Positions 1-64,000 of a DNA stretch of 64,000 nt are shown here, one piece after another (positions within the stretch are counted from its first letter, which is position 1; every line of letters starts with the position of its first letter). Under the pieces are notes generated by a model. The model ran no database searches. It had not been told where the DNA came from and saw only the letters and a list, made by a program, of their open reading frames with translations. A program made the position numbers and the translations under genes. This DNA comes from Bacillota bacterium (GTDB lineage: Bacteria > Bacillota > Clostridia > Lachnospirales > Bianqueaceae): positions 1 through 64,000 of the forward strand of contig JAFRZL010000028.1 in assembly GCA_017442535.1 (NCBI GenBank), in the 5' to 3' direction.

Positions 1-287
1 GCACCGGAACGTACGGAAACCAGAAGAGGATTCTCCAGATCGCCGAACTTCTTGCCGGTGATCTCTTCCATCTTAACAATATACTCTTCGATCTGGCCCA
101 TGATCTCAGCATTGATCTCACGGCCGTCCTCATAATACTGGGTGCAGGCTTCGGTCGTGATCGTAAAGCCCTGGGGAACCGGAAGACCGATATTGGTCAT
201 TTCTGCCAGGTTCGCGCCTTTACCGCCAAGGAGCTCACGCATATTTGCGTTACCCTCGGTAAAAAGATATACCCATTTTCTGCTCAT
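1..287 (-). CDS. ppdK: pyruvate, phosphate dikinase, N-terminal fragment
   Basis: The first 95 codons of a gene that runs off the left edge of the window. The ATG at 287 is preceded by AGGAGGT (293-299), so the start is secure. The visible protein begins MSRKWVYLFTEG and continues with LLGGKGANLAEM and VPQGFTITTEAC, the characteristic N-terminal nucleotide-binding start of PPDK, which interconverts pyruvate, ATP and phosphate with PEP, AMP and PPi. In fermentative Clostridia this enzyme commonly runs glycolytically in place of pyruvate kinase or gluconeogenically. It follows glyS on the same strand with a 62-nt gap and could be co-transcribed. The catalytic His and PEP domains lie outside the window. 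Confidence 0.93.
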   Translation of the reverse strand, partial: MSRKWVYLFTEGNANMRELLGGKGANLAEMTNIGLPVPQGFTITTEACTQYYEDGREINAEIMGQIEEYIVKMEEITGKKFGDLENPLLVSVRSG

Positions 288-349
288 TAAAGTACCTCCT
301 ACGTGATTTCTATCGAAGGGCTGTTCTCGTCATGCCCATCGTATTCGGA

Positions 350-1732
350 TTAAAACTTGCCGCGGAAGAATTCTCCCAGGTCGGCAATCGCAATCCTCTG
401 CTGCTGCATGGAATCGCGCTCGCGAATCGTCACGGACTGATCCTCCAGCGTGTCAAAATCAACCGTGATGCAATAAGGTGTGCCGATCTCGTCCTGACGG
501 CGGTAGCGTTTGCCGATGCTGCCGGTATCGTCATACTGTGCAGGATAGTCAGCGGAAATCTGTGCGAACAGTTCCTCAGCCTTGGGGCCCAGCTTCTTGG
601 AAAGCGGGAGCACCGCGACCTTGACCGGTGCAAGCTTGGGCGAGAAGCGAAGCACGGTGCGAACGTCGCCGCCCTCAAGCTCCTCTTCATCATATGCGTC
701 GCAGAGGAAGGCCAGCGTGACGCGGTCCGCGCCGAGCGAAGGCTCGATGCAGTAAGGAACGAATTTCTCGTTGGTCACGGGATCCTGATAGCTCATATCC
801 TGCCCGGAATGGGTCTGATGCCGCATCAGGTCATAGTCCGTACGGTCGGCAATGCCCCAGAGCTCACCCCAGCCAAAGGGGAAGGTGTACTCGATATCGG
901 TCGTTCCCTTGGAATAGAAAGCCATTTCTTCTTTGCTGTGCTCGCGCAGACGCAGGTGATCGGGCTGGATGCCCAGATCGTAGAGCCAGTTGACGCAGAA
1001 CTTCTTCCAGTACTCGTACCAGTCCAGATCCGTCCCGGGCTGGCAGAAGAATTCCAGCTCCATCTGCTCGAATTCACGCGTGCGGAAAGTGAAATTGCCG
1101 GGCGTGATCTCGTTGCGGAAGCTCTTGCCGATCTGGCCGATGCCGAACGGGAGCTTCTTGCGGCTGGTCCGCTGCACATTCTTGAAGTTGACAAAGATGC
1201 CCTGAGCCGTCTCGGGACGCAGATAAACCACTGCTTTGGCATCTTCGGTAACGCCCTGGAAGGTCTTGAACATCAGGTTGAACTGGCGGATATTGGTGAA
1301 ATCCTGCTTGCCGCAGTTGGGGCAGCAGATGTGATGATCCGCGATATACTGCTCCATCTCGGCGTTGGTCCATCCATCGATCGGCTTATCGGGGGTCAGG
1401 CTGTTCTCAAACATATAGTCCTCGATCAGCTTGTCCGCGCGGAAGCGGGATTTGCAGGCCTTGCAATCCATCAGAGGATCGTCAAAATTGCCCACATGGC
1501 CTGTGGCCACCCAGACTTCGGGATTCATCAGAATCGCACTGTCCATGCCGACATTATAGGGATTGTGGCTGATAAAAGCATTCCACCAGGCCTTTTTGAC
1601 ATTGTTCTTGAGCTCAACGCCGAGCGGCCCGTAATCCCATGTATTGGCCAGACCGCCATAGATCTCGGATCCGGCATACATAAAACCGCGTGCCTTGGCC
1701 AGAGCGACGATCTTGTCCATCGTTTTCTCCAT
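350..1732 (-). CDS. glyS: glycyl-tRNA synthetase, single-chain (homodimeric) type
   Basis: A 460-aa class II aminoacyl-tRNA synthetase that charges tRNA-Gly. It begins [17 protein letters not shown] and shows the family's [18 protein letters not shown] segment, a zinc-type CxxC pair (CKAC, CPNC), class II motif 2 ([11 protein letters not shown] followed by [10 protein letters not shown]) and motif 3 ([10 protein letters not shown]) before an anticodon-binding C-terminus ([12 protein letters not shown]). Length and architecture match the eukaryote-like homodimeric form, not the two-chain glyQ/glyS form. The ATG at 1732 follows GAGAGGGA at good spacing; an in-frame ATG four codons later is less well placed. 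It has its own consensus promoter (1780-1808), so it is probably not dependent on the era-recO transcript upstream. Confidence 0.96.
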
Positions 1733-1779
1733 TATTTTCCCTCTCTTCGGCAGAATAATCTATGCTTAACGCACTCTTT

Positions 1780-1808
1780 AGTATATCAAAATCATGGCTG
1801 TGTGTCAA
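1780..1808 (-). promoter_or_regulatory. sigma-A type promoter for glyS
   Basis: On the minus strand TTGACA (1803-1808), a 17-nt spacer and TATACT (1780-1785) lie 48 bp upstream of the glyS ATG. The leader is too short for a T-box, and I see no T-box sequence. Confidence 0.75.
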
Positions 1809-1859
1809 TTCTTTCTTTTGACTTTTATCGATAAATGCGTCAAGATTTACAAAAAAGAC

Positions 1860-2636
1860 TTAATTTGCGGGATCTAGGAGGCTCGCAAGCTCGCGCCATT
1901 CCCGCAGGAAGCGCAGGCTTTCGGGCTCGCGCTGGAGGTATTGCATCAGGAAGCGGCTCGCGAACAGGAAGAGGGCCTCGCGCGTGCCGGGTTCCACCGT
2001 GAATTTGTAGAGCTTTGCCTCGTCCGCCTCCAGCACGTAGCGGAGCGTGTAGAGGACGGCCGGACCGACACTCATCGCGTCGCCGTGACGGCGCGCGCAG
2101 TCCGCACAGAGCACGCCTCCCGCCTGGACACTGAGAGCCGCGCCCTCACCGGGGACCGCTCCGCAGGAGAGGCATCGCTCCGTCTGCGGCCGCAGCCCCA
2201 CCATGGCCAGACTCCGCAGCACAAAAGCCGTTGCCGTCATCTGTGCGGAAAGGCTTGGCTCGGTGATCAGCTGCAGTCCCCTCAGCAGGATCCGCAGCAT
2301 ATCATTGCAGGCCTCGCCCTCCACCGCAAGATCCCGCGCCGTTTCGACCATCCAGGATGCCCAGGCGAGAGCCTCAGGATCCTGCCGGATCGCATAAAAC
2401 TGCTCGATCGGCGTTGCCTCACGCAGGATCCAGCTGCCGCGGCTCTGATCCATTACAAAATCCGCATAGGTAAACAGCTGCGCCGCCGCAGCCAGCCTGG
2501 CGCCCTGTTTTTTGGCCCCTTTGGCAATCGCGGAGAACCGTCCGTGGTCCACGCTGATAAGGGTCAGGCGCTTGTCCTGCTCACCCAGCAGATATTCCTG
2601 CACGACCAGTGCACGGACATGCATGGTTGCGGCCAT
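1860..2636 (-). CDS. recO: DNA repair protein RecO
   Basis: A 258-aa RecO, the mediator that with RecR loads RecA onto SSB-coated single-stranded DNA in gap repair. The N-terminal OB fold is visible (VRALVVQEYLLGEQDKRLTLIS followed by GRFSAIAKGAKK), and a zinc-finger pair of cysteines (CLSCGA, then CADC about 24 residues later) sits in the C-terminal helical domain as in Firmicute RecO. The ATG at 2636 is preceded by GGAGGAG. It lies 17 nt downstream of era on the same strand, the usual Firmicute era-recO order, so the two are very likely co-transcribed. Confidence 0.95.
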   Translation of the reverse strand: MAATMHVRALVVQEYLLGEQDKRLTLISVDHGRFSAIAKGAKKQGARLAAAAQLFTYADFVMDQSRGSWILREATPIEQFYAIRQDPEALAWASWMVETARDLAVEGEACNDMLRILLRGLQLITEPSLSAQMTATAFVLRSLAMVGLRPQTERCLSCGAVPGEGAALSVQAGGVLCADCARRHGDAMSVGPAVLYTLRYVLEADEAKLYKFTVEPGTREALFLFASRFLMQYLQREPESLRFLREWRELASLLDPAN

Positions 2637-2653
2637 AAGCTCCTCCTCCGTTC

Positions 2654-3538
2654 TCAGCGCTGATCACGGGCCAGATTATTGACAAAGACCTCGTTATCGC
2701 GCCAGTTTTCTCTGACTTTGACCCAGAGCTGCAGATTCACCTTGGTCCCCAGGAATTTCTGGATCTCGATCCGGGCCTGGGAGCCGATTTTCTTGATGGT
2801 CTGGCCCTGTCTGCCCAGAATAATGGGCTTATGGGATGCTTTCTCGCAGATGATCGTCGCATTGATGTCCACAAGATGGCGGCCCGGGCGGTCCGTAAAA
2901 GTGTCGATCACGACGGCGATGCCGTGCGGCACCTCGTGGCTCAGCACGTAGAGTGCTTTCTCCCGGATGAATTCGGCCACCAGCATGCGTTCGGGCTGAT
3001 CGGTCACCATATCTTCCGGGAAATACGCAGGCCCCTCGGGCAGGTACTGGAAGACGACGTCCACCAGTTCGTCCACATTGGTCCCTTCGAAGGCCGAGAT
3101 CGGGACGATCTCATCAAAGATACCCATCGCGGCATACTCGCGGGCCGTCTGCGCCACCTTCTCCAGCTCGACCATATCGGTCTTGTTGATAACGAGGATC
3201 TTATGCGCATGGGTGCGGCGGGCCCGGTCGATGGCAGCCTGATCATCCTCGCGCGGTCTGCCCGGCTCCACCATCACCAGGATCAGATCGATCCCGTCGA
3301 GGGATTCATCCACCATCTCCATCATCTTGCTGTCCAGCACGTGCTGCGGCTTGTGGATGCCCGGCGTGTCGATAAAGACAGCCTGGCCCCTCTCGGTCGT
3401 GTAAATGCACTGGATGCTGTTACGCGTCGTCTGGGGCTTGTTGGACGTGATCGTGAGCTTCTCGCCCATGATCTGGTTCAGCAGTGTGGACTTGCCCACA
3501 TTAGGGCGTCCGATTACAGTAATAAAACCTGATTTCAT
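2654..3538 (-). CDS. era: GTPase Era, ribosome biogenesis
   Basis: A 294-aa Era GTPase. The N-terminal G domain has G1 GRPNVGKS at residues 10-17, G3 DTPG and G4 NKTD; the C-terminal KH domain contains GRQGQTIKKIGSQAR. Era binds the 3' end of 16S rRNA and takes part in 30S maturation; it acts in the cytoplasm and at the membrane. The start is MKSGFITVIGRPN with a GAGGAAAT ribosome site. Typical Firmicute size. It is followed closely by recO and lies 45 nt downstream of the PBP gene. Confidence 0.97.
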   Translation of the reverse strand: MKSGFITVIGRPNVGKSTLLNQIMGEKLTITSNKPQTTRNSIQCIYTTERGQAVFIDTPGIHKPQHVLDSKMMEMVDESLDGIDLILVMVEPGRPREDDQAAIDRARRTHAHKILVINKTDMVELEKVAQTAREYAAMGIFDEIVPISAFEGTNVDELVDVVFQYLPEGPAYFPEDMVTDQPERMLVAEFIREKALYVLSHEVPHGIAVVIDTFTDRPGRHLVDINATIICEKASHKPIILGRQGQTIKKIGSQARIEIQKFLGTKVNLQLWVKVRENWRDNEVFVNNLARDQR

Positions 3539-3554
3539 ACTATTTCCTCACCAT

Positions 3555-3575
3555 TCGGACCGTGGGAAGGTCCGA
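3555..3575 (-). terminator. small hairpin between the PBP gene and era
   Basis: TCGGACC and GGTCCGA (7 bp) enclose a 7-nt loop in the 45-nt gap. There is no U-tract, so it may be an attenuator or RNA-processing site or have no function. Confidence 0.3.
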
Positions 3576-3583
3576 GAAATCTC

Positions 3584-5158
3584 CTATGCAGACGGATTCA
3601 GATAACGGGCCAGGATCTGACGGGCCAGATCCGCGGCTTTGATACGGCCGCCCGCCTGCTCGATCAGGACGGTCACTGCGACGGGAGCACTGCCATCCGG
3701 TGTGATAAATCCGGTGAACCATGAATGATCCACGCCGGATTCGTTCTCCGCCGTACCCGTCTTGCCGTAGCATGTTAGGCCAAGGGCCTTGCTCATGCCG
3801 GCCGCGGTACCCGTATCGGTCACACCGCTCATCAGGGTTTTAAGCCATTCCGCTTCATCTTCGCTCATCAGCGGCTGCGGATTCCCGGGCGGATAATACT
3901 TTTTGACGGTTTTGTCGCGGTTCAATACTTCGCTCACCAGGCTGAAATCGTGAACCGTGCCGCTGCAGGCAATGGCGCAGGTAATGCGGTTCATCATCAG
4001 GGGCGTCATGCCTGTGCGTCCCTGGCCGATCGCCGTGGCTGCCACATCCTCTTCGGAACTGTCGGCCTTTAGTCCGATCCGCGCCGCCTCCGCGGGCAGG
4101 ATCAGTTCGGGTGCCTTGCCAAAGCCCATGCTCTCCATAACCGCGATCATGTCCTCCGCTCCGATTTTCACGCCGAGCGTCGAGAAAAAGGTGTTGCAGG
4201 AGTCCGCAAACGCGGAAGCTATGCTCTGCGTCCCGTGTACCGCGCCTCCGTAGCAGCGGAGGCCGTAGCTGTTAAAATACGCATATCCGTCACAGGTATA
4301 ACGGTAATCCGCGTCATAGGCCGCGCTCCTGCGCCAGGCCAGACTCGTCAGGATCTTAAAGGTGGAGCCCGGTGCGTAAAGGCCCTGGCTGGCACGATTA
4401 AAGAAGAGATTACCCTTCTCCTCGATCAGTTCATCCCACTGGGAAAGCACGGTGTTGGGGTCGTAAAACGGTTTGGAGACCATGACGAGCAGCCGTCCGG
4501 TATCGGCCTCTGTGAGGACCACAGCACCCCGGTAGTCGCCCAGCAGATCCCACGCGTAATTTGAAAGCTTCGCGTCGATTGTCGTCACGACGTCACAGCC
4601 GTCAAGCTTGCGGTCGGTCGTCCAGTACGCAATGGAATCCCAAAGCGACCCGGCGGACAGCAGGTCCTGATTGACCGCATATTCCAGGCCACTCTTGCCC
4701 GAACCGCTATAGCCGGTCACCGGGCCGAGCACGCTGCCGTACGGATAAACGCGCACGCCTTTCGCATCCTGGCAGGCGATCTCGGTACCGTTACGGTCCA
4801 GGAGGCTCCCGCGGTCAAAGCGCGCCTCGATCTCGGGCAGACGCGGGTTGTAGGAATTCCCCTGGATCCGCACGCTGTCATAGATCAGTATCTTAACCAG
4901 CCACAGCGCCAGGATCACGTAGAACAGGACGAAAAAGGCCTTGAGCACCCGCTCGGATTTCTTGTAGCGGGAGGTATAGACCTTGGGCTCCTCAGTCCTC
5001 GGGCCCTTTGAAGGGGAAGGCACCCGTGCGTTCGCTTGAGCGTTTGCTGACCTGCCCGCCTGACTCGTTGGTGCCTTTGCGCCTGAGCTGGTACGGGATG
5101 GTGTCCTGGAAGCGCTCTTTGCGGGCTCTTTCGGCCTCCCTTTGCTTTCTTTCTTCAT
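3584..5158 (-). CDS. penicillin-binding protein, single-pass transpeptidase
   Basis: A 524-aa peptidoglycan D,D-transpeptidase of the class B/FtsI-PBP2 type. Residues 1-67 are Lys/Ser/Arg/Pro-rich and look disordered; a membrane anchor follows (about 70-92, ending ALWLVKILIYD). The catalytic domain has SxxK in APGSTFKIL, an SxN-type motif in FADSCNTFFS and KTG in CYGKTGTAE, with ITPDG near the end. The PBP dimer domain is short (DRNGTEIAC), as in PbpA-like proteins that pair with RodA/FtsW. It overlaps the upstream FtsW/RodA gene by 167 nt, so they are surely co-transcribed and probably form one glycosyltransferase-transpeptidase pair. The ATG at 5158 has only a weak AAAGG site; a GTG at 5023 would shorten the overlap but lacks a ribosome site. 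Confidence 0.9.
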   Translation of the reverse strand: MKKESKGRPKEPAKSASRTPSRTSSGAKAPTSQAGRSANAQANARVPSPSKGPRTEEPKVYTSRYKKSERVLKAFFVLFYVILALWLVKILIYDSVRIQGNSYNPRLPEIEARFDRGSLLDRNGTEIACQDAKGVRVYPYGSVLGPVTGYSGSGKSGLEYAVNQDLLSAGSLWDSIAYWTTDRKLDGCDVVTTIDAKLSNYAWDLLGDYRGAVVLTEADTGRLLVMVSKPFYDPNTVLSQWDELIEEKGNLFFNRASQGLYAPGSTFKILTSLAWRRSAAYDADYRYTCDGYAYFNSYGLRCYGGAVHGTQSIASAFADSCNTFFSTLGVKIGAEDMIAVMESMGFGKAPELILPAEAARIGLKADSSEEDVAATAIGQGRTGMTPLMMNRITCAIACSGTVHDFSLVSEVLNRDKTVKKYYPPGNPQPLMSEDEAEWLKTLMSGVTDTGTAAGMSKALGLTCYGKTGTAENESGVDHSWFTGFITPDGSAPVAVTVLIEQAGGRIKAADLARQILARYLNPSA

Positions 5159-6497
5159 TCTTTCTGACCTTTCTTTCCGTCTGGCTTCGGCTTCGGAAGA
5201 GTTCCTGCACGATGGCCATGATAATACAGGTGGATAGGAGCGAGGTGCCGCCGTAACTGACGAGCGGCAGTGTAACGCCTGTGAGCGGCAGGAGCTTGAT
5301 CACGCCTCCCATGATCAGGCAGGTCTGCACGCCTGTGATGATCGAACACGCCATGGCGAGATTGCGCCGCAGACGGCTCTCGTAGCGGCTCACCAGATCA
5401 AACATCAGGAGTGCCATCAGGAGATAGATCATTACTGTCATAAAACCAAAGATCCCGCCGAATTCCTCGCAGATTGCGGCAAAAATCATATCGGTCCAGC
5501 CTTCGGGGATATAATAGGGCATTCCCTGGAAGAGGCCTTTGCCGAAGAACCGCCCGGCCGAGATAGCAAAAAGCGACTGAGCGATCTGGTACCCTCCTCC
5601 ATCGATATCTTTCCATGGATCGAGCCAGATGTCGACACGGGTACGGACATGCCCCACCAGTTTATAAGCGCCGAAGCCTGCCACGATCACGGCCAGTACG
5701 CCGACGGCCAGGATCCATTCGCGCTGGGTATAGTCGTAGGTCATCAGCAGATACATCGTGCAGAAAATCAGGATCATGCCCAGGTCATTCTGGATCAGCA
5801 GAGCTACGGACAGTCCGCCCGTAACAACCGCCCCCACCAGGACGGAGCTGACGCGCCTCCGCCGCATGTAAAGCGCAGAGAGCAGGAAGACCAGAACGGG
5901 TTTGACCAGCTCGGAAGGCTGGAAGGAGAATCCGTGGATATCCGCCCAGTTCAGCGCACCGTTTTCCGGCGAGGGAAAGATGAATGGCAGCGCGATCAGT
6001 CCGAACGCGGCCGCCGCGAAAACCCACCAGGGGATCCGGTAGACCCAGCGTCCACGCAGGATAAACATCATCAGATTCATGACCGCGGCCGAAATCACGA
6101 TCCACCAGATCTGGCGGATGCAGTTGTCAGGCCTGAGTCTCCAGAGCATCACGATTCCGATGCTCATCAGGAAAATCATGCTGTTGGTAAGGATCCTGCT
6201 GGTACCGCGGTGCAGGCGGTCAAGTGAGAGCATCAGGAGAGCAAAAGCCGCCCAGGCAATGGCGAACATCTTGATGAATGTGCCGAAACGCAGTCCTCCC
6301 GCCTCGTGCAGCAGGATGAGCGCTGCCGATTGTATGTTGAAAATAATAATGACGAGCCTCTGCAGCAGGCAGCAGCGGTGATAGGATTTCGCTGTGATCG
6401 ACCGCTTTAATACCGCGACAAAGCCGCTGACGGTAAAGACCATCACCCAGAGGACGTTGGTATATTTACTGATTTGGGTCAGAATGTGCAGCATCAT
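4992..6497 (-). CDS. FtsW/RodA/SpoVE family SEDS peptidoglycan glycosyltransferase
   Basis: A roughly 501-aa polytopic SEDS protein that polymerises lipid II. Many membrane segments are visible, with family motifs NWADIHGFSFQPSELVKP, DLGMILIF, the KLVGHVRTRVDIWLDPW segment and PLTGVTLPLVSYGGTS near the C-terminus. The last about 60 residues are a charged, Arg/Lys/Glu-rich tail. The ATG at 6497 overlaps the U32 peptidase stop (ATGATG/TGA) and has GAAAGGGG upstream, so the longer open frame is not real coding. The extended N-terminus before the first conserved SEDS block resembles clostridial FtsW-like proteins encoded with PbpA. Which of RodA, FtsW or SpoVE it replaces cannot be decided from the sequence. 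Confidence 0.9.
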   Translation of the reverse strand: MMLHILTQISKYTNVLWVMVFTVSGFVAVLKRSITAKSYHRCCLLQRLVIIIFNIQSAALILLHEAGGLRFGTFIKMFAIAWAAFALLMLSLDRLHRGTSRILTNSMIFLMSIGIVMLWRLRPDNCIRQIWWIVISAAVMNLMMFILRGRWVYRIPWWVFAAAAFGLIALPFIFPSPENGALNWADIHGFSFQPSELVKPVLVFLLSALYMRRRRVSSVLVGAVVTGGLSVALLIQNDLGMILIFCTMYLLMTYDYTQREWILAVGVLAVIVAGFGAYKLVGHVRTRVDIWLDPWKDIDGGGYQIAQSLFAISAGRFFGKGLFQGMPYYIPEGWTDMIFAAICEEFGGIFGFMTVMIYLLMALLMFDLVSRYESRLRRNLAMACSIITGVQTCLIMGGVIKLLPLTGVTLPLVSYGGTSLLSTCIIMAIVQELFRSRSQTERKVRKNEERKQREAERARKERFQDTIPYQLRRKGTNESGGQVSKRSSERTGAFPFKGPED

Positions 6498-8863
6498 TCC
6501 ACCCCTTTCTCGTAGCGGCCTGCCGTGACCGGGAACCCGGCTGTGCAGGGCGTACCCGCCAGGGCACGGGTATAGGCCGTCAGGATCTCCTCCACACGTG
6601 AAGGCGTTTCGTCCAGGAAGTACAGACGCAGCCTCCCCGCGGGCAGGCCGGCAAGCCGTCTGGGATGATCGGCCAGCCATATGGGGCGGTTCAGATAGAA
6701 GACATTATAACAGTCCCGGCAATGGCGTTCCATCGGCCAGGATTCATGTTTGCGGTCTATGAGGAGTTCCGGGCGGCGTATGGCTCCGGGGCGCTCCCTT
6801 GTGCAGAGACCTGATTCTCGGGTGGGACACTGTTCGGTCAGCATCACCGGAATCCGTCCGTAGACTATGCAGGCGGAGGTCGGGTCGAAGGGGATCGCAG
6901 CGAGCTCGTTATAGGAGAGCTCGGGGGAAAGGGTCACGCCCTTCACCGCTGACAGCGCGTCTGCGTCCTGCCAGAGTCCCTGCTGCAGGACCGTCCTGGT
7001 CAGATGACTCATAACGGGGACGCCGGGACCGGTCTCGATGATCCAGCCGTTATGCTGCAGAATCTCGCCCAGATGCCAGGCGAGCAGACGGTCAAGTCCG
7101 GCTGCGCGCCAGCGCTTCAGGTCGGCCATGAGTCTGTCGGACGCCTCTCTGCGTGTGATATGCGGGAGGGCGAGCGCCAGTCCGGAGCCCTTCGCAAGCT
7201 CCTGATAACGGCCGATCCGCTCGGGACGGAAGTATTCTGTGCGCAGATAGATGCGCTCCACACGCCCTCCAAGGGCGGCAAGCTGTTCTTCAGAGGTAAT
7301 GACTGCATCCAGCACCTGCTTTCCCGCAGGGACGTCCGGTACGGAGGGCATGGGCACTTCGGACGGCTGATAGAATGGAGGTTCCATGCGCCGGAGCATC
7401 TCTGCCGCCGCGCCGCGCCGCAGCTCATTCAGCGCGGAAACGGGCAGGAAGCATCCTTCGTCCATCTGAATGGTGATTTCTTCAGCTGTAAAAGGCGTAT
7501 CTCCGAATTTCGCAAGCTGTTTCCGGACATCCGCCCCGGAAAGAGGCCTTTTATCGGCGGCCATCACGGGGGCAGCGCCCATATACTCTGCGTGAATGCC
7601 CTGATGCGTAAGCGTCATCACGGGGGCTTCGCCGATGCGGAGCCTGGCTGAAACGCCGACCGGGATCTTCCGCTCAGGCATCTCCTGGGAGAGCCTGTCA
7701 CTCAGGCTTTTCCTGACCAGAAGACGGACTTCATCGCCCGCCCTCGCACCGGGCAGTGGATCGACCGAGAGTTTACCCCCGCCGCTTTGGCCGGGCGTCC
7801 AGCTGCGGGCCTGCACTATGACGGAAGGGTATGGCTCGCGTGAGGTCCGCACCTCAAGCGCGTCCCCGGGCTCCACCGCCTCCTCGAGCTCCAGCACCGT
7901 GCGGCGCCCGGCCATAGCGACCCGACCCGCGTGAACTCCGGAATGCTTGGGGCTGTCATGGCAGATCATATCATCGGTTTTGCCGAACAGATAGCCTTTG
8001 GAGAATCCTCCGCGGTTAAATAGCAGGGCAAGCTCCTCCCTCTCCCTGTCCGACAGACGGATATTCTCCCCTTTCTCACGATAATAATCCAGTGCACGCC
8101 GGTACGCGGAAATCACGCCCTGCACGTATGGCAGGCCTTTCAGACGGCCTTCGACTTTGAGGGAGTCCACCTGATGCTCGGCAAGCTCTTTGATATGGTC
8201 GATGGTACAGATATCTTTTAAGTTCATGTAATGACGTTCGGCAGGATCCAGATCCGTACGGTAGGAAAGGCGGCAGGGCTGTGCACAGCGTCCGCGGTTG
8301 CCGCTCCTTCCTCCGATCATGGAGGAAAGCAGGCACTGTCCCGAGTAGGAATAGCAGAGCGCGCCGTGGATAAAGACCTCCGTCTCGATTCCCGCCCGCT
8401 CACGGATCTCACGCACTTCACTAAGCGGCAGCTCGCGCGAGAGCACCACCCGTCCGAAGCCGGCCTTTTTGGCCCAGACGGCGCCCTCCAGATTATGAAT
8501 GCTCATCTGAGTACTTGCCGATAATTCGATCTGCGGAAAGCGCCTGCGCACATAGGCCGCGGCCCCGATATCCTGCATGATCAGTCCCGATATTCCCAGA
8601 GGCAGCACCTCATCCACAAAGCGAAGCAGTTCCTCCCACTCCGTCTGCTTGATCAGGGTATTCAGCGTAAGATAGGTGCGAACCCCGCGCGGCGCACAAA
8701 AACAGACGGCTTCCCGAATCTGATCCGACTCGAAATTAGCCGCTCCGGCCCTCGCGTTAAAGGCTTTTCCGCCAAAATACACCGCGTCCGCCCCGGCATT
8801 GACCGCGCCTTTCAGAATATCCAGGCTGCCCGCCGGAGCCAGAAGCTCGGGAATCCTTCTCAT
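6494..8863 (-). CDS. U32 family peptidase-like protein with DUF3656-type middle region
   Basis: A 789-aa protein starting MRRIPELLAPAGSLDILKG and NAGADAVYFGGKAFNARAG, the signature start of the U32 family. The family Cys block GALCYSYSGQCLLSS is followed by GNRGRCAQPCR. The long middle and C-terminal part matches the layout of RlhA/YdcP-type U32 proteins, which take part in 23S rRNA hydroxylation; other U32 members (TrhP) modify tRNA wobble uridine, and peptidase activity is doubtful for most. A late cysteine cluster (CPTRESGLC, HCRDCYN) could hold a metal or Fe-S centre. It starts 7 nt after ruvB. Function is inferred from family only. Confidence 0.88.
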   Translation of the reverse strand: MRRIPELLAPAGSLDILKGAVNAGADAVYFGGKAFNARAGAANFESDQIREAVCFCAPRGVRTYLTLNTLIKQTEWEELLRFVDEVLPLGISGLIMQDIGAAAYVRRRFPQIELSASTQMSIHNLEGAVWAKKAGFGRVVLSRELPLSEVREIRERAGIETEVFIHGALCYSYSGQCLLSSMIGGRSGNRGRCAQPCRLSYRTDLDPAERHYMNLKDICTIDHIKELAEHQVDSLKVEGRLKGLPYVQGVISAYRRALDYYREKGENIRLSDREREELALLFNRGGFSKGYLFGKTDDMICHDSPKHSGVHAGRVAMAGRRTVLELEEAVEPGDALEVRTSREPYPSVIVQARSWTPGQSGGGKLSVDPLPGARAGDEVRLLVRKSLSDRLSQEMPERKIPVGVSARLRIGEAPVMTLTHQGIHAEYMGAAPVMAADKRPLSGADVRKQLAKFGDTPFTAEEITIQMDEGCFLPVSALNELRRGAAAEMLRRMEPPFYQPSEVPMPSVPDVPAGKQVLDAVITSEEQLAALGGRVERIYLRTEYFRPERIGRYQELAKGSGLALALPHITRREASDRLMADLKRWRAAGLDRLLAWHLGEILQHNGWIIETGPGVPVMSHLTRTVLQQGLWQDADALSAVKGVTLSPELSYNELAAIPFDPTSACIVYGRIPVMLTEQCPTRESGLCTRERPGAIRRPELLIDRKHESWPMERHCRDCYNVFYLNRPIWLADHPRRLAGLPAGRLRLYFLDETPSRVEEILTAYTRALAGTPCTAGFPVTAGRYEKGVE

Positions 8864-8870
8864 GTATCAA

Positions 8871-9908
8871 TCACTCTTTCATACTAAGCTGCTCGCCGAA
8901 ACCCGGCAGCGACCGGTGGAAATACTGCAGGCATTTGCCGGTCACCATGCGCCCGCGGAGGGTGCGCTGCAGGAATCCCTGCTGCATCAGATACGGCTCA
9001 CAGACATCTTCGACCGTGCCGGCGTCCTCGCCGATGGCCGCTGAAATCGTTTCCAGTCCGACGGGGCCGCCGCCAAAAACGTCGATCATGGTGGTCAGCA
9101 TCCTGCGGTCCAGCGAATCCAGTCCGCACGGATCGACTTTAAGGGCGTTTAAGGCCATCTCAGCCACTTCCTGTGTGATCTTGCCGTCGTACATGACCAT
9201 GGCAAAATCGCGGACCCGCTTAAGCAGGCGGTTGGCCAGACGGGGCGTTCCGCGGCTGCGCCGCGCGATCTCTTCCGCGCCTTCACGATCGATCTGCACC
9301 TCCAGCAGATCTGCGGAGTGCATGACGATCCTGGCCAGCTCCTCCGTGGTATAAAACTCCAGATGATTCAGCATGCCGAAGCGGTCGCGGAGAGGCGCAG
9401 AGAGCATCCCCACGCGCGTGGTCGCACCGATCAGCGTAAACTTGGGCAGCTCAATCCGGATCGACTTGGCCGCCGGGCCCTTGCCGATCATAATATCCAG
9501 TGCAAAATCCTCCATCGCCGAATACAGGACTTCTTCGACCTGACGGTTCAGGCGATGGATCTCATCAATAAAAAGCACATCTCCTTCGGAGAGATTATTC
9601 AGCACCGCGGCGATATCGCCGGGCCGCTCGATCGCCGGACCAGTGGTGATCTTGATATTCACACCCATTTCATTCGCGATGATCCCGGCAAGCGTCGTCT
9701 TGCCAAGTCCGGGAGGACCGTAAAAAAGCATATGGTCCAGCGGCTCCTTGCGAAGTTTGGCCGCCTCGATAAAGATCTTCAGATTGCGCTTGATCTCCTC
9801 CTGGCCGAAATAGTCCTCGAATCGGCGGGGACGAATGCTCTTCTCACCTTCGATTTCGTCCTGCTTGGCGCGGGAATCGATGATCCGTTCCAGTTCGTTA
9901 ATATCCAT
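8871..9908 (-). CDS. ruvB: Holliday junction branch migration ATPase RuvB
   Basis: A 345-aa AAA+ helicase subunit that drives branch migration of Holliday junctions with RuvA. Walker A is GPPGLGKTT (near residues 65-73), Walker B DEIHRL, sensor 1 GATTR, and the arginine-finger segment APLRDRFG; the C-terminal winged-helix domain ends with [13 protein letters not shown]. The first residues [18 protein letters not shown] are normal for clostridial RuvB. It is 11 nt downstream of ruvA, and both belong to the long operon with an SOS-like box at its head. Confidence 0.98.
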
Positions 9909-9919
9909 AAGCTACTCCC

Positions 9920-10522
9920 TCAGAATACCGCCAAATGCTTCAGCGCTTCTTTAATGATCTGTTCGGTGGTCTTGCCTTCCACCTGCATGCCGGAGAGGAC
10001 ATGCAGGGCTTCAGAGCGCGAATATCCGAGTGACTCCATGGCTGCGATCGCTTCCGCGGTCACACCCTCTCCCGCCGAAGCCGCGGCCGCCGCAGGCATG
10101 GTCAGGTCAGCCGTATCGGGCACACCGACCTTATCCTTCAGATCCAGGACGATCCTCTGCGCGGTTTTGGCGCCGATGCCGCTCACCTTGGTAAGCGCTT
10201 TGTAATCCCCGGAGGCGATCGCGTAGATCGCGGCGTCTTCATTCATCTGATTCAGGATGGCCAGTGCGAATTTGGGGCCGACGCCGTTCACATTGATCAA
10301 CTGCTTGAATAGCCGGAGTGCGCTCTTGCTTAAGAATCCGAAGAGCTGCTGGGCATCCTCGCGCACATTATAGTATGTATAGAGGGTCACAGGATTGCCG
10401 ATGCCGACACGCATCAGTTCTTCATTAACCGGCGTAAAAACACGGTAGCCCAGGCCGCCCGCATCCACAATGACGCTGTTGTCTTCGATCTCCTTCAAAA
10501 TGCCGCTCACATAGGCAATCAT
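9920..10522 (-). CDS. ruvA: Holliday junction DNA helicase subunit RuvA
   Basis: A 200-aa RuvA. The N-terminal OB domain starts MIAYVSGILKEIEDNSVIVDAGGLGYRV (split here as MIAYVSGILKEI and VIVDAGGLGYRV), tandem helix-hairpin-helix motifs are visible (INVNGVGPKFAL, KVSGIGAKTAQRI), and the C-terminal domain III (SLGYSRSEALHVLSGM) contacts RuvB. The ATG at 10522 directly abuts the stop of the upstream 5-FCL gene, implying translational coupling. Confidence 0.97.
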   Translation of the reverse strand: MIAYVSGILKEIEDNSVIVDAGGLGYRVFTPVNEELMRVGIGNPVTLYTYYNVREDAQQLFGFLSKSALRLFKQLINVNGVGPKFALAILNQMNEDAAIYAIASGDYKALTKVSGIGAKTAQRIVLDLKDKVGVPDTADLTMPAAAAASAGEGVTAEAIAAMESLGYSRSEALHVLSGMQVEGKTTEQIIKEALKHLAVF

Positions 10523-11092
10523 TTACAGTTCCTCCTTTTCTGTCACAAAAAGTCCGACAGGTATGTCCGTCGCCTCCCTCGGAAGAGGCACGGCGCTCCG
10601 CGCGATCTCAAACGTGGCGCCGATGGTCCGGCAGTCGGGATAATCAGCCAGATAACGGTCAAAACATCCGCTTCCGTAGCCGATCCTGTAGCCGTCCCGG
10701 TCAAAAAGCAGGGCCGGCACCAGCACCCAGTCTCCGGGCCCAGGCTCCAGAACCTCGCAGGACGCGTCCGGTTCCGGGATGCCGAAACGTCCGGGAACAA
10801 GCTGGCTGTCCTCATCCGCTCTCGCATAAATCATCCGTCCGCCCGGATATGTCCGCGGGAAAGCCGTGATCTTGCCGTCCTTGCGGAAACGCTCGGCCCA
10901 GGCCAGCGTATCGGGCTCCGAACCGAAGCCGCAGTACATGAATATTTTATCGACAGCCGGATAATCCGGCAGTGCGCAGAGATGCTCCAGGATCCGCCTG
11001 CCGGCGGCCTCCCTTTCCTTTGCGGGGATCAGGTCGCGCCTCATTCTGGCCTGCCTGCGCAGCTCAATTTTGCTTTCCAAACCAGGTTCCAA
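10523..11092 (-). CDS. 5-formyltetrahydrofolate cyclo-ligase family protein
   Basis: An about 189-aa 5-FCL/MTHFS protein that converts 5-formyl-THF to 5,10-methenyl-THF using ATP. Family landmarks are KIELRRQARMRRDL near the N-terminus, the central MIYARADEDSQLVPGRFGIPEP block, and DWVLVPALLFDRDGYRIGYGSGCFDRYL, which holds the glycine-rich GYGSGCFDR motif. I place the start at the TTG at 11092 because AGGGAG (11099-11104) sits 6 nt upstream; this overlaps proB by 29 nt. The longer ATG frame (to 11140) would overlap by 77 nt with no ribosome site, and an ATG at 11044 would cut the conserved N-terminus. Confidence 0.9.
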   Translation of the reverse strand: MEPGLESKIELRRQARMRRDLIPAKEREAAGRRILEHLCALPDYPAVDKIFMYCGFGSEPDTLAWAERFRKDGKITAFPRTYPGGRMIYARADEDSQLVPGRFGIPEPDASCEVLEPGPGDWVLVPALLFDRDGYRIGYGSGCFDRYLADYPDCRTIGATFEIARSAVPLPREATDIPVGLFVTEKEEL

Positions 11093-11852
11093 TTTCGTCT
11101 CCCTGCACAATGCGGTCCAGTACTTCTGGCATGGCCGCATTGGCGATCACCATATTGACACCGGCCCCCATCGCGATCTCCGCGGCCAGCAGCTTGGTGT
11201 ACATACCGCCCTTCCCCACCTTGGTGTGGCTGCCGCGGCCCATCTCCAGGATCCGGTTCGTAATCTCCGTTACCTGATGGATCAGCTCGGCATCAGGATC
11301 CAGGGACGGATCAGTCGTATACAGTCCATCGATATCCGACAGAAGGATCAGCAGATCGGCGCCGATCAGTGCGGCCACATAGGCCGAAAGGCGGTCGTTA
11401 TCGCCGAACTCGATTTCTTCCGTCGATATCGTGTCATTCTCGTTGACGATCGGGATCACATTATAGGCAAAAAGCTGTTCAAAGGTATTGGCGGCGTTTT
11501 CTCTGCGCTCCTCGTTCTCCATGACGTCGCGGGTCAGCAGAATCTGTGCGACGCTCTGCCCGTATTCCGAGAAAAACTTCTCATACAGCTGCATCAGTGA
11601 AGCCTGACCGACAGCAGCCGCCGCCTGCTTGCCGGCCGTCTCATGCGGACGCTCGGACAGATGCAGAGCCGCCACCCCTGCGGCGATCGCGCCTGAAGAA
11701 ACCAGGACAACATGCATTCCCTGATTCTGCAGATCGGCAAGTTCTCTCGCAAGCCGGTCTATTTTCTGAAAAGCCAGTTTGCCGTTATTATGTGTAAGCG
11801 ATGAGGTCCCGATCTTCACAACCACACGCCTGATCTGATTCCAATTTCTCAT
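11064..11852 (-). CDS. proB: glutamate 5-kinase without PUA domain
   Basis: A 262-aa amino-acid kinase catalysing ATP-dependent phosphorylation of glutamate, the first step of proline synthesis. It begins MRNWNQIRRVVVKIGTSSL; LVSSGAIAAG, NENDTISTEEIEFGDND and SDIDGLYTTDP are the family's substrate and nucleotide motifs, followed by GGMYTKLLAAEIA. The C-terminal PUA domain of the about 370-aa enzymes is absent, as in some Firmicute short forms. No proA lies next to it, so glutamyl-phosphate reductase must be elsewhere. The gene starts 6 nt downstream of the HI0933 flavoprotein stop. Confidence 0.95.
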   Translation of the reverse strand: MRNWNQIRRVVVKIGTSSLTHNNGKLAFQKIDRLARELADLQNQGMHVVLVSSGAIAAGVAALHLSERPHETAGKQAAAAVGQASLMQLYEKFFSEYGQSVAQILLTRDVMENEERRENAANTFEQLFAYNVIPIVNENDTISTEEIEFGDNDRLSAYVAALIGADLLILLSDIDGLYTTDPSLDPDAELIHQVTEITNRILEMGRGSHTKVGKGGMYTKLLAAEIAMGAGVNMVIANAAMPEVLDRIVQGDEIGTWFGKQN

Positions 11853-11858
11853 GATTGA

Positions 11859-13088
11859 TCAATCCTTATCGTTGGGGAGCGCTGCCGTGTGCCCCGCAAG
11901 CAGCCCGCTTGCAGCGGCCCAGTGCAGATTATATCCTCCGCAGTCCCCGTCTATATTCAGTACTTCACCTGCCCAGAATATTCCGGGGCATTTGATGGAT
12001 TCCATTGTCGCGGGATCCACTTCCTCCGTTAAGACACCGCCGACCGTGACCTGTGCTTCACGCCACCCGGCGTCCCCGATCACCGGGAATTCCCAGTCCT
12101 GCAGGAGCCTCGCAAGCTTCTGCACCTGCGGCTTGGAGACGCTTCCACAGGGAATATCCCCGAGCCCGCAGCTTTTCAGCAGCGGTCCGATCAGACGCTT
12201 ATTCAGGATGCCTGCAAGCATGGCCGGCAGATTCATGTAAGAGAAACGTGTGCAGCGCTGCTGCAGCCACCAGAAGCATTCGCCCTCCCGCATGCCGGGC
12301 TCCAGATTCAAATGAATCACAGCCTCCGCTCCGGGTGCGAGCGCCTCCCGCGACAGATCCAGGATCGGCGGACCGGAAAGCCCTTCCGCCGTAAAAAGGA
12401 TCTCGCCGGCCCCGGTCTGTACCGTGTGTCCGGATATTGAAAGCCTCGCCCCAGCCTGTATCTTGCAGCCCGCAAGCGATTTCAGATACGGGTTGCGGCA
12501 TTTCAGCCGGACCAGCGCCGGTCTCAGTCCGGCGTAGCCGTGATGCAGTCCCGCAGCCAGCTTAATACCGTCCCCGTCAGCTCCGAACTGCGGCGAAGCC
12601 TTGCCGCCTGCCGTAATGATCACGCGATGGAAACGGCCCAGATCCCGTCCCTGGCTGACCAGGCGGAAGCCTTTCTTACCGGGAACGATCTGATCCACAG
12701 GTGTCTCGCAAGCAGTCCTGACACCGAGCCTCTCCGCCTCGGCCCGCAGCGCGTCAAGCACGGCGGAAGCCTGCAGGGAAGCGGGATACAGGCGTCCTTC
12801 CTCCGAGACCAGTTCAAGTCCCAGGCTCTCCCAGAATTCCAGCACGTCTGCGGGTGTAACCTGTGTGAAAACCTTCTCCACAAATGCAGGATCCGGATGA
12901 TAGTGGGATACGTCCATGTCTTCGTTCGAAATATTGCACCTGCCGTTGCCGGTGGCCAGAATTTTGCGCCCGACCCGGTCCATTTTTTCCAGAATCATGA
13001 TCTCGTCCTGATCATCCGTCCGGGCTCTGGCAGCTCCGATGGCTGCGGCCAGACCTGCCGCTCCGCCGCCAATGATTGCGATCCTCAT
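11859..13088 (-). CDS. HI0933/BaiN family NAD(P)/FAD-dependent oxidoreductase
   Basis: An about 409-aa flavoprotein. The N-terminal FAD-binding GxGxxG is MRIAIIGGGAAGLAAAIGA; KMDRVGRKILATGNGRCNISN is the HI0933 family hallmark, and the C-terminal end carries the second FAD contact GICGEVL-like block (here FWAGEVLNIDGDCGGYNLHWA), followed by ASGLLAG. The ATG at 13088 has a strong GGAAGGAGG site; the upstream frame extension is not coding because it crosses the promoter. The physiological substrate is unknown for most members; a few gut relatives reduce bile-acid intermediates, which cannot be inferred here. It is the first gene of the operon that also carries proB and ruvAB. Confidence 0.92.
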   Translation of the reverse strand: MRIAIIGGGAAGLAAAIGAARARTDDQDEIMILEKMDRVGRKILATGNGRCNISNEDMDVSHYHPDPAFVEKVFTQVTPADVLEFWESLGLELVSEEGRLYPASLQASAVLDALRAEAERLGVRTACETPVDQIVPGKKGFRLVSQGRDLGRFHRVIITAGGKASPQFGADGDGIKLAAGLHHGYAGLRPALVRLKCRNPYLKSLAGCKIQAGARLSISGHTVQTGAGEILFTAEGLSGPPILDLSREALAPGAEAVIHLNLEPGMREGECFWWLQQRCTRFSYMNLPAMLAGILNKRLIGPLLKSCGLGDIPCGSVSKPQVQKLARLLQDWEFPVIGDAGWREAQVTVGGVLTEEVDPATMESIKCPGIFWAGEVLNIDGDCGGYNLHWAAASGLLAGHTAALPNDKD

Positions 13089-13114
13089 ACATCCGCCTCC
13101 TTCCCGCGTAAAAA

Positions 13115-13128
13115 TGAACAAATGTTCG
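13115..13128 (-). promoter_or_regulatory. LexA (SOS) box-like palindrome
   Basis: On the minus strand the site reads CGAACATTTGTTCA, matching the Gram-positive LexA/DinR consensus CGAACRNRYGTTYG at 12 of 14 positions. It lies just downstream of the -10 element (13137-13142), where LexA would block transcription start. The operon downstream includes ruvA and ruvB, classic SOS genes. Confidence 0.62.
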
Positions 13129-13136
13129 CACCATAT

Positions 13137-13165
13137 ACTATAACAGATTTGGGCAAAAAAATCAA
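13137..13165 (-). promoter_or_regulatory. promoter of the HI0933-proB-ruvAB operon
   Basis: TTGATT (13160-13165), a 17-nt spacer and TATAGT (13137-13142) on the minus strand, about 49 bp upstream of the first ATG. Confidence 0.7.
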
Positions 13166-13180
13166 CCTTTATGGCAAACA

Positions 13181-13207
13181 AAATCCGCCCCGGTCAAAGG
13201 GCGGATT
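13181..13207 (-). terminator. terminator after the sigma-factor operon
   Basis: AATCCGCCC and GGGCGGATT (9 bp perfect) around an 8-nt loop, followed on the minus strand by TTGTTTG. It lies 16 bp after the stop of the 280-aa membrane protein. Confidence 0.7.
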
Positions 13208-13222
13208 CATAATTAGCCATTT

Positions 13223-14065
13223 TTAATCTTTCAAAAGGTCATTCAGCAGGTCTGCATCTTCCTTAGATAAAACGTAAAACCCGTCTCCGCTGTAAAAGCA
13301 GGGTAAGCTGGGATAATAGTCCAAAGTCAATCTAAAGCCTTGCCGGTTGGTGAAACTGAGTATACATTCCCCTTCCGTTTCCATATCTGCCACTGTCGTT
13401 TCTTTATCTCTTTGTCTACCAAGGAGCGTCATGATCTCTTCAAAAACGCTCACATCCAGGTCCCGGATATGTTCCATCCCCGGCCCCAGCACTTCTATTC
13501 GTTCAATTGCTTCCGGCAAATCCAGCTTGGACAGTACTTCCTGAAAGGCCGTGCCTCTCCTTGGCCACTTGAACCACTTATTCCCCTCAAAGAACTGATA
13601 GCCCTCTGGCGTATCGATAATGCAGATGGATGCATATTCCGAGAAGCTTGCAAAATGATACACTTTACAGCCGATCAGCGAAGGATCCATGCTTCCGGTG
13701 ACTATCCCCATAGGCTCACCGATATCCTTTTCAGTGATCTTGTAGAGATTATCCTCGCCCATATAATCAGCACCCTCAGGTAGAAGGCCGTATCGGAAAC
13801 ACTCGAAGTAGGAAATGGGGAAATAAGGAACCGATGGGTCGTCATTCAGTGTAATGGAATATGCCACGGTAGCCTCTCCCCCTGGGTCAGGAATGGAAGA
13901 CTTGCCTCTGCCAAGCAGATAAGCTGTCACGCCTACCAAGAGGCACGCAGCCGCTATCAGCCCAAACCGCACCCATTTATTCCGGAAAAGTGGCTTCTTG
14001 GCACCTTCTTCAATGTATTGTGGATCAATTCCTTCCATGATTTCCAGTAAATCCTGTCCGTTCAT
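13223..14065 (-). CDS. membrane-anchored protein encoded with a sigma factor, possible anti-sigma factor
   Basis: A 280-aa protein with a short cytoplasmic N-terminus (MNGQDLLEIMEGIDPQYIEE), one membrane span at about residues 33-51 (FGLIAAACLLVGVTAYLLG) and a roughly 230-aa extracytoplasmic domain that I do not recognise. The N-terminal LLEIMEGIDPQYIEE type of segment, then a Lys-rich stretch and a single span, is common in Clostridia proteins encoded right after a sigma-70-like gene and thought to be cognate anti-sigma or sensor proteins. The ATG overlaps the sigma stop by 4 nt (ATGA), so the two are translationally coupled. Anti-sigma activity is inferred from position, not from a recognised zinc or ASD motif. 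Confidence 0.82.
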   Translation of the reverse strand: MNGQDLLEIMEGIDPQYIEEGAKKPLFRNKWVRFGLIAAACLLVGVTAYLLGRGKSSIPDPGGEATVAYSITLNDDPSVPYFPISYFECFRYGLLPEGADYMGEDNLYKITEKDIGEPMGIVTGSMDPSLIGCKVYHFASFSEYASICIIDTPEGYQFFEGNKWFKWPRRGTAFQEVLSKLDLPEAIERIEVLGPGMEHIRDLDVSVFEEIMTLLGRQRDKETTVADMETEGECILSFTNRQGFRLTLDYYPSLPCFYSGDGFYVLSKEDADLLNDLLKD

Positions 14066-14622
14066 CTCTCAAATCCCTCCTTTTTCAAATAGGAGCGCAG
14101 TCCGGTACGCAGGCGGTACAGCGTGGTTTTCACATTGCTCTCGGAAATACCGCACTGTCTGGCAATCTCTTCGATAGAATCCATATACCAGTACCGGCGG
14201 ATAAACAGATACCTCTTCTGCCTGCCAATGGTCTGCAGGAAGCGGTTCAATGCGTCTCTGAGCTCTTTTTCTTCCAGCTGGTCGAATCCATCGTCCCGGG
14301 CAGGCAGGCATTGCTCCATCTCAGTAGAAAGTGAGGTAATCAGGGCTTTCCTCTTCAGACGGCTGCGGTCCCGGCAGCAATTTAATGCGAGATGTCGTGT
14401 GATCCGTGCCAAAAAGGCATATAGATAGGTTCTGGGTTCGTGCGGCGGAATCGCGTTCCAGGCCTGCAGATAGGTATCATTCACGCATTCATCCGCTGTC
14501 TGCCCGTCCTCTACTATGACAAAGGCCAGTGATTGCAGTCTGCCGCCGTACTTTAGGGTTGTTTCGGTAATGGCCTCTTCTCTGCGCTGCAGGAACAGAT
14601 CCACAATCTGAGCATCTTCCAT
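14062..14622 (-). CDS. sigma-70 family RNA polymerase sigma factor, ECF-like
   Basis: An about 186-aa two-domain sigma factor. Region 2 spans ECVNDTYLQAWNAIPP with RTYLYAFLARITRHLALN; region 4 spans RRYWYMDSIEEIARQCGISE and ends SNVKTTLYRLRTGLRSYLKKEG, a helix-turn-helix. I place the start at 14622 because GGGAGGA lies at proper distance; a start at 14676 has no ribosome site. Paired with the downstream membrane protein, it is probably a stress or surface-signal regulator. Upstream, TGTAACC (14678-14684 on the minus strand) resembles an ECF -35 element, so autoregulation is possible, but the spacing to a matching -10 is not convincing. Confidence 0.9.
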   Translation of the reverse strand: MEDAQIVDLFLQRREEAITETTLKYGGRLQSLAFVIVEDGQTADECVNDTYLQAWNAIPPHEPRTYLYAFLARITRHLALNCCRDRSRLKRKALITSLSTEMEQCLPARDDGFDQLEEKELRDALNRFLQTIGRQKRYLFIRRYWYMDSIEEIARQCGISESNVKTTLYRLRTGLRSYLKKEGFER

Positions 14623-14693
14623 AGGCTGTCCTCCCTTCCTTACCTCTTCAGCCATATAAGCACCGTTTGTGTACAAAGGTTACATCCATCCAG

Positions 14694-14733
14694 AAAAAAA
14701 CCTGCCATCCGGAGGAAATATCCGAACGACAGG
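14694..14733 (-). terminator. terminator of mntP
   Basis: In minus-strand RNA a 13-bp stem (ten Watson-Crick, three G-U pairs; arms 14701-14713 and 14721-14733) with a 7-nt loop is followed by seven U residues (14694-14700). Confidence 0.82.
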
Positions 14734-14748
14734 CTTTCCATAAACTGA

Positions 14749-15315
14749 TTACCCCAGGAACCCCAGATGTTCCAGCAGGATTTTGATGCCGATCAGGATC
14801 AGAACGATACCGCCGGCGATCTCCGCTTTGCCGCGGAATGCCTTGCCAAATACATTGCCGAGCTTGACGGCAATGGCCGAGAGAATAAAGGTGATCACGC
14901 CGATGATCGAGATGGCCGGTACGATCTGCACATTCAGGAAGGCAAAGGTCACTCCCACGGCCAGCGCATCGATACTGGTCGCAATCGCCATGAGGAGCAT
15001 GGATTTAACGTCAAACTTATCATCCGTGTCATCATTGTCCTCGGGCTTCAGGCCGCTGCGGATCATGCCGATACCTAACATCATCAGGAGGACAAACGCG
15101 ATCCAGTGATCCACACTTTCGATCAAATGCTTTAAGCCCGTGCCGAGGAAATAGCCTACGAGCGGCATCAGGGCCTGGAATCCGCCGAACCATAAGCCCG
15201 CCAGCAGCATGTGCTTCGGCTTAAGCTCTTTTACGGCGAGGCCCTTGCAGATGGATACGGCAAAGGCGTCCATGGCAAGCCCCACAGCAAGAAGGATGAT
15301 TTCAATGATACTCAT
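14749..15315 (-). CDS. mntP: manganese efflux pump MntP
   Basis: A 188-aa six-span protein of the MntP (YebN) family that exports Mn(II). Two homologous halves are visible, each with the conserved acidic motif: LAVGLAMDAFAVSICKGL near residues 10-27 and ATSIDALAVGVTFAF in the second half, where the Asp residues in MDAFAVS and IDALAVG line the metal path. The start is MSIIEIILLAVGLAMD. It follows glyA by 88 bp, with the glyA terminator in between. I looked for a yybP-ykoY manganese riboswitch and the space is too small for one. Confidence 0.93.
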   Translation of the reverse strand: MSIIEIILLAVGLAMDAFAVSICKGLAVKELKPKHMLLAGLWFGGFQALMPLVGYFLGTGLKHLIESVDHWIAFVLLMMLGIGMIRSGLKPEDNDDTDDKFDVKSMLLMAIATSIDALAVGVTFAFLNVQIVPAISIIGVITFILSAIAVKLGNVFGKAFRGKAEIAGGIVLILIGIKILLEHLGFLG

Positions 15316-15359
15316 AATGATTCATTCAGACTCCTGATCGATAAGTTTATTCAAAGTGA

Positions 15360-15387
15360 CGCCGCGGCCGGAATCCCGGCCGCGGCG
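15360..15387 (-). terminator. GC-rich hairpin after glyA
   Basis: A 12-bp perfect stem (15360-15371 with 15376-15387) and a 4-nt loop sit 17 bp past the glyA stop. The trailing minus-strand sequence has only a weak U content (CACTTTG), so it may terminate partially and let mntP be read through. Confidence 0.6.
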
Positions 15388-15403
15388 CGGAATGGTGATT
15401 GGA

Positions 15404-16642
15404 TTATTCGTACAGGGGGTATTTCGCGAGCAGCTTCTGAATACGCTCCACGCACTGATCATGCGTATTCTCGGGATCGGTCAGCGTCAGGTTGATGACG
15501 TCCGCGATCTCACGCATATCGTCTTCCTTCATACCCCTGGTGGTCACGGCGGGCGTACCCAGACGGATGCCGCTTGTTACCGTAGGCTTCTCGGGATCAA
15601 AGGGGATCGCATTCTTGTTGCAGGTGATACCGACGCCTTCGAGGAGCTTTTCCGCCTTGCGGCCGGTGATGCCCTTGCGGCGCAGATCCACCAGCATCAG
15701 ATGATTATCGGTGCCGCCGGAAACCATATCGAATCCTTTATCAAGCAGTGCTTCGGACAGAGCCTGGGCATTGCGGATGATCTGCTGCTGATATTCCCTG
15801 AAGGAAGGCTGCAGCGCTTCATAGAAGCAGACGGCTTTGGCCGCGATCACATGGCAGAGTGGTCCGCCCTGCGTTCCCGGGAAAATAGCCTTGTTGATCT
15901 GCTTGGCATACTGTTCCTTGCAGAGGATCATGCCTCCGCGGGGTCCGCGAAGCGTCTTATGCGTTGTCGTGGTCACCACATCCGCATAGGGGATCGGGCT
16001 CGGATGAAGACCGGCTGCGACCAGTCCCGCGATATGGGCCATGTCCACCATCAGATAGGCGCCGACCTCGTCCGCGATCTTGCGGAAACGCTCAAAATCG
16101 AGTATACGGGGATACGCGCTCGCACCGGCTACGATCATCTTGGGCCTGCACTCTTTCGCCAGACGCTCGACCTCATCATAATCAATGCGGCCGGTCTCCT
16201 CGGAGACACCGTAGCTGACGATATTGTACTGCGCGCCGGACATATTGACCGGGCTGCCGTGGGTCAGATGACCGCCGTGCGCCAGGCTCATACCCAGAAT
16301 CGTATCACCGGGCTTCAGGAAAGCGAAATAGACCGCCAGATTCGCCTGTGATCCGGAATGCGGCTGTACATTCACATGCTCCGCGCCAAAGAGCTCCTTC
16401 GCCCTCTCAATAGCGAGATTCTCAGCCACATCCACATAGGTGCAGCCTCCGTAGTAACGCTTGCCGGGATATCCTTCCGCGTACTTATTGGTCAGCGGTG
16501 ATCCCATGGCTGCCATCACAGCCTTGGAAACAAAATTCTCGGACGCGATCAGTTCAACGGAATTCCGCTGACGGTTGATCTCCTGGCTCATTGCCTCCGC
16601 AAGAATCGGATCTACAGCTTCGATCGTCTGAAAGTCATACAT
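15404..16642 (-). CDS. glyA: serine hydroxymethyltransferase
   Basis: A 412-aa PLP enzyme interconverting serine plus THF with glycine plus methylene-THF. Motifs include [19 protein letters not shown], the [16 protein letters not shown] block, the PLP lysine in [13 protein letters not shown] and FPGTQGGP. Start ATG at 16642 with GGGGAGGG upstream; an in-frame extension to 16792 would cover the promoter and is not coding. Its promoter (16683-16711) is divergent from that of a ThrE-type exporter. The one-carbon link to the 5-FCL gene further downstream may be coincidental. Confidence 0.97.
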
Positions 16643-16682
16643 AAGGCACCCTCCCCAACTGTCTCTTTTTTCCAGCAATTTC

Positions 16683-16711
16683 ATTATAACAAATCCACGC
16701 TCAAAAGGCAA
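16683..16711 (-). promoter_or_regulatory. promoter of glyA
   Basis: TTGCCT (16706-16711), 17-nt spacer and TATAAT (16683-16688) on the minus strand, 41 bp upstream of the glyA ATG. No riboswitch fits in the leader. Confidence 0.72.
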
Positions 16712-16810
16712 TGTATCGGTTTGAATAAGAATTCGGCGAAAACCCTTGCTTCTTTGTGAAATATGTGAATCACAGGCCCTGCCCGCCGCCAAAAAAAGCT
16801 CTACGCCGGA

Positions 16811-16839
16811 TGGACTTTTCCACGCAGTTATGTTATAAT
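16811..16839 (+). promoter_or_regulatory. promoter of the ThrE-type exporter
   Basis: TGGACT (16811-16816), 17-nt spacer and a perfect TATAAT (16834-16839), 42 bp before the ATG. Confidence 0.68.
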
Positions 16840-16880
16840 CCCCTTTGTCAACCTTAGACTGAATTCATAGTGAGGCATTT

Positions 16881-18188
16881 ATGGAAAATACGATTTCAGC
16901 GGCTCCCACCAAAGAGCACGCCGCACGTTATCTCGAAGTCTTTCAGGCCGCCCGCCTGATCGGTGAAATTATGCTGGAAAACGGCGCCGAGACCTATCGC
17001 GTGGAGGATACGGTGCGCCGGGTCCTGGCGACCACCGGTTTCGAACAGACGGAGGCGTTTACCACCCTGACGGGCATTACGATCTCCATGGGCGATCCGT
17101 CCATCACCCCCATCACCAGTGTGCAGCGCGTCACGAACCGTACCTACCATCTGGGCAAAATCGAGATGGCCAACGAGGTCTCCCGCCGCTTCGTCTCCGG
17201 TAAAATCACGGTGGATGAGGCCATGGAGGCCCTCGAAAACATCCAGAAAGGTTCCTACAACTATCCTCTCCCGATTTATCTCTCGATCTGCGCGGTGACC
17301 TGCGGCACCTTTGCCGTGCTATTCGGCGGCAATTGGAAAGATTTGCTTGCGACGCTGCTGGTCGGCTTTTTCTACGGCCTTGCCACCCTTGTGATCCATA
17401 AGATCCCCGTCAACCGCTTTTTAAAAGACCTGGCTTCTTCTTTTCTGATCGGTCTGTTCGCTCTGCTTTTCACACATGTGCTGCCGATCGCGGAGCATCC
17501 GGACCTGGTGATCGCGGGCAGTATCATGCATCTGGTGCCGGGGCTCGCCATGACCAACGCGATCCGCGACTCCCTGTACGGAGATTATCTGTCGGGCATG
17601 GCGATGGCCATGGAGTCCATTATCACCGCGGTCGTCATCGCCGGCGGTGCTGCCCTGCTGATCCACAGTTTTTCGGGTGTTACGATGGTGCAGGCTGTCA
17701 GCGAACACGTTGTCCCCTGGCTCTACCGCGAGGATCTGGGCTTCTTCCAGCCTTATCTGTGGGTGCAGATGATAGCTTCTTTTCTGTCGGCACTGACCTT
17801 CTGCATCATTCTCAAGGCCACCCCCAAGCATCTGCTGTACTGCGGTCTCTGTGGCGTCTGCTGCTGGACGCTTAATCTGCTGCTTAAAAATCTGGGGCTC
17901 GGACTATTCTCGGCGGCCTTTATCGCGACACTCGCTACGAGCTTCCTTTCAGGATTCTTCGCCCAGACGCGCAAAGCGCCCGCGACGATCTTTTTCGCGG
18001 CGACCATCATCAACCTGGTCCCCGGCTACGGCATGTATAAATTCATGTATTATATGCTGGAGCAGGATTATGCCAAGGCTGCGGTCCAGGGGATCGAGAC
18101 ACTGGAACTTGCGGCGATCATTGCCCTTGCGATGGCTGTGCACTTCTCCTGTCAGTCGATCCGCAATCACATTCTGCACAGGGGCTGA
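16881..18188 (+). CDS. threonine/serine exporter, ThrE family (fused two-domain form)
   Basis: A 435-aa membrane protein. The soluble N-terminal part has LMLENGAETYRVEDTVRR-like sequence (IGEIMLENGAETYRVEDTV), the hallmark of the ThrE/DUF1212 domain; about five spans follow, then a second five-span ThrE_2/DUF3815-like block (from about residue 290, including LVPGYGMYKFMYYML). Characterised ThrE proteins export threonine and serine. Being full length, it does not need the split partner used by many Firmicutes. It is transcribed divergently from glyA, whose product handles serine, so a role in serine balance is plausible. Start ATG with GTGAGG ribosome site. Confidence 0.9.
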   Translation: MENTISAAPTKEHAARYLEVFQAARLIGEIMLENGAETYRVEDTVRRVLATTGFEQTEAFTTLTGITISMGDPSITPITSVQRVTNRTYHLGKIEMANEVSRRFVSGKITVDEAMEALENIQKGSYNYPLPIYLSICAVTCGTFAVLFGGNWKDLLATLLVGFFYGLATLVIHKIPVNRFLKDLASSFLIGLFALLFTHVLPIAEHPDLVIAGSIMHLVPGLAMTNAIRDSLYGDYLSGMAMAMESIITAVVIAGGAALLIHSFSGVTMVQAVSEHVVPWLYREDLGFFQPYLWVQMIASFLSALTFCIILKATPKHLLYCGLCGVCCWTLNLLLKNLGLGLFSAAFIATLATSFLSGFFAQTRKAPATIFFAATIINLVPGYGMYKFMYYMLEQDYAKAAVQGIETLELAAIIALAMAVHFSCQSIRNHILHRG

Positions 18189-18219
18189 TATATTTTCCCA
18201 ATAAAACATGTAAATCAAT

Positions 18220-18258
18220 GAGCTGCGGCCGGGCTTAACCCATAGCTGCAGCTCTTTT
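18220..18258 (+). terminator. terminator after the ThrE-type gene
   Basis: GAGCTGC/GCAGCTC outer stem with an inner GGG/CCC pair, followed by TTTT on the plus strand. It also lies 4 bp past the stop of the convergent MATE gene and may serve both. Confidence 0.55.
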
Positions 18259-18261
18259 GCT

Positions 18262-19659
18262 TTATTGGTATGCCGTCTCCCCGGCGGCAATGGTCTTGAT
18301 CCGCTCCCGCGCACGTGCCTCCCATTTCCTGCTGCGCCACCGGTGCAGCAGGATCAGTCCGCGCGTCATCTCGTCCAGTGCAAAAGCGACCCATATGCCG
18401 TAGAGTTCCCACCCCAGCACGATGCCGAACAGGTAGGAGCCTCCCACCGCAACGATCCATCCGCTGGCCTGATTGACGATCAGTTGGAAGGTTACGTCCC
18501 CCGTCGCCTGCAGGGCTCCGGAAAGGCAGTTGTTCATCGCGCGGCCGATTTCAACCACCACATCGATCAGTACGATCGTACCGGCAATCTTGATAATCTC
18601 CTCAAATCCCTCATTCCGGCCGTACAGGCCCGTGAAAATGCTCTTGTAGAAAAGAATCAGCAGTCCGGAGAATACCAGGTTGCAGCAGATCGCGATCTTA
18701 TTGGTTTTTATACACTGTCTGTAGGCATCATCGAAGTCCCCCGCTCCGACACGGTAGCCGATCATGATATTGGATGCCTGCGCAAAGGCAATCCCCACAA
18801 GGGCCACATAGTTGATGACCGTGCTGAGATAGCTCTTGGCATCAAACATCAGCTGACTGGTCTGCGAAATAATCGAACTCGTGACGATCTGACTGACCGA
18901 ATAGGCAATATTATTCAGTCCGGCCGGCACGCCGATCGAGAGCGCCAGCTTGAAATCCGCCCAGGGGAACGGGACGATATATCGGAGTCTTACCGAAACC
19001 GGGGACCTCAGGAGGATCACCAGAGCAATCCCCAGGCCGCATACCTGCGCGAAAACATTGCAGGCCGCCACGCCGACGATCGGATCCCAATCCGTCAGGA
19101 TATATCTGTTTACGACCAGATAGCATCCGGCCAGATTGACCACATTGATCATAATATTCGTGATGAGCGGTGCTTTGGTATATCCTGAGGAACGGTTGAT
19201 ACTGCTCATGACGATCTGGGCGCACTGAATCACCATGGAAGTACCGACGATCCGCATATAGTGGACCGCCATCTCCCTCAGTTCTCCTGTCTCAAACGTC
19301 ATAATGGATAGAAAAGGCCCTGAAAAGAAGAAAAAGAGGATGCCGAAAAACAGCCCCGCAACGATATTGGCACAGATCGCGATGGTCGTATACTTGTTGA
19401 CGCTATGACGGTTGCGCATACCGATGGCCTGGTTCAGACAGACAATGGTACCCGTGGCAATGGCAGTCGCAATCGTCTGGCACATTCCGATATACTGGTT
19501 GGCCACATTGACCGCCGTGACGGCGGATCGGGCGATCCTGCTCAGGAAAGTCGCGTTGACCACGCCTACTGTGGCACGCAGCAGCATTTCAAGCACAATC
19601 GGCGGCACCAGCTGCCGAAACGTAATATTCTCAGGAGAAAATGTCTTTTTATGCCCCAT
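18262..19659 (-). CDS. MATE family efflux transporter
   Basis: An about 465-aa polytopic protein with the twelve-span MATE (MatE/NorM-DinF) pattern; the N-terminal segment FRQLVPPIVLEMLLRATVG, then SAVTAVNVANQYIGM, and the equivalent block at the start of the second half (VPAGLNNIAYSVSQIVTSSI) are typical. MATE pumps export cationic drugs or metabolites by Na+ or H+ antiport; the substrate is not deducible. Start is uncertain: MGHKKTF at 19659 fits the family better than the ATG at 19710, but neither has a clear ribosome site. It lies 88 bp after the second MATE-type gene on the same strand. Confidence 0.9.
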   Translation of the reverse strand: MGHKKTFSPENITFRQLVPPIVLEMLLRATVGVVNATFLSRIARSAVTAVNVANQYIGMCQTIATAIATGTIVCLNQAIGMRNRHSVNKYTTIAICANIVAGLFFGILFFFFSGPFLSIMTFETGELREMAVHYMRIVGTSMVIQCAQIVMSSINRSSGYTKAPLITNIMINVVNLAGCYLVVNRYILTDWDPIVGVAACNVFAQVCGLGIALVILLRSPVSVRLRYIVPFPWADFKLALSIGVPAGLNNIAYSVSQIVTSSIISQTSQLMFDAKSYLSTVINYVALVGIAFAQASNIMIGYRVGAGDFDDAYRQCIKTNKIAICCNLVFSGLLILFYKSIFTGLYGRNEGFEEIIKIAGTIVLIDVVVEIGRAMNNCLSGALQATGDVTFQLIVNQASGWIVAVGGSYLFGIVLGWELYGIWVAFALDEMTRGLILLHRWRSRKWEARARERIKTIAAGETAYQ

Positions 19660-19747
19660 TTTATATAATGAACTGCAAAGATTTTCAGCCTCTCCGTGCT
19701 GCGGATTCATGGCCGCACAGAGACGCCCCAGGCAGTTCAGCCCCCTT

Positions 19748-21511
19748 TTATTCTTCCGGATTCTCCAGTTTCATACGGATACAGATATTATTCAGGCGGA
19801 TCGCGTTGGAGTAGCTTACTTCATCCGCGTTCGCATAGATCAATCGCAGCCCTATGTTCTTGGTGGGATCGTCCGGATTCATCAGCTTAAACTGTTCCGT
19901 CAGGTCGAATTTGCGGCAGTCGTCCCTGACCCTCAGGATCAATTCGGATTTTTCGATCACCAGCCTGATGTCCAGATGATGTTTTTTGCCATCCGTAAAG
20001 CCATGCAGCAGGCTGTTGGACGCGAGTTCTTCCGTGCACAGCGAGAGCTGATAGGCTTTTTTCTCAGAAACGCCGTATTTCAGGCAGAGATCGTTGACCG
20101 CCTGAGCCGCTTCTTCAGCCTCCTCCATGGTATACACATTGCGATGGAGTTCGGCCAGAATGTTTTCCGCGAAGCTCTTTTCTCCGTTGATATGTTCTCC
20201 ATGATGCTTCTCAACCGCATGAACGATCAGTGTAATCACTGTCATCAGGATCTCGGCAGCCGGGAAAGAGCTGAAGACGCCGACCATTCCGAAGAAATGT
20301 CCCAGCACCCATGCCAGCAGGACCGGCAGCAGCAGATGGTGACAGAGAATATGCAGGCTCGAACGCGATTTTTCGCCGGCCCCCTGTGAGAAGGCGGAGC
20401 CGGATGAATTATAGATCATAAACGGAATGCCGATCAGGTAGATGCGCATGGCCAGGATGCTGGCCTTCAGGACGTCCGGATCATCCGTGAATACCCATAA
20501 TACCGGCCGACTCAGCAGCAATAGCCCCAGCGCGATCAGGCTGCCCCCGATCAGACTCCAGCGGACGGCCCTCTCCCGGACATGCAGCAGCGCCTTTTGG
20601 TCTTTCTCCGAGACGAATATGCCGGCCAGGATCATGGTCGCGCTGGCAACGCCCCGGCTGATGGCCAGAGGGAAATAATGCAGCGCGTCCTGGATAGAAA
20701 GAGCTGCCAGTCCTGTTTCGGAGCCGTAATGGACGATCAGCCGGTTGACGGTGACGGGATCCAGAAATTCGCACAGGCTGACCACGACCATGGGCAGGCC
20801 ATATACCGCGGCCGCGTTGATTTTGGTCCGATTCAGCCTGCCTAAACGCAGACGAAACATCGACTTGCCGCTCCGGAAATGATGCAGAATGACCGCATCC
20901 GCCGCCAAATAGGCGATACCGCTGGTAATGGCGATTCCTGCCATTCCGCCGTTCAGCAGGACAGCCAGCAGGTCGCCGATCAGATCCACCGCGAATATCA
21001 CAATAGAGGCATAAAACATCGTTCTGTCCGCACCTTCGAGCAGCAGGACGGCCCCCAACGTATCAAAAAGCATGATCGGTATTGCCGATGCCATCGCCGG
21101 CAGCAGATACGCGGCCGCTTCCTCCAGGACGATCTCGGGCACTTCGCTGCCTGCGAACAGCCTGGTGATCCCCTTCGGCATACTGACGCCCAACAGCAGA
21201 AAAACGGATCCCAGGATCATGATCAGCGTAGTGATCGAGTGGATCGTCTTCTCTGCTTCTTCTCTGCTGCCTCTGGACAGATCCCTTGACATCGAAATGG
21301 ACTGTCCGGTCGCGAGAACCACGCTGAAGAGCTCAAAAATGGAAAAAACAGGCATCACAAGCTTCATGCCTGACAGACCGTCCGCCCCCAGATAACGGCC
21401 CACGACGGCATAGTCAATGAAGCCCGTAAAAGACAGGGTCAGCTCTTTGATAAAATTGATCAGGACCAGCTGCCTGAACATGCCGGACGAAAAACGATGA
21501 TCCTTGTCCAT
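19748..21511 (-). CDS. MATE-like transporter fused to a C-terminal GHKL (RsbW-like) ATPase domain
   Basis: An about 587-aa protein. Residues 1 to about 440 form a MATE-like membrane domain (FTGFIDYAVVGRYLGADGL, then a second bundle starting VYGLPMVVVSLCEFLD). The last about 135 residues are cytosolic and resemble the anti-sigma kinase class of GHKL ATPases: N-box EELASNSLLHGF, a degenerate G1 box RDDCRKF and a G2-like NIGLRLIY. Such domains bind ATP and, in RsbW/SpoIIAB, phosphorylate or sequester partner proteins. I place the start at 21511, where GGGAG precedes ATG by 8 nt; an ATG at 21535 has no ribosome site. Whether transport is controlled by the ATPase or vice versa is unknown. Confidence 0.88.
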   Translation of the reverse strand: MDKDHRFSSGMFRQLVLINFIKELTLSFTGFIDYAVVGRYLGADGLSGMKLVMPVFSIFELFSVVLATGQSISMSRDLSRGSREEAEKTIHSITTLIMILGSVFLLLGVSMPKGITRLFAGSEVPEIVLEEAAAYLLPAMASAIPIMLFDTLGAVLLLEGADRTMFYASIVIFAVDLIGDLLAVLLNGGMAGIAITSGIAYLAADAVILHHFRSGKSMFRLRLGRLNRTKINAAAVYGLPMVVVSLCEFLDPVTVNRLIVHYGSETGLAALSIQDALHYFPLAISRGVASATMILAGIFVSEKDQKALLHVRERAVRWSLIGGSLIALGLLLLSRPVLWVFTDDPDVLKASILAMRIYLIGIPFMIYNSSGSAFSQGAGEKSRSSLHILCHHLLLPVLLAWVLGHFFGMVGVFSSFPAAEILMTVITLIVHAVEKHHGEHINGEKSFAENILAELHRNVYTMEEAEEAAQAVNDLCLKYGVSEKKAYQLSLCTEELASNSLLHGFTDGKKHHLDIRLVIEKSELILRVRDDCRKFDLTEQFKLMNPDDPTKNIGLRLIYANADEVSYSNAIRLNNICIRMKLENPEE

Positions 21512-21633
21512 CCCTTGATTCTCCCGATTCGTCATAATCTGATGTAAAACACGAGCAGCCCGCTTGACTGCCTGGTACCATTCCCAAAGCCATCTCGCGG
21601 GCCGCCTGCTGCATTCCGCAGCTCTGCCATTAT

Positions 21634-23478
21634 TTACTTAAAGGTTACACCCCAGATCTTCTGGCCGCGGGTACCGACCACCAGACGGTTTTCGTATACG
21701 GCGGGGGATGCTTCGATATTGAAATCCAGATTCATGATATCCACCACTTCGCCGGTGATTCCATCGAGCATGACCAGGTATCCGCCAAAGTTGCAGAAGA
21801 GGACATAGCCATGTCCATCCTGGTCATAGATGCAGACAGGAGAACTCCAGCTGTATTCACAGTGATAGTGCCACATCTGCTCGCCGGTCTGCTTATTCAG
21901 CGCGATCAGGTCGCCTTCCCAGTCGTCGTCGATGCGGGCGATCGTGATATAGAGATAATCCTGCAGTTCACCGGTTCCGAGCGCCAGAGTGCCCAGGGTG
22001 CCGCCGGACAGATCCTCTATGGTGGAACAGATATAATCCGTCCGCCAGATGATCTCACCGGTCTCGGCATCGATCTTCCAGACAGGTACCGGAGCTGTTC
22101 CGTCCATAGGTGCGCGCCAGCCTCCGTGGAAGGAGGTGGAAGTATAGATATAAGCCTTACCGTCCTCTTCGATCTCCAGCACGGGCGTGCAGTTGGTATC
22201 ATCCAGCACATCCTGCGCCCACACCAGCTGCAGCGTATTCAGATCCAGGCAGAAGAGTGTGCCGCCGTTATCGGAAGCGATCAGGTAATGATGATAGATG
22301 ATCGGCGAATCTTCCATGCCCAGCCACATCCAGTTGCGCTTGATATTATAGGTCCAGCGGATGGGTGTTTCGGGATTGATGGAGACCGTACCGGCCTCGA
22401 CATCATACTCAGTATTCAGATTGACGATATAGATAATGCCGTTCTCGGTCGGATAAATCAGCTGGTCCGTCTCGGCACAGATCAGGGCCGAACCGTCCGC
22501 GAAAGGTACCGTACGGGGAGCGTAGGGGTCGTTAAGCGGGATCTCGTACATAATGCTGCCATCGATCAGGCTGATTACAAAGACCTTGGATGTATTCTGG
22601 GGACCGCTCCAGTAGCCGGAGCCCACATACAGAATCGGATATCCGCGGGGATCCAGTGTACCGGCACCCTTAAATACATAGCCGATCTGCAGATAAGGAC
22701 GGGTGTTTTCACCGGTATCCAGATCCAGGAAGTAGACATTGCCGTCCAGAGATGCATAGATCACCTCTACCAGCTCGTCCTTCTCCTTGGCCCAGTCATA
22801 CATGGTGACAAAGCCGGCCTTCTCCTCCGGCGTCCAGCGGCGCATCAGAGGCTGTCCGGTCCATCCGTTTCCGGTCCATCTGGAGCCATCCTTGGTGTCC
22901 AGATAGTCGGACCAGCGCATCCAGGAATTATCCACATCAAATTTCTTTTCGGTCATCGTGACATTGCCGACAACGGCGCTGTTGCGGAAATTATTGCCGC
23001 GGAACGTGAAGATACCGTCTTCCTGTGCATAGCTCTGCCAGTCCACCATGTTGACTTCCTTTTCAGCCTCATAGCTGCTGACATCGCTGCCATCCACAAT
23101 GATACGGGTCCAGGAAATCAGACGGGAAGGCTCGGTTTCCTCCACCGCGTGCGGCTCGTAGTCATAGACGACGGGGACATAGGGCTCGGGAACGGATTCT
23201 TCCTCACTGGATTCTTCAAAGGACTCCTCGACGGATTCTTCAACGGATTCCACCGTGGATTCAGGAACGGATTCCTCAACGCTGCGCTCTTCCGGCACGG
23301 AATTCTCAGCGGTCTGCGTCGTCTCGCTGATTTCGGTCCTGGAGTTATTCGCATTCTGACTGTTTTCCTTAAGCAGCTTGATGCCCTTGATAGCTCCCCA
23401 CGCAAGCACCACGGTGATCAGGATGATCCCGACACTGGATAAAATGATGCGCGGAAGTGTTGCCTTGTGCTTAGACAT
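21634..23478 (-). CDS. membrane-anchored PQQ-like beta-propeller protein
   Basis: A 614-aa protein with an N-terminal membrane span (about residues 9-31, IILSSVGIILITVVLAWGA), then a very acidic low-complexity linker (about 40-105) built from VEES/FEES/PES units, then a repeat-rich region. Repeats such as VYFLDLDTGE, LFCLDLNTLQLVWAQ, VWKIDAETGEIIWRT and LIALNKQTGEQMWHY match PQQ/pyrrolo-quinoline-type WD-like blades, at least five of them. No quinone-binding or dehydrogenase residues can be claimed, so this is a structural family call; the protein probably sits outside the membrane as a binding or scaffold domain. It is 31 bp downstream of the LeuA-like gene, with a GGAGGA ribosome site. Confidence 0.85.
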   Translation of the reverse strand: MSKHKATLPRIILSSVGIILITVVLAWGAIKGIKLLKENSQNANNSRTEISETTQTAENSVPEERSVEESVPESTVESVEESVEESFEESSEEESVPEPYVPVVYDYEPHAVEETEPSRLISWTRIIVDGSDVSSYEAEKEVNMVDWQSYAQEDGIFTFRGNNFRNSAVVGNVTMTEKKFDVDNSWMRWSDYLDTKDGSRWTGNGWTGQPLMRRWTPEEKAGFVTMYDWAKEKDELVEVIYASLDGNVYFLDLDTGENTRPYLQIGYVFKGAGTLDPRGYPILYVGSGYWSGPQNTSKVFVISLIDGSIMYEIPLNDPYAPRTVPFADGSALICAETDQLIYPTENGIIYIVNLNTEYDVEAGTVSINPETPIRWTYNIKRNWMWLGMEDSPIIYHHYLIASDNGGTLFCLDLNTLQLVWAQDVLDDTNCTPVLEIEEDGKAYIYTSTSFHGGWRAPMDGTAPVPVWKIDAETGEIIWRTDYICSTIEDLSGGTLGTLALGTGELQDYLYITIARIDDDWEGDLIALNKQTGEQMWHYHCEYSWSSPVCIYDQDGHGYVLFCNFGGYLVMLDGITGEVVDIMNLDFNIEASPAVYENRLVVGTRGQKIWGVTFK

Positions 23479-23509
23479 GCTTCTAAATCCTCCTTATAGT
23501 TTGCCCGGA

Positions 23510-24103
23510 TTATTGATCCTTGGAATTAGCTTTTGAAATAAGTATATTGTTGACACCGTTCAGCAGTGCGATGGCGCTGGCCTTGATAATATCGGTATCC
23601 GTGGACTGGGCGGAATAGATCTCACCATCATACTCGAGCTCGATACTGACGCGGCCCTGTGCGTCCTTCCCGCTGGAAACACTGGAGATCCTGTAAGCAA
23701 GAAGCTGGAAGTCCATATGGACTGCATTCTTGATGGCCGTATACAGTGCGTCGATCGGACCGGAGCCGTAGGAATGCTCCTCCACCGTCTGCGTCCCGTG
23801 CACCAGGCGAATCGTTGCCTCAGGGAATTCGTCGGAAGAAACGACTCTGAAATTCTTAAGAATATAGATGACGGAGTCTTCCTTCTGCACGAAGTGGCCC
23901 TTCTGCAGCAGGAAATACAGATCATGCAGATAAACGGTACCTTTCTGCTTAAGCAGGGCTTCGATCCGGATGCGGTTCTGCCCGAATTCCCGATCTGATT
24001 CGATCACATATCCGATCGAATTCAGGACTTCACGCAGTTTTTCGTCCGTCAGGTTGGAGTCGTTAAGCTCCAGATCTTTCAGATGATTGGCATAATCAAA
24101 CAC
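23510..24103 (-). CDS. stand-alone LeuA-type allosteric (dimerisation) domain protein
   Basis: A 197-aa protein matching the C-terminal regulatory domain of 2-isopropylmalate and citramalate synthases, without the TIM-barrel catalytic domain. Recognisable pieces are FRVVSSDEFPEATIRLVHG, EEHSYGSGPIDALYTAIKNA (the GxGPxDAL motif of the leucine-binding fold) and DTDIIKASAIALLNGVNN. It starts with GTG at 24103 behind GGAGGG (8-nt spacing). Only 18 bp separate it from leuS upstream, so they are co-transcribed. It may bind leucine or isoleucine as a sensor or form a complex with a catalytic LeuA/CimA subunit encoded elsewhere; that is inference. The first 80 residues (DEKLREVLNSIGYVIESDR) are similar to the linker subdomain of LeuA. 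Confidence 0.85.
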   Translation of the reverse strand: MFDYANHLKDLELNDSNLTDEKLREVLNSIGYVIESDREFGQNRIRIEALLKQKGTVYLHDLYFLLQKGHFVQKEDSVIYILKNFRVVSSDEFPEATIRLVHGTQTVEEHSYGSGPIDALYTAIKNAVHMDFQLLAYRISSVSSGKDAQGRVSIELEYDGEIYSAQSTDTDIIKASAIALLNGVNNILISKANSKDQ

Positions 24104-24121
24104 GTTATTATCCCTCCATCC

Positions 24122-26614
24122 TCAGCGGACGACAACATTGACGATTCGTCCGGGGACATAGATTTCTTTAACGACCTGCTTGCCCTCGATCTGTGTCATC
24201 AGACGCTGGTCGGCGCGGAAGACCTCCATCACGGCGTCCTTGTCGGCGTCCTTGGCCACCTGCAGGGTACCTTTGGATTTACCGTTGATCTGGACGGCGA
24301 TGGTGATCATGGCCTCCACCGTCTTCTCCTCATCCCACTCGGGCCAGCTCTGCTCGTAGACATAGCCGCCAAAGCCGCAGTTCTCCCACATTTCTTCGGT
24401 AATATGCGGTGCGTCGGGATTCAGCAGACGGATCAGGACACTCATTTCGCCTCGGGTAATGCTGCCCTTGGCATAGAATTTATTGACAAGGCTCATCATG
24501 GCGGCGATCGCGGTATTGAACTTGAGGCTCTCGTCATCCTGGCTGACCTTCTTGATCGTCTGGTGCAGCGGGGTCTCCATATCGGCGGAGATGCCCTCGT
24601 CCGCGGTCATCATCTCCTGCAGCTTCCAGACACGGTCCAGGAAACGGCGCACGCCGTTCACACTCTTGTCGGACCACGGAGCCGCCTTCTCAAAGTCGCC
24701 GATAAACATCTCATACATTCTCAGCGTATCAGCACCGTAAGTATCAATGACCTCGTCGGGATTCACGACATTACCTAGGCTCTTACTCATCTTGACCGCG
24801 GGGCGCAGCGCATCCGCGCCGTACTTCTCGATCATCGCGTCCTTCTCGGCCTGCGTCTCGAAATTGCCCACATAATGCGGATTCTGTCCCAGGATCATCC
24901 CGTGGGAGGTACGCTTGGCATAGGGCTCCTTGGTCGGCACTACACCGATATCATACAGGAATTTGTGCCAGAAGCGCGAATACAGCAGATGCAGCGTGGT
25001 ATGCTCCATGCCGCCGTTATACCAGTCCACCGGGCTCCAGTAATCCAGAGCTTCCTTGGAAGCAAGTGCCTGATCATTGTGCGGATCCATATAGCGGAGG
25101 AAATACCAGGAGGAACCCGCCCACTGAGGCATGGTATCCGTCTCACGCAGGGCGGGGCCGCCGCACTGCGGACAGGTCGTATTCACCCAGTCGGTCATCG
25201 CGGCAAGCGGGGACTCGCCGTTCGGGCCGGGCTCATAGCTGTCCACGTCGGGCAGCAGGAGCGGGAGCTCACTCTCGGGCAGAGGCACCATACCGCATTT
25301 CTCACAATGAACGATCGGAATGGGCTCGCCCCAGTAGCGCTGACGGGAGAAGACCCAGTCACGAAGCTTGAAATTGATTTTCTTATGGCCAAGGCCTTTC
25401 TCGGTCAGCCATTCGGTAATGGCCTTCTTGGCCTCCTCGACCGACAGACCGTTCAGGAAGCCGGAATTGACCAGCGTACCGGTCTCGATATCGACAAAAG
25501 CTTCTTTTTCGATATCGCCGCCGGCGACCACTTCGATGATCGGCAGATGGAATTTCCGGGCAAACTCCCAGTCACGGGTATCATGTCCGGGAACGGCCAT
25601 GATCGCGCCGGTACCGTAGCTCATCAGCACGTAATCCGAGATAAAGACGGGGATCTCGGCTCCGTTGACCGGATTGACCGCCATAATCCCTTCCAGCTTG
25701 ACACCGGTCTTGTCCTTGGCAAGCTCGGTCCGCTCAAAATCGGACTTCTCGCTGGACTTCTTACGGTAATCCGCCACATCATCCCAGTTGCGGATCTGAT
25801 CCTTCCATTCATCCAGATAAGGATGCTCCGGGCTCATGACCATGTAGGTCACGCCGAACATCGTGTCGGGTCTGGTGGTATAGATCGTCATCTTGCGGCC
25901 GTTGACCGTAAAGTCGACCTCCGCTCCCTCGCTGCGTCCGATCCAGTTCTTCTGCTGTACTTTGACGCGCTCGATGTAATCGACGTCATCCAGATCGTCA
26001 ATCAGACGGTCGGCATACTTGGTGATCGCAAGCATCCACTGGCTGCGCATCCGGCGCTCAACTTTACCGCCGCAGCGCTCGCAGACGCCGTTTACGACCT
26101 CTTCGTTGGCCAGACCGACCTTGCACTGTGTGCACCAGTTCACCGCCATCATGCGCTTATAGGCCAGGTCTTTCTTAAACATCTGCAGGAAGATCCACTG
26201 CGTCCACTTATAATACGCGGGATCCGTCGTATTGACCTCACGGCTCCAGTCAAAGGAAAAGCCGATGGACTGCATCTGCTCCTTGAAATGAGCCACATTG
26301 CGCTCGGTCACCACACGCGGATGAATTTTGTTCTTGATAGCAAAATTCTCTGTAGGCAGGCCAAAGGCATCCCATCCGATGGGATAAAGCACATTATAGC
26401 CCTGCATGCGGCGCTTTCTGGCCACAATATCCAGAGCGGTGTACGGACGGGGATGTCCGACATGCAGACCCGCTCCCGAAGGATAGGGGAACTCGATCAG
26501 TGCGTAGAATTTGGGTTTGTCGGTCCGGTCAGAAGCGTGAAAAGCACCCTTCTCTTCCCAGATCCGCTGCCACTTCTTCTCTATCTGTTTCGGATCATAT
26601 TCTCTCAAAATCAT
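24122..26614 (-). CDS. leuS: leucyl-tRNA synthetase
   Basis: An 830-aa class I synthetase charging tRNA-Leu. The HIGH-type motif is [10 protein letters not shown] near residue 50, the KMSKS loop is VKMSKSLGN, the editing (CP1) domain includes the [14 protein letters not shown] signature, and zinc-type cysteines occur as CTQC..CERC and CEKCG..CPQCG. Normal bacterial length. It has its own promoter (26686-26714) and is the first gene of a leuS / LeuA-domain / propeller unit. I searched the leader for a T-box and did not find the conserved sequence. Confidence 0.97.
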
Positions 26615-26685
26615 TTCCTCCCTCTTCTTAACCTAACGGAGCCATCGAACCGCCGGCCACACCTGTCGATCGGCAATTCAGAGTT

Positions 26686-26714
26686 ATTATATCAAATTAA
26701 CGTCAAAAAAACAA
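26686..26714 (-). promoter_or_regulatory. promoter of leuS
   Basis: TTGTTT (26709-26714), 17-nt spacer and TATAAT (26686-26691) on the minus strand, about 72 bp before the ATG. Confidence 0.55.
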
Positions 26715-26783
26715 GCCTTTAAGTCAATTTCCCTTATTTTATCTCTGCAGACGGTCATTTCGCAGGTTTTACGGCCGGATATG

Positions 26784-26809
26784 AAAAGTCCCCGGCATAT
26801 ACCGGGGAC
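26784..26809 (-). terminator. terminator of rpsU
   Basis: GTCCCCGG/CCGGGGAC, 8 bp perfect around a 6-nt loop, followed by TTTT on the minus strand, 10 bp past the rpsU stop. Confidence 0.85.
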
Positions 26810-26818
26810 CTGACATAC

Positions 26819-26998
26819 TTAGTAGTTGTACTTTCTCTTGCGAGCAGCTTCAGACTTCTTCTTGCGCTTGACGCTCGGCTTCTCGTAATGTTCTCTCTTG
26901 CGAACTTCCTGCATAATGCCCGCTTTGGCACAGCTTCTCTTGAAGCGACGAAGAGCGCTATCTAAGGTTTCATTCTCCTTAACTACGACATTCGACAT
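26819..26998 (-). CDS. rpsU: 30S ribosomal protein S21
   Basis: A 59-aa basic protein starting [20 protein letters not shown] and ending in a Lys/Arg-rich tail, the normal S21 form and length. An ATG three codons upstream (27007) exists, but the canonical S21 start at 26998 is better placed behind GGGAGG. S21 sits on the 30S platform near the anti-Shine-Dalgarno. Own promoter and terminator, so a single-gene unit. Confidence 0.97.
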
Positions 26999-27066
26999 TC
27001 TCCCCACCCTCCCTCTTGCTGTGATTGTGCATGATCAGGGATCTAACATCTAAAGCACTAAAGCGT

Positions 27067-27095
27067 ATTATAACTCATAGAAGCAGATTCGTCAA
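27067..27095 (-). promoter_or_regulatory. promoter of rpsU
   Basis: TTGACG (27090-27095), 17-nt spacer and TATAAT (27067-27072) on the minus strand. A leader of about 60 nt follows. Confidence 0.78.
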
Positions 27096-27131
27096 TACTT
27101 TTTTCAGAAAAAACCCGCAAAAAACGGCTGA

Positions 27132-27611
27132 TCAGTTCTTGCTCTTGCCGAAAAGACCGTTTTTGTTCTTTTTATTGCCCTTCTCCAGAATATACTGGTC
27201 ATAGGCATCCAGCTGATCCTCGGCCAGGTCGTTGCCCACGATGGCGTCCTCGGGAGCCTTCTCGACTTCCTCAACCGTCTTCTGGGTCAGGTCGGGTTCC
27301 TGGGCAGCCAGGATCTGATCACGTCTTACCGGAATGATAATGCTGCGGTTGGTGCCGAATTCCACCATCAGATTGTCATTGATGATATTAACGACCTTGC
27401 CGTACATACCATTGCTGAGCAGTACCCAGTCACCATTGGTGATCGCGTTCTGCATCTTGGCGGTCTCCTTCTGCTGTTTGCGCTGGGGACGAATCAGTAC
27501 AAAATACAGAATAACAAAGAACGCAGCATAGATGCCAAGCAGTGGAAGCATCGAGGTAAGTCCGCCCGCGCCTTCCGCGCCGGCTGCAGCATCAAACAAA
27601 AATGAATACAT
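27132..27611 (-). CDS. yajC: preprotein translocase accessory subunit YajC
   Basis: An about 159-aa protein with one N-terminal membrane span (LLGIYAAFFVILYFVLIRPQ, about residues 23-42), followed by the YajC hallmark RPQRKQQKE and a cytosolic domain with GDWVLLSNGMYGKVV. It associates with SecDF-YidC in protein export. Residues after about 100 are an acidic, then Lys/Asn-rich tail (QYILEKGNKKNKNG), longer than in most YajC. The ATG at 27611 follows AAAGGGG; the upstream extension to 27638 is unneeded. Lies downstream of tgt, a common pairing, but has its own promoter. Confidence 0.94.
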   Translation of the reverse strand: MYSFLFDAAAGAEGAGGLTSMLPLLGIYAAFFVILYFVLIRPQRKQQKETAKMQNAITNGDWVLLSNGMYGKVVNIINDNLMVEFGTNRSIIIPVRRDQILAAQEPDLTQKTVEEVEKAPEDAIVGNDLAEDQLDAYDQYILEKGNKKNKNGLFGKSKN

Positions 27612-27688
27612 ACTTAATCCCCTTTCCCGAACGGGCATGGGCCCGTCCGATCCGGATCAACCGGATCCAACATAATAGTCGTGTGATT

Positions 27689-27717
27689 ATTATACTCCGT
27701 TCCTTGCCGGTTGGCAA
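27689..27717 (-). promoter_or_regulatory. promoter of yajC with structured leader
   Basis: TTGCCA (27712-27717), 17-nt spacer and TATAAT (27689-27694) on the minus strand. The leader holds two small hairpins, one with CCGGATC/GATCCGG arms and one with GACGGGC/GCCCGTT-like arms, just ahead of the ribosome site. Confidence 0.72.
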
Positions 27718-27756
27718 GTGGGAGCTGCAGATAATTCATGGATTGTTTACTATTTT

Positions 27757-28893
27757 CTACAGTCCGAGTTCGTTATAGCCGTCCAGGCGCTCCTGAATGA
27801 ATGATTCTACGCTTCCATTCTCCATCGCTTCACGGACGCGAGCCATCAGTGTATTGTAATAATACAGGTTGTGCAGTACACACAGACGCATGGCGAGCAT
27901 CTCTTTTGCCTTGAAGAGGTGCCGGATATAGGCCCTCGAGTAATGGCGACAGGCCGGGCAGCCGCAGCCTTCATCGATCGGCCGCATATCGCGTTCATAT
28001 TGCGCATTCATCAGATTCATCTTGCCGCGGTCGGTATAGACATTGCCGTGGCGGCCGTTTCGCGCAGGCAGCACGCAGTCAAAGAAATCAACGCCTCGCC
28101 TGATGCCTTCCAGTATATTGGCGGGCGTACCCACCCCCATCAGGTAAACCGGTTTTTCTCTGGGAAGTTCCGGCACTACGACGTCCAAAATATGGTACAT
28201 CTCCTGATGCGTCTCGCCCACGGCCAGACCGCCGATCGCATAGCCGTCCAGATCCATCTCCCGGATCGTCCTGGCATGCTCCACGCGGACATCGTCCAGG
28301 ACTCCGCCCTGGTTGATACCGAAGAGCATCTGCCCGGGATTGACCCGGTCCGGCAGGCTGTTAAGCCTGCGCATCTCGTCCCGGCAGCGCCCAAGCCACC
28401 TGGTGGTGCGCGCAACAGACTGCTCGATGTACGAACGGTCCGCTTTGCTGGGCGGGCACTCATCAAAAGCCATCGCGATAGTGGATCCCAGATTGGACTG
28501 GATCTGCATACTCTCCTCGGGCCCCATGAAAATCTTGCGGCCGTCCACATGTGAGGCAAAGGTCACGCCTTCTTCTTTGATCTTGCCGCGGAGCGCTGTC
28601 AGGGAGAAGACCTGGAAACCGCCCGAATCGGTCAGGATCGGCCGGTTCCAATTCATAAAACGGTGCAGGCCGCCCAGTTCGTGAATCAGCTGATCCCCCG
28701 GCCGGACATGCAAATGATAGGTGTTGGACAGCTCCACCTGGCAGCCAATCTCCTTCAGATCCATGGACGACACGGCTCCCTTGATCGCGCCGGCTGTCCC
28801 CACGTTCATAAAAACCGGTGTCTCGATGGTCCCGTGGGGCGTCACCATACGTCCGCGTTTGGCACGGCCTTCCGTTTTCAGTACCTGATACAT
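27757..28893 (-). CDS. tgt: tRNA-guanine transglycosylase
   Basis: A 378-aa enzyme that swaps guanine 34 for preQ1 in tRNAs with GUN anticodons (queuosine pathway). Motifs: LSNTYHLHVRPG, LTDSGGFQVFSL with the catalytic-site Asp, YLMGVGTPANILEGI, and the zinc site CxCxxC...H in GCGCPACRHYSRAYIRHL. The ATG at 28893 with GGAGGAG is 1 nt after the ldh stop, implying coupling; the longer frame to 28953 runs into ldh and is not real. Last gene of the asp23-fakA-recG-prsW-ldh-tgt run. Confidence 0.97.
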   Translation of the reverse strand: MYQVLKTEGRAKRGRMVTPHGTIETPVFMNVGTAGAIKGAVSSMDLKEIGCQVELSNTYHLHVRPGDQLIHELGGLHRFMNWNRPILTDSGGFQVFSLTALRGKIKEEGVTFASHVDGRKIFMGPEESMQIQSNLGSTIAMAFDECPPSKADRSYIEQSVARTTRWLGRCRDEMRRLNSLPDRVNPGQMLFGINQGGVLDDVRVEHARTIREMDLDGYAIGGLAVGETHQEMYHILDVVVPELPREKPVYLMGVGTPANILEGIRRGVDFFDCVLPARNGRHGNVYTDRGKMNLMNAQYERDMRPIDEGCGCPACRHYSRAYIRHLFKAKEMLAMRLCVLHNLYYYNTLMARVREAMENGSVESFIQERLDGYNELGL

Positions 28894-28894
28894 C

Positions 28895-29881
28895 TTACTC
28901 CTCCGCTTGATCAGGCACTTGATCCGTCGCGGGGAATTCCTGCCGCAGCACATCCTGAAGGATGCGGGCCGATTCCACCAGTCTGGCGTGTTCGTCCACG
29001 GAAAGGCGTAGCGGGATCAAGCCTTCGACGCCGTTCGCGCCGACGATCGCGGGCAGGCTCAGGGCCACCTCATCCATGCCGTAGTGATGGCGGATCAGGC
29101 TGGAGATGGGCAGGATCGATTTTTCATCGCGGATAATGGCTTCGCAGATCCTCTTGGTGGACATCGCAATGCCGTAATAAGTCGCGTGTTTCTTGGCAAT
29201 GATCTCGTAGGCGCTGTTTTTGACCGTTTCCGCGATCTGGCTCAGCTGGCTCAGCTGGTCTTCGTGCCCGCGGGAGCAGCAGTAATCCGTCAGCGAAACA
29301 CCCGAAACATTGGCCGCACTCCAGGCAGCGATCTCACTGTCCCCGTGCTCACCGATGATGTAGGCGTGGATGCTCCGGCTGTCGATCTCGAGGTGGCGTC
29401 CCAGCAGGTAGCGCAGACGCGCGGTATCCAGGACGGTACCGGAGCCGATCACCCGGTTCTCGGGCATTCCCGAGAGCTTGATCGCGGCGTAGGTCAGAAT
29501 ATCCACCGGATTCGAAACCACCAGCAGGATCCCCTGGCAGTCGCGCGCGGCGATCTCAGGCATGATCTGACGGAAAATCTGCACGTTCTTGTGCACCAGG
29601 TCCAGGCGGGTCTCGCCCGGCTTCTGATTCGCACCGGCCGTCACCACAATAATGGCCGCATCCGCGATATCATCATAGCTTCCGGCATAGATATTCATGG
29701 GTTTGGCAAAAGGCATTCCATGGCTGATATCCAGCGCTTCTCCCTCCGCCTTGTTATAATCGACATCGATCAGTACCATCTCCGAAAAGAGTCCGCTCTG
29801 CATCAGTGCAAACGCGGTGGCCGACCCGACAAATCCGCAGCCGATAATGGCTACCTTACGCACATCCACTTTATTACTCAT
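28895..29881 (-). CDS. ldh: L-lactate dehydrogenase
   Basis: An about 328-aa NAD-dependent LDH. The Rossmann motif is VAIIGCGFVGSATAFALMQ near the N-terminus; GANQKPGETRLDLV carries the Gln that selects lactate over malate, and SNPVD and GEHGDSE hold the catalytic Asp/His. It reduces pyruvate to lactate and regenerates NAD+ in fermentation. The second of two adjacent ATGs (29881) is better spaced from AGGAGG than the first (29884). It sits between tgt and a PrsW-like gene, which is unusual company but consistent with one long transcript. Confidence 0.95.
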   Translation of the reverse strand: MSNKVDVRKVAIIGCGFVGSATAFALMQSGLFSEMVLIDVDYNKAEGEALDISHGMPFAKPMNIYAGSYDDIADAAIIVVTAGANQKPGETRLDLVHKNVQIFRQIMPEIAARDCQGILLVVSNPVDILTYAAIKLSGMPENRVIGSGTVLDTARLRYLLGRHLEIDSRSIHAYIIGEHGDSEIAAWSAANVSGVSLTDYCCSRGHEDQLSQLSQIAETVKNSAYEIIAKKHATYYGIAMSTKRICEAIIRDEKSILPISSLIRHHYGMDEVALSLPAIVGANGVEGLIPLRLSVDEHARLVESARILQDVLRQEFPATDQVPDQAEE

Positions 29882-29898
29882 CATAAACCTCCTGAATA

Positions 29899-30636
29899 TT
29901 AGAAATATCTGGAACTCGGATTATCGATGTACCTGTCTTCACGGGACATCTTCCGCACCAGGAAGAACGATAGAATAAACAGAACAACAACAAAGCCGAT
30001 GAAGAGGCCGCTGATTCCATCTCCCGAATCCATCGAGGCGATATAATCATACGCTCCGTGCAGCAGCGCAGGAATCACGAACCCAAGGACACGGCAGGCA
30101 CGGGACGCTTCCACATTGCCGAATGCTTCGTGCCTTTTGGCCAGCCCGTACCAGGTCCCCATAAAGACGCCGAAGCAGGCATGTCCGGGAACCGCGGTCA
30201 CCGCTCTGATCAGTGCGGTCCCGAAGCCGTAGCTCAGGACATAATTGATATTCTCCCAGAGCGCGAACCCCAGCGAGACAAATACCGCGTAGACCACTCC
30301 GTCGAACTGGCAGTTAAAGGAAGCGGAATTCCAGGTGCGGCGGTTCAGCACCAGATACTTAAAGCCCTCTTCCGAGCAGGCCACGACGCCGAAATACATA
30401 ATCACGTAGTAAAGATATGTCCGCGGATTCCCCAGCTTTTCCAGGAGGAAAACTCCGACCTTCTCCGTGATAGTGGCAAGCGCGGTCGCCAGAATGCCTA
30501 GCAGCACCAGTGTGATCAGCAGGCTTGGCGGTTCTTTGTCGAGTCTGTCCGCCCGGTAAACCCTGATCAGCAGCAGGATGGCGGGGATGACCGCCGCCGC
30601 GATCAGGATCGGATTGAGTGATAATAAGTAAAGCAT
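29899..30636 (-). CDS. PrsW family intramembrane metalloprotease
   Basis: A 245-aa polytopic protein with the PrsW signature: EEGFK (residues 89-93), FDGVVYAVFVSLGFALWEN (about 111-129), PGHACFG with His 152, and LLHGAYDY with His 193. These residues are the predicted zinc site and catalytic Glu. In Bacillus, PrsW makes the site-1 cut in the anti-sigma factor RsiW. A sigma-like gene and membrane partner occur 15 kb away, but nothing here links them. Start ATG with GGAGG. Placed between ldh and recG. Confidence 0.9.
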   Translation of the reverse strand: MLYLLSLNPILIAAAVIPAILLLIRVYRADRLDKEPPSLLITLVLLGILATALATITEKVGVFLLEKLGNPRTYLYYVIMYFGVVACSEEGFKYLVLNRRTWNSASFNCQFDGVVYAVFVSLGFALWENINYVLSYGFGTALIRAVTAVPGHACFGVFMGTWYGLAKRHEAFGNVEASRACRVLGFVIPALLHGAYDYIASMDSGDGISGLFIGFVVVLFILSFFLVRKMSREDRYIDNPSSRYF

Positions 30637-30648
30637 CTGTATCCTCCT

Positions 30649-32715
30649 TTATAAAGCCGTTTCGCTGCCCCGGCTGATATAGGCTTCCACTCGGCGGCGC
30701 AGCAGCAGATGATCGGGTTCCTGCAGCAGCGGATCCCGGCGCAGTAATTCAACCGCGGCGTCGCCCGCTTCTCTCAGGACCGTCAGATCCCTGGCCAGGT
30801 CCGCCAAATGCAGTTCGGGCAAGCCGTGCTGGCGCAGGCCGAACATATCGCCCGCCCCGCGCAGCCGCAGATCCTCCTCCGCGATAAAGAAGCCGTCTTC
30901 CGAGTCGGTCAGGACTTTCATGCGTTTGCGGGTGAGGGGCTGTTCCGCATCCGTTTTAAGGATGCAGTAGGATTCAGCCGCACCGCGGCCCACGCGCCCG
31001 CGCAGCTGGTGCAGCTGCGCAAGGCCGAATCTTTCGGCGTTTTCCACGACCATCAGGGTCGCGTTCGGGACGTTGACTCCCACCTCTACCACTGTCGTGG
31101 AGACAAGGATGTGGATGCTTCCCTCGTAGAATTCGCGCATGACCCTTTCTTTATCGGCGTTCTTCATCGCGCCGTACAGGATCCCGACGCGCCACTCGGG
31201 AAAGACATCTTTCTGCAGGTATTCTCCGTACTCCAGCACCGAGTGCAGATCACCGGTCTCGGACTCTTCCACCGCGGGACAGATGATGTAGACCTGGTGG
31301 CCTTCCCGGATCTGCTTTTCGATAAAGCGGTCGATGCGAGTCTCGTAGGCGCTCCCCACGCAATAGGTTTTGACCGGAGTGCGGCCCGGCGGCTTTTCGT
31401 CCAGGACCGATACGTCCATATCCCCGTACAGGACCATGGCGAGTGTCCTCGGTATGGGGGTCGCGGTCATGACCAGAACATTCGGCATCTCACTCTTGGA
31501 CGCCAGCGCTGCCCTCTGGCGCACGCCGAAGCGGTGCTGCTCATCGGTGATCACGAGGCCGAGCCTCGCGTACTCCACATTCTCCTGGATCAGTGCGTGC
31601 GTGCCGATAATAATGTCACAGAGGCCAAGCTGGATCCGCTCGTTCACGTCTCTGCGCTCGGCGGCCGTAAGAGACCCCGACAGGAACCCTACGCGCACGC
31701 CCAGGGGCTCCATCAGAGTCCGGATAGTATCATAATGCTGCCTTGCGAGCACCTCGGTGGGAGCCATCATCGCGGCCTGTTTTCCTCCGCGGGCGGCCGC
31801 AAAGAGCGCCATCATGGCCACTGCGGTTTTACCGGATCCCACATCGCCCTGCACCAGGCGGTTCATCGCCTTGTCCGACGCGAGATCCTCCTCGATCTCG
31901 CGGATCGCCCTCTCCTGCGCACCGGTCAGAGCGAAGCCAAATGCGTCAAGCAGCTTCTGCCGGTCAGGCGCCGGAGGGATCCGGCAGCCTTTCTTAGCGA
32001 AAATATGATTGCTTTTCAGCTGCAGCAGTGCGATCCGCAGCATAAAGAGCTCATCAAAAATCAGTCTGCGCCTGGCAATATCCAGGCTCTCAAAATCCTC
32101 CGGAAAATGGATCTGCCGCAGAGCGAAATAGTATTCGCAGAGCTGATGTTTGCGACGGATCTCCTCGGGCAGATACTCCTGCAAGCCGGGCAGTTCCAGC
32201 ACCTGGCGCATAGTCTGCCGCATAAAATCCTGCGTCAGACCTTCCCGGAGTGGATAAACCGGCAGAATCCCCCTCTCATCATCCAGTCCCTGGCGGAACT
32301 TCGGCGAAATCAGAGAAAGTGTCTGATACTTGTGATCCGCTTTGCCGATAAAGACGTAGATCTGGCCCGGCTGCAGGTTTTTGGCGATATAGGCCTGATT
32401 GAACCATACCAGCTGGATGCTCCCGGTCGCGTCAACGGCGCGGGCCCGCGTGATCGCGAGCCTCCCCTTGCGAAAGGTCGTCGGGGCATTCTGGAGCGTC
32501 GCCCTGATCATCACGGTATCACCGATCGTCACGTCCGCGATATCGGTCAGCTCGCGGCGGTCCTCATAATCACGGGGATAATAATTCACCAGATCCTCGG
32601 CCTTCTCAATTCCGATACGAAAAAGGGCCTGGGCCCGTACGTGGCCCACGCCCTTAAGCTCCGTCAGAGCCGTCCCGTTCGTTTCCACGACTGCCCCTTG
32701 CGGCTGAGTCTCCAT
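30649..32715 (-). CDS. recG: ATP-dependent DNA helicase RecG
   Basis: A 688-aa superfamily 2 helicase that remodels stalled forks and Holliday junctions. An N-terminal wedge/OB domain ([17 protein letters not shown], then [11 protein letters not shown]) precedes the motor with Walker [12 protein letters not shown], the DEQH box ([14 protein letters not shown]), [10 protein letters not shown] and [18 protein letters not shown]; the C-terminus is normal. It begins 2 bp after the fakA stop and is followed 13 bp later by the PrsW gene. Confidence 0.97.
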
Positions 32716-32716
32716 C

Positions 32717-34354
32717 TTACTCGACCGAAATGATGTAATGATACAGCGGCTGTCCGCCGTTATGTACCTCTACCTCGCAGCCCTTGCTGCAGGAACGGAT
32801 GTAGTCCGCCAGCTTATTCGCGGACTCTTCGGTGGAATCTTCGCCGAAATAGATCGTAAACAGGTCTTTATGATAGCCCAGCAGCGCGTCGACGAGACGG
32901 CGGGACACTTCTTCGGGATCCGTGCCGACCTGGTTCAGCTCACCGTCAAGCATGCCGAGGATATCGTCTTTATGAATGGAGAATTCACCCAGATGCGAGT
33001 CGCGGATGGCAAAGGTCGTCATGCCGGTATGCACTTCCTGGATCATTTCTTCCATGTTGCGGAGGTTTTCCTCCGGCGAGAATTCACCCGTGAAGTTAAG
33101 CAGTGCTGTGATGCCCTGGGGGACGTTGCGCGTCGGCACGACCAGGACCTTCTTGTCCTTGATCAGGACGGCGGCCTGATTCGCGGCCAGAATGATATTC
33201 TTGTTATTGGGCAGGATATAGACACAGTCCGCATTCACAGCGTTAACCGCATTCAGCACATCCTCGGTACTGGGATTCATCGTCTGTCCACCCGAGATCA
33301 CCTGATCGGCTCCCAGATCCTTCAGCAGCTCGGTAAGGCCCTCACCCATGGATACCGCGACAAAGCCGAAATCCTTGTGCTCAGCGGGTTTCTGCGGAGC
33401 GGGAGCGGGCGCCGGCTCCTCTTGCTTCACAGGCTTGGGGATCAGTTCAGGCTTCTTGTTCTCGACACTGACATCGGTGATCGGGCCGATAGCGAGCGCC
33501 TTCTGCATGGCAAGTCCGGGATCATTGGTCCGGAGCTCGGCCGTGATCACGCCTTCACCGGCTGCGATCTTAATGCTGTCGCCAATGCTGCTGAAATAGC
33601 TGCGCAGCACGGGTACGTTTTTATCCGGCTCCAAAGAGTGCACCCGGTAGCACACCTGATAGGTATACTGGCTCTCGGAAGCACTGGCCGCCGTCTTGGC
33701 CGCCTGTTCGGTCAGGAGTTCATGATTGGTATCTTCGCCGGTCAGGGACGCATACATACCCTTGTAGATATACAACAGACCTTTGCCGCCTGCGTCAACT
33801 ACGCCGGCCTCTTTCAGTACCGGAAGCATATCCGGCGTCTGTTCCAGAACTTCTTCGCCATGCTCGATTGCGATCCGGAGGAGCTCATCCACACTCTCGA
33901 CGTGGGGAGCCGCTTCCTTGGCCGCGTCGGCCATGCCTCTGGCTACGGTCAGGATCGTGCCCTCCTTGGGACGCATCACGGCTTTATAAGCCGTCTCCAC
34001 ACCCTGGCGCATCGCCGCGGCAAAAGCAGCGGCATCGATCGGATCATCCTTGCCCTTGATGCTGCGGTAAATGCCGTGGAACAGCTGGGACAGAATTACG
34101 CCCGAATTACCGCGTGCCCCGCGCAGAGCCCCTGAGGAGAGCGCTTTGCCGACCTCGGTATTGGTCGGCGCATCGCCCAGCTTAATCACTTCGCGGGCCG
34201 CTGACATCACGGTCAAAGACATATTGGTACCGGTATCCCCATCCGGTACCGGAAAAACATTTAACTCATCCACTTCCTGTTTGTTTGCCTCCAGGCGGTT
34301 AGCGCCGGCGACAATCATCCAGCGGAAATCATTCGCGCTTATACAACTGCTCAA
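32717..34354 (-). CDS. fakA: DAK2 domain fatty acid kinase, FakA-like (YloV)
   Basis: A 545-aa protein. The N-terminal DhaL/DAK2 domain has [17 protein letters not shown] (Asp residues bind Mg-ATP) and [13 protein letters not shown]; a middle FakA domain and a C-terminal DegV-interaction region ([29 protein letters not shown]) follow. FakA with FakB phosphorylates exogenous fatty acids for membrane lipid synthesis. The start is TTG at 34354 with GGAGG 9 nt upstream; an in-frame ATG twelve codons on would shorten it. It lies 20 bp downstream of the Asp23 gene, the standard Firmicute order asp23-fakA-recG. Confidence 0.94.
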
Positions 34355-34374
34355 TTGCCCAGTCCTCCGATCGG

Positions 34375-34743
34375 TTATTTCTCGTTGCCATCCACGCGGA
34401 CACCCTCAACAAAAATGTCCACATGGGATACTTCCATCCCCAGAATATCCGATACTCTGTACTGGACGGTATCCAGCAGATTATCCGCGATCGCGGAAAT
34501 CTTGGTTCCGTATTCTACAATGATATGGAATTCAAGGCGGACCTTGCCGTCTTCATCCGTTTCAACTTTGATACCCTTGGTCAGGCTGTCACCCAGAAGC
34601 AGCTGGACGATTCCGTCCTTGACATTGGTGGAAGCCATGCCGACCACGCCGTAACAATCCATCGCAGCCAGACCCGCGACCTTGGCCACTACTTCATTAT
34701 CGATCAGAATACTGCCGTATTCCGTTTGAATTCTCGCTGCCAT
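34375..34743 (-). CDS. Asp23/Gls24 family envelope stress protein
   Basis: A 122-aa protein beginning MAARIQTEYGSILIDNEVV, with AGLAAMDCYGVVGMAS and a C-terminal VDIFVEGVRV, the family layout. Members bind or coat the cytoplasmic face near the membrane, and paralogues are found next to fakA. The ATG at 34743 follows AAAGGAGAGGAG; longer frames have no ribosome site and cover the promoter. First gene of the asp23-fakA-recG unit. Confidence 0.93.
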   Translation of the reverse strand: MAARIQTEYGSILIDNEVVAKVAGLAAMDCYGVVGMASTNVKDGIVQLLLGDSLTKGIKVETDEDGKVRLEFHIIVEYGTKISAIADNLLDTVQYRVSDILGMEVSHVDIFVEGVRVDGNEK

Positions 34744-34813
34744 ACCCAAACTCCTCTCCTTTGGTAGGATAACGCCCACAAAAATCGACCTGCGATTATA
34801 AATAGGCAGTTGT

Positions 34814-34842
34814 ATCATACCACAAAATGCGCAGAACTGCAA
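34814..34842 (-). promoter_or_regulatory. promoter of the asp23-fakA-recG operon
   Basis: TTGCAG (34837-34842), 17-nt spacer and TATGAT (34814-34819) on the minus strand, about 71 bp before the ATG. It is back-to-back with the rpmB promoter. Confidence 0.6.
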
Positions 34843-34880
34843 CTGTTCCGCAGATTTTTTTAAAATCCGCAAAAAAAAGC

Positions 34881-34909
34881 TTGCATTTTCGATCACTTTC
34901 TGATAGAAT
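34881..34909 (+). promoter_or_regulatory. promoter of rpmB
   Basis: TTGCAT (34881-34886), 17-nt spacer and TAGAAT (34904-34909) on the plus strand. Confidence 0.68.
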
Positions 34910-34976
34910 ATGCATGTTGCACATTGAGTCCATCAGGGAGCCTGTTGCAATAGTCGATCAAAGGAGGTGCTGCGTC

Positions 34977-35162
34977 ATGGCAAGATGTGATATTTGTGAT
35001 AAGGGAGCTCATTTCGGCATTAAGGTCAGCCATTCTCATAGAAGGTCCAATAAGATGTGGAAGCCTAACATCCGCACCGTAAAGGCGATTGTTAACGGTA
35101 CACCCAAGACTCTTCATGTTTGTGCTGATTGTCTGAAGTCCAACGTGATCGTTCGCGCGTAA
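34977..35162 (+). CDS. rpmB: 50S ribosomal protein L28, zinc-ribbon type
   Basis: A 61-aa basic protein, MARCDICDKGAHFGIKVSHS to the terminus KSNVIVRA. Two CxxC pairs (CDIC near the start, CADC near residue 51) mark the zinc-binding (C+) form of L28. Start ATG with AAAGGAGG 8 nt upstream; the longer frame to 34827 is spurious. It is the only ribosomal protein gene on the plus strand here and sits divergent from asp23, the usual clostridial arrangement. Own promoter and terminator. Confidence 0.96.
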   Translation: MARCDICDKGAHFGIKVSHSHRRSNKMWKPNIRTVKAIVNGTPKTLHVCADCLKSNVIVRA

Positions 35163-35185
35163 TCTTCACCTTACAATGACGAATC

Positions 35186-35210
35186 AAAAACGGCCTGTCA
35201 GGCCGTTTTT
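35186..35210 (+). terminator. terminator of rpmB
   Basis: AAAAACGGCC/GGCCGTTTTT around a 5-nt loop (10 bp), followed by more T, 23 bp past the rpmB stop. Confidence 0.88.
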
Positions 35211-35224
35211 TGTTGCATTCAGCG

Positions 35225-35260
35225 AAAAAGCCGGGTACCCGTGCGGATACCCGGCTTTTT
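35225..35260 (-). terminator. terminator of the esterase gene, bidirectional
   Basis: AAAAAGCCGGGTA/TACCCGGCTTTTT, 13 bp around a 10-nt loop; runs of T follow in either direction. It lies 32 bp past the esterase stop and backs up the rpmB terminator. Confidence 0.85.
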
Positions 35261-35292
35261 GAAATGACGGACTACAGCGCCCTCTTCGTTCC

Positions 35293-36429
35293 TCAGAACA
35301 GCAGCTGGGCAAAATCATACAGAGCTCTGCGCCAGGCGCCGAACTCATGGAATTGATTGGCATAGACGCGACGGTAGAAATTAGGCAGCTTGTCCACGCC
35401 GCGGGCCTTGCAGATCTCGTCATCCTCCAGGAAGCGGTTGATCATGGCGTCTTTTTCGCCGACGCTGCGGAAGAAGACCTTAAAGCTCTCGGCAAAGCAG
35501 GCCGGATCTTTCAGGATCTCCAGATGCGGCTGGTTTTCGTCTTCATAGCGGCTGCGCATGAAGCCCGAGAAGAGCCCCAGGTACCCGAAGAGTTCGGGGT
35601 GCGTCAGGCCGTAGCGGCTCGTCTGCATGGATCCCATGGAGAGGCCGGCCATCGCACGGCTCCACTTATCGGTTTTAACGCGGTAGTGTTTTTCGATGTG
35701 GGGAATGCAGTCGTTGATCAGCATCTCGCCAAGCGCCGTGCCGTATGCCGTGTCGCCCGGGAGGGAGAGCATGCCGTTATTCATCACGATGATGAACGGC
35801 TTGATCAGACCGTCGGCGAGCATATTGTCCATGATGGAGGATACGCGTCCGTTGAATTCCCAGGTTACTTCGTTCTCAGTGGCACCGTGCTGCAGATACA
35901 GTACGGGGTAAGATTCCTGATTGGTCATGTAGCCGGGTGGCGTATAAACCAGGCAGCGCTCCCACTTGCCGGTCACCTCGGACCAGAAGAGCTCGCGGCT
36001 GACGACGCCGTGGGGCACGTCGCGCACCAGCACATAGGGTGTCTCCACGTCCGGGATATCCACGTAATTGACCGGGCGGTTGCGGTGCCAGGAAATCGGC
36101 GCGTAAGGATACAGCAGCACCGTCCCGTCAAAGATAAAGTCAAAGGAATGCGGGCCGGCCTTGATCGGATCAAAGGGCAGCGTCCCTGTAAAGAATCCGT
36201 CCTCACCCTTGGTCAGGGACAGCGTGAAGGCCTTGGATGTGACGTCCACCGTGTGCATCTGCGGTGCGTAGACTCTGAACTCCACATCCCCGTTATCCAG
36301 TACTTTGATGCCTGATTCGATCGGCTCGGGCTGTCCATCCGCGCCGGGCCTCATCTCCGGGCGCAAAGGATCATAATGCAGCGGCCAATCTCCGTAAACG
36401 GCATTGTTTTTGATTTCTGCCAGATTCAT
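35293..36429 (-). CDS. carbohydrate esterase, CE1-like alpha/beta hydrolase with N-terminal beta-sandwich
   Basis: An about 378-aa protein. Residues to about 130 form a CBM48/E-set-like domain (DVEFRVYAPQMHTVDV, GTLPFDPIKAGPHSFDF); the rest is an esterase D/feruloyl esterase-type fold with LVYTPPGYMTNQESYPVLYL, oxyanion segment QHGATENEVTW, nucleophile GLSMGSMQ (Ser near 264) and a C-terminal His in NQFHEFGAWRRALYDF. No signal peptide is visible, so it is cytosolic and probably acts on imported acyl-sugars, such as acetyl or feruloyl xylo-oligosaccharides. It has its own promoter downstream of GH43. The second of two adjacent ATGs is better placed behind AGGAGG. Confidence 0.88.
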   Translation of the reverse strand: MNLAEIKNNAVYGDWPLHYDPLRPEMRPGADGQPEPIESGIKVLDNGDVEFRVYAPQMHTVDVTSKAFTLSLTKGEDGFFTGTLPFDPIKAGPHSFDFIFDGTVLLYPYAPISWHRNRPVNYVDIPDVETPYVLVRDVPHGVVSRELFWSEVTGKWERCLVYTPPGYMTNQESYPVLYLQHGATENEVTWEFNGRVSSIMDNMLADGLIKPFIIVMNNGMLSLPGDTAYGTALGEMLINDCIPHIEKHYRVKTDKWSRAMAGLSMGSMQTSRYGLTHPELFGYLGLFSGFMRSRYEDENQPHLEILKDPACFAESFKVFFRSVGEKDAMINRFLEDDEICKARGVDKLPNFYRRVYANQFHEFGAWRRALYDFAQLLF

Positions 36430-36483
36430 CATGTAACCTCCTATTATTATTTTGAGTTAAGCATTGCTGCTCCTGTTAAGCAG

Positions 36484-36512
36484 AATATAGCATAAATCGG
36501 CGAGGCCGTCAA
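36484..36512 (-). promoter_or_regulatory. promoter of the esterase gene
   Basis: TTGACG (36507-36512), 17-nt spacer and TATATT (36484-36489) on the minus strand, in the 144-bp gap after GH43. Confidence 0.68.
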
Positions 36513-36576
36513 GTCAATTGAGCGGTCGAGAAACGCCGCGGGAAGACCTGTTTCCCGTCATATCTCAAATACATTA

Positions 36577-38301
36577 TTACTCTGTCCAGACGCTCCCCGA
36601 CACTTCTGCATCATCGATCGCATAGCGGAACCAGTCAAAGTCCGCATTACCGCCCTCGGTCAGCTCATTGTACGAGAACATGCCGGGACGTCCTCCGCGC
36701 CAGCTGGAGAACCGGAACCGGATCCAGTCCCCGGCGGGCTCATAAGTTTGTCCGTCAAAACTGTAGAAGAGCCTTGCACGTGACCCGTAGATCTTCATAC
36801 GGAACCAGACGGATTCTGCCTCAGCAGGAACTTCGCAGAGGTCTTGCTGGCTGAAGTGATCGTCATAGTCCGTTCCCTTTGAATCATAACTGCGCTGATA
36901 AAACGTATTCTGCCAGCGGATCAGTCGCCGTGAGCCGTCCTGATACACCCCGATGAGGAGCGAGGGTGCCGCCATGAGGCACATTCCGGCATACTGACCG
37001 TCCTGCATACCGGAAGTGTCGAGCACCAGGTCGATCGTCCCGGTCTCGCCCATCAGGCGCTGGGTCAGCGTATTGCAGGCGTGGTAAAAGCCGCCCGTAC
37101 CCACAGGTTTACCGGCCGTCAGCCGGAGGAATCCCGGCCGCGCGGTAAGCGACCACAGATCCCTGCGGTCTTTATGGTTCCACTGCCACTGTCCTCCCAG
37201 GACCGGACCGTCGAATTCATCGCTTGCGGCCGGCAGATGCGGCTCCACAGGCTCGGCGGAATAGGGTTTGTCATGCTGCCAGACCATCTCGCCGACACCG
37301 TCGCCATCCAGATCTTCTCCGATGATCGGCCAGCCGTCCACCCAGTGCACCGGGAGCAGCATCAGCTGTCTGCCGCTTGCAGAGACCGACGCCGCGCCGA
37401 CGCACATCAGCAGGAACCACCAGCTGCCGTCCGCCGCCTGCACCAGCCCGCCCTGGTTCGGGCACTGGTCCGCAACGCCATGCGAATGTATCAGTTTGCG
37501 GTGCTCATAAGGCCCGTAAATATTCCGGGAACGTGCCGCGAACTGTGTCCGCTTTCGCCCCTCCTCCGCCGGCGACTCGGAATAAAAGATATAATACCAG
37601 CCATCGATTTTATAAAGCTTCATCGCCTCGGACGTCCAGCCGCTGTGCATGATCACGCCGTTATCCAGGAGCGACACACCGTCCTCGGACATTTCAAACA
37701 AATAATTATGATAATCCACCCACTGCCCGTCCGGCGTCTTGTAAGGCTCGGACGCGGCAAAATACGCCTTGCCGTCATCATCCCAGAGCGGGCAGCAGTC
37801 GATCAGCTTGCGGCCGGTCCAGGGCTTGGCCATCTTCATATGCTGCACCGTCCAAGGTCCACGGATATCTGCCGCCTTACAGACAACCAGCCCGATCATC
37901 GGCCCTCCCACATGGATATAGAAGTACCCATCATGGTACCGGAGTGAAGGTGCCCAGATCCCTGCTGAATACGCGTTCATCGACGCGAAGGAAAAGGCTG
38001 GATTAAGCACGCTCATATCCTCGATGGCATGCCCCACAAAAGACCAGTTCACCAGATCTTTTGATTCCAGAATGGTAAGGCCGGGATTTAGATGAAAGGT
38101 GGATGTCACCATATAGTAAGTATCCCCCACACGCGTCACATCCGGATCGGAATAATCCGCCAGTACAATACAGTTACGGTATGTCCCGTCCCCCTGATCC
38201 CCGCCGGAAAGACTTGGCGTATTTTCGTAAGTATATACCAGTCCCGTCTGCTCCAGATGCTTGTCAGCAACCGTTAAATGTTCTTTGAAAGTTGTATTCA
38301 T
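36577..38301 (-). CDS. glycoside hydrolase family 43 (xylosidase/arabinofuranosidase type)
   Basis: A 574-aa enzyme with an N-terminal five-bladed GH43 propeller and a C-terminal beta-sandwich (from about residue 375, SDEFDGPVLGGQWQW). Candidate catalytic residues: Asp 52 in DYSDPDVTRVGDTYYM (base), Asp 168 in KLIDCCPLWDDDGKAYF and Glu 225 in GWTSEAMKLY (acid). There is no signal peptide, so it probably cleaves imported arabino-xylo-oligosaccharides in the cytosol. Exact specificity (xylosidase, arabinofuranosidase or dual) cannot be read from sequence. It has a perfect consensus promoter and is followed by a CE1 esterase. Confidence 0.92.
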   Translation of the reverse strand: MNTTFKEHLTVADKHLEQTGLVYTYENTPSLSGGDQGDGTYRNCIVLADYSDPDVTRVGDTYYMVTSTFHLNPGLTILESKDLVNWSFVGHAIEDMSVLNPAFSFASMNAYSAGIWAPSLRYHDGYFYIHVGGPMIGLVVCKAADIRGPWTVQHMKMAKPWTGRKLIDCCPLWDDDGKAYFAASEPYKTPDGQWVDYHNYLFEMSEDGVSLLDNGVIMHSGWTSEAMKLYKIDGWYYIFYSESPAEEGRKRTQFAARSRNIYGPYEHRKLIHSHGVADQCPNQGGLVQAADGSWWFLLMCVGAASVSASGRQLMLLPVHWVDGWPIIGEDLDGDGVGEMVWQHDKPYSAEPVEPHLPAASDEFDGPVLGGQWQWNHKDRRDLWSLTARPGFLRLTAGKPVGTGGFYHACNTLTQRLMGETGTIDLVLDTSGMQDGQYAGMCLMAAPSLLIGVYQDGSRRLIRWQNTFYQRSYDSKGTDYDDHFSQQDLCEVPAEAESVWFRMKIYGSRARLFYSFDGQTYEPAGDWIRFRFSSWRGGRPGMFSYNELTEGGNADFDWFRYAIDDAEVSGSVWTE

Positions 38302-38410
38302 CCTTCATTCTCCTCTTTCACTGTTCAGGATACACTTCACGCCCGCGGGAAAATCTTTGCGGCAGCTGCCCTTTTCTTCAGCGCTGCGCCGCCCACGTAC
38401 TCCTGTAAAG

Positions 38411-38439
38411 ATTATAATACCGCGAAGAAGCACTGTCAA
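38411..38439 (-). promoter_or_regulatory. perfect consensus promoter of GH43
   Basis: TTGACA (38434-38439), 17-nt spacer, TATAAT (38411-38416) on the minus strand. An inverted repeat AGCACT/AGTGCT (38429-38434 and 38448-38453, 13 nt apart) brackets the -35 region and could be an operator for a sugar-responsive regulator. Confidence 0.82.
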
Positions 38440-38477
38440 GTCGGGAAAGTGCTGTCGGCTTCGCCTTCAGCACTGTC

Positions 38478-38541
38478 TTTCAGCAAACAAGGGGCTGCCG
38501 GTTTGTACAAGTTCAAACCGGCAGCCCCTTGCTTGCTGAAA
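38478..38541. repeat. 28-bp long inverted repeat (giant hairpin)
   Basis: Two arms pair over 28 bp with one mismatch around an 8-nt loop (38506-38513). The inner 18 bp are perfect: 38488-38505 with 38514-38531. Confidence 0.85.
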
Positions 38542-38569
38542 CACCCGTGGGCCGTTGGCCCAGGGGTGT
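38541..38569. repeat. second hairpin of the array
   Basis: ACACCC/GGGTGT and GGGCC/GGCCC stems separated by a 2-nt internal loop, with a 3-nt loop (GTT). Confidence 0.75.
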
Positions 38570-38629
38570 CTGGCTGTTATTAGTTGTTTGGGTTTGGTCC
38601 GCGCACTCGGGCCTTTTGCTGCAAAGCAA

Positions 38630-38660
38630 CAGGGGATCGGCCTTATGAGCCAATCCCCTG
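38630..38660 (-). terminator. hairpin following tRNA-Leu, probable terminator
   Basis: In minus-strand RNA a 13-bp stem (CAGGGGAT pairing with ATCCCCTG plus inner pairs including two G-U) begins 6 bp past the tRNA end; a short U-rich stretch (TTGCTTT) follows. Confidence 0.65.
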
Positions 38661-38665
38661 TAACA

Positions 38666-38749
38666 TGCGGATAACAGGAGTCGAACCTGCATGAAGTTGC
38701 CCCCACATGGACCTGAACCATGCGCGTCTGCCAATTCCGCCATATCCGC
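38666..38749 (-). tRNA. tRNA-Leu (anticodon CAG)
   Basis: On the minus strand the acceptor arms are GCGGATA and TATCCGC with discriminator A. The anticodon arm CATGG/CCATG has a seven-base loop with CAG at its centre; a long variable arm (class II) and the TTCGACTC T-loop fit leucine. CCA is not encoded. It reads CUG codons. Confidence 0.95.
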
Positions 38750-38772
38750 ATAGTTGCTTTCGCAACACCGAT

Positions 38773-38801
38773 ATATTACCACACCGATCGGGATTCGTCA
38801 A
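38773..38801 (-). promoter_or_regulatory. promoter of tRNA-Leu
   Basis: TTGACG (38796-38801), 17-nt spacer and TAATAT (38773-38778) on the minus strand, 24 bp before the tRNA 5' end. Confidence 0.7.
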
Positions 38802-38843
38802 GCTTTTTTTTCGGAAATTCCTGAAAAAGTTTTGAAAATCTGC

Positions 38844-40388
38844 TTACATCAGAGGGGCAAGCAGCCGGAAAAGTCTGCCGAGGAAGCGTCCGAACCAGGA
38901 TAATTTCCTGTAATCCTCGACCGTCATCTGCTGGCTTTGGGATTTGACGTTTTGGAAGTCCTGTTCAACATCCCCTACGACGGGTGTGTTGAAGAAAAGG
39001 ACCGCGTCTTCAAAATGCAGATAGATGCTGCGGTAATCCAGATTGATGGTACCCACCACCGCTTTTTTATCATCCGAGACGAAGGCTTTGGTGTGCAGGA
39101 ATCCGGGAGTGTATTCGTAGATTTTGATGCCTGCTTCGATCAGTTCGGGATAATAAGTGTGGGCGACCTGGAAGGCGTAGCGTTTGTCCGGGATATGCGG
39201 CAGGATCAGTTCGACATCGACGCCCCGCTTGGCGGCAAAGGTCAGAGCTTCGACCATGTCGTCGCCGATCACCAGATAGGGCGTCATGATGTGCAGATAC
39301 TTTTCCGCGGAATAGATGAAGTCCATGTAAACATGTTCTGCGACGTATTCCTCATCGAAGGGGCTGTCCGCAAAGGGGACCACGTAGCCCTGCGGGTTGT
39401 CGGGCAGGCTGGGCGCGCGCTTGAACAGGTCAAAATTCTCGGGCTCGGATTCGTCCACATTCCACATTTCAAGATAGGCCATCGTCAGATTGCGGACCGC
39501 ATCGCCCTGAATCATGACGCCGGAGTCCTTCCAATGTCCGAAACGGAGCAGTTCGTTGATATATTCGTCCGCCAGATTGATGCCGCCGGTAAAGGCGGTA
39601 TTGCCGTCGATAACCACGATCTTGCGGTGATCGCGGTAATTCTGCACAGCTGTCAGGAGCGGTGTCACCTGCGCGAAGACTTTGGCTTTGATCCCCATCT
39701 CCCGGAGTTCTCTCTGGTAGCCGATGGGGAGCCTGAGCAGCGCACAGAGACCGTCATACATAAGACGGACTTCCACGCCCTCCTCCACTTTGCGGCGGAG
39801 GATGTCCAGGATACCGTCAAGCATCTTGCCTTCGCCCAGGATAAAGAACTCCATCAGGATGTAGTGCTCGGCTTTCTCCAGCTGAGTCAGCAGCTCCGCG
39901 TAGAATTCTTCGCCCGTGGGCAGATATTTAACGGAGGTATTGGACCAGACCGGGTAGTGGCCCTTATGATTCAGATAATGGCATAGAGCGGCCATGTGCT
40001 GATCGCGGGAGGCAAGGATCCGCTCGGTCGCACCGTCATCCTGCAGCAGGGGCCTGATCTGGCCCTCCATTTCGTCCAGTTTCTGCTGGATACGGCGTTT
40101 GCTGGGCTGCAGCTGAAAGAACAAATAAAACATTCCGCCGAACGCAGGCGCGACCAGGAAGAACAGGATCCAGATCATTTTGAAGCCGGCCTGGCCTTTG
40201 CGGTTGACCATGAAGATGACCAGCAGGACGCTGAGCAGTGTAAAGATCGTGCTGGCGATCTCTCCTCCCAGATTATGAAGGAAGATGATCAGGATGATCT
40301 GCAGGATCAGAAGAGCCAGTATGATCAGCGCCCGCAGCAGGATCAGATAATACCGGTTATGTTTTTTACGAGGTGTTTCCTGTGTCAT
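38844..40388 (-). CDS. cls: cardiolipin synthase
   Basis: A 514-aa enzyme of the phospholipase D superfamily that condenses two phosphatidylglycerols into cardiolipin. An N-terminal pair of membrane spans (residues about 15-75) and the short PLDc_N domain precede two HKD motifs: HRKIVVIDGNTAFTGGIN in the first half and HTKAFVSDDKKAVVGTIN in the second. It starts 2 bp after the P-type ATPase stop, with GGAG inside the last ATPase codons, so it is translated from the same transcript as the metal-resistance genes. Confidence 0.94.
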   Translation of the reverse strand: MTQETPRKKHNRYYLILLRALIILALLILQIILIIFLHNLGGEIASTIFTLLSVLLVIFMVNRKGQAGFKMIWILFFLVAPAFGGMFYLFFQLQPSKRRIQQKLDEMEGQIRPLLQDDGATERILASRDQHMAALCHYLNHKGHYPVWSNTSVKYLPTGEEFYAELLTQLEKAEHYILMEFFILGEGKMLDGILDILRRKVEEGVEVRLMYDGLCALLRLPIGYQRELREMGIKAKVFAQVTPLLTAVQNYRDHRKIVVIDGNTAFTGGINLADEYINELLRFGHWKDSGVMIQGDAVRNLTMAYLEMWNVDESEPENFDLFKRAPSLPDNPQGYVVPFADSPFDEEYVAEHVYMDFIYSAEKYLHIMTPYLVIGDDMVEALTFAAKRGVDVELILPHIPDKRYAFQVAHTYYPELIEAGIKIYEYTPGFLHTKAFVSDDKKAVVGTINLDYRSIYLHFEDAVLFFNTPVVGDVEQDFQNVKSQSQQMTVEDYRKLSWFGRFLGRLFRLLAPLM

Positions 40389-40390
40389 GA

Positions 40391-42241
40391 TCAGGACTCC
40401 TTAACGGGTTTTAAGCAGCGAAGGGCGTTCAGAATGGCAAGTACGGCGACGCCGACATCCGCAAAGACACCCATCCAGATGGTCGTCAGGCCGAAAGCTG
40501 CAAGGATCAGGAAGAGGACTTTGACGCCGATTGCGAAAATGATATTCTCTTTTACAATGCGCAGGGTGAAACGGCTGATGCGGATCGCCGTCGCCAGTTT
40601 GCCCGGCTCATCGTTCATGATGACAATGTCCGCGGCTTCGATTGCGGCGTCCGAACCTATGGCGCCCATTGCGACGCCGAGATCCGCGCGCGATAACACC
40701 GGCGCGTCATTGATGCCGTCGCCCATAAAGACGACCTTGCCGGCGTCCGGATCCTTCAAAATGGCTTCCATGCGGGCAACCTTGTCGGCGGGCAGCAGCC
40801 CTGCGTAGCAGCGGTCGATCCCCAGCCTGTGGGCCACGTCCTGAGCGGCTTCCTCACGGTCTCCGGTCAGCATGATCGTACGGATCTGCCCGGCTTTGAG
40901 CTCTGCCACCGCGTCCTCCGCATCCGGTTTGATTTCATCGGCGATCAGGATCAAACCAAGGTATTCCGTGGGCGTCGCGACATAGACGACCGTCCCCATA
41001 TCGGAACAGGCTTCGGTCCCGAGATGCAGCTCGTCCATCAGCTTCCGGTTGCCGACATAGATGCGCTCACCATCCACCAGTGCCGAGATGCCGCGTCCGG
41101 AGAGATCCTCCGCATCTTTGACACGCTCCGGATCAACTGCTTTGCCGTAGGCCTGCTGCAGCGACTGCGCGATCGGATGGGAAGAATAGGTCTCGGCGAG
41201 CGCTGCCGTCTCGATCAGCTCTTCGTTCGACAGACGTCCTGCGCTCAGACAATACTGGACACGGAACACGCCTCTCGTAAGCGTGCCTGTTTTGTCAAAG
41301 ACCACCGTACCGGTCCGGGCAAGCGCCTCCAGATAATTACCGCCCTTAATTAGAATACCCTGCGAAGAAGCTCCGCCGATTCCTCCAAAGAAGCTGAGCG
41401 GCACAGAGATGACAAGCGCACACGGGCAGGAAATAACCAGGAAGATCAGCGCACGGCCGATCCAGTCCTTCCACTCGGCGCCGGGGACAAGAAGCGGAGG
41501 GATCACCGCCAGCAGAACGGCCAGAATAACAACCGTCGGCGTATAATAATGAGCAAAACGCGTGATAAAGTTCTCGGAACGTGATTTCTTGTCGCTCGCT
41601 TCCTCCACCAGCTGCAGGATTTTGGAGACGGTGGATTCGCCGAATTCCTTGGTGGCGCGGCATTGCAGCAGCCCCTGCAGATTGACTGAGCCGGAAAGGA
41701 TCTCCGTCCCCTCGGACACACTGACCGGGACGGATTCACCCGTCAGGGCGGCCATATCCAGCGCGGAATGCCCTTCCAGGATCACCGCATCCAGCGGCAC
41801 CTTTTCTCCCGGCTTGACGTAGAAAACGTCCCCGACAGCGACTTCATCCGGATCTGACTGGATCATTTCTCCGTCCTGCATGATATTGACGTAATCGGGA
41901 CGGATATCCATCAGCTGAGCGATGGATCTGCGTGACCGGGCCACCGCGATATCCTGGAACAATTCCCCGATCTGGTAGAAAAGCATGACAAAAACGCCCT
42001 CGGGATACTGTCCGATCAGGAAAGCTCCCACCGTTGCCACCAGCATCAGGAAATTCTCGTCAAACACCTGTCCATGCGCGATACCGCGTAAAGACTTCAG
42101 AATGACATCATAACCAACCAGCAGATAGGCGGCTCCGAACAGCACCAGCCGCACCGTCGGTTGGGGCATCAGATACGCGATTACCAGCAAAGCCGCACAA
42201 ACAATAATGCGGATCAGCCTTTTCTTCTGACCGCGGGTCAT
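40391..42241 (-). CDS. heavy-metal (Zn/Cd/Pb) P1B-type ATPase without N-terminal HMA
   Basis: A 616-aa metal-translocating P-type ATPase. Features: spans at about 10-45 and 60-95, actuator loop TGES (167-170), metal motif CPC in ISCPCAL (272-274), phosphorylation Asp 316 in DKTGTLTRG, and nucleotide-domain MLTGDREEAA and GDGINDAPVLS. The CPC plus SCPCAL context fits Zn/Cd/Pb exporters (ZntA/CadA). The normal N-terminal metal-binding domain is missing and is supplied as the separate 73-aa HMA protein upstream. Regulated by the CadC-like repressor at the operon head. The start ATG at 42241 has a weak GGTG ribosome site. Confidence 0.93.
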   Translation of the reverse strand: MTRGQKKRLIRIIVCAALLVIAYLMPQPTVRLVLFGAAYLLVGYDVILKSLRGIAHGQVFDENFLMLVATVGAFLIGQYPEGVFVMLFYQIGELFQDIAVARSRRSIAQLMDIRPDYVNIMQDGEMIQSDPDEVAVGDVFYVKPGEKVPLDAVILEGHSALDMAALTGESVPVSVSEGTEILSGSVNLQGLLQCRATKEFGESTVSKILQLVEEASDKKSRSENFITRFAHYYTPTVVILAVLLAVIPPLLVPGAEWKDWIGRALIFLVISCPCALVISVPLSFFGGIGGASSQGILIKGGNYLEALARTGTVVFDKTGTLTRGVFRVQYCLSAGRLSNEELIETAALAETYSSHPIAQSLQQAYGKAVDPERVKDAEDLSGRGISALVDGERIYVGNRKLMDELHLGTEACSDMGTVVYVATPTEYLGLILIADEIKPDAEDAVAELKAGQIRTIMLTGDREEAAQDVAHRLGIDRCYAGLLPADKVARMEAILKDPDAGKVVFMGDGINDAPVLSRADLGVAMGAIGSDAAIEAADIVIMNDEPGKLATAIRISRFTLRIVKENIIFAIGVKVLFLILAAFGLTTIWMGVFADVGVAVLAILNALRCLKPVKES

Positions 42242-42268
42242 TTCACGACACCAGCTTTCTGTTGCGAA

Positions 42269-42490
42269 TTAGAGTAGAATACGGCAGTCGGGCTCCACTT
42301 TGCGGCAAAGCTTGACGACCTTCTTCATCACGGCATCAATGTCCTCACCGTCTTCCAGTTCGATCGTCATCTTCTGCAGAAGGAAATTGACGGATGCGTC
42401 CCTGACCTCAGGAAGCCCTTTGATCGCGTTCTCCATCTTGGCCGCGCAGTTGGCGCAGTCCAGATCTTCCAGCTTGAATACCTTTTTCAT
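42269..42490 (-). CDS. HMA domain metal chaperone
   Basis: A 73-aa heavy-metal-associated protein with the ferredoxin-like fold pattern; the metal site is DCANC (Cys 12 and Cys 15). MKKVFKLEDLDCANCAAKME is the start. It sits between the repressor and the ATPase and most likely passes Zn/Cd to it. ATG at 42490 with GGAGGA upstream; the longer frame to 42607 overlaps the repressor and is not real. Confidence 0.93.
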   Translation of the reverse strand: MKKVFKLEDLDCANCAAKMENAIKGLPEVRDASVNFLLQKMTIELEDGEDIDAVMKKVVKLCRKVEPDCRILL

Positions 42491-42521
42491 TAGCTTGTCC
42501 TCCGATTCGTTAATATACCGA

Positions 42522-42881
42522 TTATTCCTGCACGTGTTCCAGACCCTGGCCGATGATCGTCTTGACATGATCGTCCGCGAGGGAATACAGGATCTGCTTG
42601 CCGGCACGGCGGCTCTTGATCAGGTGATTGTCCCGCAGGATCCGCAGCTGATGGCTGATCGCGCTCTGCGTCATGCCAAGGAGCTGTGCGATATCGCAGA
42701 CGCAAACCTCCCTCTCAAAAAGTACCATGAGAATCCGGATGCGGGTGGAATCGCCGAAAATCTTGAACAGATCCGCCACATCCGCGAGAAGTTCCTCCTG
42801 CGGCATGAGGGCCCGGACCTCCTCCACAATCTCAGGATGGACCGTGAACTGTTCGCAGCACTCCACTTCCTGATAAACCAT
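42522..42881 (-). CDS. ArsR/SmtB family metal-sensing repressor, CadC-like
   Basis: A 119-aa winged-helix repressor. Both known metal sites are present: the alpha-3N site with CVC in EVCVCD (Cys 60, 62) plus N-terminal Cys 8 and 9, and the alpha-5 site Asp 103, His 105, His 116, Glu 119 in the DxH-x10-HxxE pattern. The recognition helix is TQSAISHQLRILR. This combination resembles CadC, which releases its operator on binding Cd/Pb/Zn. ATG at 42881 with GGAGGTG; the longer frame to 42920 overlaps the operator. First gene of repressor-HMA-ATPase-cls. Confidence 0.94.
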   Translation of the reverse strand: MVYQEVECCEQFTVHPEIVEEVRALMPQEELLADVADLFKIFGDSTRIRILMVLFEREVCVCDIAQLLGMTQSAISHQLRILRDNHLIKSRRAGKQILYSLADDHVKTIIGQGLEHVQE

Positions 42882-42910
42882 GCCAATCACCTCCGACTCC
42901 GTAAAATGCA

Positions 42911-42942
42911 ATGAACACATGAACGATTGTTCATGTGTTCAT
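42911..42942. promoter_or_regulatory. perfect 14-bp palindromic operator
   Basis: Left arm 42911-42924 (ATGAACACATGAAC), 4-nt spacer GATT, right arm 42929-42942, fully complementary. The TGAACA/TGTTCA halves fit ArsR/SmtB operators. The last two bases overlap the -10 of the promoter. Confidence 0.82.
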
Positions 42943-42969
42943 GATACTACCATATGCTCAGGTTGTCAA
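42941..42969 (-). promoter_or_regulatory. promoter of the metal-resistance operon
   Basis: TTGACA (42964-42969), 17-nt spacer and TATCAT (42941-42946) on the minus strand. The operator begins within the -10 and covers the start site, so repressor binding would block transcription. Confidence 0.8.
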
Positions 42970-43004
42970 TACCCTCCGGAAACTTTTTTGAAAAATGTGT
43001 GAGG

Positions 43005-45299
43005 TCAGCGTTTCTTTCCCTTGCCCCCGCGCTTGGAGAGCCGGATCAGGCCGCTGTCGCTTGCCTCTTCCAGGATGTCGCCTTCCTCCAGTTTGAGTCC
43101 GATGGCGCCGCGCGCGGTCTTCCCCTGCTGCGGGATCTCGGCCTGCTGGAAGCGGATCCCGAAGCGGTTGGCACTCACCAGCATCAGCGTCGCACCGGTA
43201 TACGGAAGGATCGCCAGCACCCTGGCTCCCTCGGAGAGCTTGGTGGAATCCACCGTGCGCCGGGTCACATCAAATTCACCCAGCGAAACCCGTTTGACAT
43301 ATCCGTCGGTTGAGACAAAGATCAGCTCTTTCTCAGGCTCCAGCGGCAGGATCTGGACGATATTCTCGACCTTGCTGTCATATCCGGAGATATTGTCGAT
43401 GGGCGTTCCCTTGTCCTTCAGACGCCCGTAGGGGATATCACGGACCTTCAGCGTATGCGCCTTGCCGGTATCGGTAAAGACGATGATCCTCCGGTCGGTA
43501 AAGGTCGGGATCACATGGCGGCTCTCGGCATCCAGCTGCTCTTTGTTCTTCTCGTAGACAGCAGGATCGACGCCTCTCACATAGTGGAAACGGTCGATCA
43601 GTACCACCATGGGCAGGATCTCCTCCGGCTTTTCCTCGATCACGATTTCGCCGGCATCGATGATCTGCGTACGGCGCGGGCGTGCGAATTTGTCCCGCAG
43701 AACCTGCAGTTCGCGCTTGATCTCTTTCTTCATCTCGGCGCGGCTGCCGAGCAGACGCTCATAGCGGCTGATGCTTTTCAGTAGCTTATTGTAATCTTCC
43801 TGAATGGATTCAAGCTCCAGCCCGACCAGGCGCGCCAGTCTGAGCTCCAGGATGCTGTCCGCCTGCACCTCGGTAAAATGCAGACCCGCGGCCTGCTTCT
43901 CGGCCGTCTTGGTGCGGAAGCGGATATCCTTGGTATTACCCGTCATCAGACATTCCTTGGCCTGGCGGACCGTGCGGCTGCCCCTGAGGATCTCAACGAT
44001 GGTATCCACCACGTCGATCGCAAGCAGCAGACCCTCATCGATCTCTTTTTTGCGGTAGGCTTTCTTCAGAAGGTTGTAGAATTTGCGCTGGTATATGTCA
44101 AACTGGAACTCCACAAAGTCGCGGAAAACGTTCGGCAGCGGCATCGTTTCGGGCCGCCCGTGGCTTATGGCCAGCAGGTTGTAGCCGAAAGTGTCTTCCA
44201 GTTTGGTCTTTTTGTAGAGGATGTTCTCGATATTCGAGATGTCCGCGCCTTTCTTAAGCTCCAGCACGATTCTGATGCCGTCCTTGGAAGACTGGTTAGA
44301 GATATCTGTGATATCGGGCAGTGTCTTGTTCTCGACCAGATCGGCCACACTCATCAGGAACTTGCCGATACCGTCCCCGATCATCGTGTAGGGGATCTCG
44401 GTAATCACCAGACGTTCACGGCCGCCCTTATCCTGCTCCGCTACGACTTTGCCGCGGACCTTGATGCGGCCGGAGCCGGTTTCATAGATCTCGCGCAGGG
44501 CGGAACGGTTGCTGATAATGCCTCCCGTCGGAAAATCCGGGCCGGGCAGATAGGCCATCAGATCTTCGGTCTGCGCCCAGGGATTGTCCAGATAGAAGAT
44601 CGCCGCGTCCACGACCTCGCCCAGATTGTGGGTGGGGATGGAAGTGGCCATGCCAACCGCAATACCGTCGGACCCGTTGATCAGCAGATTCGGCAGCTTG
44701 CAGGGCAGAATCGCCGGCTCCTCTTCCTGCTCGTCATAATTGGGCACGAAATCGACGGTGTTTTCTTTGATATCCGATAGCATGACCTGCTCCGAATAAG
44801 GTGTCAGCCGGCACTCGATATAACGCTGTGCCGCGGCCTCATCCCCTTCGATGGAACCGAAATTACCATGACCATCCACGAGAGGCGCGTTTTTCTTCCA
44901 GTCCTGGGCCATTACGATGAGGGCATCCCCTATCGAAGAATCACCGTGAGGATGGTATTTACCCATGGTATCGCCCACGATACGCGCCACTTTGCGGTAG
45001 GGCTTGTCCGAAGTCACCCCCAGTTCGTTCATGTCGTAGATGATCCTGCGCTGCACCGGCTTCAGGCCGTCCCGGACATCCGGAAGGGCACGTGCGGTGA
45101 TGACGCTCATGGAGTAATCGATGTAGGATTTGCGCATTACATCGGAGTACTCCACGTCCAGGATCTTTTCCTGCACCTCGGCCAGAGCGGCTTTGGTACG
45201 GCGGCGGCGCGTCTTTTTCTCCTCCGCCGGATCTTCATAATCCTGATTCAGCTCGTCATCGAGTGATAGCTGATCAAAGTCATTTGGTTTCTTAGGCAT
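43005..45299 (-). CDS. type IIA topoisomerase subunit A (ParC/GyrA-like)
   Basis: A roughly 764-aa DNA gyrase/topoisomerase IV A subunit. The winged-helix region has [21 protein letters not shown] and [15 protein letters not shown], and the active-site Tyr is in [10 protein letters not shown]. The C-terminal beta-pinwheel is present, but the QRRGGKG GyrA box near its start is absent, which favours topoisomerase IV. The protein nevertheless ends [10 protein letters not shown]. An acidic N-terminal extension (about 40 residues, ending [13 protein letters not shown]) precedes the normal start. ATG at 45299 is preferred over 45305 by ribosome-site spacing. Partner of the adjacent B subunit; together they probably decatenate chromosomes. 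Confidence 0.9.
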
Positions 45300-45322
45300 A
45301 ATCATTCCTCATTCCCGGAAAA

Positions 45323-47257
45323 TCAGATATCCAGTTCCGCGAGATTGGCATTCTGGTAGATAAAGTCTTTACGGGCGCCGACATCGGTCCCCATCAGCAT
45401 GGATGTCGTCTCGGCCGCAAGCGCCGCGTCCTCAATACTGACACGCTTCAGCGTCCTGGTCCTGGGATCCATCGTGGTCTCCCACAGCTGTTCAGCCGAC
45501 ATCTCACCCAGGCCTTTATATCGCTGCAGCTTAAATGATCCGGGCTTATGCTTCTGACGGTAGACTTCAAGCGCCGCATCGTCATATAGGTATTCCTCGG
45601 GGCCGCGTGAAGGGATCGCCTTATAGAGCGGAGGCATGGCCAGATAGACATGCCCCTCGTAGATCAGCTGAGGCATCAGGCGGTAAAAGAGCGTCAGCAC
45701 GAGCGTATCGATATGGCAGCCGTCGATATCGGCATCGGTCGCGATAATGACCTTGTCGTATTTCAGCTTGTTGATATCAAAATCATTGCCGTAGCCCTCG
45801 GAGAAGCCGCAGCCGAAGGCGTAGATCATGGTGCGGATCTCTTCATTGGCAAGGATCTTGTCCATCGAGGCTTTTTCGACATTCAGGACCTTGCCGCGCA
45901 CCGGCAGGATGGCCTGGCAGCTGCGGTCACGGGCGGATTTGGCGCTGCCGCCCGCGGAATTGCCTTCCACAATAAAGATCTCGCACTTTTTGGGGTCGCG
46001 GCTCTCGCAGTTTGCGAGCTTCCCGTTGGAATCAAAGGAGAACTTCTTTTTGGTCAGGAGGTTCGCCTTGGATTTTTCCTCGGCCTTGCGGATCCTGGCC
46101 GCTTTTTCCGCGGAGGAAAGAACGGTTTTGAGCGTCTCCAGGTTGCGGTCAAAGTACAGTACCAACTGTTCTGAAGCCACTTTGGACACCGCCTTGGCCG
46201 CATCCTGATTATCAAGCTTAGTCTTGGTCTGTCCTTCGAAGCGCGGATCAGGGTGTTTGACCGACACGATGGCGGTCAAGCCGTTACGCACATCCGTCCC
46301 CGAGAAGTTCTCGTCCTTGTCCTTGAGAACACCGATCGTGCGCGCGTACTGGTTCAGCACCGTTGTCATGGCTGTCTTAAAGCCGGTCAGGTGGGCGCCG
46401 CCCTCGGAGTTGTAGATCGTATTGCAGAAGCCCAGGATATTCTCGTGAAAATCATCCGTATACTGCAGGGCGCACTCCACTTCGATCCCCTCGGCCTGGC
46501 CTTTGAAGGAGATCGGCTCGTGCAGGGCTGTGGAATTGGCATTCAGATCCTGCACGAATTTGGCGATACCGCCCTCCTCGTGGAAGCAGATCAGGGATTT
46601 GTCCACGGCATCGGACCGGTTATCCTGGAAATAGATCGTAAGGCCCGGATTCAGATACGTGATCTCGTGCAGTCTGGACTTGACATCGGATTCGCGGAAA
46701 CGGATTTTCTCAAAGATCGTATCATCCGGCAGAAAAGTGATGGTCGTCCCGGTCGGACGTCCGGTTTTGCGTGTCTTGGGGAGGAGCCCGTCCACCAGCG
46801 CCACGGTGGGTACGCCGCGTTCATAGTGATCGTGATACACATATCCGCCCTGGCAGACCTCCACATCCAGCCACTCGGACAGGGCATTCACCGCGGACGA
46901 TCCGACACCATGCAAGCCGCCGGAAGTCTTGTACACGCCGTCACCGAATTTGCCGCCCGCATGAAGAGTCGTCAGCACGACACGGACAGCCGGAATGCCC
47001 TTTTTATGGAGCCCCACGGGGATACCACGGCCATTGTCCTGCACCGTGCAGGATCCGTCCGGATTCAGGGTGACCCGGATTTCGGAACAAAAACCCGCAA
47101 GGTGCTCATCCACTGCGTTATCCACGATTTCGTAGATCAGATGGTTCAGGCCCTTGGTTCCGGTGCTGCCGATATACATGCCGGGCCGGAGCCTGACCGG
47201 CTCCAACCCCTCTAATACTTCAATACTGTTCTCGTCATACTTGACTGTTTTTGCCAT
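45323..47257 (-). CDS. type IIA topoisomerase subunit B (ParE/GyrB-like)
   Basis: A 644-aa ATP-driven subunit. GHKL ATPase motifs are YEIVDNAVDEHLAG, DNGRGIPVG and GGLHGVGSSAVNAL; the transducer is intact; TOPRIM has IFIVEGNSAGGSAKSARD (Asn replaces the Asp usual in GyrB) and DADIDGCHI, and the C-terminal LQRYKGLGEMSAEQLWETTM is normal. As the partner lacks a GyrA box, I lean to topoisomerase IV; GyrB/GyrA are presumably near oriC elsewhere. ATG with GGGAG ribosome site; the A subunit follows after 23 bp. Confidence 0.92.
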   Translation of the reverse strand: MAKTVKYDENSIEVLEGLEPVRLRPGMYIGSTGTKGLNHLIYEIVDNAVDEHLAGFCSEIRVTLNPDGSCTVQDNGRGIPVGLHKKGIPAVRVVLTTLHAGGKFGDGVYKTSGGLHGVGSSAVNALSEWLDVEVCQGGYVYHDHYERGVPTVALVDGLLPKTRKTGRPTGTTITFLPDDTIFEKIRFRESDVKSRLHEITYLNPGLTIYFQDNRSDAVDKSLICFHEEGGIAKFVQDLNANSTALHEPISFKGQAEGIEVECALQYTDDFHENILGFCNTIYNSEGGAHLTGFKTAMTTVLNQYARTIGVLKDKDENFSGTDVRNGLTAIVSVKHPDPRFEGQTKTKLDNQDAAKAVSKVASEQLVLYFDRNLETLKTVLSSAEKAARIRKAEEKSKANLLTKKKFSFDSNGKLANCESRDPKKCEIFIVEGNSAGGSAKSARDRSCQAILPVRGKVLNVEKASMDKILANEEIRTMIYAFGCGFSEGYGNDFDINKLKYDKVIIATDADIDGCHIDTLVLTLFYRLMPQLIYEGHVYLAMPPLYKAIPSRGPEEYLYDDAALEVYRQKHKPGSFKLQRYKGLGEMSAEQLWETTMDPRTRTLKRVSIEDAALAAETTSMLMGTDVGARKDFIYQNANLAELDI

Positions 47258-47295
47258 AATACTCCCGTTCCCGGCCGGCTCTGGTGCTCTGGCCG

Positions 47296-49065
47296 TTAAG
47301 ATTGTTCAAACTGGCTGTTATAGAGTTCCGCGTAGAAACCGCCCGCCGCGAGCAGCTCCTCATGCCGTCCCTGCTCGACGATATGTCCGTCGCGCATGAC
47401 CAGGATCACATCCGCGCCCTGGATCGTGGAGAGCCTGTGCGCAACGATAAAGCTCGTGCGTCCCTGCATCAGCCGCTCAAAGGCTTTTTGGATCCGGATC
47501 TCGGTGCGCGTGTCGATCGAAGACGTCGCTTCGTCCAGGATCAGCATCGGCGGCAGGCAGAGCATCACGCGTGTAATGCAGAGCAGCTGTTTCTGCCCCT
47601 GCGACAGGCCTCCTCCGTCTTCGGTGATCAGGGTGTCATACCCTTGCGGCAGACGCCGGATAAAGCTGTGCGCATGCGATGCCTTGGCGGCTGCGATGAT
47701 CTGCTCGTCCGTCGCATCGGGCATGCCCATCCGGATATTGTCACGGATCGTACCGGTCTTGAGCCAGGTCTCCTGCAGCACCATGCCGTAGTGAGCACGC
47801 AGGCTCGACCGTGTGATGCCGCGGATATCGTGCAGTGTCCCGTCCGCCGCGCTTCCCACGCGGACGGCTCCTCCCTGTACATCGTAAAAACGCATCAGAA
47901 GGTTGATCAAAGTGGTTTTGCCGCAGCCGGTTGGCCCGACGATCGCGATCCGCTGCCCCTGCTGCGTGCTCAGATTAAAATGCTCGATCAGCTGCCGTTC
48001 CGGCACATAGGAGAAGCTGACGTCCTCCAGATTCACTCTGCCGTCAGCCCCGGTAAGCTCCGGCAGCCCGGCGTCGGATACCTCGGGCTCCTCTTCGATC
48101 AGCTCGAAAATTCGTCCCGCACAGGCAAGCGCGTTCTGCAGCTCGGTAATCACTCCGCTGATTTCGTTAAAAGGCTTGGTATACTGGTTTGCATAGCTCA
48201 GGAAGCTGGTCAGCTGCCCCACACTGATGCCGCCGTGAATGGCTGTGATCGCGCCGGACAGCGCAACACCGGCATAGACCAGACTATTGACAAAACGCGT
48301 CGCCGGATTGGTGATCGAGGAGAAAAAGATCGCTTTCAGCGAAGTCGCTCTGAGCCGCTCATTCACCTCGTCAAAGCGCGCCTGCGCCCTCTCCTGATAA
48401 CCGAACGCCTTGACCGCCTTCTGGCTGCCGATCATTTCGTCGATCAGGCCCGTCTGCTCGCCCCGGATCTCGGACTGTGCGCGGAACATATTATATGTCC
48501 GCCTCGCGATAAATCTCGCGACCAGGAGAGAAACTGGCGTGATCAGTACAACGACCAGGGTGATCCAGCCGTTCATCCTGAGCATGAAGAAAAGTGTCCC
48601 GACAATGGTCAGCACGCCGGTGAAAAACTGGGTGAAGCCCATCAGCAGGCCGTCCGCAAACTGATCCACATCGGCTATTACGCGTGAGACCACCTCACCA
48701 TAAGCATGCTGATCGATGTATTTCAGCGGCAGAGTCTCGATCCGCCGGATGGCTTCCTGACGGATATCCCGGACTGTCAGATAAGTGATCCGGTTATTGC
48801 AGACATTCATGATCCACTGGGCAAGTGCGGTCAGGCCGATGATGATCCCCATGCGCAGCAAGAGCGCGGCCAGTGTCTCGAATTGCACTTTGCCGGGAGC
48901 TACGATCAGATCCACCGCCCGTCCGATCTGAATCGGCAGATACAATGTCAGTACGACCGTCGCCGCCGCGAAAAGGATGGAAGCGGCCACATAAGCCCAA
49001 TAGGGCTTGATATAATGCAGAATCCTGCGGATCGTTCCGGTGCCCTGAGTATGTTTTTCAGCCAT
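47296..49065 (-). CDS. ABC exporter, membrane-ATPase half-transporter 2
   Basis: A 589-aa half-transporter of the type IV exporter fold: six spans in the first 330 residues, then an ATPase domain with Walker A GPTGCGKTTLI, signature LSQGQKQLLC (an LSxGQ variant: normally LSGGQ), Walker B LILDEATSSID and H-loop AHRL. It starts within the last 8 nt of the other half. The degenerate signature GGGLSQGQK is common in one chain of heterodimeric BmrCD/LmrCD-type drug or peptide exporters. Likely heterodimer with the upstream gene. Confidence 0.93.
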   Translation of the reverse strand: MAEKHTQGTGTIRRILHYIKPYWAYVAASILFAAATVVLTLYLPIQIGRAVDLIVAPGKVQFETLAALLLRMGIIIGLTALAQWIMNVCNNRITYLTVRDIRQEAIRRIETLPLKYIDQHAYGEVVSRVIADVDQFADGLLMGFTQFFTGVLTIVGTLFFMLRMNGWITLVVVLITPVSLLVARFIARRTYNMFRAQSEIRGEQTGLIDEMIGSQKAVKAFGYQERAQARFDEVNERLRATSLKAIFFSSITNPATRFVNSLVYAGVALSGAITAIHGGISVGQLTSFLSYANQYTKPFNEISGVITELQNALACAGRIFELIEEEPEVSDAGLPELTGADGRVNLEDVSFSYVPERQLIEHFNLSTQQGQRIAIVGPTGCGKTTLINLLMRFYDVQGGAVRVGSAADGTLHDIRGITRSSLRAHYGMVLQETWLKTGTIRDNIRMGMPDATDEQIIAAAKASHAHSFIRRLPQGYDTLITEDGGGLSQGQKQLLCITRVMLCLPPMLILDEATSSIDTRTEIRIQKAFERLMQGRTSFIVAHRLSTIQGADVILVMRDGHIVEQGRHEELLAAGGFYAELYNSQFEQS

Positions 49066-50794
49066 TGGAGGGCACCTCCTTCGGAAACTGCGAATAGTAG
49101 ATTTCCTGATAAACAGAGCAATTCTCCATCAGTTCCTCATGGCGGCCGATCCCGACGATCTCACCGTCGTCCAGAACGACGATCCGGTCAGCATGTCTGA
49201 TCGAAGCGGTCCGCTGCGATACGATCAGGACCGTCACGGATGGATCCATCCGCCGGATCGACTGTCTGAGCTTCGCGTCTGTCGCATAGTCAAGCGCGGA
49301 AGCACTGTCATCCAGAATCAGGATGCCGGGATGCCCTACGAGTGCTCTGGCAATGGTGAGGCGCTGCCGCTGCCCGCCGGACAGATTGCGGCCGTTCTGC
49401 GATACCGCGGCCTGCAGCCCGCCTTCCCTGCTCTCGACAAATTCTGCCGCCTGCGCCACCCGGAGCGCTTCCCACATTTCTTCCTCGGTTGCGTCTTCCT
49501 TGCGGAAACGCAGATTATCCGCGACCGTCCCCTGGAAAAGCTCTGCTTTTTGGGGCACGATGCCGATCCGGCTGCGAAGCTCCTGCTCGGGGTATTCGCG
49601 TACGTCACGGCCATCCAGCATGACCCGTCCGCTCGTGACGTCATAGAAGCGCGGGATCAGATTGACCAGACTGGATTTACCGGAACCTGTGCCCCCGATG
49701 ATACCGATCGTCTCCCCCTTGCGGATCTTAAGATCGATCCCCGTGAGAGCCTCGGCCCCGGCCTCATGATAGGCGAGCCCGGCGTTTTCAAAAGAAATCA
49801 TGCTGTCGGACTCTACCGCTTCCCCGCTCAGGGCGTCCGGATAAGTCATCCCCGGTTGGATATCAAAGACCGCCTGTACACGATTACCGCAGGCCACGGC
49901 CTTGGTCACCGTAATAATCAGATTGGCGAGCTTGACCAGCTCCACCAGGATCTGCGACATATAGTTGATCAGTGCGACGACCTGTCCCTGCGTCAGAACG
50001 CCTCCTTCGACCTTCCATGCGCCGGTCCATATCAGGATCAGAATCGCTGCATTGATAATCACATAGGTCAGTGGATTCATCAACGCCGAAATCCGGCCGA
50101 CGTACAGCTGCAGCCCTGTCAGCTTCCCGTGTTCCTCATCAAAAGCATGGATTTCATCCTGCTCTTTATTAAAGGCACGGATAACCCGCACGCCGTTCAG
50201 ATTCTCACGCGTGCGCAGCAGCACCCGGTCGAGCCCTGCCTGCACCTTTTTGTACAGTGGCATGCTGATCAGCATGATGCCGAAGACAACGGCCGAAAGC
50301 ACCGGGATGGCCACCACAAAAATCAGCGCGGCCTGCGTATCGATTGTAAACGCCATAATCATCGCGCCGAAAACGATGAACGGCGACCTGAGGAAAAGCC
50401 TCAGCACCAGATTGATGCCGTTCTGCACCTGATTCATATCACTCGTGAGGCGCGTAATCAGCGTCGAAGTCCCGAGTGTATCGAGCTCCGTATACGAAAG
50501 CGACTGAATATGCCTGAAAAGTGCTGACTTGACCTTGGCCGTAAAGCCTACCGCCGCCCTGGCAGCAAAATACTGGGCCGTCAGCGAACAGACCAGCCCC
50601 ACCGCGGCAAAAGCCGCCAGAATCAATACCATGCGGATCACAAGCGGCGTATCATGATTCACGATCCCGACATCAATGATCCGGCTGACAACCAGCGGAA
50701 CCAGCAGTTCAAAGCTGGCCTCCAGCATTTTGAAAAGAGGCGCCAGGATACTTTCCTTGCGATAATCCCTAAGATACTTCAGCAGTCGGTTCAT
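49058..50794 (-). CDS. ABC exporter, membrane-ATPase half-transporter 1
   Basis: A 578-aa half-transporter. Six membrane spans precede the ATPase domain with Walker A GGTGSGKSSLV, signature LSGGQRQRLTIA and Walker B ILILDDSASALD, in which the catalytic Glu is replaced by Asp, a hallmark of the degenerate site in heterodimeric exporters; H-loop is replaced by SQR (IVSQRTAS). ATG at 50794 behind GGGGAG; the longer frame (50836) has no ribosome site. Together with the next gene it probably exports drugs, lipids or peptides. Promoter and palindrome lie at 50902-50930. Confidence 0.93.
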   Translation of the reverse strand: MNRLLKYLRDYRKESILAPLFKMLEASFELLVPLVVSRIIDVGIVNHDTPLVIRMVLILAAFAAVGLVCSLTAQYFAARAAVGFTAKVKSALFRHIQSLSYTELDTLGTSTLITRLTSDMNQVQNGINLVLRLFLRSPFIVFGAMIMAFTIDTQAALIFVVAIPVLSAVVFGIMLISMPLYKKVQAGLDRVLLRTRENLNGVRVIRAFNKEQDEIHAFDEEHGKLTGLQLYVGRISALMNPLTYVIINAAILILIWTGAWKVEGGVLTQGQVVALINYMSQILVELVKLANLIITVTKAVACGNRVQAVFDIQPGMTYPDALSGEAVESDSMISFENAGLAYHEAGAEALTGIDLKIRKGETIGIIGGTGSGKSSLVNLIPRFYDVTSGRVMLDGRDVREYPEQELRSRIGIVPQKAELFQGTVADNLRFRKEDATEEEMWEALRVAQAAEFVESREGGLQAAVSQNGRNLSGGQRQRLTIARALVGHPGILILDDSASALDYATDAKLRQSIRRMDPSVTVLIVSQRTASIRHADRIVVLDDGEIVGIGRHEELMENCSVYQEIYYSQFPKEVPSNG

Positions 50795-50901
50795 TTTATT
50801 CTCCCCATCTGCATACCAAAACAAAACCAAGCCCACGCATGAGCCGTTTTGTCTTCTATTAGTTTACCATATTCAGGGCCTCTGGTAAAGACCCTTTTTG
50901 T

Positions 50902-50930
50902 ATTATACCACAAAACATTGTGGTTGTGAA
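50902..50930 (-). promoter_or_regulatory. promoter of the ABC exporter operon
   Basis: TTCACA (50925-50930), 17-nt spacer and TATAAT (50902-50907) on the minus strand, 108 bp before the ATG. Confidence 0.78.
50907..50924. promoter_or_regulatory. palindromic operator inside the exporter promoter
   Basis: ACCACAA/TTGTGGT with a 4-nt centre fills the -35/-10 spacer; a further ACCACAA half-site lies at 50939-50945. No regulator gene adjoins it. Confidence 0.6.
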
Positions 50931-50948
50931 GAGGGAATACCACAAGAG

Positions 50949-51025
50949 AAGCCCTTGGGTCCCACTTTTGCTACGGCAGGTTGCGCATTGCGCAAATGCC
51001 TGCGCAAAAGGGGGCCCAAGGGCTT
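50949..51025. repeat. giant hairpin H1
   Basis: 77 nt. Outer stem of 22 bp (AAGCCCTTGGG/CCCAAGGGCTT, then CCC/GGG and CTTTTGC/GCAAAAG, with one bulge), middle stem GCAGG/CCTGC, and apical stem TTGCGC/GCGCAA with a 3-nt loop. Shares its core with H2. Confidence 0.85.
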
Positions 51026-51181
51026 AGCATGTTTGTGAGGGCTGTATGAGCAAGAAATGAGGGCTGTCGGTATCGAGAGGAAGCGACTATTCGCAGGTGA
51101 TGCCGGGGACGGAAACCATGCCTTCCCCTTTCCACTCCGGCAGCCATTACTTACAGAAAACCATAAACATCACAACCAGCA

Positions 51182-51257
51182 ACGCCCCCGGGCCTCCTTT
51201 TGCGGAACTGTTTGCGCAATGCGCAACCAGTGAAGCAAAAGCGGGGACCGGGGGCGT
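51182..51257. repeat. giant hairpin H2, related to H1
   Basis: 76 nt. Outer stem ACGCCCCCGG/CCGGGGGCGT, then TTTTGC/GCAAAA, middle stem ACTG/CAGT and apical TTGCGC/GCGCAA. It begins 3 bp after the stop of the SUF-like scaffold gene, so it could also end that transcript, though no U-tract follows. Orientation is opposite to H1 judged by the loop. Confidence 0.85.
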
Positions 51258-51260
51258 ATT

Positions 51261-52187
51261 TTATTTCAGGAATCCGCTGATGATCTGTTCCTCGGCTTCC
51301 TGTTCGGTCAGGCCGAGGGTCATCAGCTTGGTCAGCTGTTCGCCGGCGATTTTGCCGATGGCGGCTTCATGGACAAGCATGGCTTCTACGCTGTTGGCCT
51401 CCAGGGAGGGAACAGCGAGAATGGTGCCCTGATCCATGATAATGGAATCGCATTCGGTATGGCCACTGCAGGCGGCGTTTCCTTTGACGCACATGTCCAG
51501 TTTCTGGTAGGAATGATCCCTGGCGACAGAGCGTGAGACGACGTCCGCACTGGAGCCGTCGCCTGACAGATTCACATCGTAGACGCTCAGGGCTTTCTGC
51601 TCCCCGTGGGTCATCAGTCGCTCATGAACGACCAGTTTCGCATTCTCTTTAAGCTCCGCGACGGTCTTGCGTTCGGTGGAATCAACGCCCTTGATCTGGA
51701 CCATCTCCATCTCCATGGAGCTGCCCTCTTCCATATAAACTTCGGTCACGGGGTTCAGGATACGCTTGCCAAGTCCGTCACCCGAGCCATAATGCTTCTC
51801 GACGTATTTGACTTTGGCATTCCTTCCTACATAGAAGCGATGCACACCGTCATGCTCAGAATCCTGCACGCCGCAGTTATCGATGCCGCATCCGGCGACG
51901 ATTACTACATCACTGTCTTCGCCGATGTAAAAGTCGTTGTAAACGGTTTCCTTGAGGCCGCTCGCACTGAGCACCACCGGGATGTGTACACTTTCTTTCT
52001 TCGTGCCGGGCTTGATATGAATATCGATACCGCTGACATCCGTCTTGGAGACGATATCGATATTCGCCGTGGTCTGACGTCCCGCCAGCTGGCTGTTGGC
52101 GCGGAAATTGTAGGCGCCCTCGGGCACCTGATGCAAATCGGCCACTTCAGCGAGCAGCCGCTTCTGAATCGCATCCATCTGAATCAT
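51261..52187 (-). CDS. SufB/SufD-like Fe-S scaffold, minimal (SmsB-type)
   Basis: A 308-aa beta-helix protein shorter than SufB or SufD. Central GCGIDNCG (Cys 100, 105) and the late block with Cys 233, 240, 246 and HEAAIGKI (His 273, Glu 274), followed by SMxLGLTEQEAEEQIISGFL-like C-terminus, resemble the SufBD core. With only an ATPase as partner, it fits two-gene SUF-like systems (SmsCB). Probably builds Fe-S clusters on a homodimer. ATG at 52187 with GGAGGG upstream. Ends next to hairpin H2. Confidence 0.86.
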   Translation of the reverse strand: MIQMDAIQKRLLAEVADLHQVPEGAYNFRANSQLAGRQTTANIDIVSKTDVSGIDIHIKPGTKKESVHIPVVLSASGLKETVYNDFYIGEDSDVVIVAGCGIDNCGVQDSEHDGVHRFYVGRNAKVKYVEKHYGSGDGLGKRILNPVTEVYMEEGSSMEMEMVQIKGVDSTERKTVAELKENAKLVVHERLMTHGEQKALSVYDVNLSGDGSSADVVSRSVARDHSYQKLDMCVKGNAACSGHTECDSIIMDQGTILAVPSLEANSVEAMLVHEAAIGKIAGEQLTKLMTLGLTEQEAEEQIISGFLK

Positions 52188-52199
52188 TTCGCACCCTCC

Positions 52200-52928
52200 T
52201 TACCGCAGTCTGTCACAGGTGTCCACAGCGGACTCCGTGCCCATGATCTTTTGCAGCACTTCGCTGCCGGGACCCTGCATCTGGATCCTGCCGTCGGCCA
52301 GAACGATGATCTCGTCGGCGATCTTAAGGATCCGCTCCTGGTGGGAAATCACAACGACTGTGCTGTCCGTGATCTCCTTACGCATTCTCTCGAAAATCCT
52401 GGTCAGGTTCTGGAAGCTCCAGAGATCGATGCCAGCCTCGGGTTCGTCAAAGACCGAAAGCCTGGTCTTGCGGGCCAGAACGGTCGCGATCTCGATTCGC
52501 TTCAGCTCGCCTCCCGACAGAGACGCATTTACCTCGCGGTAAATATAGTCCTTGGCGCAAAGTCCTACCTCTGACAAATAATCACAGGCCTCGGAGAATT
52601 TCAGCGACTTGCCCGCGGCAATTTTAAGCAGATCCACCACACGGATGCCCTTAAAGCGGACCGGCTGCTGGAAAGCGTAGCCGATGCCCTTGTTGGCGCG
52701 TTCCGTGATGGACAGATCCGTAATATCCTCACCGTCCAGGATGATCCGCCCCTCGGTCGGGCGCTCGATCCCCACGATCAGCTTAGCCAGGGTCGACTTG
52801 CCTCCACCGTTGGGCCCGGTGATCACAACGAATTTATGATCTTCTATCTTAAGATCCAGATGACGGATGATCTCTTTGTTAGTGCCGTTTTCATCAACAT
52901 CAAACGAAATATTCTGCAGCTCTAGCAT
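52200..52928 (-). CDS. SufC-like Fe-S assembly ATPase (SmsC-type)
   Basis: A 242-aa ABC-type ATPase, MLELQNISFDVDEN at the start; Walker A GPNGGGKSTLAKL, Q-loop, signature LSGGELKRIEIA, Walker B LSVFDEPEAGID, H-loop VISHQ. The ELKRIEIA signature and lack of a membrane domain fit SufC. It energises the scaffold gene that follows after 12 bp. GGGAGG ribosome site; own promoter (52973-53001). Confidence 0.93.
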   Translation of the reverse strand: MLELQNISFDVDENGTNKEIIRHLDLKIEDHKFVVITGPNGGGKSTLAKLIVGIERPTEGRIILDGEDITDLSITERANKGIGYAFQQPVRFKGIRVVDLLKIAAGKSLKFSEACDYLSEVGLCAKDYIYREVNASLSGGELKRIEIATVLARKTRLSVFDEPEAGIDLWSFQNLTRIFERMRKEITDSTVVVISHQERILKIADEIIVLADGRIQMQGPGSEVLQKIMGTESAVDTCDRLR

Positions 52929-52972
52929 CTTGAACCTCCCGGTACAGATTCGCGGAATGATCCGCGGACTCT

Positions 52973-53001
52973 ATTATAGCATACTTCCCCTGATTTGGGA
53001 A
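52973..53001 (-). promoter_or_regulatory. promoter of the SUF-like pair
   Basis: TTCCCA (52996-53001), 17-nt spacer and TATAAT (52973-52978) on the minus strand. The short leader holds an inverted repeat CGCGGA/TCCGCG (4-nt centre) near the start site. Confidence 0.6.
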
Positions 53002-53021
53002 TAGCCGGCGTAAAAACCTCT

Positions 53022-53681
53022 TTAATCCAGTGCATACACCGCAAGATTCCGGTACAGGGCCTTAAGCGGCGCGAGCTGACGGAAGCCGATCTTGCCTCCG
53101 CCGAGACGTTCCCCGTAGGTCACACCATCGTCCACATAGGTGAAAACTTTGAGGTCGTTTACCGAAAAGCTGACCTCGGCGCCGTGCTTCTCCACCGCCA
53201 GCCGGTAGAAATCCTTGCATTCCGCGGCTTCCGGGATCGGATCTGCACCCTGCGTCACCAGGTAGAAGCCATAGCTTTTACGCAGATTGCAGGTGTGGAA
53301 AGCTCTCTCATCCGGCTCTTTCCTGCGGAAATACGATACATGGAAGGCGTTGATGTCCCCATGATGGTACTGCCGGTATTCACCTGTGCGGGCCGCCAGG
53401 CCCTCATCAAAAATACTGCCGCCCTCACGGCCCATCGCCGCGAAGAAAAGAATACAAAGCCCCTTGTCCGTCAACGGCTTAAACTCCCACTCGATTCTTA
53501 CATCCGAAGGAAAGTCCTCCGGGCACCAGAGCACGTAATTGGCTTTCTGGCCCTCGGACTCCGCCAGACCGTTCTCCATCCGCATACATCCGTCCTCAAA
53601 ACCGATTCTGGCCTGTCCTTCCAGCACAAATCCCCGGATGTCCTCCGGGCAGGATAATGGATTCTCGTATATCTTTCTCAT
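53022..53681 (-). CDS. DUF1961 family protein (YesU-like)
   Basis: A 219-aa protein of concanavalin-like fold. The segment PSDVRIEWEFKPLTDKGLCI followed by FFAAMGREGGSIFD and QYHHGDINAFHVSYFRR is distinctive of YesU/DUF1961, found in Bacillus rhamnogalacturonan loci; catalytic role is not established. No signal peptide. Start at 53681 with AAAGG rather than 53702. It precedes nothing obviously related: SPFH lies upstream, the Fe-S pair downstream with its own promoter. It may be a plant-polysaccharide gene stranded by rearrangement. Confidence 0.85.
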   Translation of the reverse strand: MRKIYENPLSCPEDIRGFVLEGQARIGFEDGCMRMENGLAESEGQKANYVLWCPEDFPSDVRIEWEFKPLTDKGLCILFFAAMGREGGSIFDEGLAARTGEYRQYHHGDINAFHVSYFRRKEPDERAFHTCNLRKSYGFYLVTQGADPIPEAAECKDFYRLAVEKHGAEVSFSVNDLKVFTYVDDGVTYGERLGGGKIGFRQLAPLKALYRNLAVYALD

Positions 53682-53701
53682 AATTTGCCTTTCTGAAAGC
53701 A

Positions 53702-53728
53702 AGCCGGACAGGCAAAACCTGTCCGGCT
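53702..53728 (-). terminator. hairpin after the SPFH gene
   Basis: AGCCGGACAGG/CCTGTCCGGCT, 11 bp perfect around a 5-nt loop, 28 bp past the SPFH stop. Only a weak U run (TTGCTTTC) follows on the minus strand; on the plus strand CCTTTT follows. Confidence 0.6.
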
Positions 53729-53755
53729 CCTTTTACTCATTAACCGCTTGATGGC

Positions 53756-54793
53756 TTAGTGTCTGCGATGGCTCTCGATCTGCTCCTGAATGGCCTGGGT
53801 CGTATGAGCGGCTTCAATACCCATCTGGCTGGTCTCGTCCGTCAGGCAGGGATCCACCTCGGCAACGGGCTTGGGACGCTCGGAATTATCGACCGGCGTA
53901 TGGGTGCCGATACCGAGTGCTTCTCCGGCCACGCCGAGCGTGGAAACGATACCGGTCAGATCCGAGGGCATATAGATCTTGGTCGCGCGTCCGTCGGCCA
54001 CCGCCTTCAGGGACTCGAGGCCCTTCAGCTTCAGCACGGATTCGTCGATATTGGCGGCCTTCAGAGCCTTCAGACCATCGGCTTCAGCCTGGTAAACCAG
54101 TTCGATCGAACGGGCACGGCCTTCGGCCAGCGCGATCTGTGCGTCTCTCTCGGCTTCAGCGGCCAGGATCTTGGCCTGCTTATCACCTTCCGCACGGCTG
54201 ACAACGGCTTCCTGGTGAGCCTGAGCTTCCAGAACCGTCTGACGACGTTCACGCTCAGCACGCATCTGCTTGGTCATGACCTCTTCGATCTCCTTCGGAG
54301 GCTTAATATTCTTAAGCTCCACACGGGTAACCTTGATGCCCCAGGGATCGGTAGCGGAATCCAGCACGGCCTCGAGCTTCTGGTTGATCTGATCACGGGA
54401 AGTCAGCAACTGGTCCAGTTCCATCTCACCGACGATATTACGCAGGGTCGTGGCAGCCAGATTCTGCAGACCGGAGATCGGATTCTCAACGCCATACGTA
54501 TACATCTGCGGATCAAACACGCGGCAGTATACGACGCTGTCCAGCTGCAGCACGATATTATCCTTGGTAATAACGGGCTGAGGCGGGAAATCCAGCACCT
54601 GCTCCTTCAGGGAAACGCGTTTGCTGATGCGCTCCAGGAAAGGAACCTTCAAGTGCAGACCGGCCTCCCAGACGCATTTAAAGCGTCCCAGATGCTCGAT
54701 GACGTAGGCCTGCGCCTGAGGAACGATCCGAAGGTTAGCGAAGATAACCCACAGAACCAGGACAACTACTACACCAATCCATACATACTCCAT
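53756..54793 (-). CDS. SPFH/stomatin/band 7 membrane protein
   Basis: A 345-aa protein with a single N-terminal span (about residues 4-21), the SPFH domain (RIVPQAQAYVIEHLGRF through GEMELDQLLTSRDQIN) and a long Ala/Glu/Arg-rich coiled coil (about 195-265, including RAEGDKQAKILAAEAERD). Resembles QmcA/stomatin scaffolds that organise membrane domains. The NfeD partner, which often adjoins stomatin genes, is absent here. ATG with AGGAGG. It lies 55 bp after sigH. Confidence 0.92.
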   Translation of the reverse strand: MEYVWIGVVVVLVLWVIFANLRIVPQAQAYVIEHLGRFKCVWEAGLHLKVPFLERISKRVSLKEQVLDFPPQPVITKDNIVLQLDSVVYCRVFDPQMYTYGVENPISGLQNLAATTLRNIVGEMELDQLLTSRDQINQKLEAVLDSATDPWGIKVTRVELKNIKPPKEIEEVMTKQMRAERERRQTVLEAQAHQEAVVSRAEGDKQAKILAAEAERDAQIALAEGRARSIELVYQAEADGLKALKAANIDESVLKLKGLESLKAVADGRATKIYMPSDLTGIVSTLGVAGEALGIGTHTPVDNSERPKPVAEVDPCLTDETSQMGIEAAHTTQAIQEQIESHRRH

Positions 54794-54848
54794 ACAACAT
54801 ACCTCCTGTTGAAATAATATTGGATGTTAAAAAATAACTGACTTTTGG

Positions 54849-55511
54849 TTACCACTCCGCGGCGATCTGCCCCACTTTGCGCTTGATGCGCTGCAGTGCG
54901 TTGTCGATCGATTTGGGAGTCTTGCCCATGGCTGCGGCGATCTGATGATAGTCATGCCCGTTCAGGTACATGGAAAGCACTTTTTTCTCAAACTTACTGC
55001 ACCTGGCGTCGATCTCTTCCTGCAGATGGTCCACCTGTTCCTGATCGATCAGCATATCCTCGGGGCCGGCCACGCCGGGCTGAGTCAGGATATCCATCAT
55101 GGTCGTTTCCTTATCCTCTTCGTCGTAAATGGTTCGGTTCAGGGAAACATAGCTGTTGAGCGGCCAGTGTTTCAACCGGTTCGCGTTCTTGACCGCCGTC
55201 ATGATCTGCCGGGAAATGCACAGATCCGCAAAGCTGCGGAACGAGGCGTTTTTGTCCGGCTGATACGAGATGATCGCTTTATACAGGCCGATCATTCCTT
55301 CCTGGATCAGGTCAGCCCGGTCGGCTCCAAGCAGGAAAAACGGACGGGTCTTGATCCGGACAAGGTCTTTATACCTCTCCAGCATAAAGTCCATCGCGTC
55401 AGCCGCGTCGCTGCCGCCATCGTGAACCTTCTGCACCAGTTCCTCATCGGGCGTCCGGCTCCATTCCTCCCGGAATTGAGTAATAGCGGTCGTTACGAGC
55501 TCATCTTGCAT
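54849..55511 (-). CDS. sigH: RNA polymerase sigma-H-like factor
   Basis: A 220-aa sigma factor with region 2 (LIQEGMIGLYKAIISYQPDK followed by FRSFADLCISRQIMTAVKNA) and region 4 (LSMYLNGHDYHQIAAAMGKT then PKSIDNALQRIKRKVG). The SFADLCISRQ block and length match SigH (Spo0H), which drives early stationary-phase and sporulation genes in Firmicutes. Placed after rlmB as usual (rlmB-yacP-sigH), but yacP is missing here. GGAGAG ribosome site. Confidence 0.92.
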   Translation of the reverse strand: MQDELVTTAITQFREEWSRTPDEELVQKVHDGGSDAADAMDFMLERYKDLVRIKTRPFFLLGADRADLIQEGMIGLYKAIISYQPDKNASFRSFADLCISRQIMTAVKNANRLKHWPLNSYVSLNRTIYDEEDKETTMMDILTQPGVAGPEDMLIDQEQVDHLQEEIDARCSKFEKKVLSMYLNGHDYHQIAAAMGKTPKSIDNALQRIKRKVGQIAAEW

Positions 55512-55523
55512 GGCATCACTCTC

Positions 55524-56273
55524 CTAACCCAAACCCCTCTGGCGAACGACTTCGTACATCATGACGCCTGCCGCGACCGAGGCGTTCAGTGAACTGATCT
55601 TGCCCTTCATCGGCAGTTTAACGACATAATCGCAGCGTTCTTTCACCAGGCGTGAAACACCCTCGTGCTCCCCGCCGATGACCAGTGCGATCGGTCCGGT
55701 CAGGGGCGTATCATAGGCGAGCTGCCCGTCCATATCGGCGCAGGCAACCCAGATCCCCTGTTTCTGCAGTTCGGGTATCACCTTGGCCACATTGGTGACC
55801 TTGGCAACCGGGACATATTCACAGGCTCCCGCCGCAGTTTTGACGACGGCAGCGGTCAGGCCCACCGCATGATGGCGGCTGATCAGGATGCCGTGCACCC
55901 CGCACGCATCCGCTGTCCGGAGAATCGCGCCAAGATTATGCGGATCCTGGATACTTTCGAGGATCACGATAAACGGGGGTTCCCCCGAAGCGCGCGCTTT
56001 TTCCAGAATATCGTCCAGCTCTGCATAAGGATAGGCCTGCACGAGGGCCGCTACGCCCTGGTGGCGCTCTCCGCCTGCCAGCTCGTCCAGCCTGCGACCA
56101 CTTGCCTCTTTAATGGCGATCCCGGCTTTGCGGCACATCGCGACGATCTGAACAAGCGAACCTGTATGCTCGCCGAACTGCACATATATACATTCGATCC
56201 CCCTGCCGGAACGCAGTGCTTCCAGCACCGCATTGCGTCCGACAATGATCTCATTATCCATCTCGGGGTTCAA
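55524..56273 (-). CDS. rlmB: 23S rRNA (guanosine-2'-O-)-methyltransferase RlmB family (SpoU)
   Basis: A 249-aa SPOUT methyltransferase. An N-terminal substrate domain (VGRNAVLEALRSGRGIECI) precedes the knot with VILESIQDPHNLGAILRTAD, ALVIGGEHEG and KLPMKGKISSLNASVAAGV. Methylates 23S rRNA. The start is TTG at 56273, with AGGAGG 7 nt upstream and a TTGA overlap with the mrnC stop; the ATG at 56261 is too far from the ribosome site. Part of cysE-mrnC-rlmB-sigH. Confidence 0.93.
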   Translation of the reverse strand: MNPEMDNEIIVGRNAVLEALRSGRGIECIYVQFGEHTGSLVQIVAMCRKAGIAIKEASGRRLDELAGGERHQGVAALVQAYPYAELDDILEKARASGEPPFIVILESIQDPHNLGAILRTADACGVHGILISRHHAVGLTAAVVKTAAGACEYVPVAKVTNVAKVIPELQKQGIWVACADMDGQLAYDTPLTGPIALVIGGEHEGVSRLVKERCDYVVKLPMKGKISSLNASVAAGVMMYEVVRQRGLG

Positions 56274-56749
56274 GTCAAATCCTCCTTTGGCTCCGGCTCC
56301 TCATGTTCACGGACTTCATCCGCTGCCCATTCCCGGCACAGCAGCGCGTACCCCGCGTCCATCAGCTCGAGAATACGGTCCATACGGCCCTCCAGATACA
56401 GGGCTCCGATCATTGTCTCCAGGCCCGTCGCCATCTTGTACTCGATCACTTCGGCGTGTTTGGGGATGGTATTGGACTTGGCATTGCGGCCCCGGCGCAC
56501 CAGATCCTGCTCGTCCGCCGATAGATCGTCCCACAGAAGGCGCACCATCCTGGCCTGTGACTCGGCCCGCGCAAACTGTGAAGCATGCAGATGCATGCGG
56601 TGCGGCGAGGTCTGTTCGGTCATCACCAGCCGTCCGCGGATGTACAGGTCAAACACGCTGTCACCCAGAAAAGCGAGTGCCAGCGGCGCCATCTGCCGGG
56701 GATTAATCCCCTCCGCGCCGGTCACTTCGCGCAAATGTTCAATCAGCAT
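56270..56749 (-). CDS. mrnC: mini-ribonuclease III
   Basis: A 159-aa RNase III-like endonuclease without dsRBD, which matures 23S rRNA. MAPLALAFLGDSVFDLYIRG holds the acidic LGDxVF site; HLHASQFARAESQAR and RRGRNAKSNTIPK follow, then YKMATGLETMIGALYLEG. The ATG at 56749 (AGAGGAG) overlaps the cysE stop region; the longer frame is noise. TTGA links it to rlmB. Confidence 0.94.
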   Translation of the reverse strand: MLIEHLREVTGAEGINPRQMAPLALAFLGDSVFDLYIRGRLVMTEQTSPHRMHLHASQFARAESQARMVRLLWDDLSADEQDLVRRGRNAKSNTIPKHAEVIEYKMATGLETMIGALYLEGRMDRILELMDAGYALLCREWAADEVREHEEPEPKEDLT

Positions 56750-56750
56750 A

Positions 56751-57419
56751 CTACTCCTCTTTGCCGGAACCGCTTTGCCTGTTCTCGGCACTGATCTCCT
56801 GCTGCAGCGTCTGCATCTGATCGCGGATCCGGTCCAGATCCTCCTGATAAGGATCCGGCAGATGGATCTGATCCAGACTGTCACTGGGACGTTCAACCAG
56901 CGAATGATAACGAACGATCCTTGCGGGAACGCCGACCACAGTACAATTGGGCGGAACCTCCTCCAGAACCACACTTCCGGCACCGATTCGGGAATTCTCT
57001 CCCACGGTAAAGGATCCCAGCACCATAGCGCCTGCGCTGATCATCACCCCATCCTTAATCGTAGGATGGCGTTTGCCTTTCTCCTTACCGGTACCTCCCA
57101 GGGTAACACCCTGATAGATCGTCACATCATCTCCGATAATCGTGGTCTCTCCGATCACCACTCCCGACCCATGGTCGATAAAAAGCCGATGACCGATGGT
57201 CGCGCCGGGATGGATCTCGATTCCCGTCCTGCGGCGTGCTCTCTGCGAAAACCAGCGGGCCAGCAGATAATGACCTTTCTGATACAGGCGGTGAGCCCTG
57301 CGGTGACTCCACTGAGCCTTAAAACTTGGATATAGCCAGACCTCCCAGGGGCTGTGTATCGCAGGATCCCGGGCCATGATCGTCTCGGCCTGCTCATGAT
57401 AAAAATCCAAGAAACTCAT
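56751..57419 (-). CDS. cysE: serine O-acetyltransferase
   Basis: A 222-aa left-handed beta-helix acetyltransferase (EpsC/CysE), making O-acetylserine for cysteine synthesis. IEIHPGATIGHRLFIDHGSGVVIGETTIIG and GVTLGGTGKEKGKRHPTI hold the catalytic His/Asp and CoA residues. C-terminal tail charged. The cysS gene usually found between cysE and mrnC is missing. Own perfect consensus promoter (57483-57511). Confidence 0.96.
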   Translation of the reverse strand: MSFLDFYHEQAETIMARDPAIHSPWEVWLYPSFKAQWSHRRAHRLYQKGHYLLARWFSQRARRRTGIEIHPGATIGHRLFIDHGSGVVIGETTIIGDDVTIYQGVTLGGTGKEKGKRHPTIKDGVMISAGAMVLGSFTVGENSRIGAGSVVLEEVPPNCTVVGVPARIVRYHSLVERPSDSLDQIHLPDPYQEDLDRIRDQMQTLQQEISAENRQSGSGKEE

Positions 57420-57482
57420 GCTTTCCTCTTCTCCGGCCTCCGGCCGGGTCCATAACTTCTCTATCTATTCTCTACCCAATAA

Positions 57483-57511
57483 ATTATACATGATTTACGA
57501 AGCTTTGTCAA
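57483..57511 (-). promoter_or_regulatory. promoter of cysE-mrnC-rlmB-sigH
   Basis: TTGACA (57506-57511), 17-nt spacer, TATAAT (57483-57488), a perfect consensus. It overlaps the stop of the DUF3899 gene. A second TTGACA lies at 57517-57522. The leader holds CGGCC/GGCCG arms but no T-box. Confidence 0.82.
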
Positions 57512-57990
57512 GGGGTTGTCAACGTTCCTTCCTTTTGCAGAAAAAGGACGACCAGGATCAGGGCGATGAGCAGGAATCCCCCGCCTACGATGACCAGGAA
57601 CAGGCAGGGTGTTTTGCCTCCCTCCGCCTTTCGCGCTTTATAATCGGCGTAGGACTCATGCTGGCGGTTGCGGAAAAACCAGCTGAGGGAGACGACCGCA
57701 TAGCTCAGGCCGTCAAAAGCCCCGTTCCTGCTCACAAAAACAAGTGCTCCGCTCGCGGCAAGCAGCATCCCCGCCGTAAAAAACGCATCCGACCAGTGCC
57801 GGATCTTATCCAGCTCAGACATCTGCTCACCTGAAAATAAACCGCCCGACCAGGCGGTGAGTGCCATCAGGACCAGGCCGACGCCGAATGCAATCAAGTA
57901 TTTCAGCCAAGGACGCCGTGGACGATCATAATGCTCCTCCCGGACAGCACCGTTCCCGGCGGGCAGTCCCGCAGTATTCTTCTCTTCCAT
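57508..57990 (-). CDS. DUF3899-like small membrane protein
   Basis: A 160-aa protein with three spans: about 30-50 (YLIAFGVGLVLMALTAWSGG), 65-85 (AFFTAGMLLAASGALVFVS) and 130-152. The block DAFFTAGMLLAASG followed by NGAFDGLSYAVVS and the DYKARK segment match DUF3899, function unknown. A short cytosolic N-terminus. It lies between oppF and cysE with hairpins on either side. Confidence 0.8.
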   Translation of the reverse strand: MEEKNTAGLPAGNGAVREEHYDRPRRPWLKYLIAFGVGLVLMALTAWSGGLFSGEQMSELDKIRHWSDAFFTAGMLLAASGALVFVSRNGAFDGLSYAVVSLSWFFRNRQHESYADYKARKAEGGKTPCLFLVIVGGGFLLIALILVVLFLQKEGTLTTP

Positions 57991-58007
57991 AAATACTCCT
58001 TATAGGC

Positions 58008-58038
58008 AAACTGAGTATGGCAAAGCCATACTCAGTTT
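58008..58038 (-). terminator. terminator of the opp operon
   Basis: AAACTGAGTATGGC and its complement, 14 bp perfect with a 3-nt loop, 10 bp past the oppF stop; the arm ends in TTT, with little U beyond. Confidence 0.75.
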
Positions 58039-58048
58039 ATCTGACAGA

Positions 58049-59260
58049 TTATTTCTGCGCTTCCTCACGGTATTTTTCAAATTCCTTAAGGGTGCAGCGG
58101 ACGAAATGTCCGGGAATGACTTCGCGAAGCTCCGGCTCTTCGGTCGTATATTCGTGATCCACCAGCGGATTGTAGCGGATACGGATACGATTACGTTCGG
58201 ATTCAGGATCCGGCAGCGGAATAGCTGACAGCAGCGACTTGGTGTAGGGATGAAGCGGGCACCGGAACAGTTCGTCCGAATCCGTCATCTCTACCAGATT
58301 GCCGTAGTACATGACACCGATCCTGTCGGAAAAATACTTAACGACGGACAGGTCATGCGCGATGAAGAGGATCGTCAGTCCCATGGATGCGCGCAGTTCG
58401 TTCAGCAGGTTAATGACCTGTGCACGAATGGATACATCCAGTGCGGAGATCGGTTCGTCCGCAATGATCATCTCGGGATTCATGACGATGGACCGGGCGA
58501 TACCGATACGCTGGCGCTGGCCGCCGGAGAACTCATGCGGATAACGCGTCGCGTGCTCGCTGACCAGACCGACGGTCTCCAGCATCTTCAGCACCTTTTC
58601 ATCGATGACCTTCTGATCCTTCTCACCCTGGATCTTGAGGCCCTCCGCGATGATCTCGCGGACAGTCATACGGGGATCGAGCGAAGCGATGGGATCCTGG
58701 TAAATCATCTGAATCTTGGTGACAAGCTGCGAATGACGGGCCAGACGGAGATCATGAAGGTATTTGCGGTGAAGCGCATGCTTTTCCGCACCGGGCTTGC
58801 TGATCGCCTCCTGATATTCCCTGGTCACACGCTCTGCCTCGTCCTTGCGGAACTGGTCGTTAACATGCTTGTGATCATATTTGGCCTTCTTGATCTCCTG
58901 GCGCAGTTCCGCAATGCGGTCCTTGCAAGCCTGGATCTCGGCCTCAGCGCCGCCGTTGGAGGACAGTTCTTTGATCTTAGCCCTCTGCTGCTTGATTTCT
59001 TCCACATAAGAACGGGTACCGGCTACGATACGGGTGCCGTGGAAATAGACACTTCCCGAAGTCGCGTCATACAGACGGATGATCGTGCGTCCTGTGGTGG
59101 TCTTGCCGCAGCCCGACTCACCTACCAGGCCGAAAATCTCGCCTTTGTAAATGTCGAAGGATACATCGTTGACGGCTTTCTTAACGGCATCTCTCTTGCC
59201 GAAATACATCGAAAGATGTTCAACCTTGAGCAACGGTTCCTGATGATTATTCTCACTCAT
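58049..59260 (-). CDS. oppF: oligopeptide ABC importer ATPase OppF with inserted helical domain
   Basis: A 403-aa ABC ATPase. Walker [10 protein letters not shown] (47-55), Q-loop [13 protein letters not shown] (186-198), signature [12 protein letters not shown] (244-255), Walker [13 protein letters not shown] (264-275) and the oligopeptide C-terminal region ([16 protein letters not shown]). Between Walker A strands and Q-loop, residues about 82-178 are a Lys/Glu/Arg-rich helical stretch (coiled-coil-like, e.g. [17 protein letters not shown]) absent from ordinary OppF, where a ten to fifteen residue link is usual. Overlaps oppD by 8 nt. Energises import with OppD. Confidence 0.93.
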
Positions 59261-61397
59261 TGCTGCTGCTCCTTCCTTGTTTCATTCTGTTGATACGCTC
59301 GGTAATGACCTTGGGCATCTCAATCTTGGGTGCATTGGGATGCAGCAGCCAAGTGGCCGCATAATGCGTATCGGTGATCTTGAACATGGGCGGCTGTTCC
59401 TCGAAGTCGATTTCCAGCGCGTTCTTGTTGCGCTCCGCAAAAGCATCGCCCTTGGGAGGATAGATCATGTTGGGAGGTGTTCCGGGGATGGACTCGAGTC
59501 TTTCCTTGGTATCCAGATCGGGTACGGAGGAAAGCAGCGCCCAGGTATACGGATGTGCCGGTGAATAGAAAACATCTTCGGCCGTACCGTACTCCACGAT
59601 CTTGCCGGCATACATAACGGCAATACGGTCTGCCATGTTGGCAACAACGCCCAGGTCGTGTGTAATGAAGATGACGGACAGATCGCGCTGGCGCTTCAGT
59701 TCGTTGATCAGCTCCAGGATCTGCGCCTGAATCGTCACGTCAAGAGCGGTTGTGGGCTCATCGCAGATCAGGATGTCGGGATTAGCCGTAAGCGCGATAG
59801 CGATAACGATACGCTGGCGCATACCGCCGGAGAACTCAAACGGATATTGGCGGTAGCGGCGGCGGGGTTCGTCAATACCTACGCCTTCCAGGAGCTTGAT
59901 TGCACGTTCGCGTGCCGCGCCCTTGGTAATCTTGTAAGAAGAATTCTCCGCCTGCTCCTTCAGATAATCCACGATCTGAAGGGATCTTGCGGGCAGATCG
60001 GCCGTCTTGGTGGCCTCAATCTGCTCTTCAAAATGATGCAGCTGCTCATTGATGGTATCGACCATATCCTGATGTGCCGCTTCTAGATTGACATAACTTG
60101 CGGGAATGACTTCCCAGTCGGGGGTCTTGCCCTTGGCTACGATCGCATCATACTTCTTCTGAGCGCGGTCAAAACGCTTCTGTTCCTTGGCGTTCTTGCT
60201 GGAACCGGTAAAGAACAGATCGACCGCGTAATCGATGGAAGTCGGGAAGGTATGAGTCAGACTGTCCTTGACCACTTCAAGAGGATCCAGGCAGTTCTGC
60301 ACGGCAACCTTCATCTCGCGGACCGCGGCGTCCACTTCGCTCTTATTGGGCGCTTCCGCCTCAAAAACAGGCAGTTTGGACTTCAACAGCGCAATGGCTT
60401 TGCTGCGGGCTTCGTTGGTCTGATCGATCGAATACTGGATGGCTTTCTCAGCTTTGTTCATAAACTCATTCATGTATTCGGTATCGATCTTCTGATGTGT
60501 CAGCACATTCAGTTCCTTTACGGGCAGATCGGGGATCTTGTCCTCCACAAAGGTAAGATAATAGCCAAGCGTAAAGGTATTGGGAGTCTCGGCGTTAACA
60601 GCTGCCTGCAGGATATCCAGGCTCTGCTGCAGCGCTTCGCGCGCTCCGGCCAGCTCTTCCGCGGTTTTCTTGCCCATGTCGGCTTTGACCTTCACAGCCA
60701 GCTCTCTTAACTGTTCGGCTTTCTCATTGACCACAAAACGGGACAGGCTCTTGTTCGCGGCCAGAACGAAAGCATTCATATCCTCGCGGATATTTCGGAG
60801 GGACTTGTTGTCGATTCTCAGGATGAGGTTCTCGGCCAGCGCCAGTGCCTCACGAGCGGAATCCAGACTCTCCGTATATTCGCTCTGAAGCGCGGAATGC
60901 TTCAGGCTGAATTTTTTGAACTTGGTCAGGTCCTCGGTGGAACCTTCCACGCCTGCTTCCTTCATACGGGTATCCAGCGCACGGAACATTTTGTTCAGGC
61001 TCTCTTTGGATTCCTTGCGGGAAGCCTTGTTCTTGAGGAGCATAGCCTCGGTCAGCTGCTGGCCCACACGCATGATGGGATTCAGACTGGACAGAGGATC
61101 CTGGAAAACCATGGCGATTTTGTCGCCGCGGATCCGGTGGAATTCGTCCTCGGAAACCTTCATCAAATCTTTGCCGTCATAGAGGATCTTGCCGCCTTCT
61201 TTGATAGCGTTGCCTGCGAGAATACCCATGATGGCACGGCTGGTAACGGATTTGCCGGAACCGGACTCTCCGACGATGGCCAATGTCTCGCCCTTATACA
61301 GATCAAAGCTGATATCGCGGACAGCCTGCACCTTACCGTTTGTAGTATGGAAGGAGATGCGCAGGTCTTTTACTTCAAGTTTCTTTTGCTCAGCCAT
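59253..61397 (-). CDS. oppD: oligopeptide ABC importer ATPase OppD with about 365-aa insertion
   Basis: A 714-aa protein, about twice normal OppD (320-350). Walker A GESGSGKSV (43-51), Q-loop VFQDPLSSLNPIMRVG (97-112), signature EFSGGMRQRI (521-530), Walker B ILICDEPTTALD (542-553), and the OppD C-terminal segment HPYTWALLSSVPDL. Normal OppD has about 45 residues between VGQQLTEAMLLKNKASRKES (111-130) and [13 protein letters not shown] (496-508); here some 365 extra residues lie between, mostly helical and rich in Lys/Glu/Ala. Both flanks are in frame and conserved, so this is a real insertion in the helical subdomain. Overlaps oppC by 1 nt. Confidence 0.93.
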   Translation of the reverse strand: MAEQKKLEVKDLRISFHTTNGKVQAVRDISFDLYKGETLAIVGESGSGKSVTSRAIMGILAGNAIKEGGKILYDGKDLMKVSEDEFHRIRGDKIAMVFQDPLSSLNPIMRVGQQLTEAMLLKNKASRKESKESLNKMFRALDTRMKEAGVEGSTEDLTKFKKFSLKHSALQSEYTESLDSAREALALAENLILRIDNKSLRNIREDMNAFVLAANKSLSRFVVNEKAEQLRELAVKVKADMGKKTAEELAGAREALQQSLDILQAAVNAETPNTFTLGYYLTFVEDKIPDLPVKELNVLTHQKIDTEYMNEFMNKAEKAIQYSIDQTNEARSKAIALLKSKLPVFEAEAPNKSEVDAAVREMKVAVQNCLDPLEVVKDSLTHTFPTSIDYAVDLFFTGSSKNAKEQKRFDRAQKKYDAIVAKGKTPDWEVIPASYVNLEAAHQDMVDTINEQLHHFEEQIEATKTADLPARSLQIVDYLKEQAENSSYKITKGAARERAIKLLEGVGIDEPRRRYRQYPFEFSGGMRQRIVIAIALTANPDILICDEPTTALDVTIQAQILELINELKRQRDLSVIFITHDLGVVANMADRIAVMYAGKIVEYGTAEDVFYSPAHPYTWALLSSVPDLDTKERLESIPGTPPNMIYPPKGDAFAERNKNALEIDFEEQPPMFKITDTHYAATWLLHPNAPKIEMPKVITERINRMKQGRSSSNE

Positions 61398-62938
61398 TAC
61401 TCATCCGCTCCTCTCAGTGAAGGATTAAACGCGTCACGGAGTCCGTTACCGAACAGATTGAACGAGATCTCCAGCAGCGATATAAACAAAGCCGGGAACA
61501 GGATAATATGGGGGAAGGACGACAGATATGCCTGTCCGTTTGAAAGCATGGTACCGATGGACGTCAGTCCCGATGTCTCCAGACTAATGATGCCCAGGAA
61601 TGACAGCATGGATTCGCTGAAGATAACGCCGGGGATGATCAGAACGGTGGACGTAATGATCGTACCAAGGCTGTTCGGCAGAATGTGGCGGAAAATCAGT
61701 CGGCTGTCGCTTGCGCCGAGCGTACGGGCAGCCAGAACATATTCCTGCCCTTTGAACCGGTAGAACTGTGTACGCACACGGTGCGCGATGCCGATCCATC
61801 CTGTCAGAACAAAGGCAAATAGCAAACTGACGATCGGTCCGACCTTATCGGCCAGATGCATCTTGAACAGCGTCGCCACAACGATGAACGGAATGGATGC
61901 CAGAATATCGGAGATACGCTCCAGGATCAGGTCGACTGCTCCGCCGTAATAACCTTCCACTGCGCCGTAGATGACGCCGATGAAGAAGTTGATCACGGAA
62001 ACGGAGATTGCAAGCAGGAACGAGAGCCGGGCACCATAGGCCAGGCAGGCGAAGATATCCTGACCATGCTGGTTGGTTCCGAGGAGATGCTGTGCATAGA
62101 AGCCGTTCTTGTAATTGTAATACTCTTTGTAGAGAACACGGACACGGTACCCGGTCTGGTTCTTGGCAGCATAGGTGTACCAGGTCTCTCCGTCCGCGCC
62201 GCCGTTATCGCCCTCAATACGAAGACTGTCATACTGCGCACGGTTCTTGTTGGAAGAAGTGTGATAAGCCGGTACATAGATCGGGTCGCCGTTATCGGCA
62301 TGATACTTTGACAGGCCCTGTGTATTGGCCGTCTCGTCCGCAAGCTCGTACCAGAGGTTCGCAGCGCTGCCGACGGAAACAAAGTTGGTCTTATAATAGA
62401 CAGGTAACGGATAAATGACCTGAATGCCGGTATCATTCTGATACTTCTGAAGCTTCTGATATTCATCCGCGCTAAGGTCCGCATAGACAAACCCGACCTT
62501 CTCATAGGAATCCACGTAAAGCTTGTAAAAAGGAATTCCGTTGCTGTCCTTGTATCTCTCATTCACCTTGAGAACAGCACTGGTGCCGTACTCCTGCCCG
62601 ATGGAATTCAGATAGTCATAGCCGGACTGAGCCTCATTCTGCTCACGGCAGCCGTCCCAGCCAAGGAAGGCAAATGTCTTGGAACGGGGCAGAACCATCT
62701 TGTAGTAACCGTCACGGAACTCAACGTTATAGTTTGAGATATAAGGCACGACGATCGCATAGAGGAACAGGAAAAGAATGATAATGGACGCGGCGACGGA
62801 GGATTTATTGCGGCTGAAACGAATCATCGCATCCTTGAAATATCCAACCGGCTTGGTCGCGAGCTTCTTGTCAGAGAGCTTGCGCCCGGTCGCCACTTTA
62901 AACTTTTCAGCCGGAATATTCATATAATTCTTATCCAT
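61397..62938 (-). CDS. oppC: oligopeptide ABC importer permease OppC with large extracytoplasmic insertion
   Basis: A 513-aa permease, normal length about 300. Span 1 is at about 49-69 (AASIIILFLFLYAIVVPYIS). The standard block HLLGTNQHGQDIFACLAYGARLSF is at 284-307, so about 215 residues lie between span 1 and it, where about 35 is usual. This loop (residues 70-284) faces outward and is rich in Tyr, Asp and Asn. Spans 2-6 and the EAA loop (QEYVLAARTLGASDSRLIFRHILPN split: EYVLAARTLGASD, LIFRHILPN) are normal. ATG at 62938, 1 nt after the oppB stop. Start at 62971 rejected. Confidence 0.92.
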   Translation of the reverse strand: MDKNYMNIPAEKFKVATGRKLSDKKLATKPVGYFKDAMIRFSRNKSSVAASIIILFLFLYAIVVPYISNYNVEFRDGYYKMVLPRSKTFAFLGWDGCREQNEAQSGYDYLNSIGQEYGTSAVLKVNERYKDSNGIPFYKLYVDSYEKVGFVYADLSADEYQKLQKYQNDTGIQVIYPLPVYYKTNFVSVGSAANLWYELADETANTQGLSKYHADNGDPIYVPAYHTSSNKNRAQYDSLRIEGDNGGADGETWYTYAAKNQTGYRVRVLYKEYYNYKNGFYAQHLLGTNQHGQDIFACLAYGARLSFLLAISVSVINFFIGVIYGAVEGYYGGAVDLILERISDILASIPFIVVATLFKMHLADKVGPIVSLLFAFVLTGWIGIAHRVRTQFYRFKGQEYVLAARTLGASDSRLIFRHILPNSLGTIITSTVLIIPGVIFSESMLSFLGIISLETSGLTSIGTMLSNGQAYLSSFPHIILFPALFISLLEISFNLFGNGLRDAFNPSLRGADE

Positions 62939-62939
62939 T

Positions 62940-63893
62940 TTAACGCGCTCCCATCTTGATACGAGGATCAATAAAGCCGTAGCTCAGGTCGATAACAAGA
63001 CCGGCAGCCAGACTGACCAGCGTATAGAATACCGTATCTGCCATGAAGAAGTTATAGTCACGGAGATTAATGGACTGAATAAAGAGGCTGCCAATACCGG
63101 GGATTCCGAAGATACTCTCGATAACGAAGGAGCCGCCCAGAATACCGACAAATTCACCCAGGATCATGGGAAGAATGGGTACCATCGCATTACGCATCGC
63201 ATGACGTACGATCGCCTGCGAACGGGTAAGGCCCTTGGTGCGGGCAAGAAGCAGATAATCACCGGTCAGAACTTCGGAAAGCTCAGCACGTGTGAAACGG
63301 GTCAGACCGGCAACCGTGCCGAATCCAAGCGAAATGATAGCAGGAACCATGGAATGGAACATCGTCCAGCTGAAGAATGTCGTCTGTTCACGCGTAGCAG
63401 CCGTCAGCGGGAACCAGCCGGTCTTATAACACAGGAAGTACTGCACAAGAAAGGCGTAAACATACGAAGGCACGGAAATAAAGAACATAACCATCGTAGA
63501 GATGACATGATCCTGCCATTTATTTTTACGTAAAGCGGCATAAATGCCGAACATAAGTCCGAGAGGAATAGCGATCAGAATCGAATACAAGTTAACCACA
63601 ACCGTGTAAGGAAGCTTGGTAAACATAACTTCAGATACTTCACGGCTGCTGTACATCTGCTCACCAAGGCCCATATTGCCCTGCAGCAGGAATTTCCAAT
63701 AACGAAGATACTGTACCATAATGGGCTTATCATAACCCATCATTTTCCGGCGCTCCTCAATCAGCTTGGCGTCACGGCCCATGGCCTTGATCGTCGGGAG
63801 CGGAAGCATTTTAATCAGGATGAAGCAAATCGTAGTGATGACAAAAAAGGTGAATATCATCAATACAATACGTTTGAGCACATATTTATGCAT
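62940..63893 (-). CDS. oppB: oligopeptide ABC importer permease OppB
   Basis: A 317-aa permease of normal size: span 1 (RIVLMIFTFFVITTICFILI), DKPIMVQYLRYWKFLLQG, five further spans and the EAA loop (LLLARTKGLTRSQAIVRHAMRNA split as LLLARTKGLTRSQAI, RHAMRNAMVPILP). Forms the channel with OppC. GGAAGG ribosome site. First gene of oppBCDF in this window; the binding protein gene is likely just upstream beyond the edge. Confidence 0.95.
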   Translation of the reverse strand: MHKYVLKRIVLMIFTFFVITTICFILIKMLPLPTIKAMGRDAKLIEERRKMMGYDKPIMVQYLRYWKFLLQGNMGLGEQMYSSREVSEVMFTKLPYTVVVNLYSILIAIPLGLMFGIYAALRKNKWQDHVISTMVMFFISVPSYVYAFLVQYFLCYKTGWFPLTAATREQTTFFSWTMFHSMVPAIISLGFGTVAGLTRFTRAELSEVLTGDYLLLARTKGLTRSQAIVRHAMRNAMVPILPMILGEFVGILGGSFVIESIFGIPGIGSLFIQSINLRDYNFFMADTVFYTLVSLAAGLVIDLSYGFIDPRIKMGAR

Positions 63894-63934
63894 GGCGTAT
63901 CAACCTTCCTGTTAATATTTCTTTTTAAGATGAA

Positions 63935-63966
63935 CGCAACCATGGACGCAAACGTCCATGGTTGCG
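63935..63966 (-). terminator. strong hairpin upstream of oppB
   Basis: CGCAACCATGGACG and its complement, 14 bp perfect with a 4-nt loop, no U-tract. It sits between the presumed oppA end and oppB and may lower read-through or stabilise the upstream mRNA. Confidence 0.6.
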
Positions 63967-63976
63967 CAATTTGGAA

Positions 63977-64000
63977 TTAATTGTCCATTAAACGACTCAC
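63977..64000 (-). CDS. possible 3' end of an upstream gene (oppA?)
   Basis: A minus-strand frame reads VSRLMDN and stop (TAA at 63977-63979) at the window edge, followed by the strong hairpin. Position before oppB suggests the oligopeptide-binding protein, but seven codons cannot prove it. Confidence 0.3.
   Translation of the reverse strand: MSRLMDN

Follow-up and report, generated by a model that had tools for sequence, protein, structure and literature searches.

A dispersed, lineage-specific family of long hairpins with a constant apex and variable arms, likely marking gene 3' ends in a lineage of Bacillota

The window, the whole stretch of 64,000 nucleotides analysed here, contains two long hairpins, H1 and H2, between a gene for a SufB/D core protein and a gene for an ABC exporter. 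The locus is composed as follows.

49058 to 50836, minus strand: ABC exporter gene, the left neighbour, downstream of the hairpin pair
50902 to 50930, minus strand: strong promoter-like site TTCACA-17-TATAAT, its second hexamer preceded by TG, in the interval from the ABC gene to H1
50949 to 51025, plus strand: H1, hairpin of 77 nt with a type I apex, probable orphan copy
50981 to 50995, plus strand: H1 apex, TTGCGC-ATT-GCGCAA
51026 to 51040, plus strand: H1 3' tail, AGCATGTTTGTGAGG
51167 to 51181, minus strand: H2 3' tail, TTGCTGGTTGTGATG
51182 to 51257, minus strand: H2, hairpin of 76 nt with a type I apex
51212 to 51226, minus strand: H2 apex, TTGCGC-ATT-GCGCAA
51261 to 52187, minus strand: SufB/D core protein gene in the SufD position (PF01458, 8.5e-18), its 3' end adjoining H2

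Folding yielded for each of the two a single long interrupted hairpin. The stability exceeded that of all 200 shuffled sequences on either strand, with z-scores of -7.5 (plus) and -6.4 (minus) for H1 and of -7.6 (plus) and -5.5 (minus) for H2. The two hairpins match each other as inverted repeats (78% over 55 nt) and are separated by 156 bp (51026-51181); coordinates, spacing and opposite orientation had been given exactly by the initial annotation. Its description of the stems was borne out as well: TTTTGC/GCAAAA and TTGCGC/GCGCAA are identical in both hairpins, while the outer and middle arms differ in sequence and keep their pairing. The apex is asymmetric, with GG preceding the apical stem and A or AT following it, hence H1 is read on the plus strand, H2 on the minus strand, and the two converge. 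Covariance-model scores were 97.5 bits on the plus and 50.1 bits on the minus strand for H1, and 81.7 bits on the minus and 53.7 bits on the plus strand for H2. H2 starts 3 nt past the SufB/D stop codon. H1 is located upstream of the promoter-like site of the ABC gene, and a long plus-strand gene ending beside it was not found, just one frame of 26 codons. As no same-strand gene adjoins it, H1 is probably an orphan copy that lost its gene. The upstream flank of another copy, C41:65035, resembles the sequence beside a neighbouring copy, which suggests that orphans such as H1 could come from duplication and decay. H1 and H2 had no Rfam match at the gathering score, only sub-threshold matches to miRNA families, and a tRNA was the sole Rfam match over the window. 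The loops of other strong hairpins in the window are simple. At 38481-38570 lies a very strong ordinary hairpin with an 18-bp GC-rich stem and a simple loop, followed by a second hairpin.

The initial annotation had offered a repeat family as one reading of H1 and H2, with paired changes that keep the structure. Two of the approaches it proposed, a pattern search of the genome and a covariance model, found further copies, and these occur in the window genome (G000) as well as in relatives, which answers its reservation that other copies might be lacking in both. Covariance models were built from 7 copies (R1) and from 21 copies (R2); in G000 they revealed 13 strong copies and one weaker copy, H1 and H2 included. 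The pattern search with the apex gave further places in G000 that fold into the same architecture with other arms. Outside G000, two copies were present in G002, one in G001 and seven in G012, a member of another genus. With stricter order-level filters, 4 of 295 genomes of the order scored at E <= 0.001. Weak R1 matches in four genomes of other genera (G003, G010, G016 and G018) were dropped, as these were by look ordinary or unrelated hairpins. A GTDB-wide pattern scan for GGTTGCGCNNNGCGCAAATA returned 34 stretches, but a hairpin was present only in contig JAFRUE010000012.1 of a metagenome-assembled genome from goat omasum, where the pair is the same as that on contig 11 of G002; the other stretches were without paired arms. 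The type I hairpins are 70-90 nt long with stems of at least 20 bp. Their consensus comprises a 5' arm, a short variable middle helix, GG, YTGCGC and a loop of 2-5 nt, followed by GCGCAR, A, the middle helix, the 3' arm and a moderately U-rich tail near TTTGCTTGTTGTGA. Across the copies the apex GGYTGCGC-n-GCGCARA is constant, and it is retained where the arms differ completely. This includes G012, where the arms form near-perfect helices of 19-25 bp with unrelated sequence and most copies carry CCTGG/AACGT under the apex. Within some subgroups the identity reaches 90%, as for C37/C41a.

A sister family, type II, became apparent at the aldolase gene that precedes copy C6b in G000: its orthologues in the congeners G001 and G002 are followed by equally long hairpins with the apex GTTGC-TNRC-GCAAAGG. 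Apex search and a covariance model (R3) located about ten type II copies in G002, about eight in G001 and none in G000 (loci L213-L220, L226 and L227 in G001/G002); R3 matches in other families of the order were weak. The type II arms are near-perfect and 20-30 bp long. In several G001/G002 copies additional outer helices reach as far as the final codons and stop codon of the gene or include them, e.g., on contig 16 of G002 and on its contig 4 at 762 kb. Genus g3 (G004, G011, G014) has giant hairpins with a third apex, approximately GCAGC-TTNG-GCTGC (L221, L222, L224).

Most copies begin right after a stop codon with the apex in the mRNA sense. With the orientation assigned from the apex alone, 36 of 40 copies (19 of 23 for type I, 17 of 17 for type II) had an open frame of 100 codons or more on the same strand that ended next to the stem, and one copy had an opposite-strand frame alone; the sign test for 36 versus 1 gave 5.5e-10, an indicative number, since genes are represented by open frames and the G001/G002 copies include orthologues. 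The 36 copies thus have the sense-oriented stable hairpin downstream of a gene that is expected of a terminator; H2 is among them, H1 is not. H1, C49 and C41:65035 have no same-strand gene alongside, and G012d follows an opposite-strand gene. C15 is likewise situated behind a stop codon, allowing for a duplicated arm. Convergent gene pairs bear one hairpin apiece. The host genes are housekeeping genes (SufB/D, aldolase, YfbR, thiamine transporter). Since the apex polarity tracks the mRNA, a role at the RNA level is favoured. A U-rich tract after the stem is clear in G002a/b, G001a, C37, C50 and C41:63092 and weak in H1, H2 (GUUGCUGGUUGUG in H2) and many type I copies; the mean was 4.6 T in the 12 nt past the stem as folded.

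Comparison of orthologous loci revealed a turnover of the hairpins. After SufB/D, such a hairpin is absent from G001 and G002, where the next gene is close behind, and the SufD orthologues in G015, G017, G008 and G013 are followed at the same place by ordinary hairpins (terminators). YfbR is followed by copy C41a in G000 and in congeners by a small GC hairpin only. A permease gene is followed by an apex hairpin in G001 and G002, divergent in G001, and by an ordinary T-run terminator in G000; thus apex hairpins and ordinary terminators replace each other. The 5' arms of four orthologous G001/G002 hairpins are 57-66% identical with the pairing kept, whereas shuffled 5' arms reached a mean identity of 46-51% and maxima of 63-68%. 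The coding DNA upstream of these hairpins is 78-94% identical, an approximate range because the windows were aligned without codon trimming.

On their own, H1 and H2 are weak evidence for covariation; together with 19 further copies the evidence is strong. In the 21-copy alignment both sides had changed in 23 of 26 pairs, the near-invariant pairs being the apical ones, and 76.6% of the cells pair compared to 65.5% in shuffles. The covariation score of 0.350 (0.179 shuffled) was reached by none of 500 shuffles and by no slid register; the alignment was made by sequence and not fitted to the structure, and, owing to the relatedness of the copies, the shuffle count does not equal a probability. 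In an alignment of seven type II copies, both partners had changed in 19 of 29 pairs, and the score was 0.542 versus 0.168. The paired changes inferred earlier from H1 and H2 are hereby confirmed; the selection on structure deduced from them does not follow from covariation alone. Perfect RNA stems can be generated and repaired in single events by replication template switching (PMC8794818), which yields the same pattern; therefore covariation is not a proof of selection on each pair. A mutational origin, in which template switching at quasi-palindromes copies one arm from the other, is a serious possibility, though we hold it to be somewhat improbable as the source of the covariation; part of the covariation may come from template switching. 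Paired change would then say little on selection for the arms. Besides being documented for RNA stems, template switching fits the orthologous arms that were replaced and still pair, an exact 37-bp tandem duplication of the 5' arm in copy C15 (L046:3073-3146), which is a sign of slippage at the hairpin, and two nearby copies of apex and 3' arm after the aldolase gene of G001. It leaves the conservation of the apex, the position after stop codons and the polarity unexplained, and the arms hold a set composition. Template switching is compatible with the reading preferred below. That paired change can stem from mutation bias rather than from selection counts against this reading.

In our reading, H1 and H2 are members of a dispersed family, particular to the lineage, of RNA hairpins that probably mark the 3' ends of genes and serve as intrinsic terminators and exonuclease barriers. 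The weak U-tract of many type I copies counts against this reading, as do the copies H1, C49, C41:65035 and G012d with their deviating gene surroundings. Judged from sequence, the hairpin directly behind the stop codon would be transcribed in the mRNA sense, terminate transcription and protect the 3' end from exonucleases. The long arms would be constrained mainly for pairing and composition and hence change fast, possibly aided by template switching during replication, and the short apex with its unpaired GG and A flanks would be constrained in sequence as a folding nucleus or binding site. A more speculative extension, to which we give limited credence, regards the apex as a candidate site for a dedicated RNA-binding factor, particular to the lineage, by which mRNA 3' ends would be marked or protected; the type I, type II and third apices would then form a code per lineage, with arms free to vary if paired. 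Should such a factor bind the apex, gut Bacillota would have a novel type of mRNA 3'-end mark. The family shows that rewriting of both arms need not alter the lineage-specific tip of a gene-end hairpin, and sequence-based repeat searches would miss families whose arms share so little sequence. Between close relatives, selection versus template switching in stem evolution becomes directly testable.

Known repeat systems present partial analogies. REP and BIME sequences are species-specific extragenic palindromes, mostly downstream of genes and often in pairs of opposite orientation; REPs measure 20-40 bp with tagged ends (GTAG or CGTC), and the GTAG ones are linked to RAYTs (PMC3733652). We consider it unlikely that the hairpins are REP/MITE-like mobile palindromes, copied around the genome as DNA hairpins by a transposase in trans, with insertion after genes being tolerated and terminator function a secondary matter. 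The species-specific occurrence downstream of genes and the recurrence of close, oppositely oriented pairs resemble REPs, the loci are not conserved between congeners, and the distribution is patchy: 13 strong copies in G000, two in G002, one in G001, seven in G012 and, in the strict order-level search, none in the other genomes of the taxonomic family. However, the hairpins are 70-90 nt long, their polarity follows the mRNA, and the arms vary with compensation in place of a shared REP-style stem, the apex alone being near-invariant. By eye, no tetranucleotide tag of the GTAG/CGTC type was common to the stem feet in the aligned copies. The search for the RAYT Y1 transposase (PF01797) had no matches in G000, an assembly about 80% complete, and was positive in control genomes. 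BLAST against phages and plasmids gave no match; of the viral pattern scans, one had a chance match and one none. The REP-like character proposed in the initial annotation consequently holds for location and pairing habit, not for the transposase, of which the incomplete assembly contained no match, nor for the stem, most of which is not conserved.

Ordinary intrinsic terminators, sharing an apex through recent common descent of a few copies, are a still less probable explanation. Most copies occupy the terminator position past stop codons, as the alternative named earlier requires, the tails are T-rich in several copies, and subgroups such as C37/C41a are in line with recent descent. Neither the conserved apex nor the length of the arms is ordinary, however: the apex survives in copies with wholly different arms, even in the other genus of G012, the other strong hairpins of the window have simple loops, and model matches are confined to four genomes. 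EFAR elements of enterococci are long palindromic repeats near stop codons, proposed as bidirectional terminators, and their copies have a sequence in common. They resemble our family in position and in the proposed termination and would be set apart by this shared sequence. EFAR elements are listed among the bacterial MITEs (PMC3733652). Repeated stem-loops beside genes are a general class in bacterial genomes, and the families described began from sequence clustering (PMC2267715), an approach likely to overlook arms that have no sequence in common. The Rho-independent terminators of Neisseria and Pasteurellaceae that contain uptake signals likewise carry a repeated conserved sequence inside gene 3'-end hairpins, but there the shared sequence forms the stem, is present in about 1,000 or more copies and acts in DNA uptake (PMC1852404), while here the apex is shared, the stem varies and there are about 13 copies. 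A DNA uptake signal was rejected, the copies being too few.

Very improbable is a role as DNA hairpin or cruciform for an enzyme that acts on DNA (recombination, target of a diversity-generating retroelement, chromosome site): the apex is a near-perfect palindrome and retroelement target genes end in hairpins whose stem tolerates change and whose GRNA loop is conserved (PMC3240598), but the 7-10 bp GC stem and GRNA loop of such targets were not found in these hairpins with stems of at least 20 bp and the apex YTGCGC-n-GCGCAR, the host genes are housekeeping genes, and the apex polarity tracks transcription.

Two other kinds of repeat were encountered. Arrays of the 16-bp palindrome CTATGCACGTGCATAG with a period of 32 bp lie near copy C41a and the weak match C17 (L045:2650-2961, about 10 copies; L053:3176-3585, about 13 copies). 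A hairpin-bearing repeat starting with GGACAAAACGTGTTGGTAAAAACCCGCTGG is located near the ends of the G000 contigs C11, C14, C16, C18, C26 and C44 (L055:54-112, L056:3212-3270) and is probably a point where the assembly breaks.
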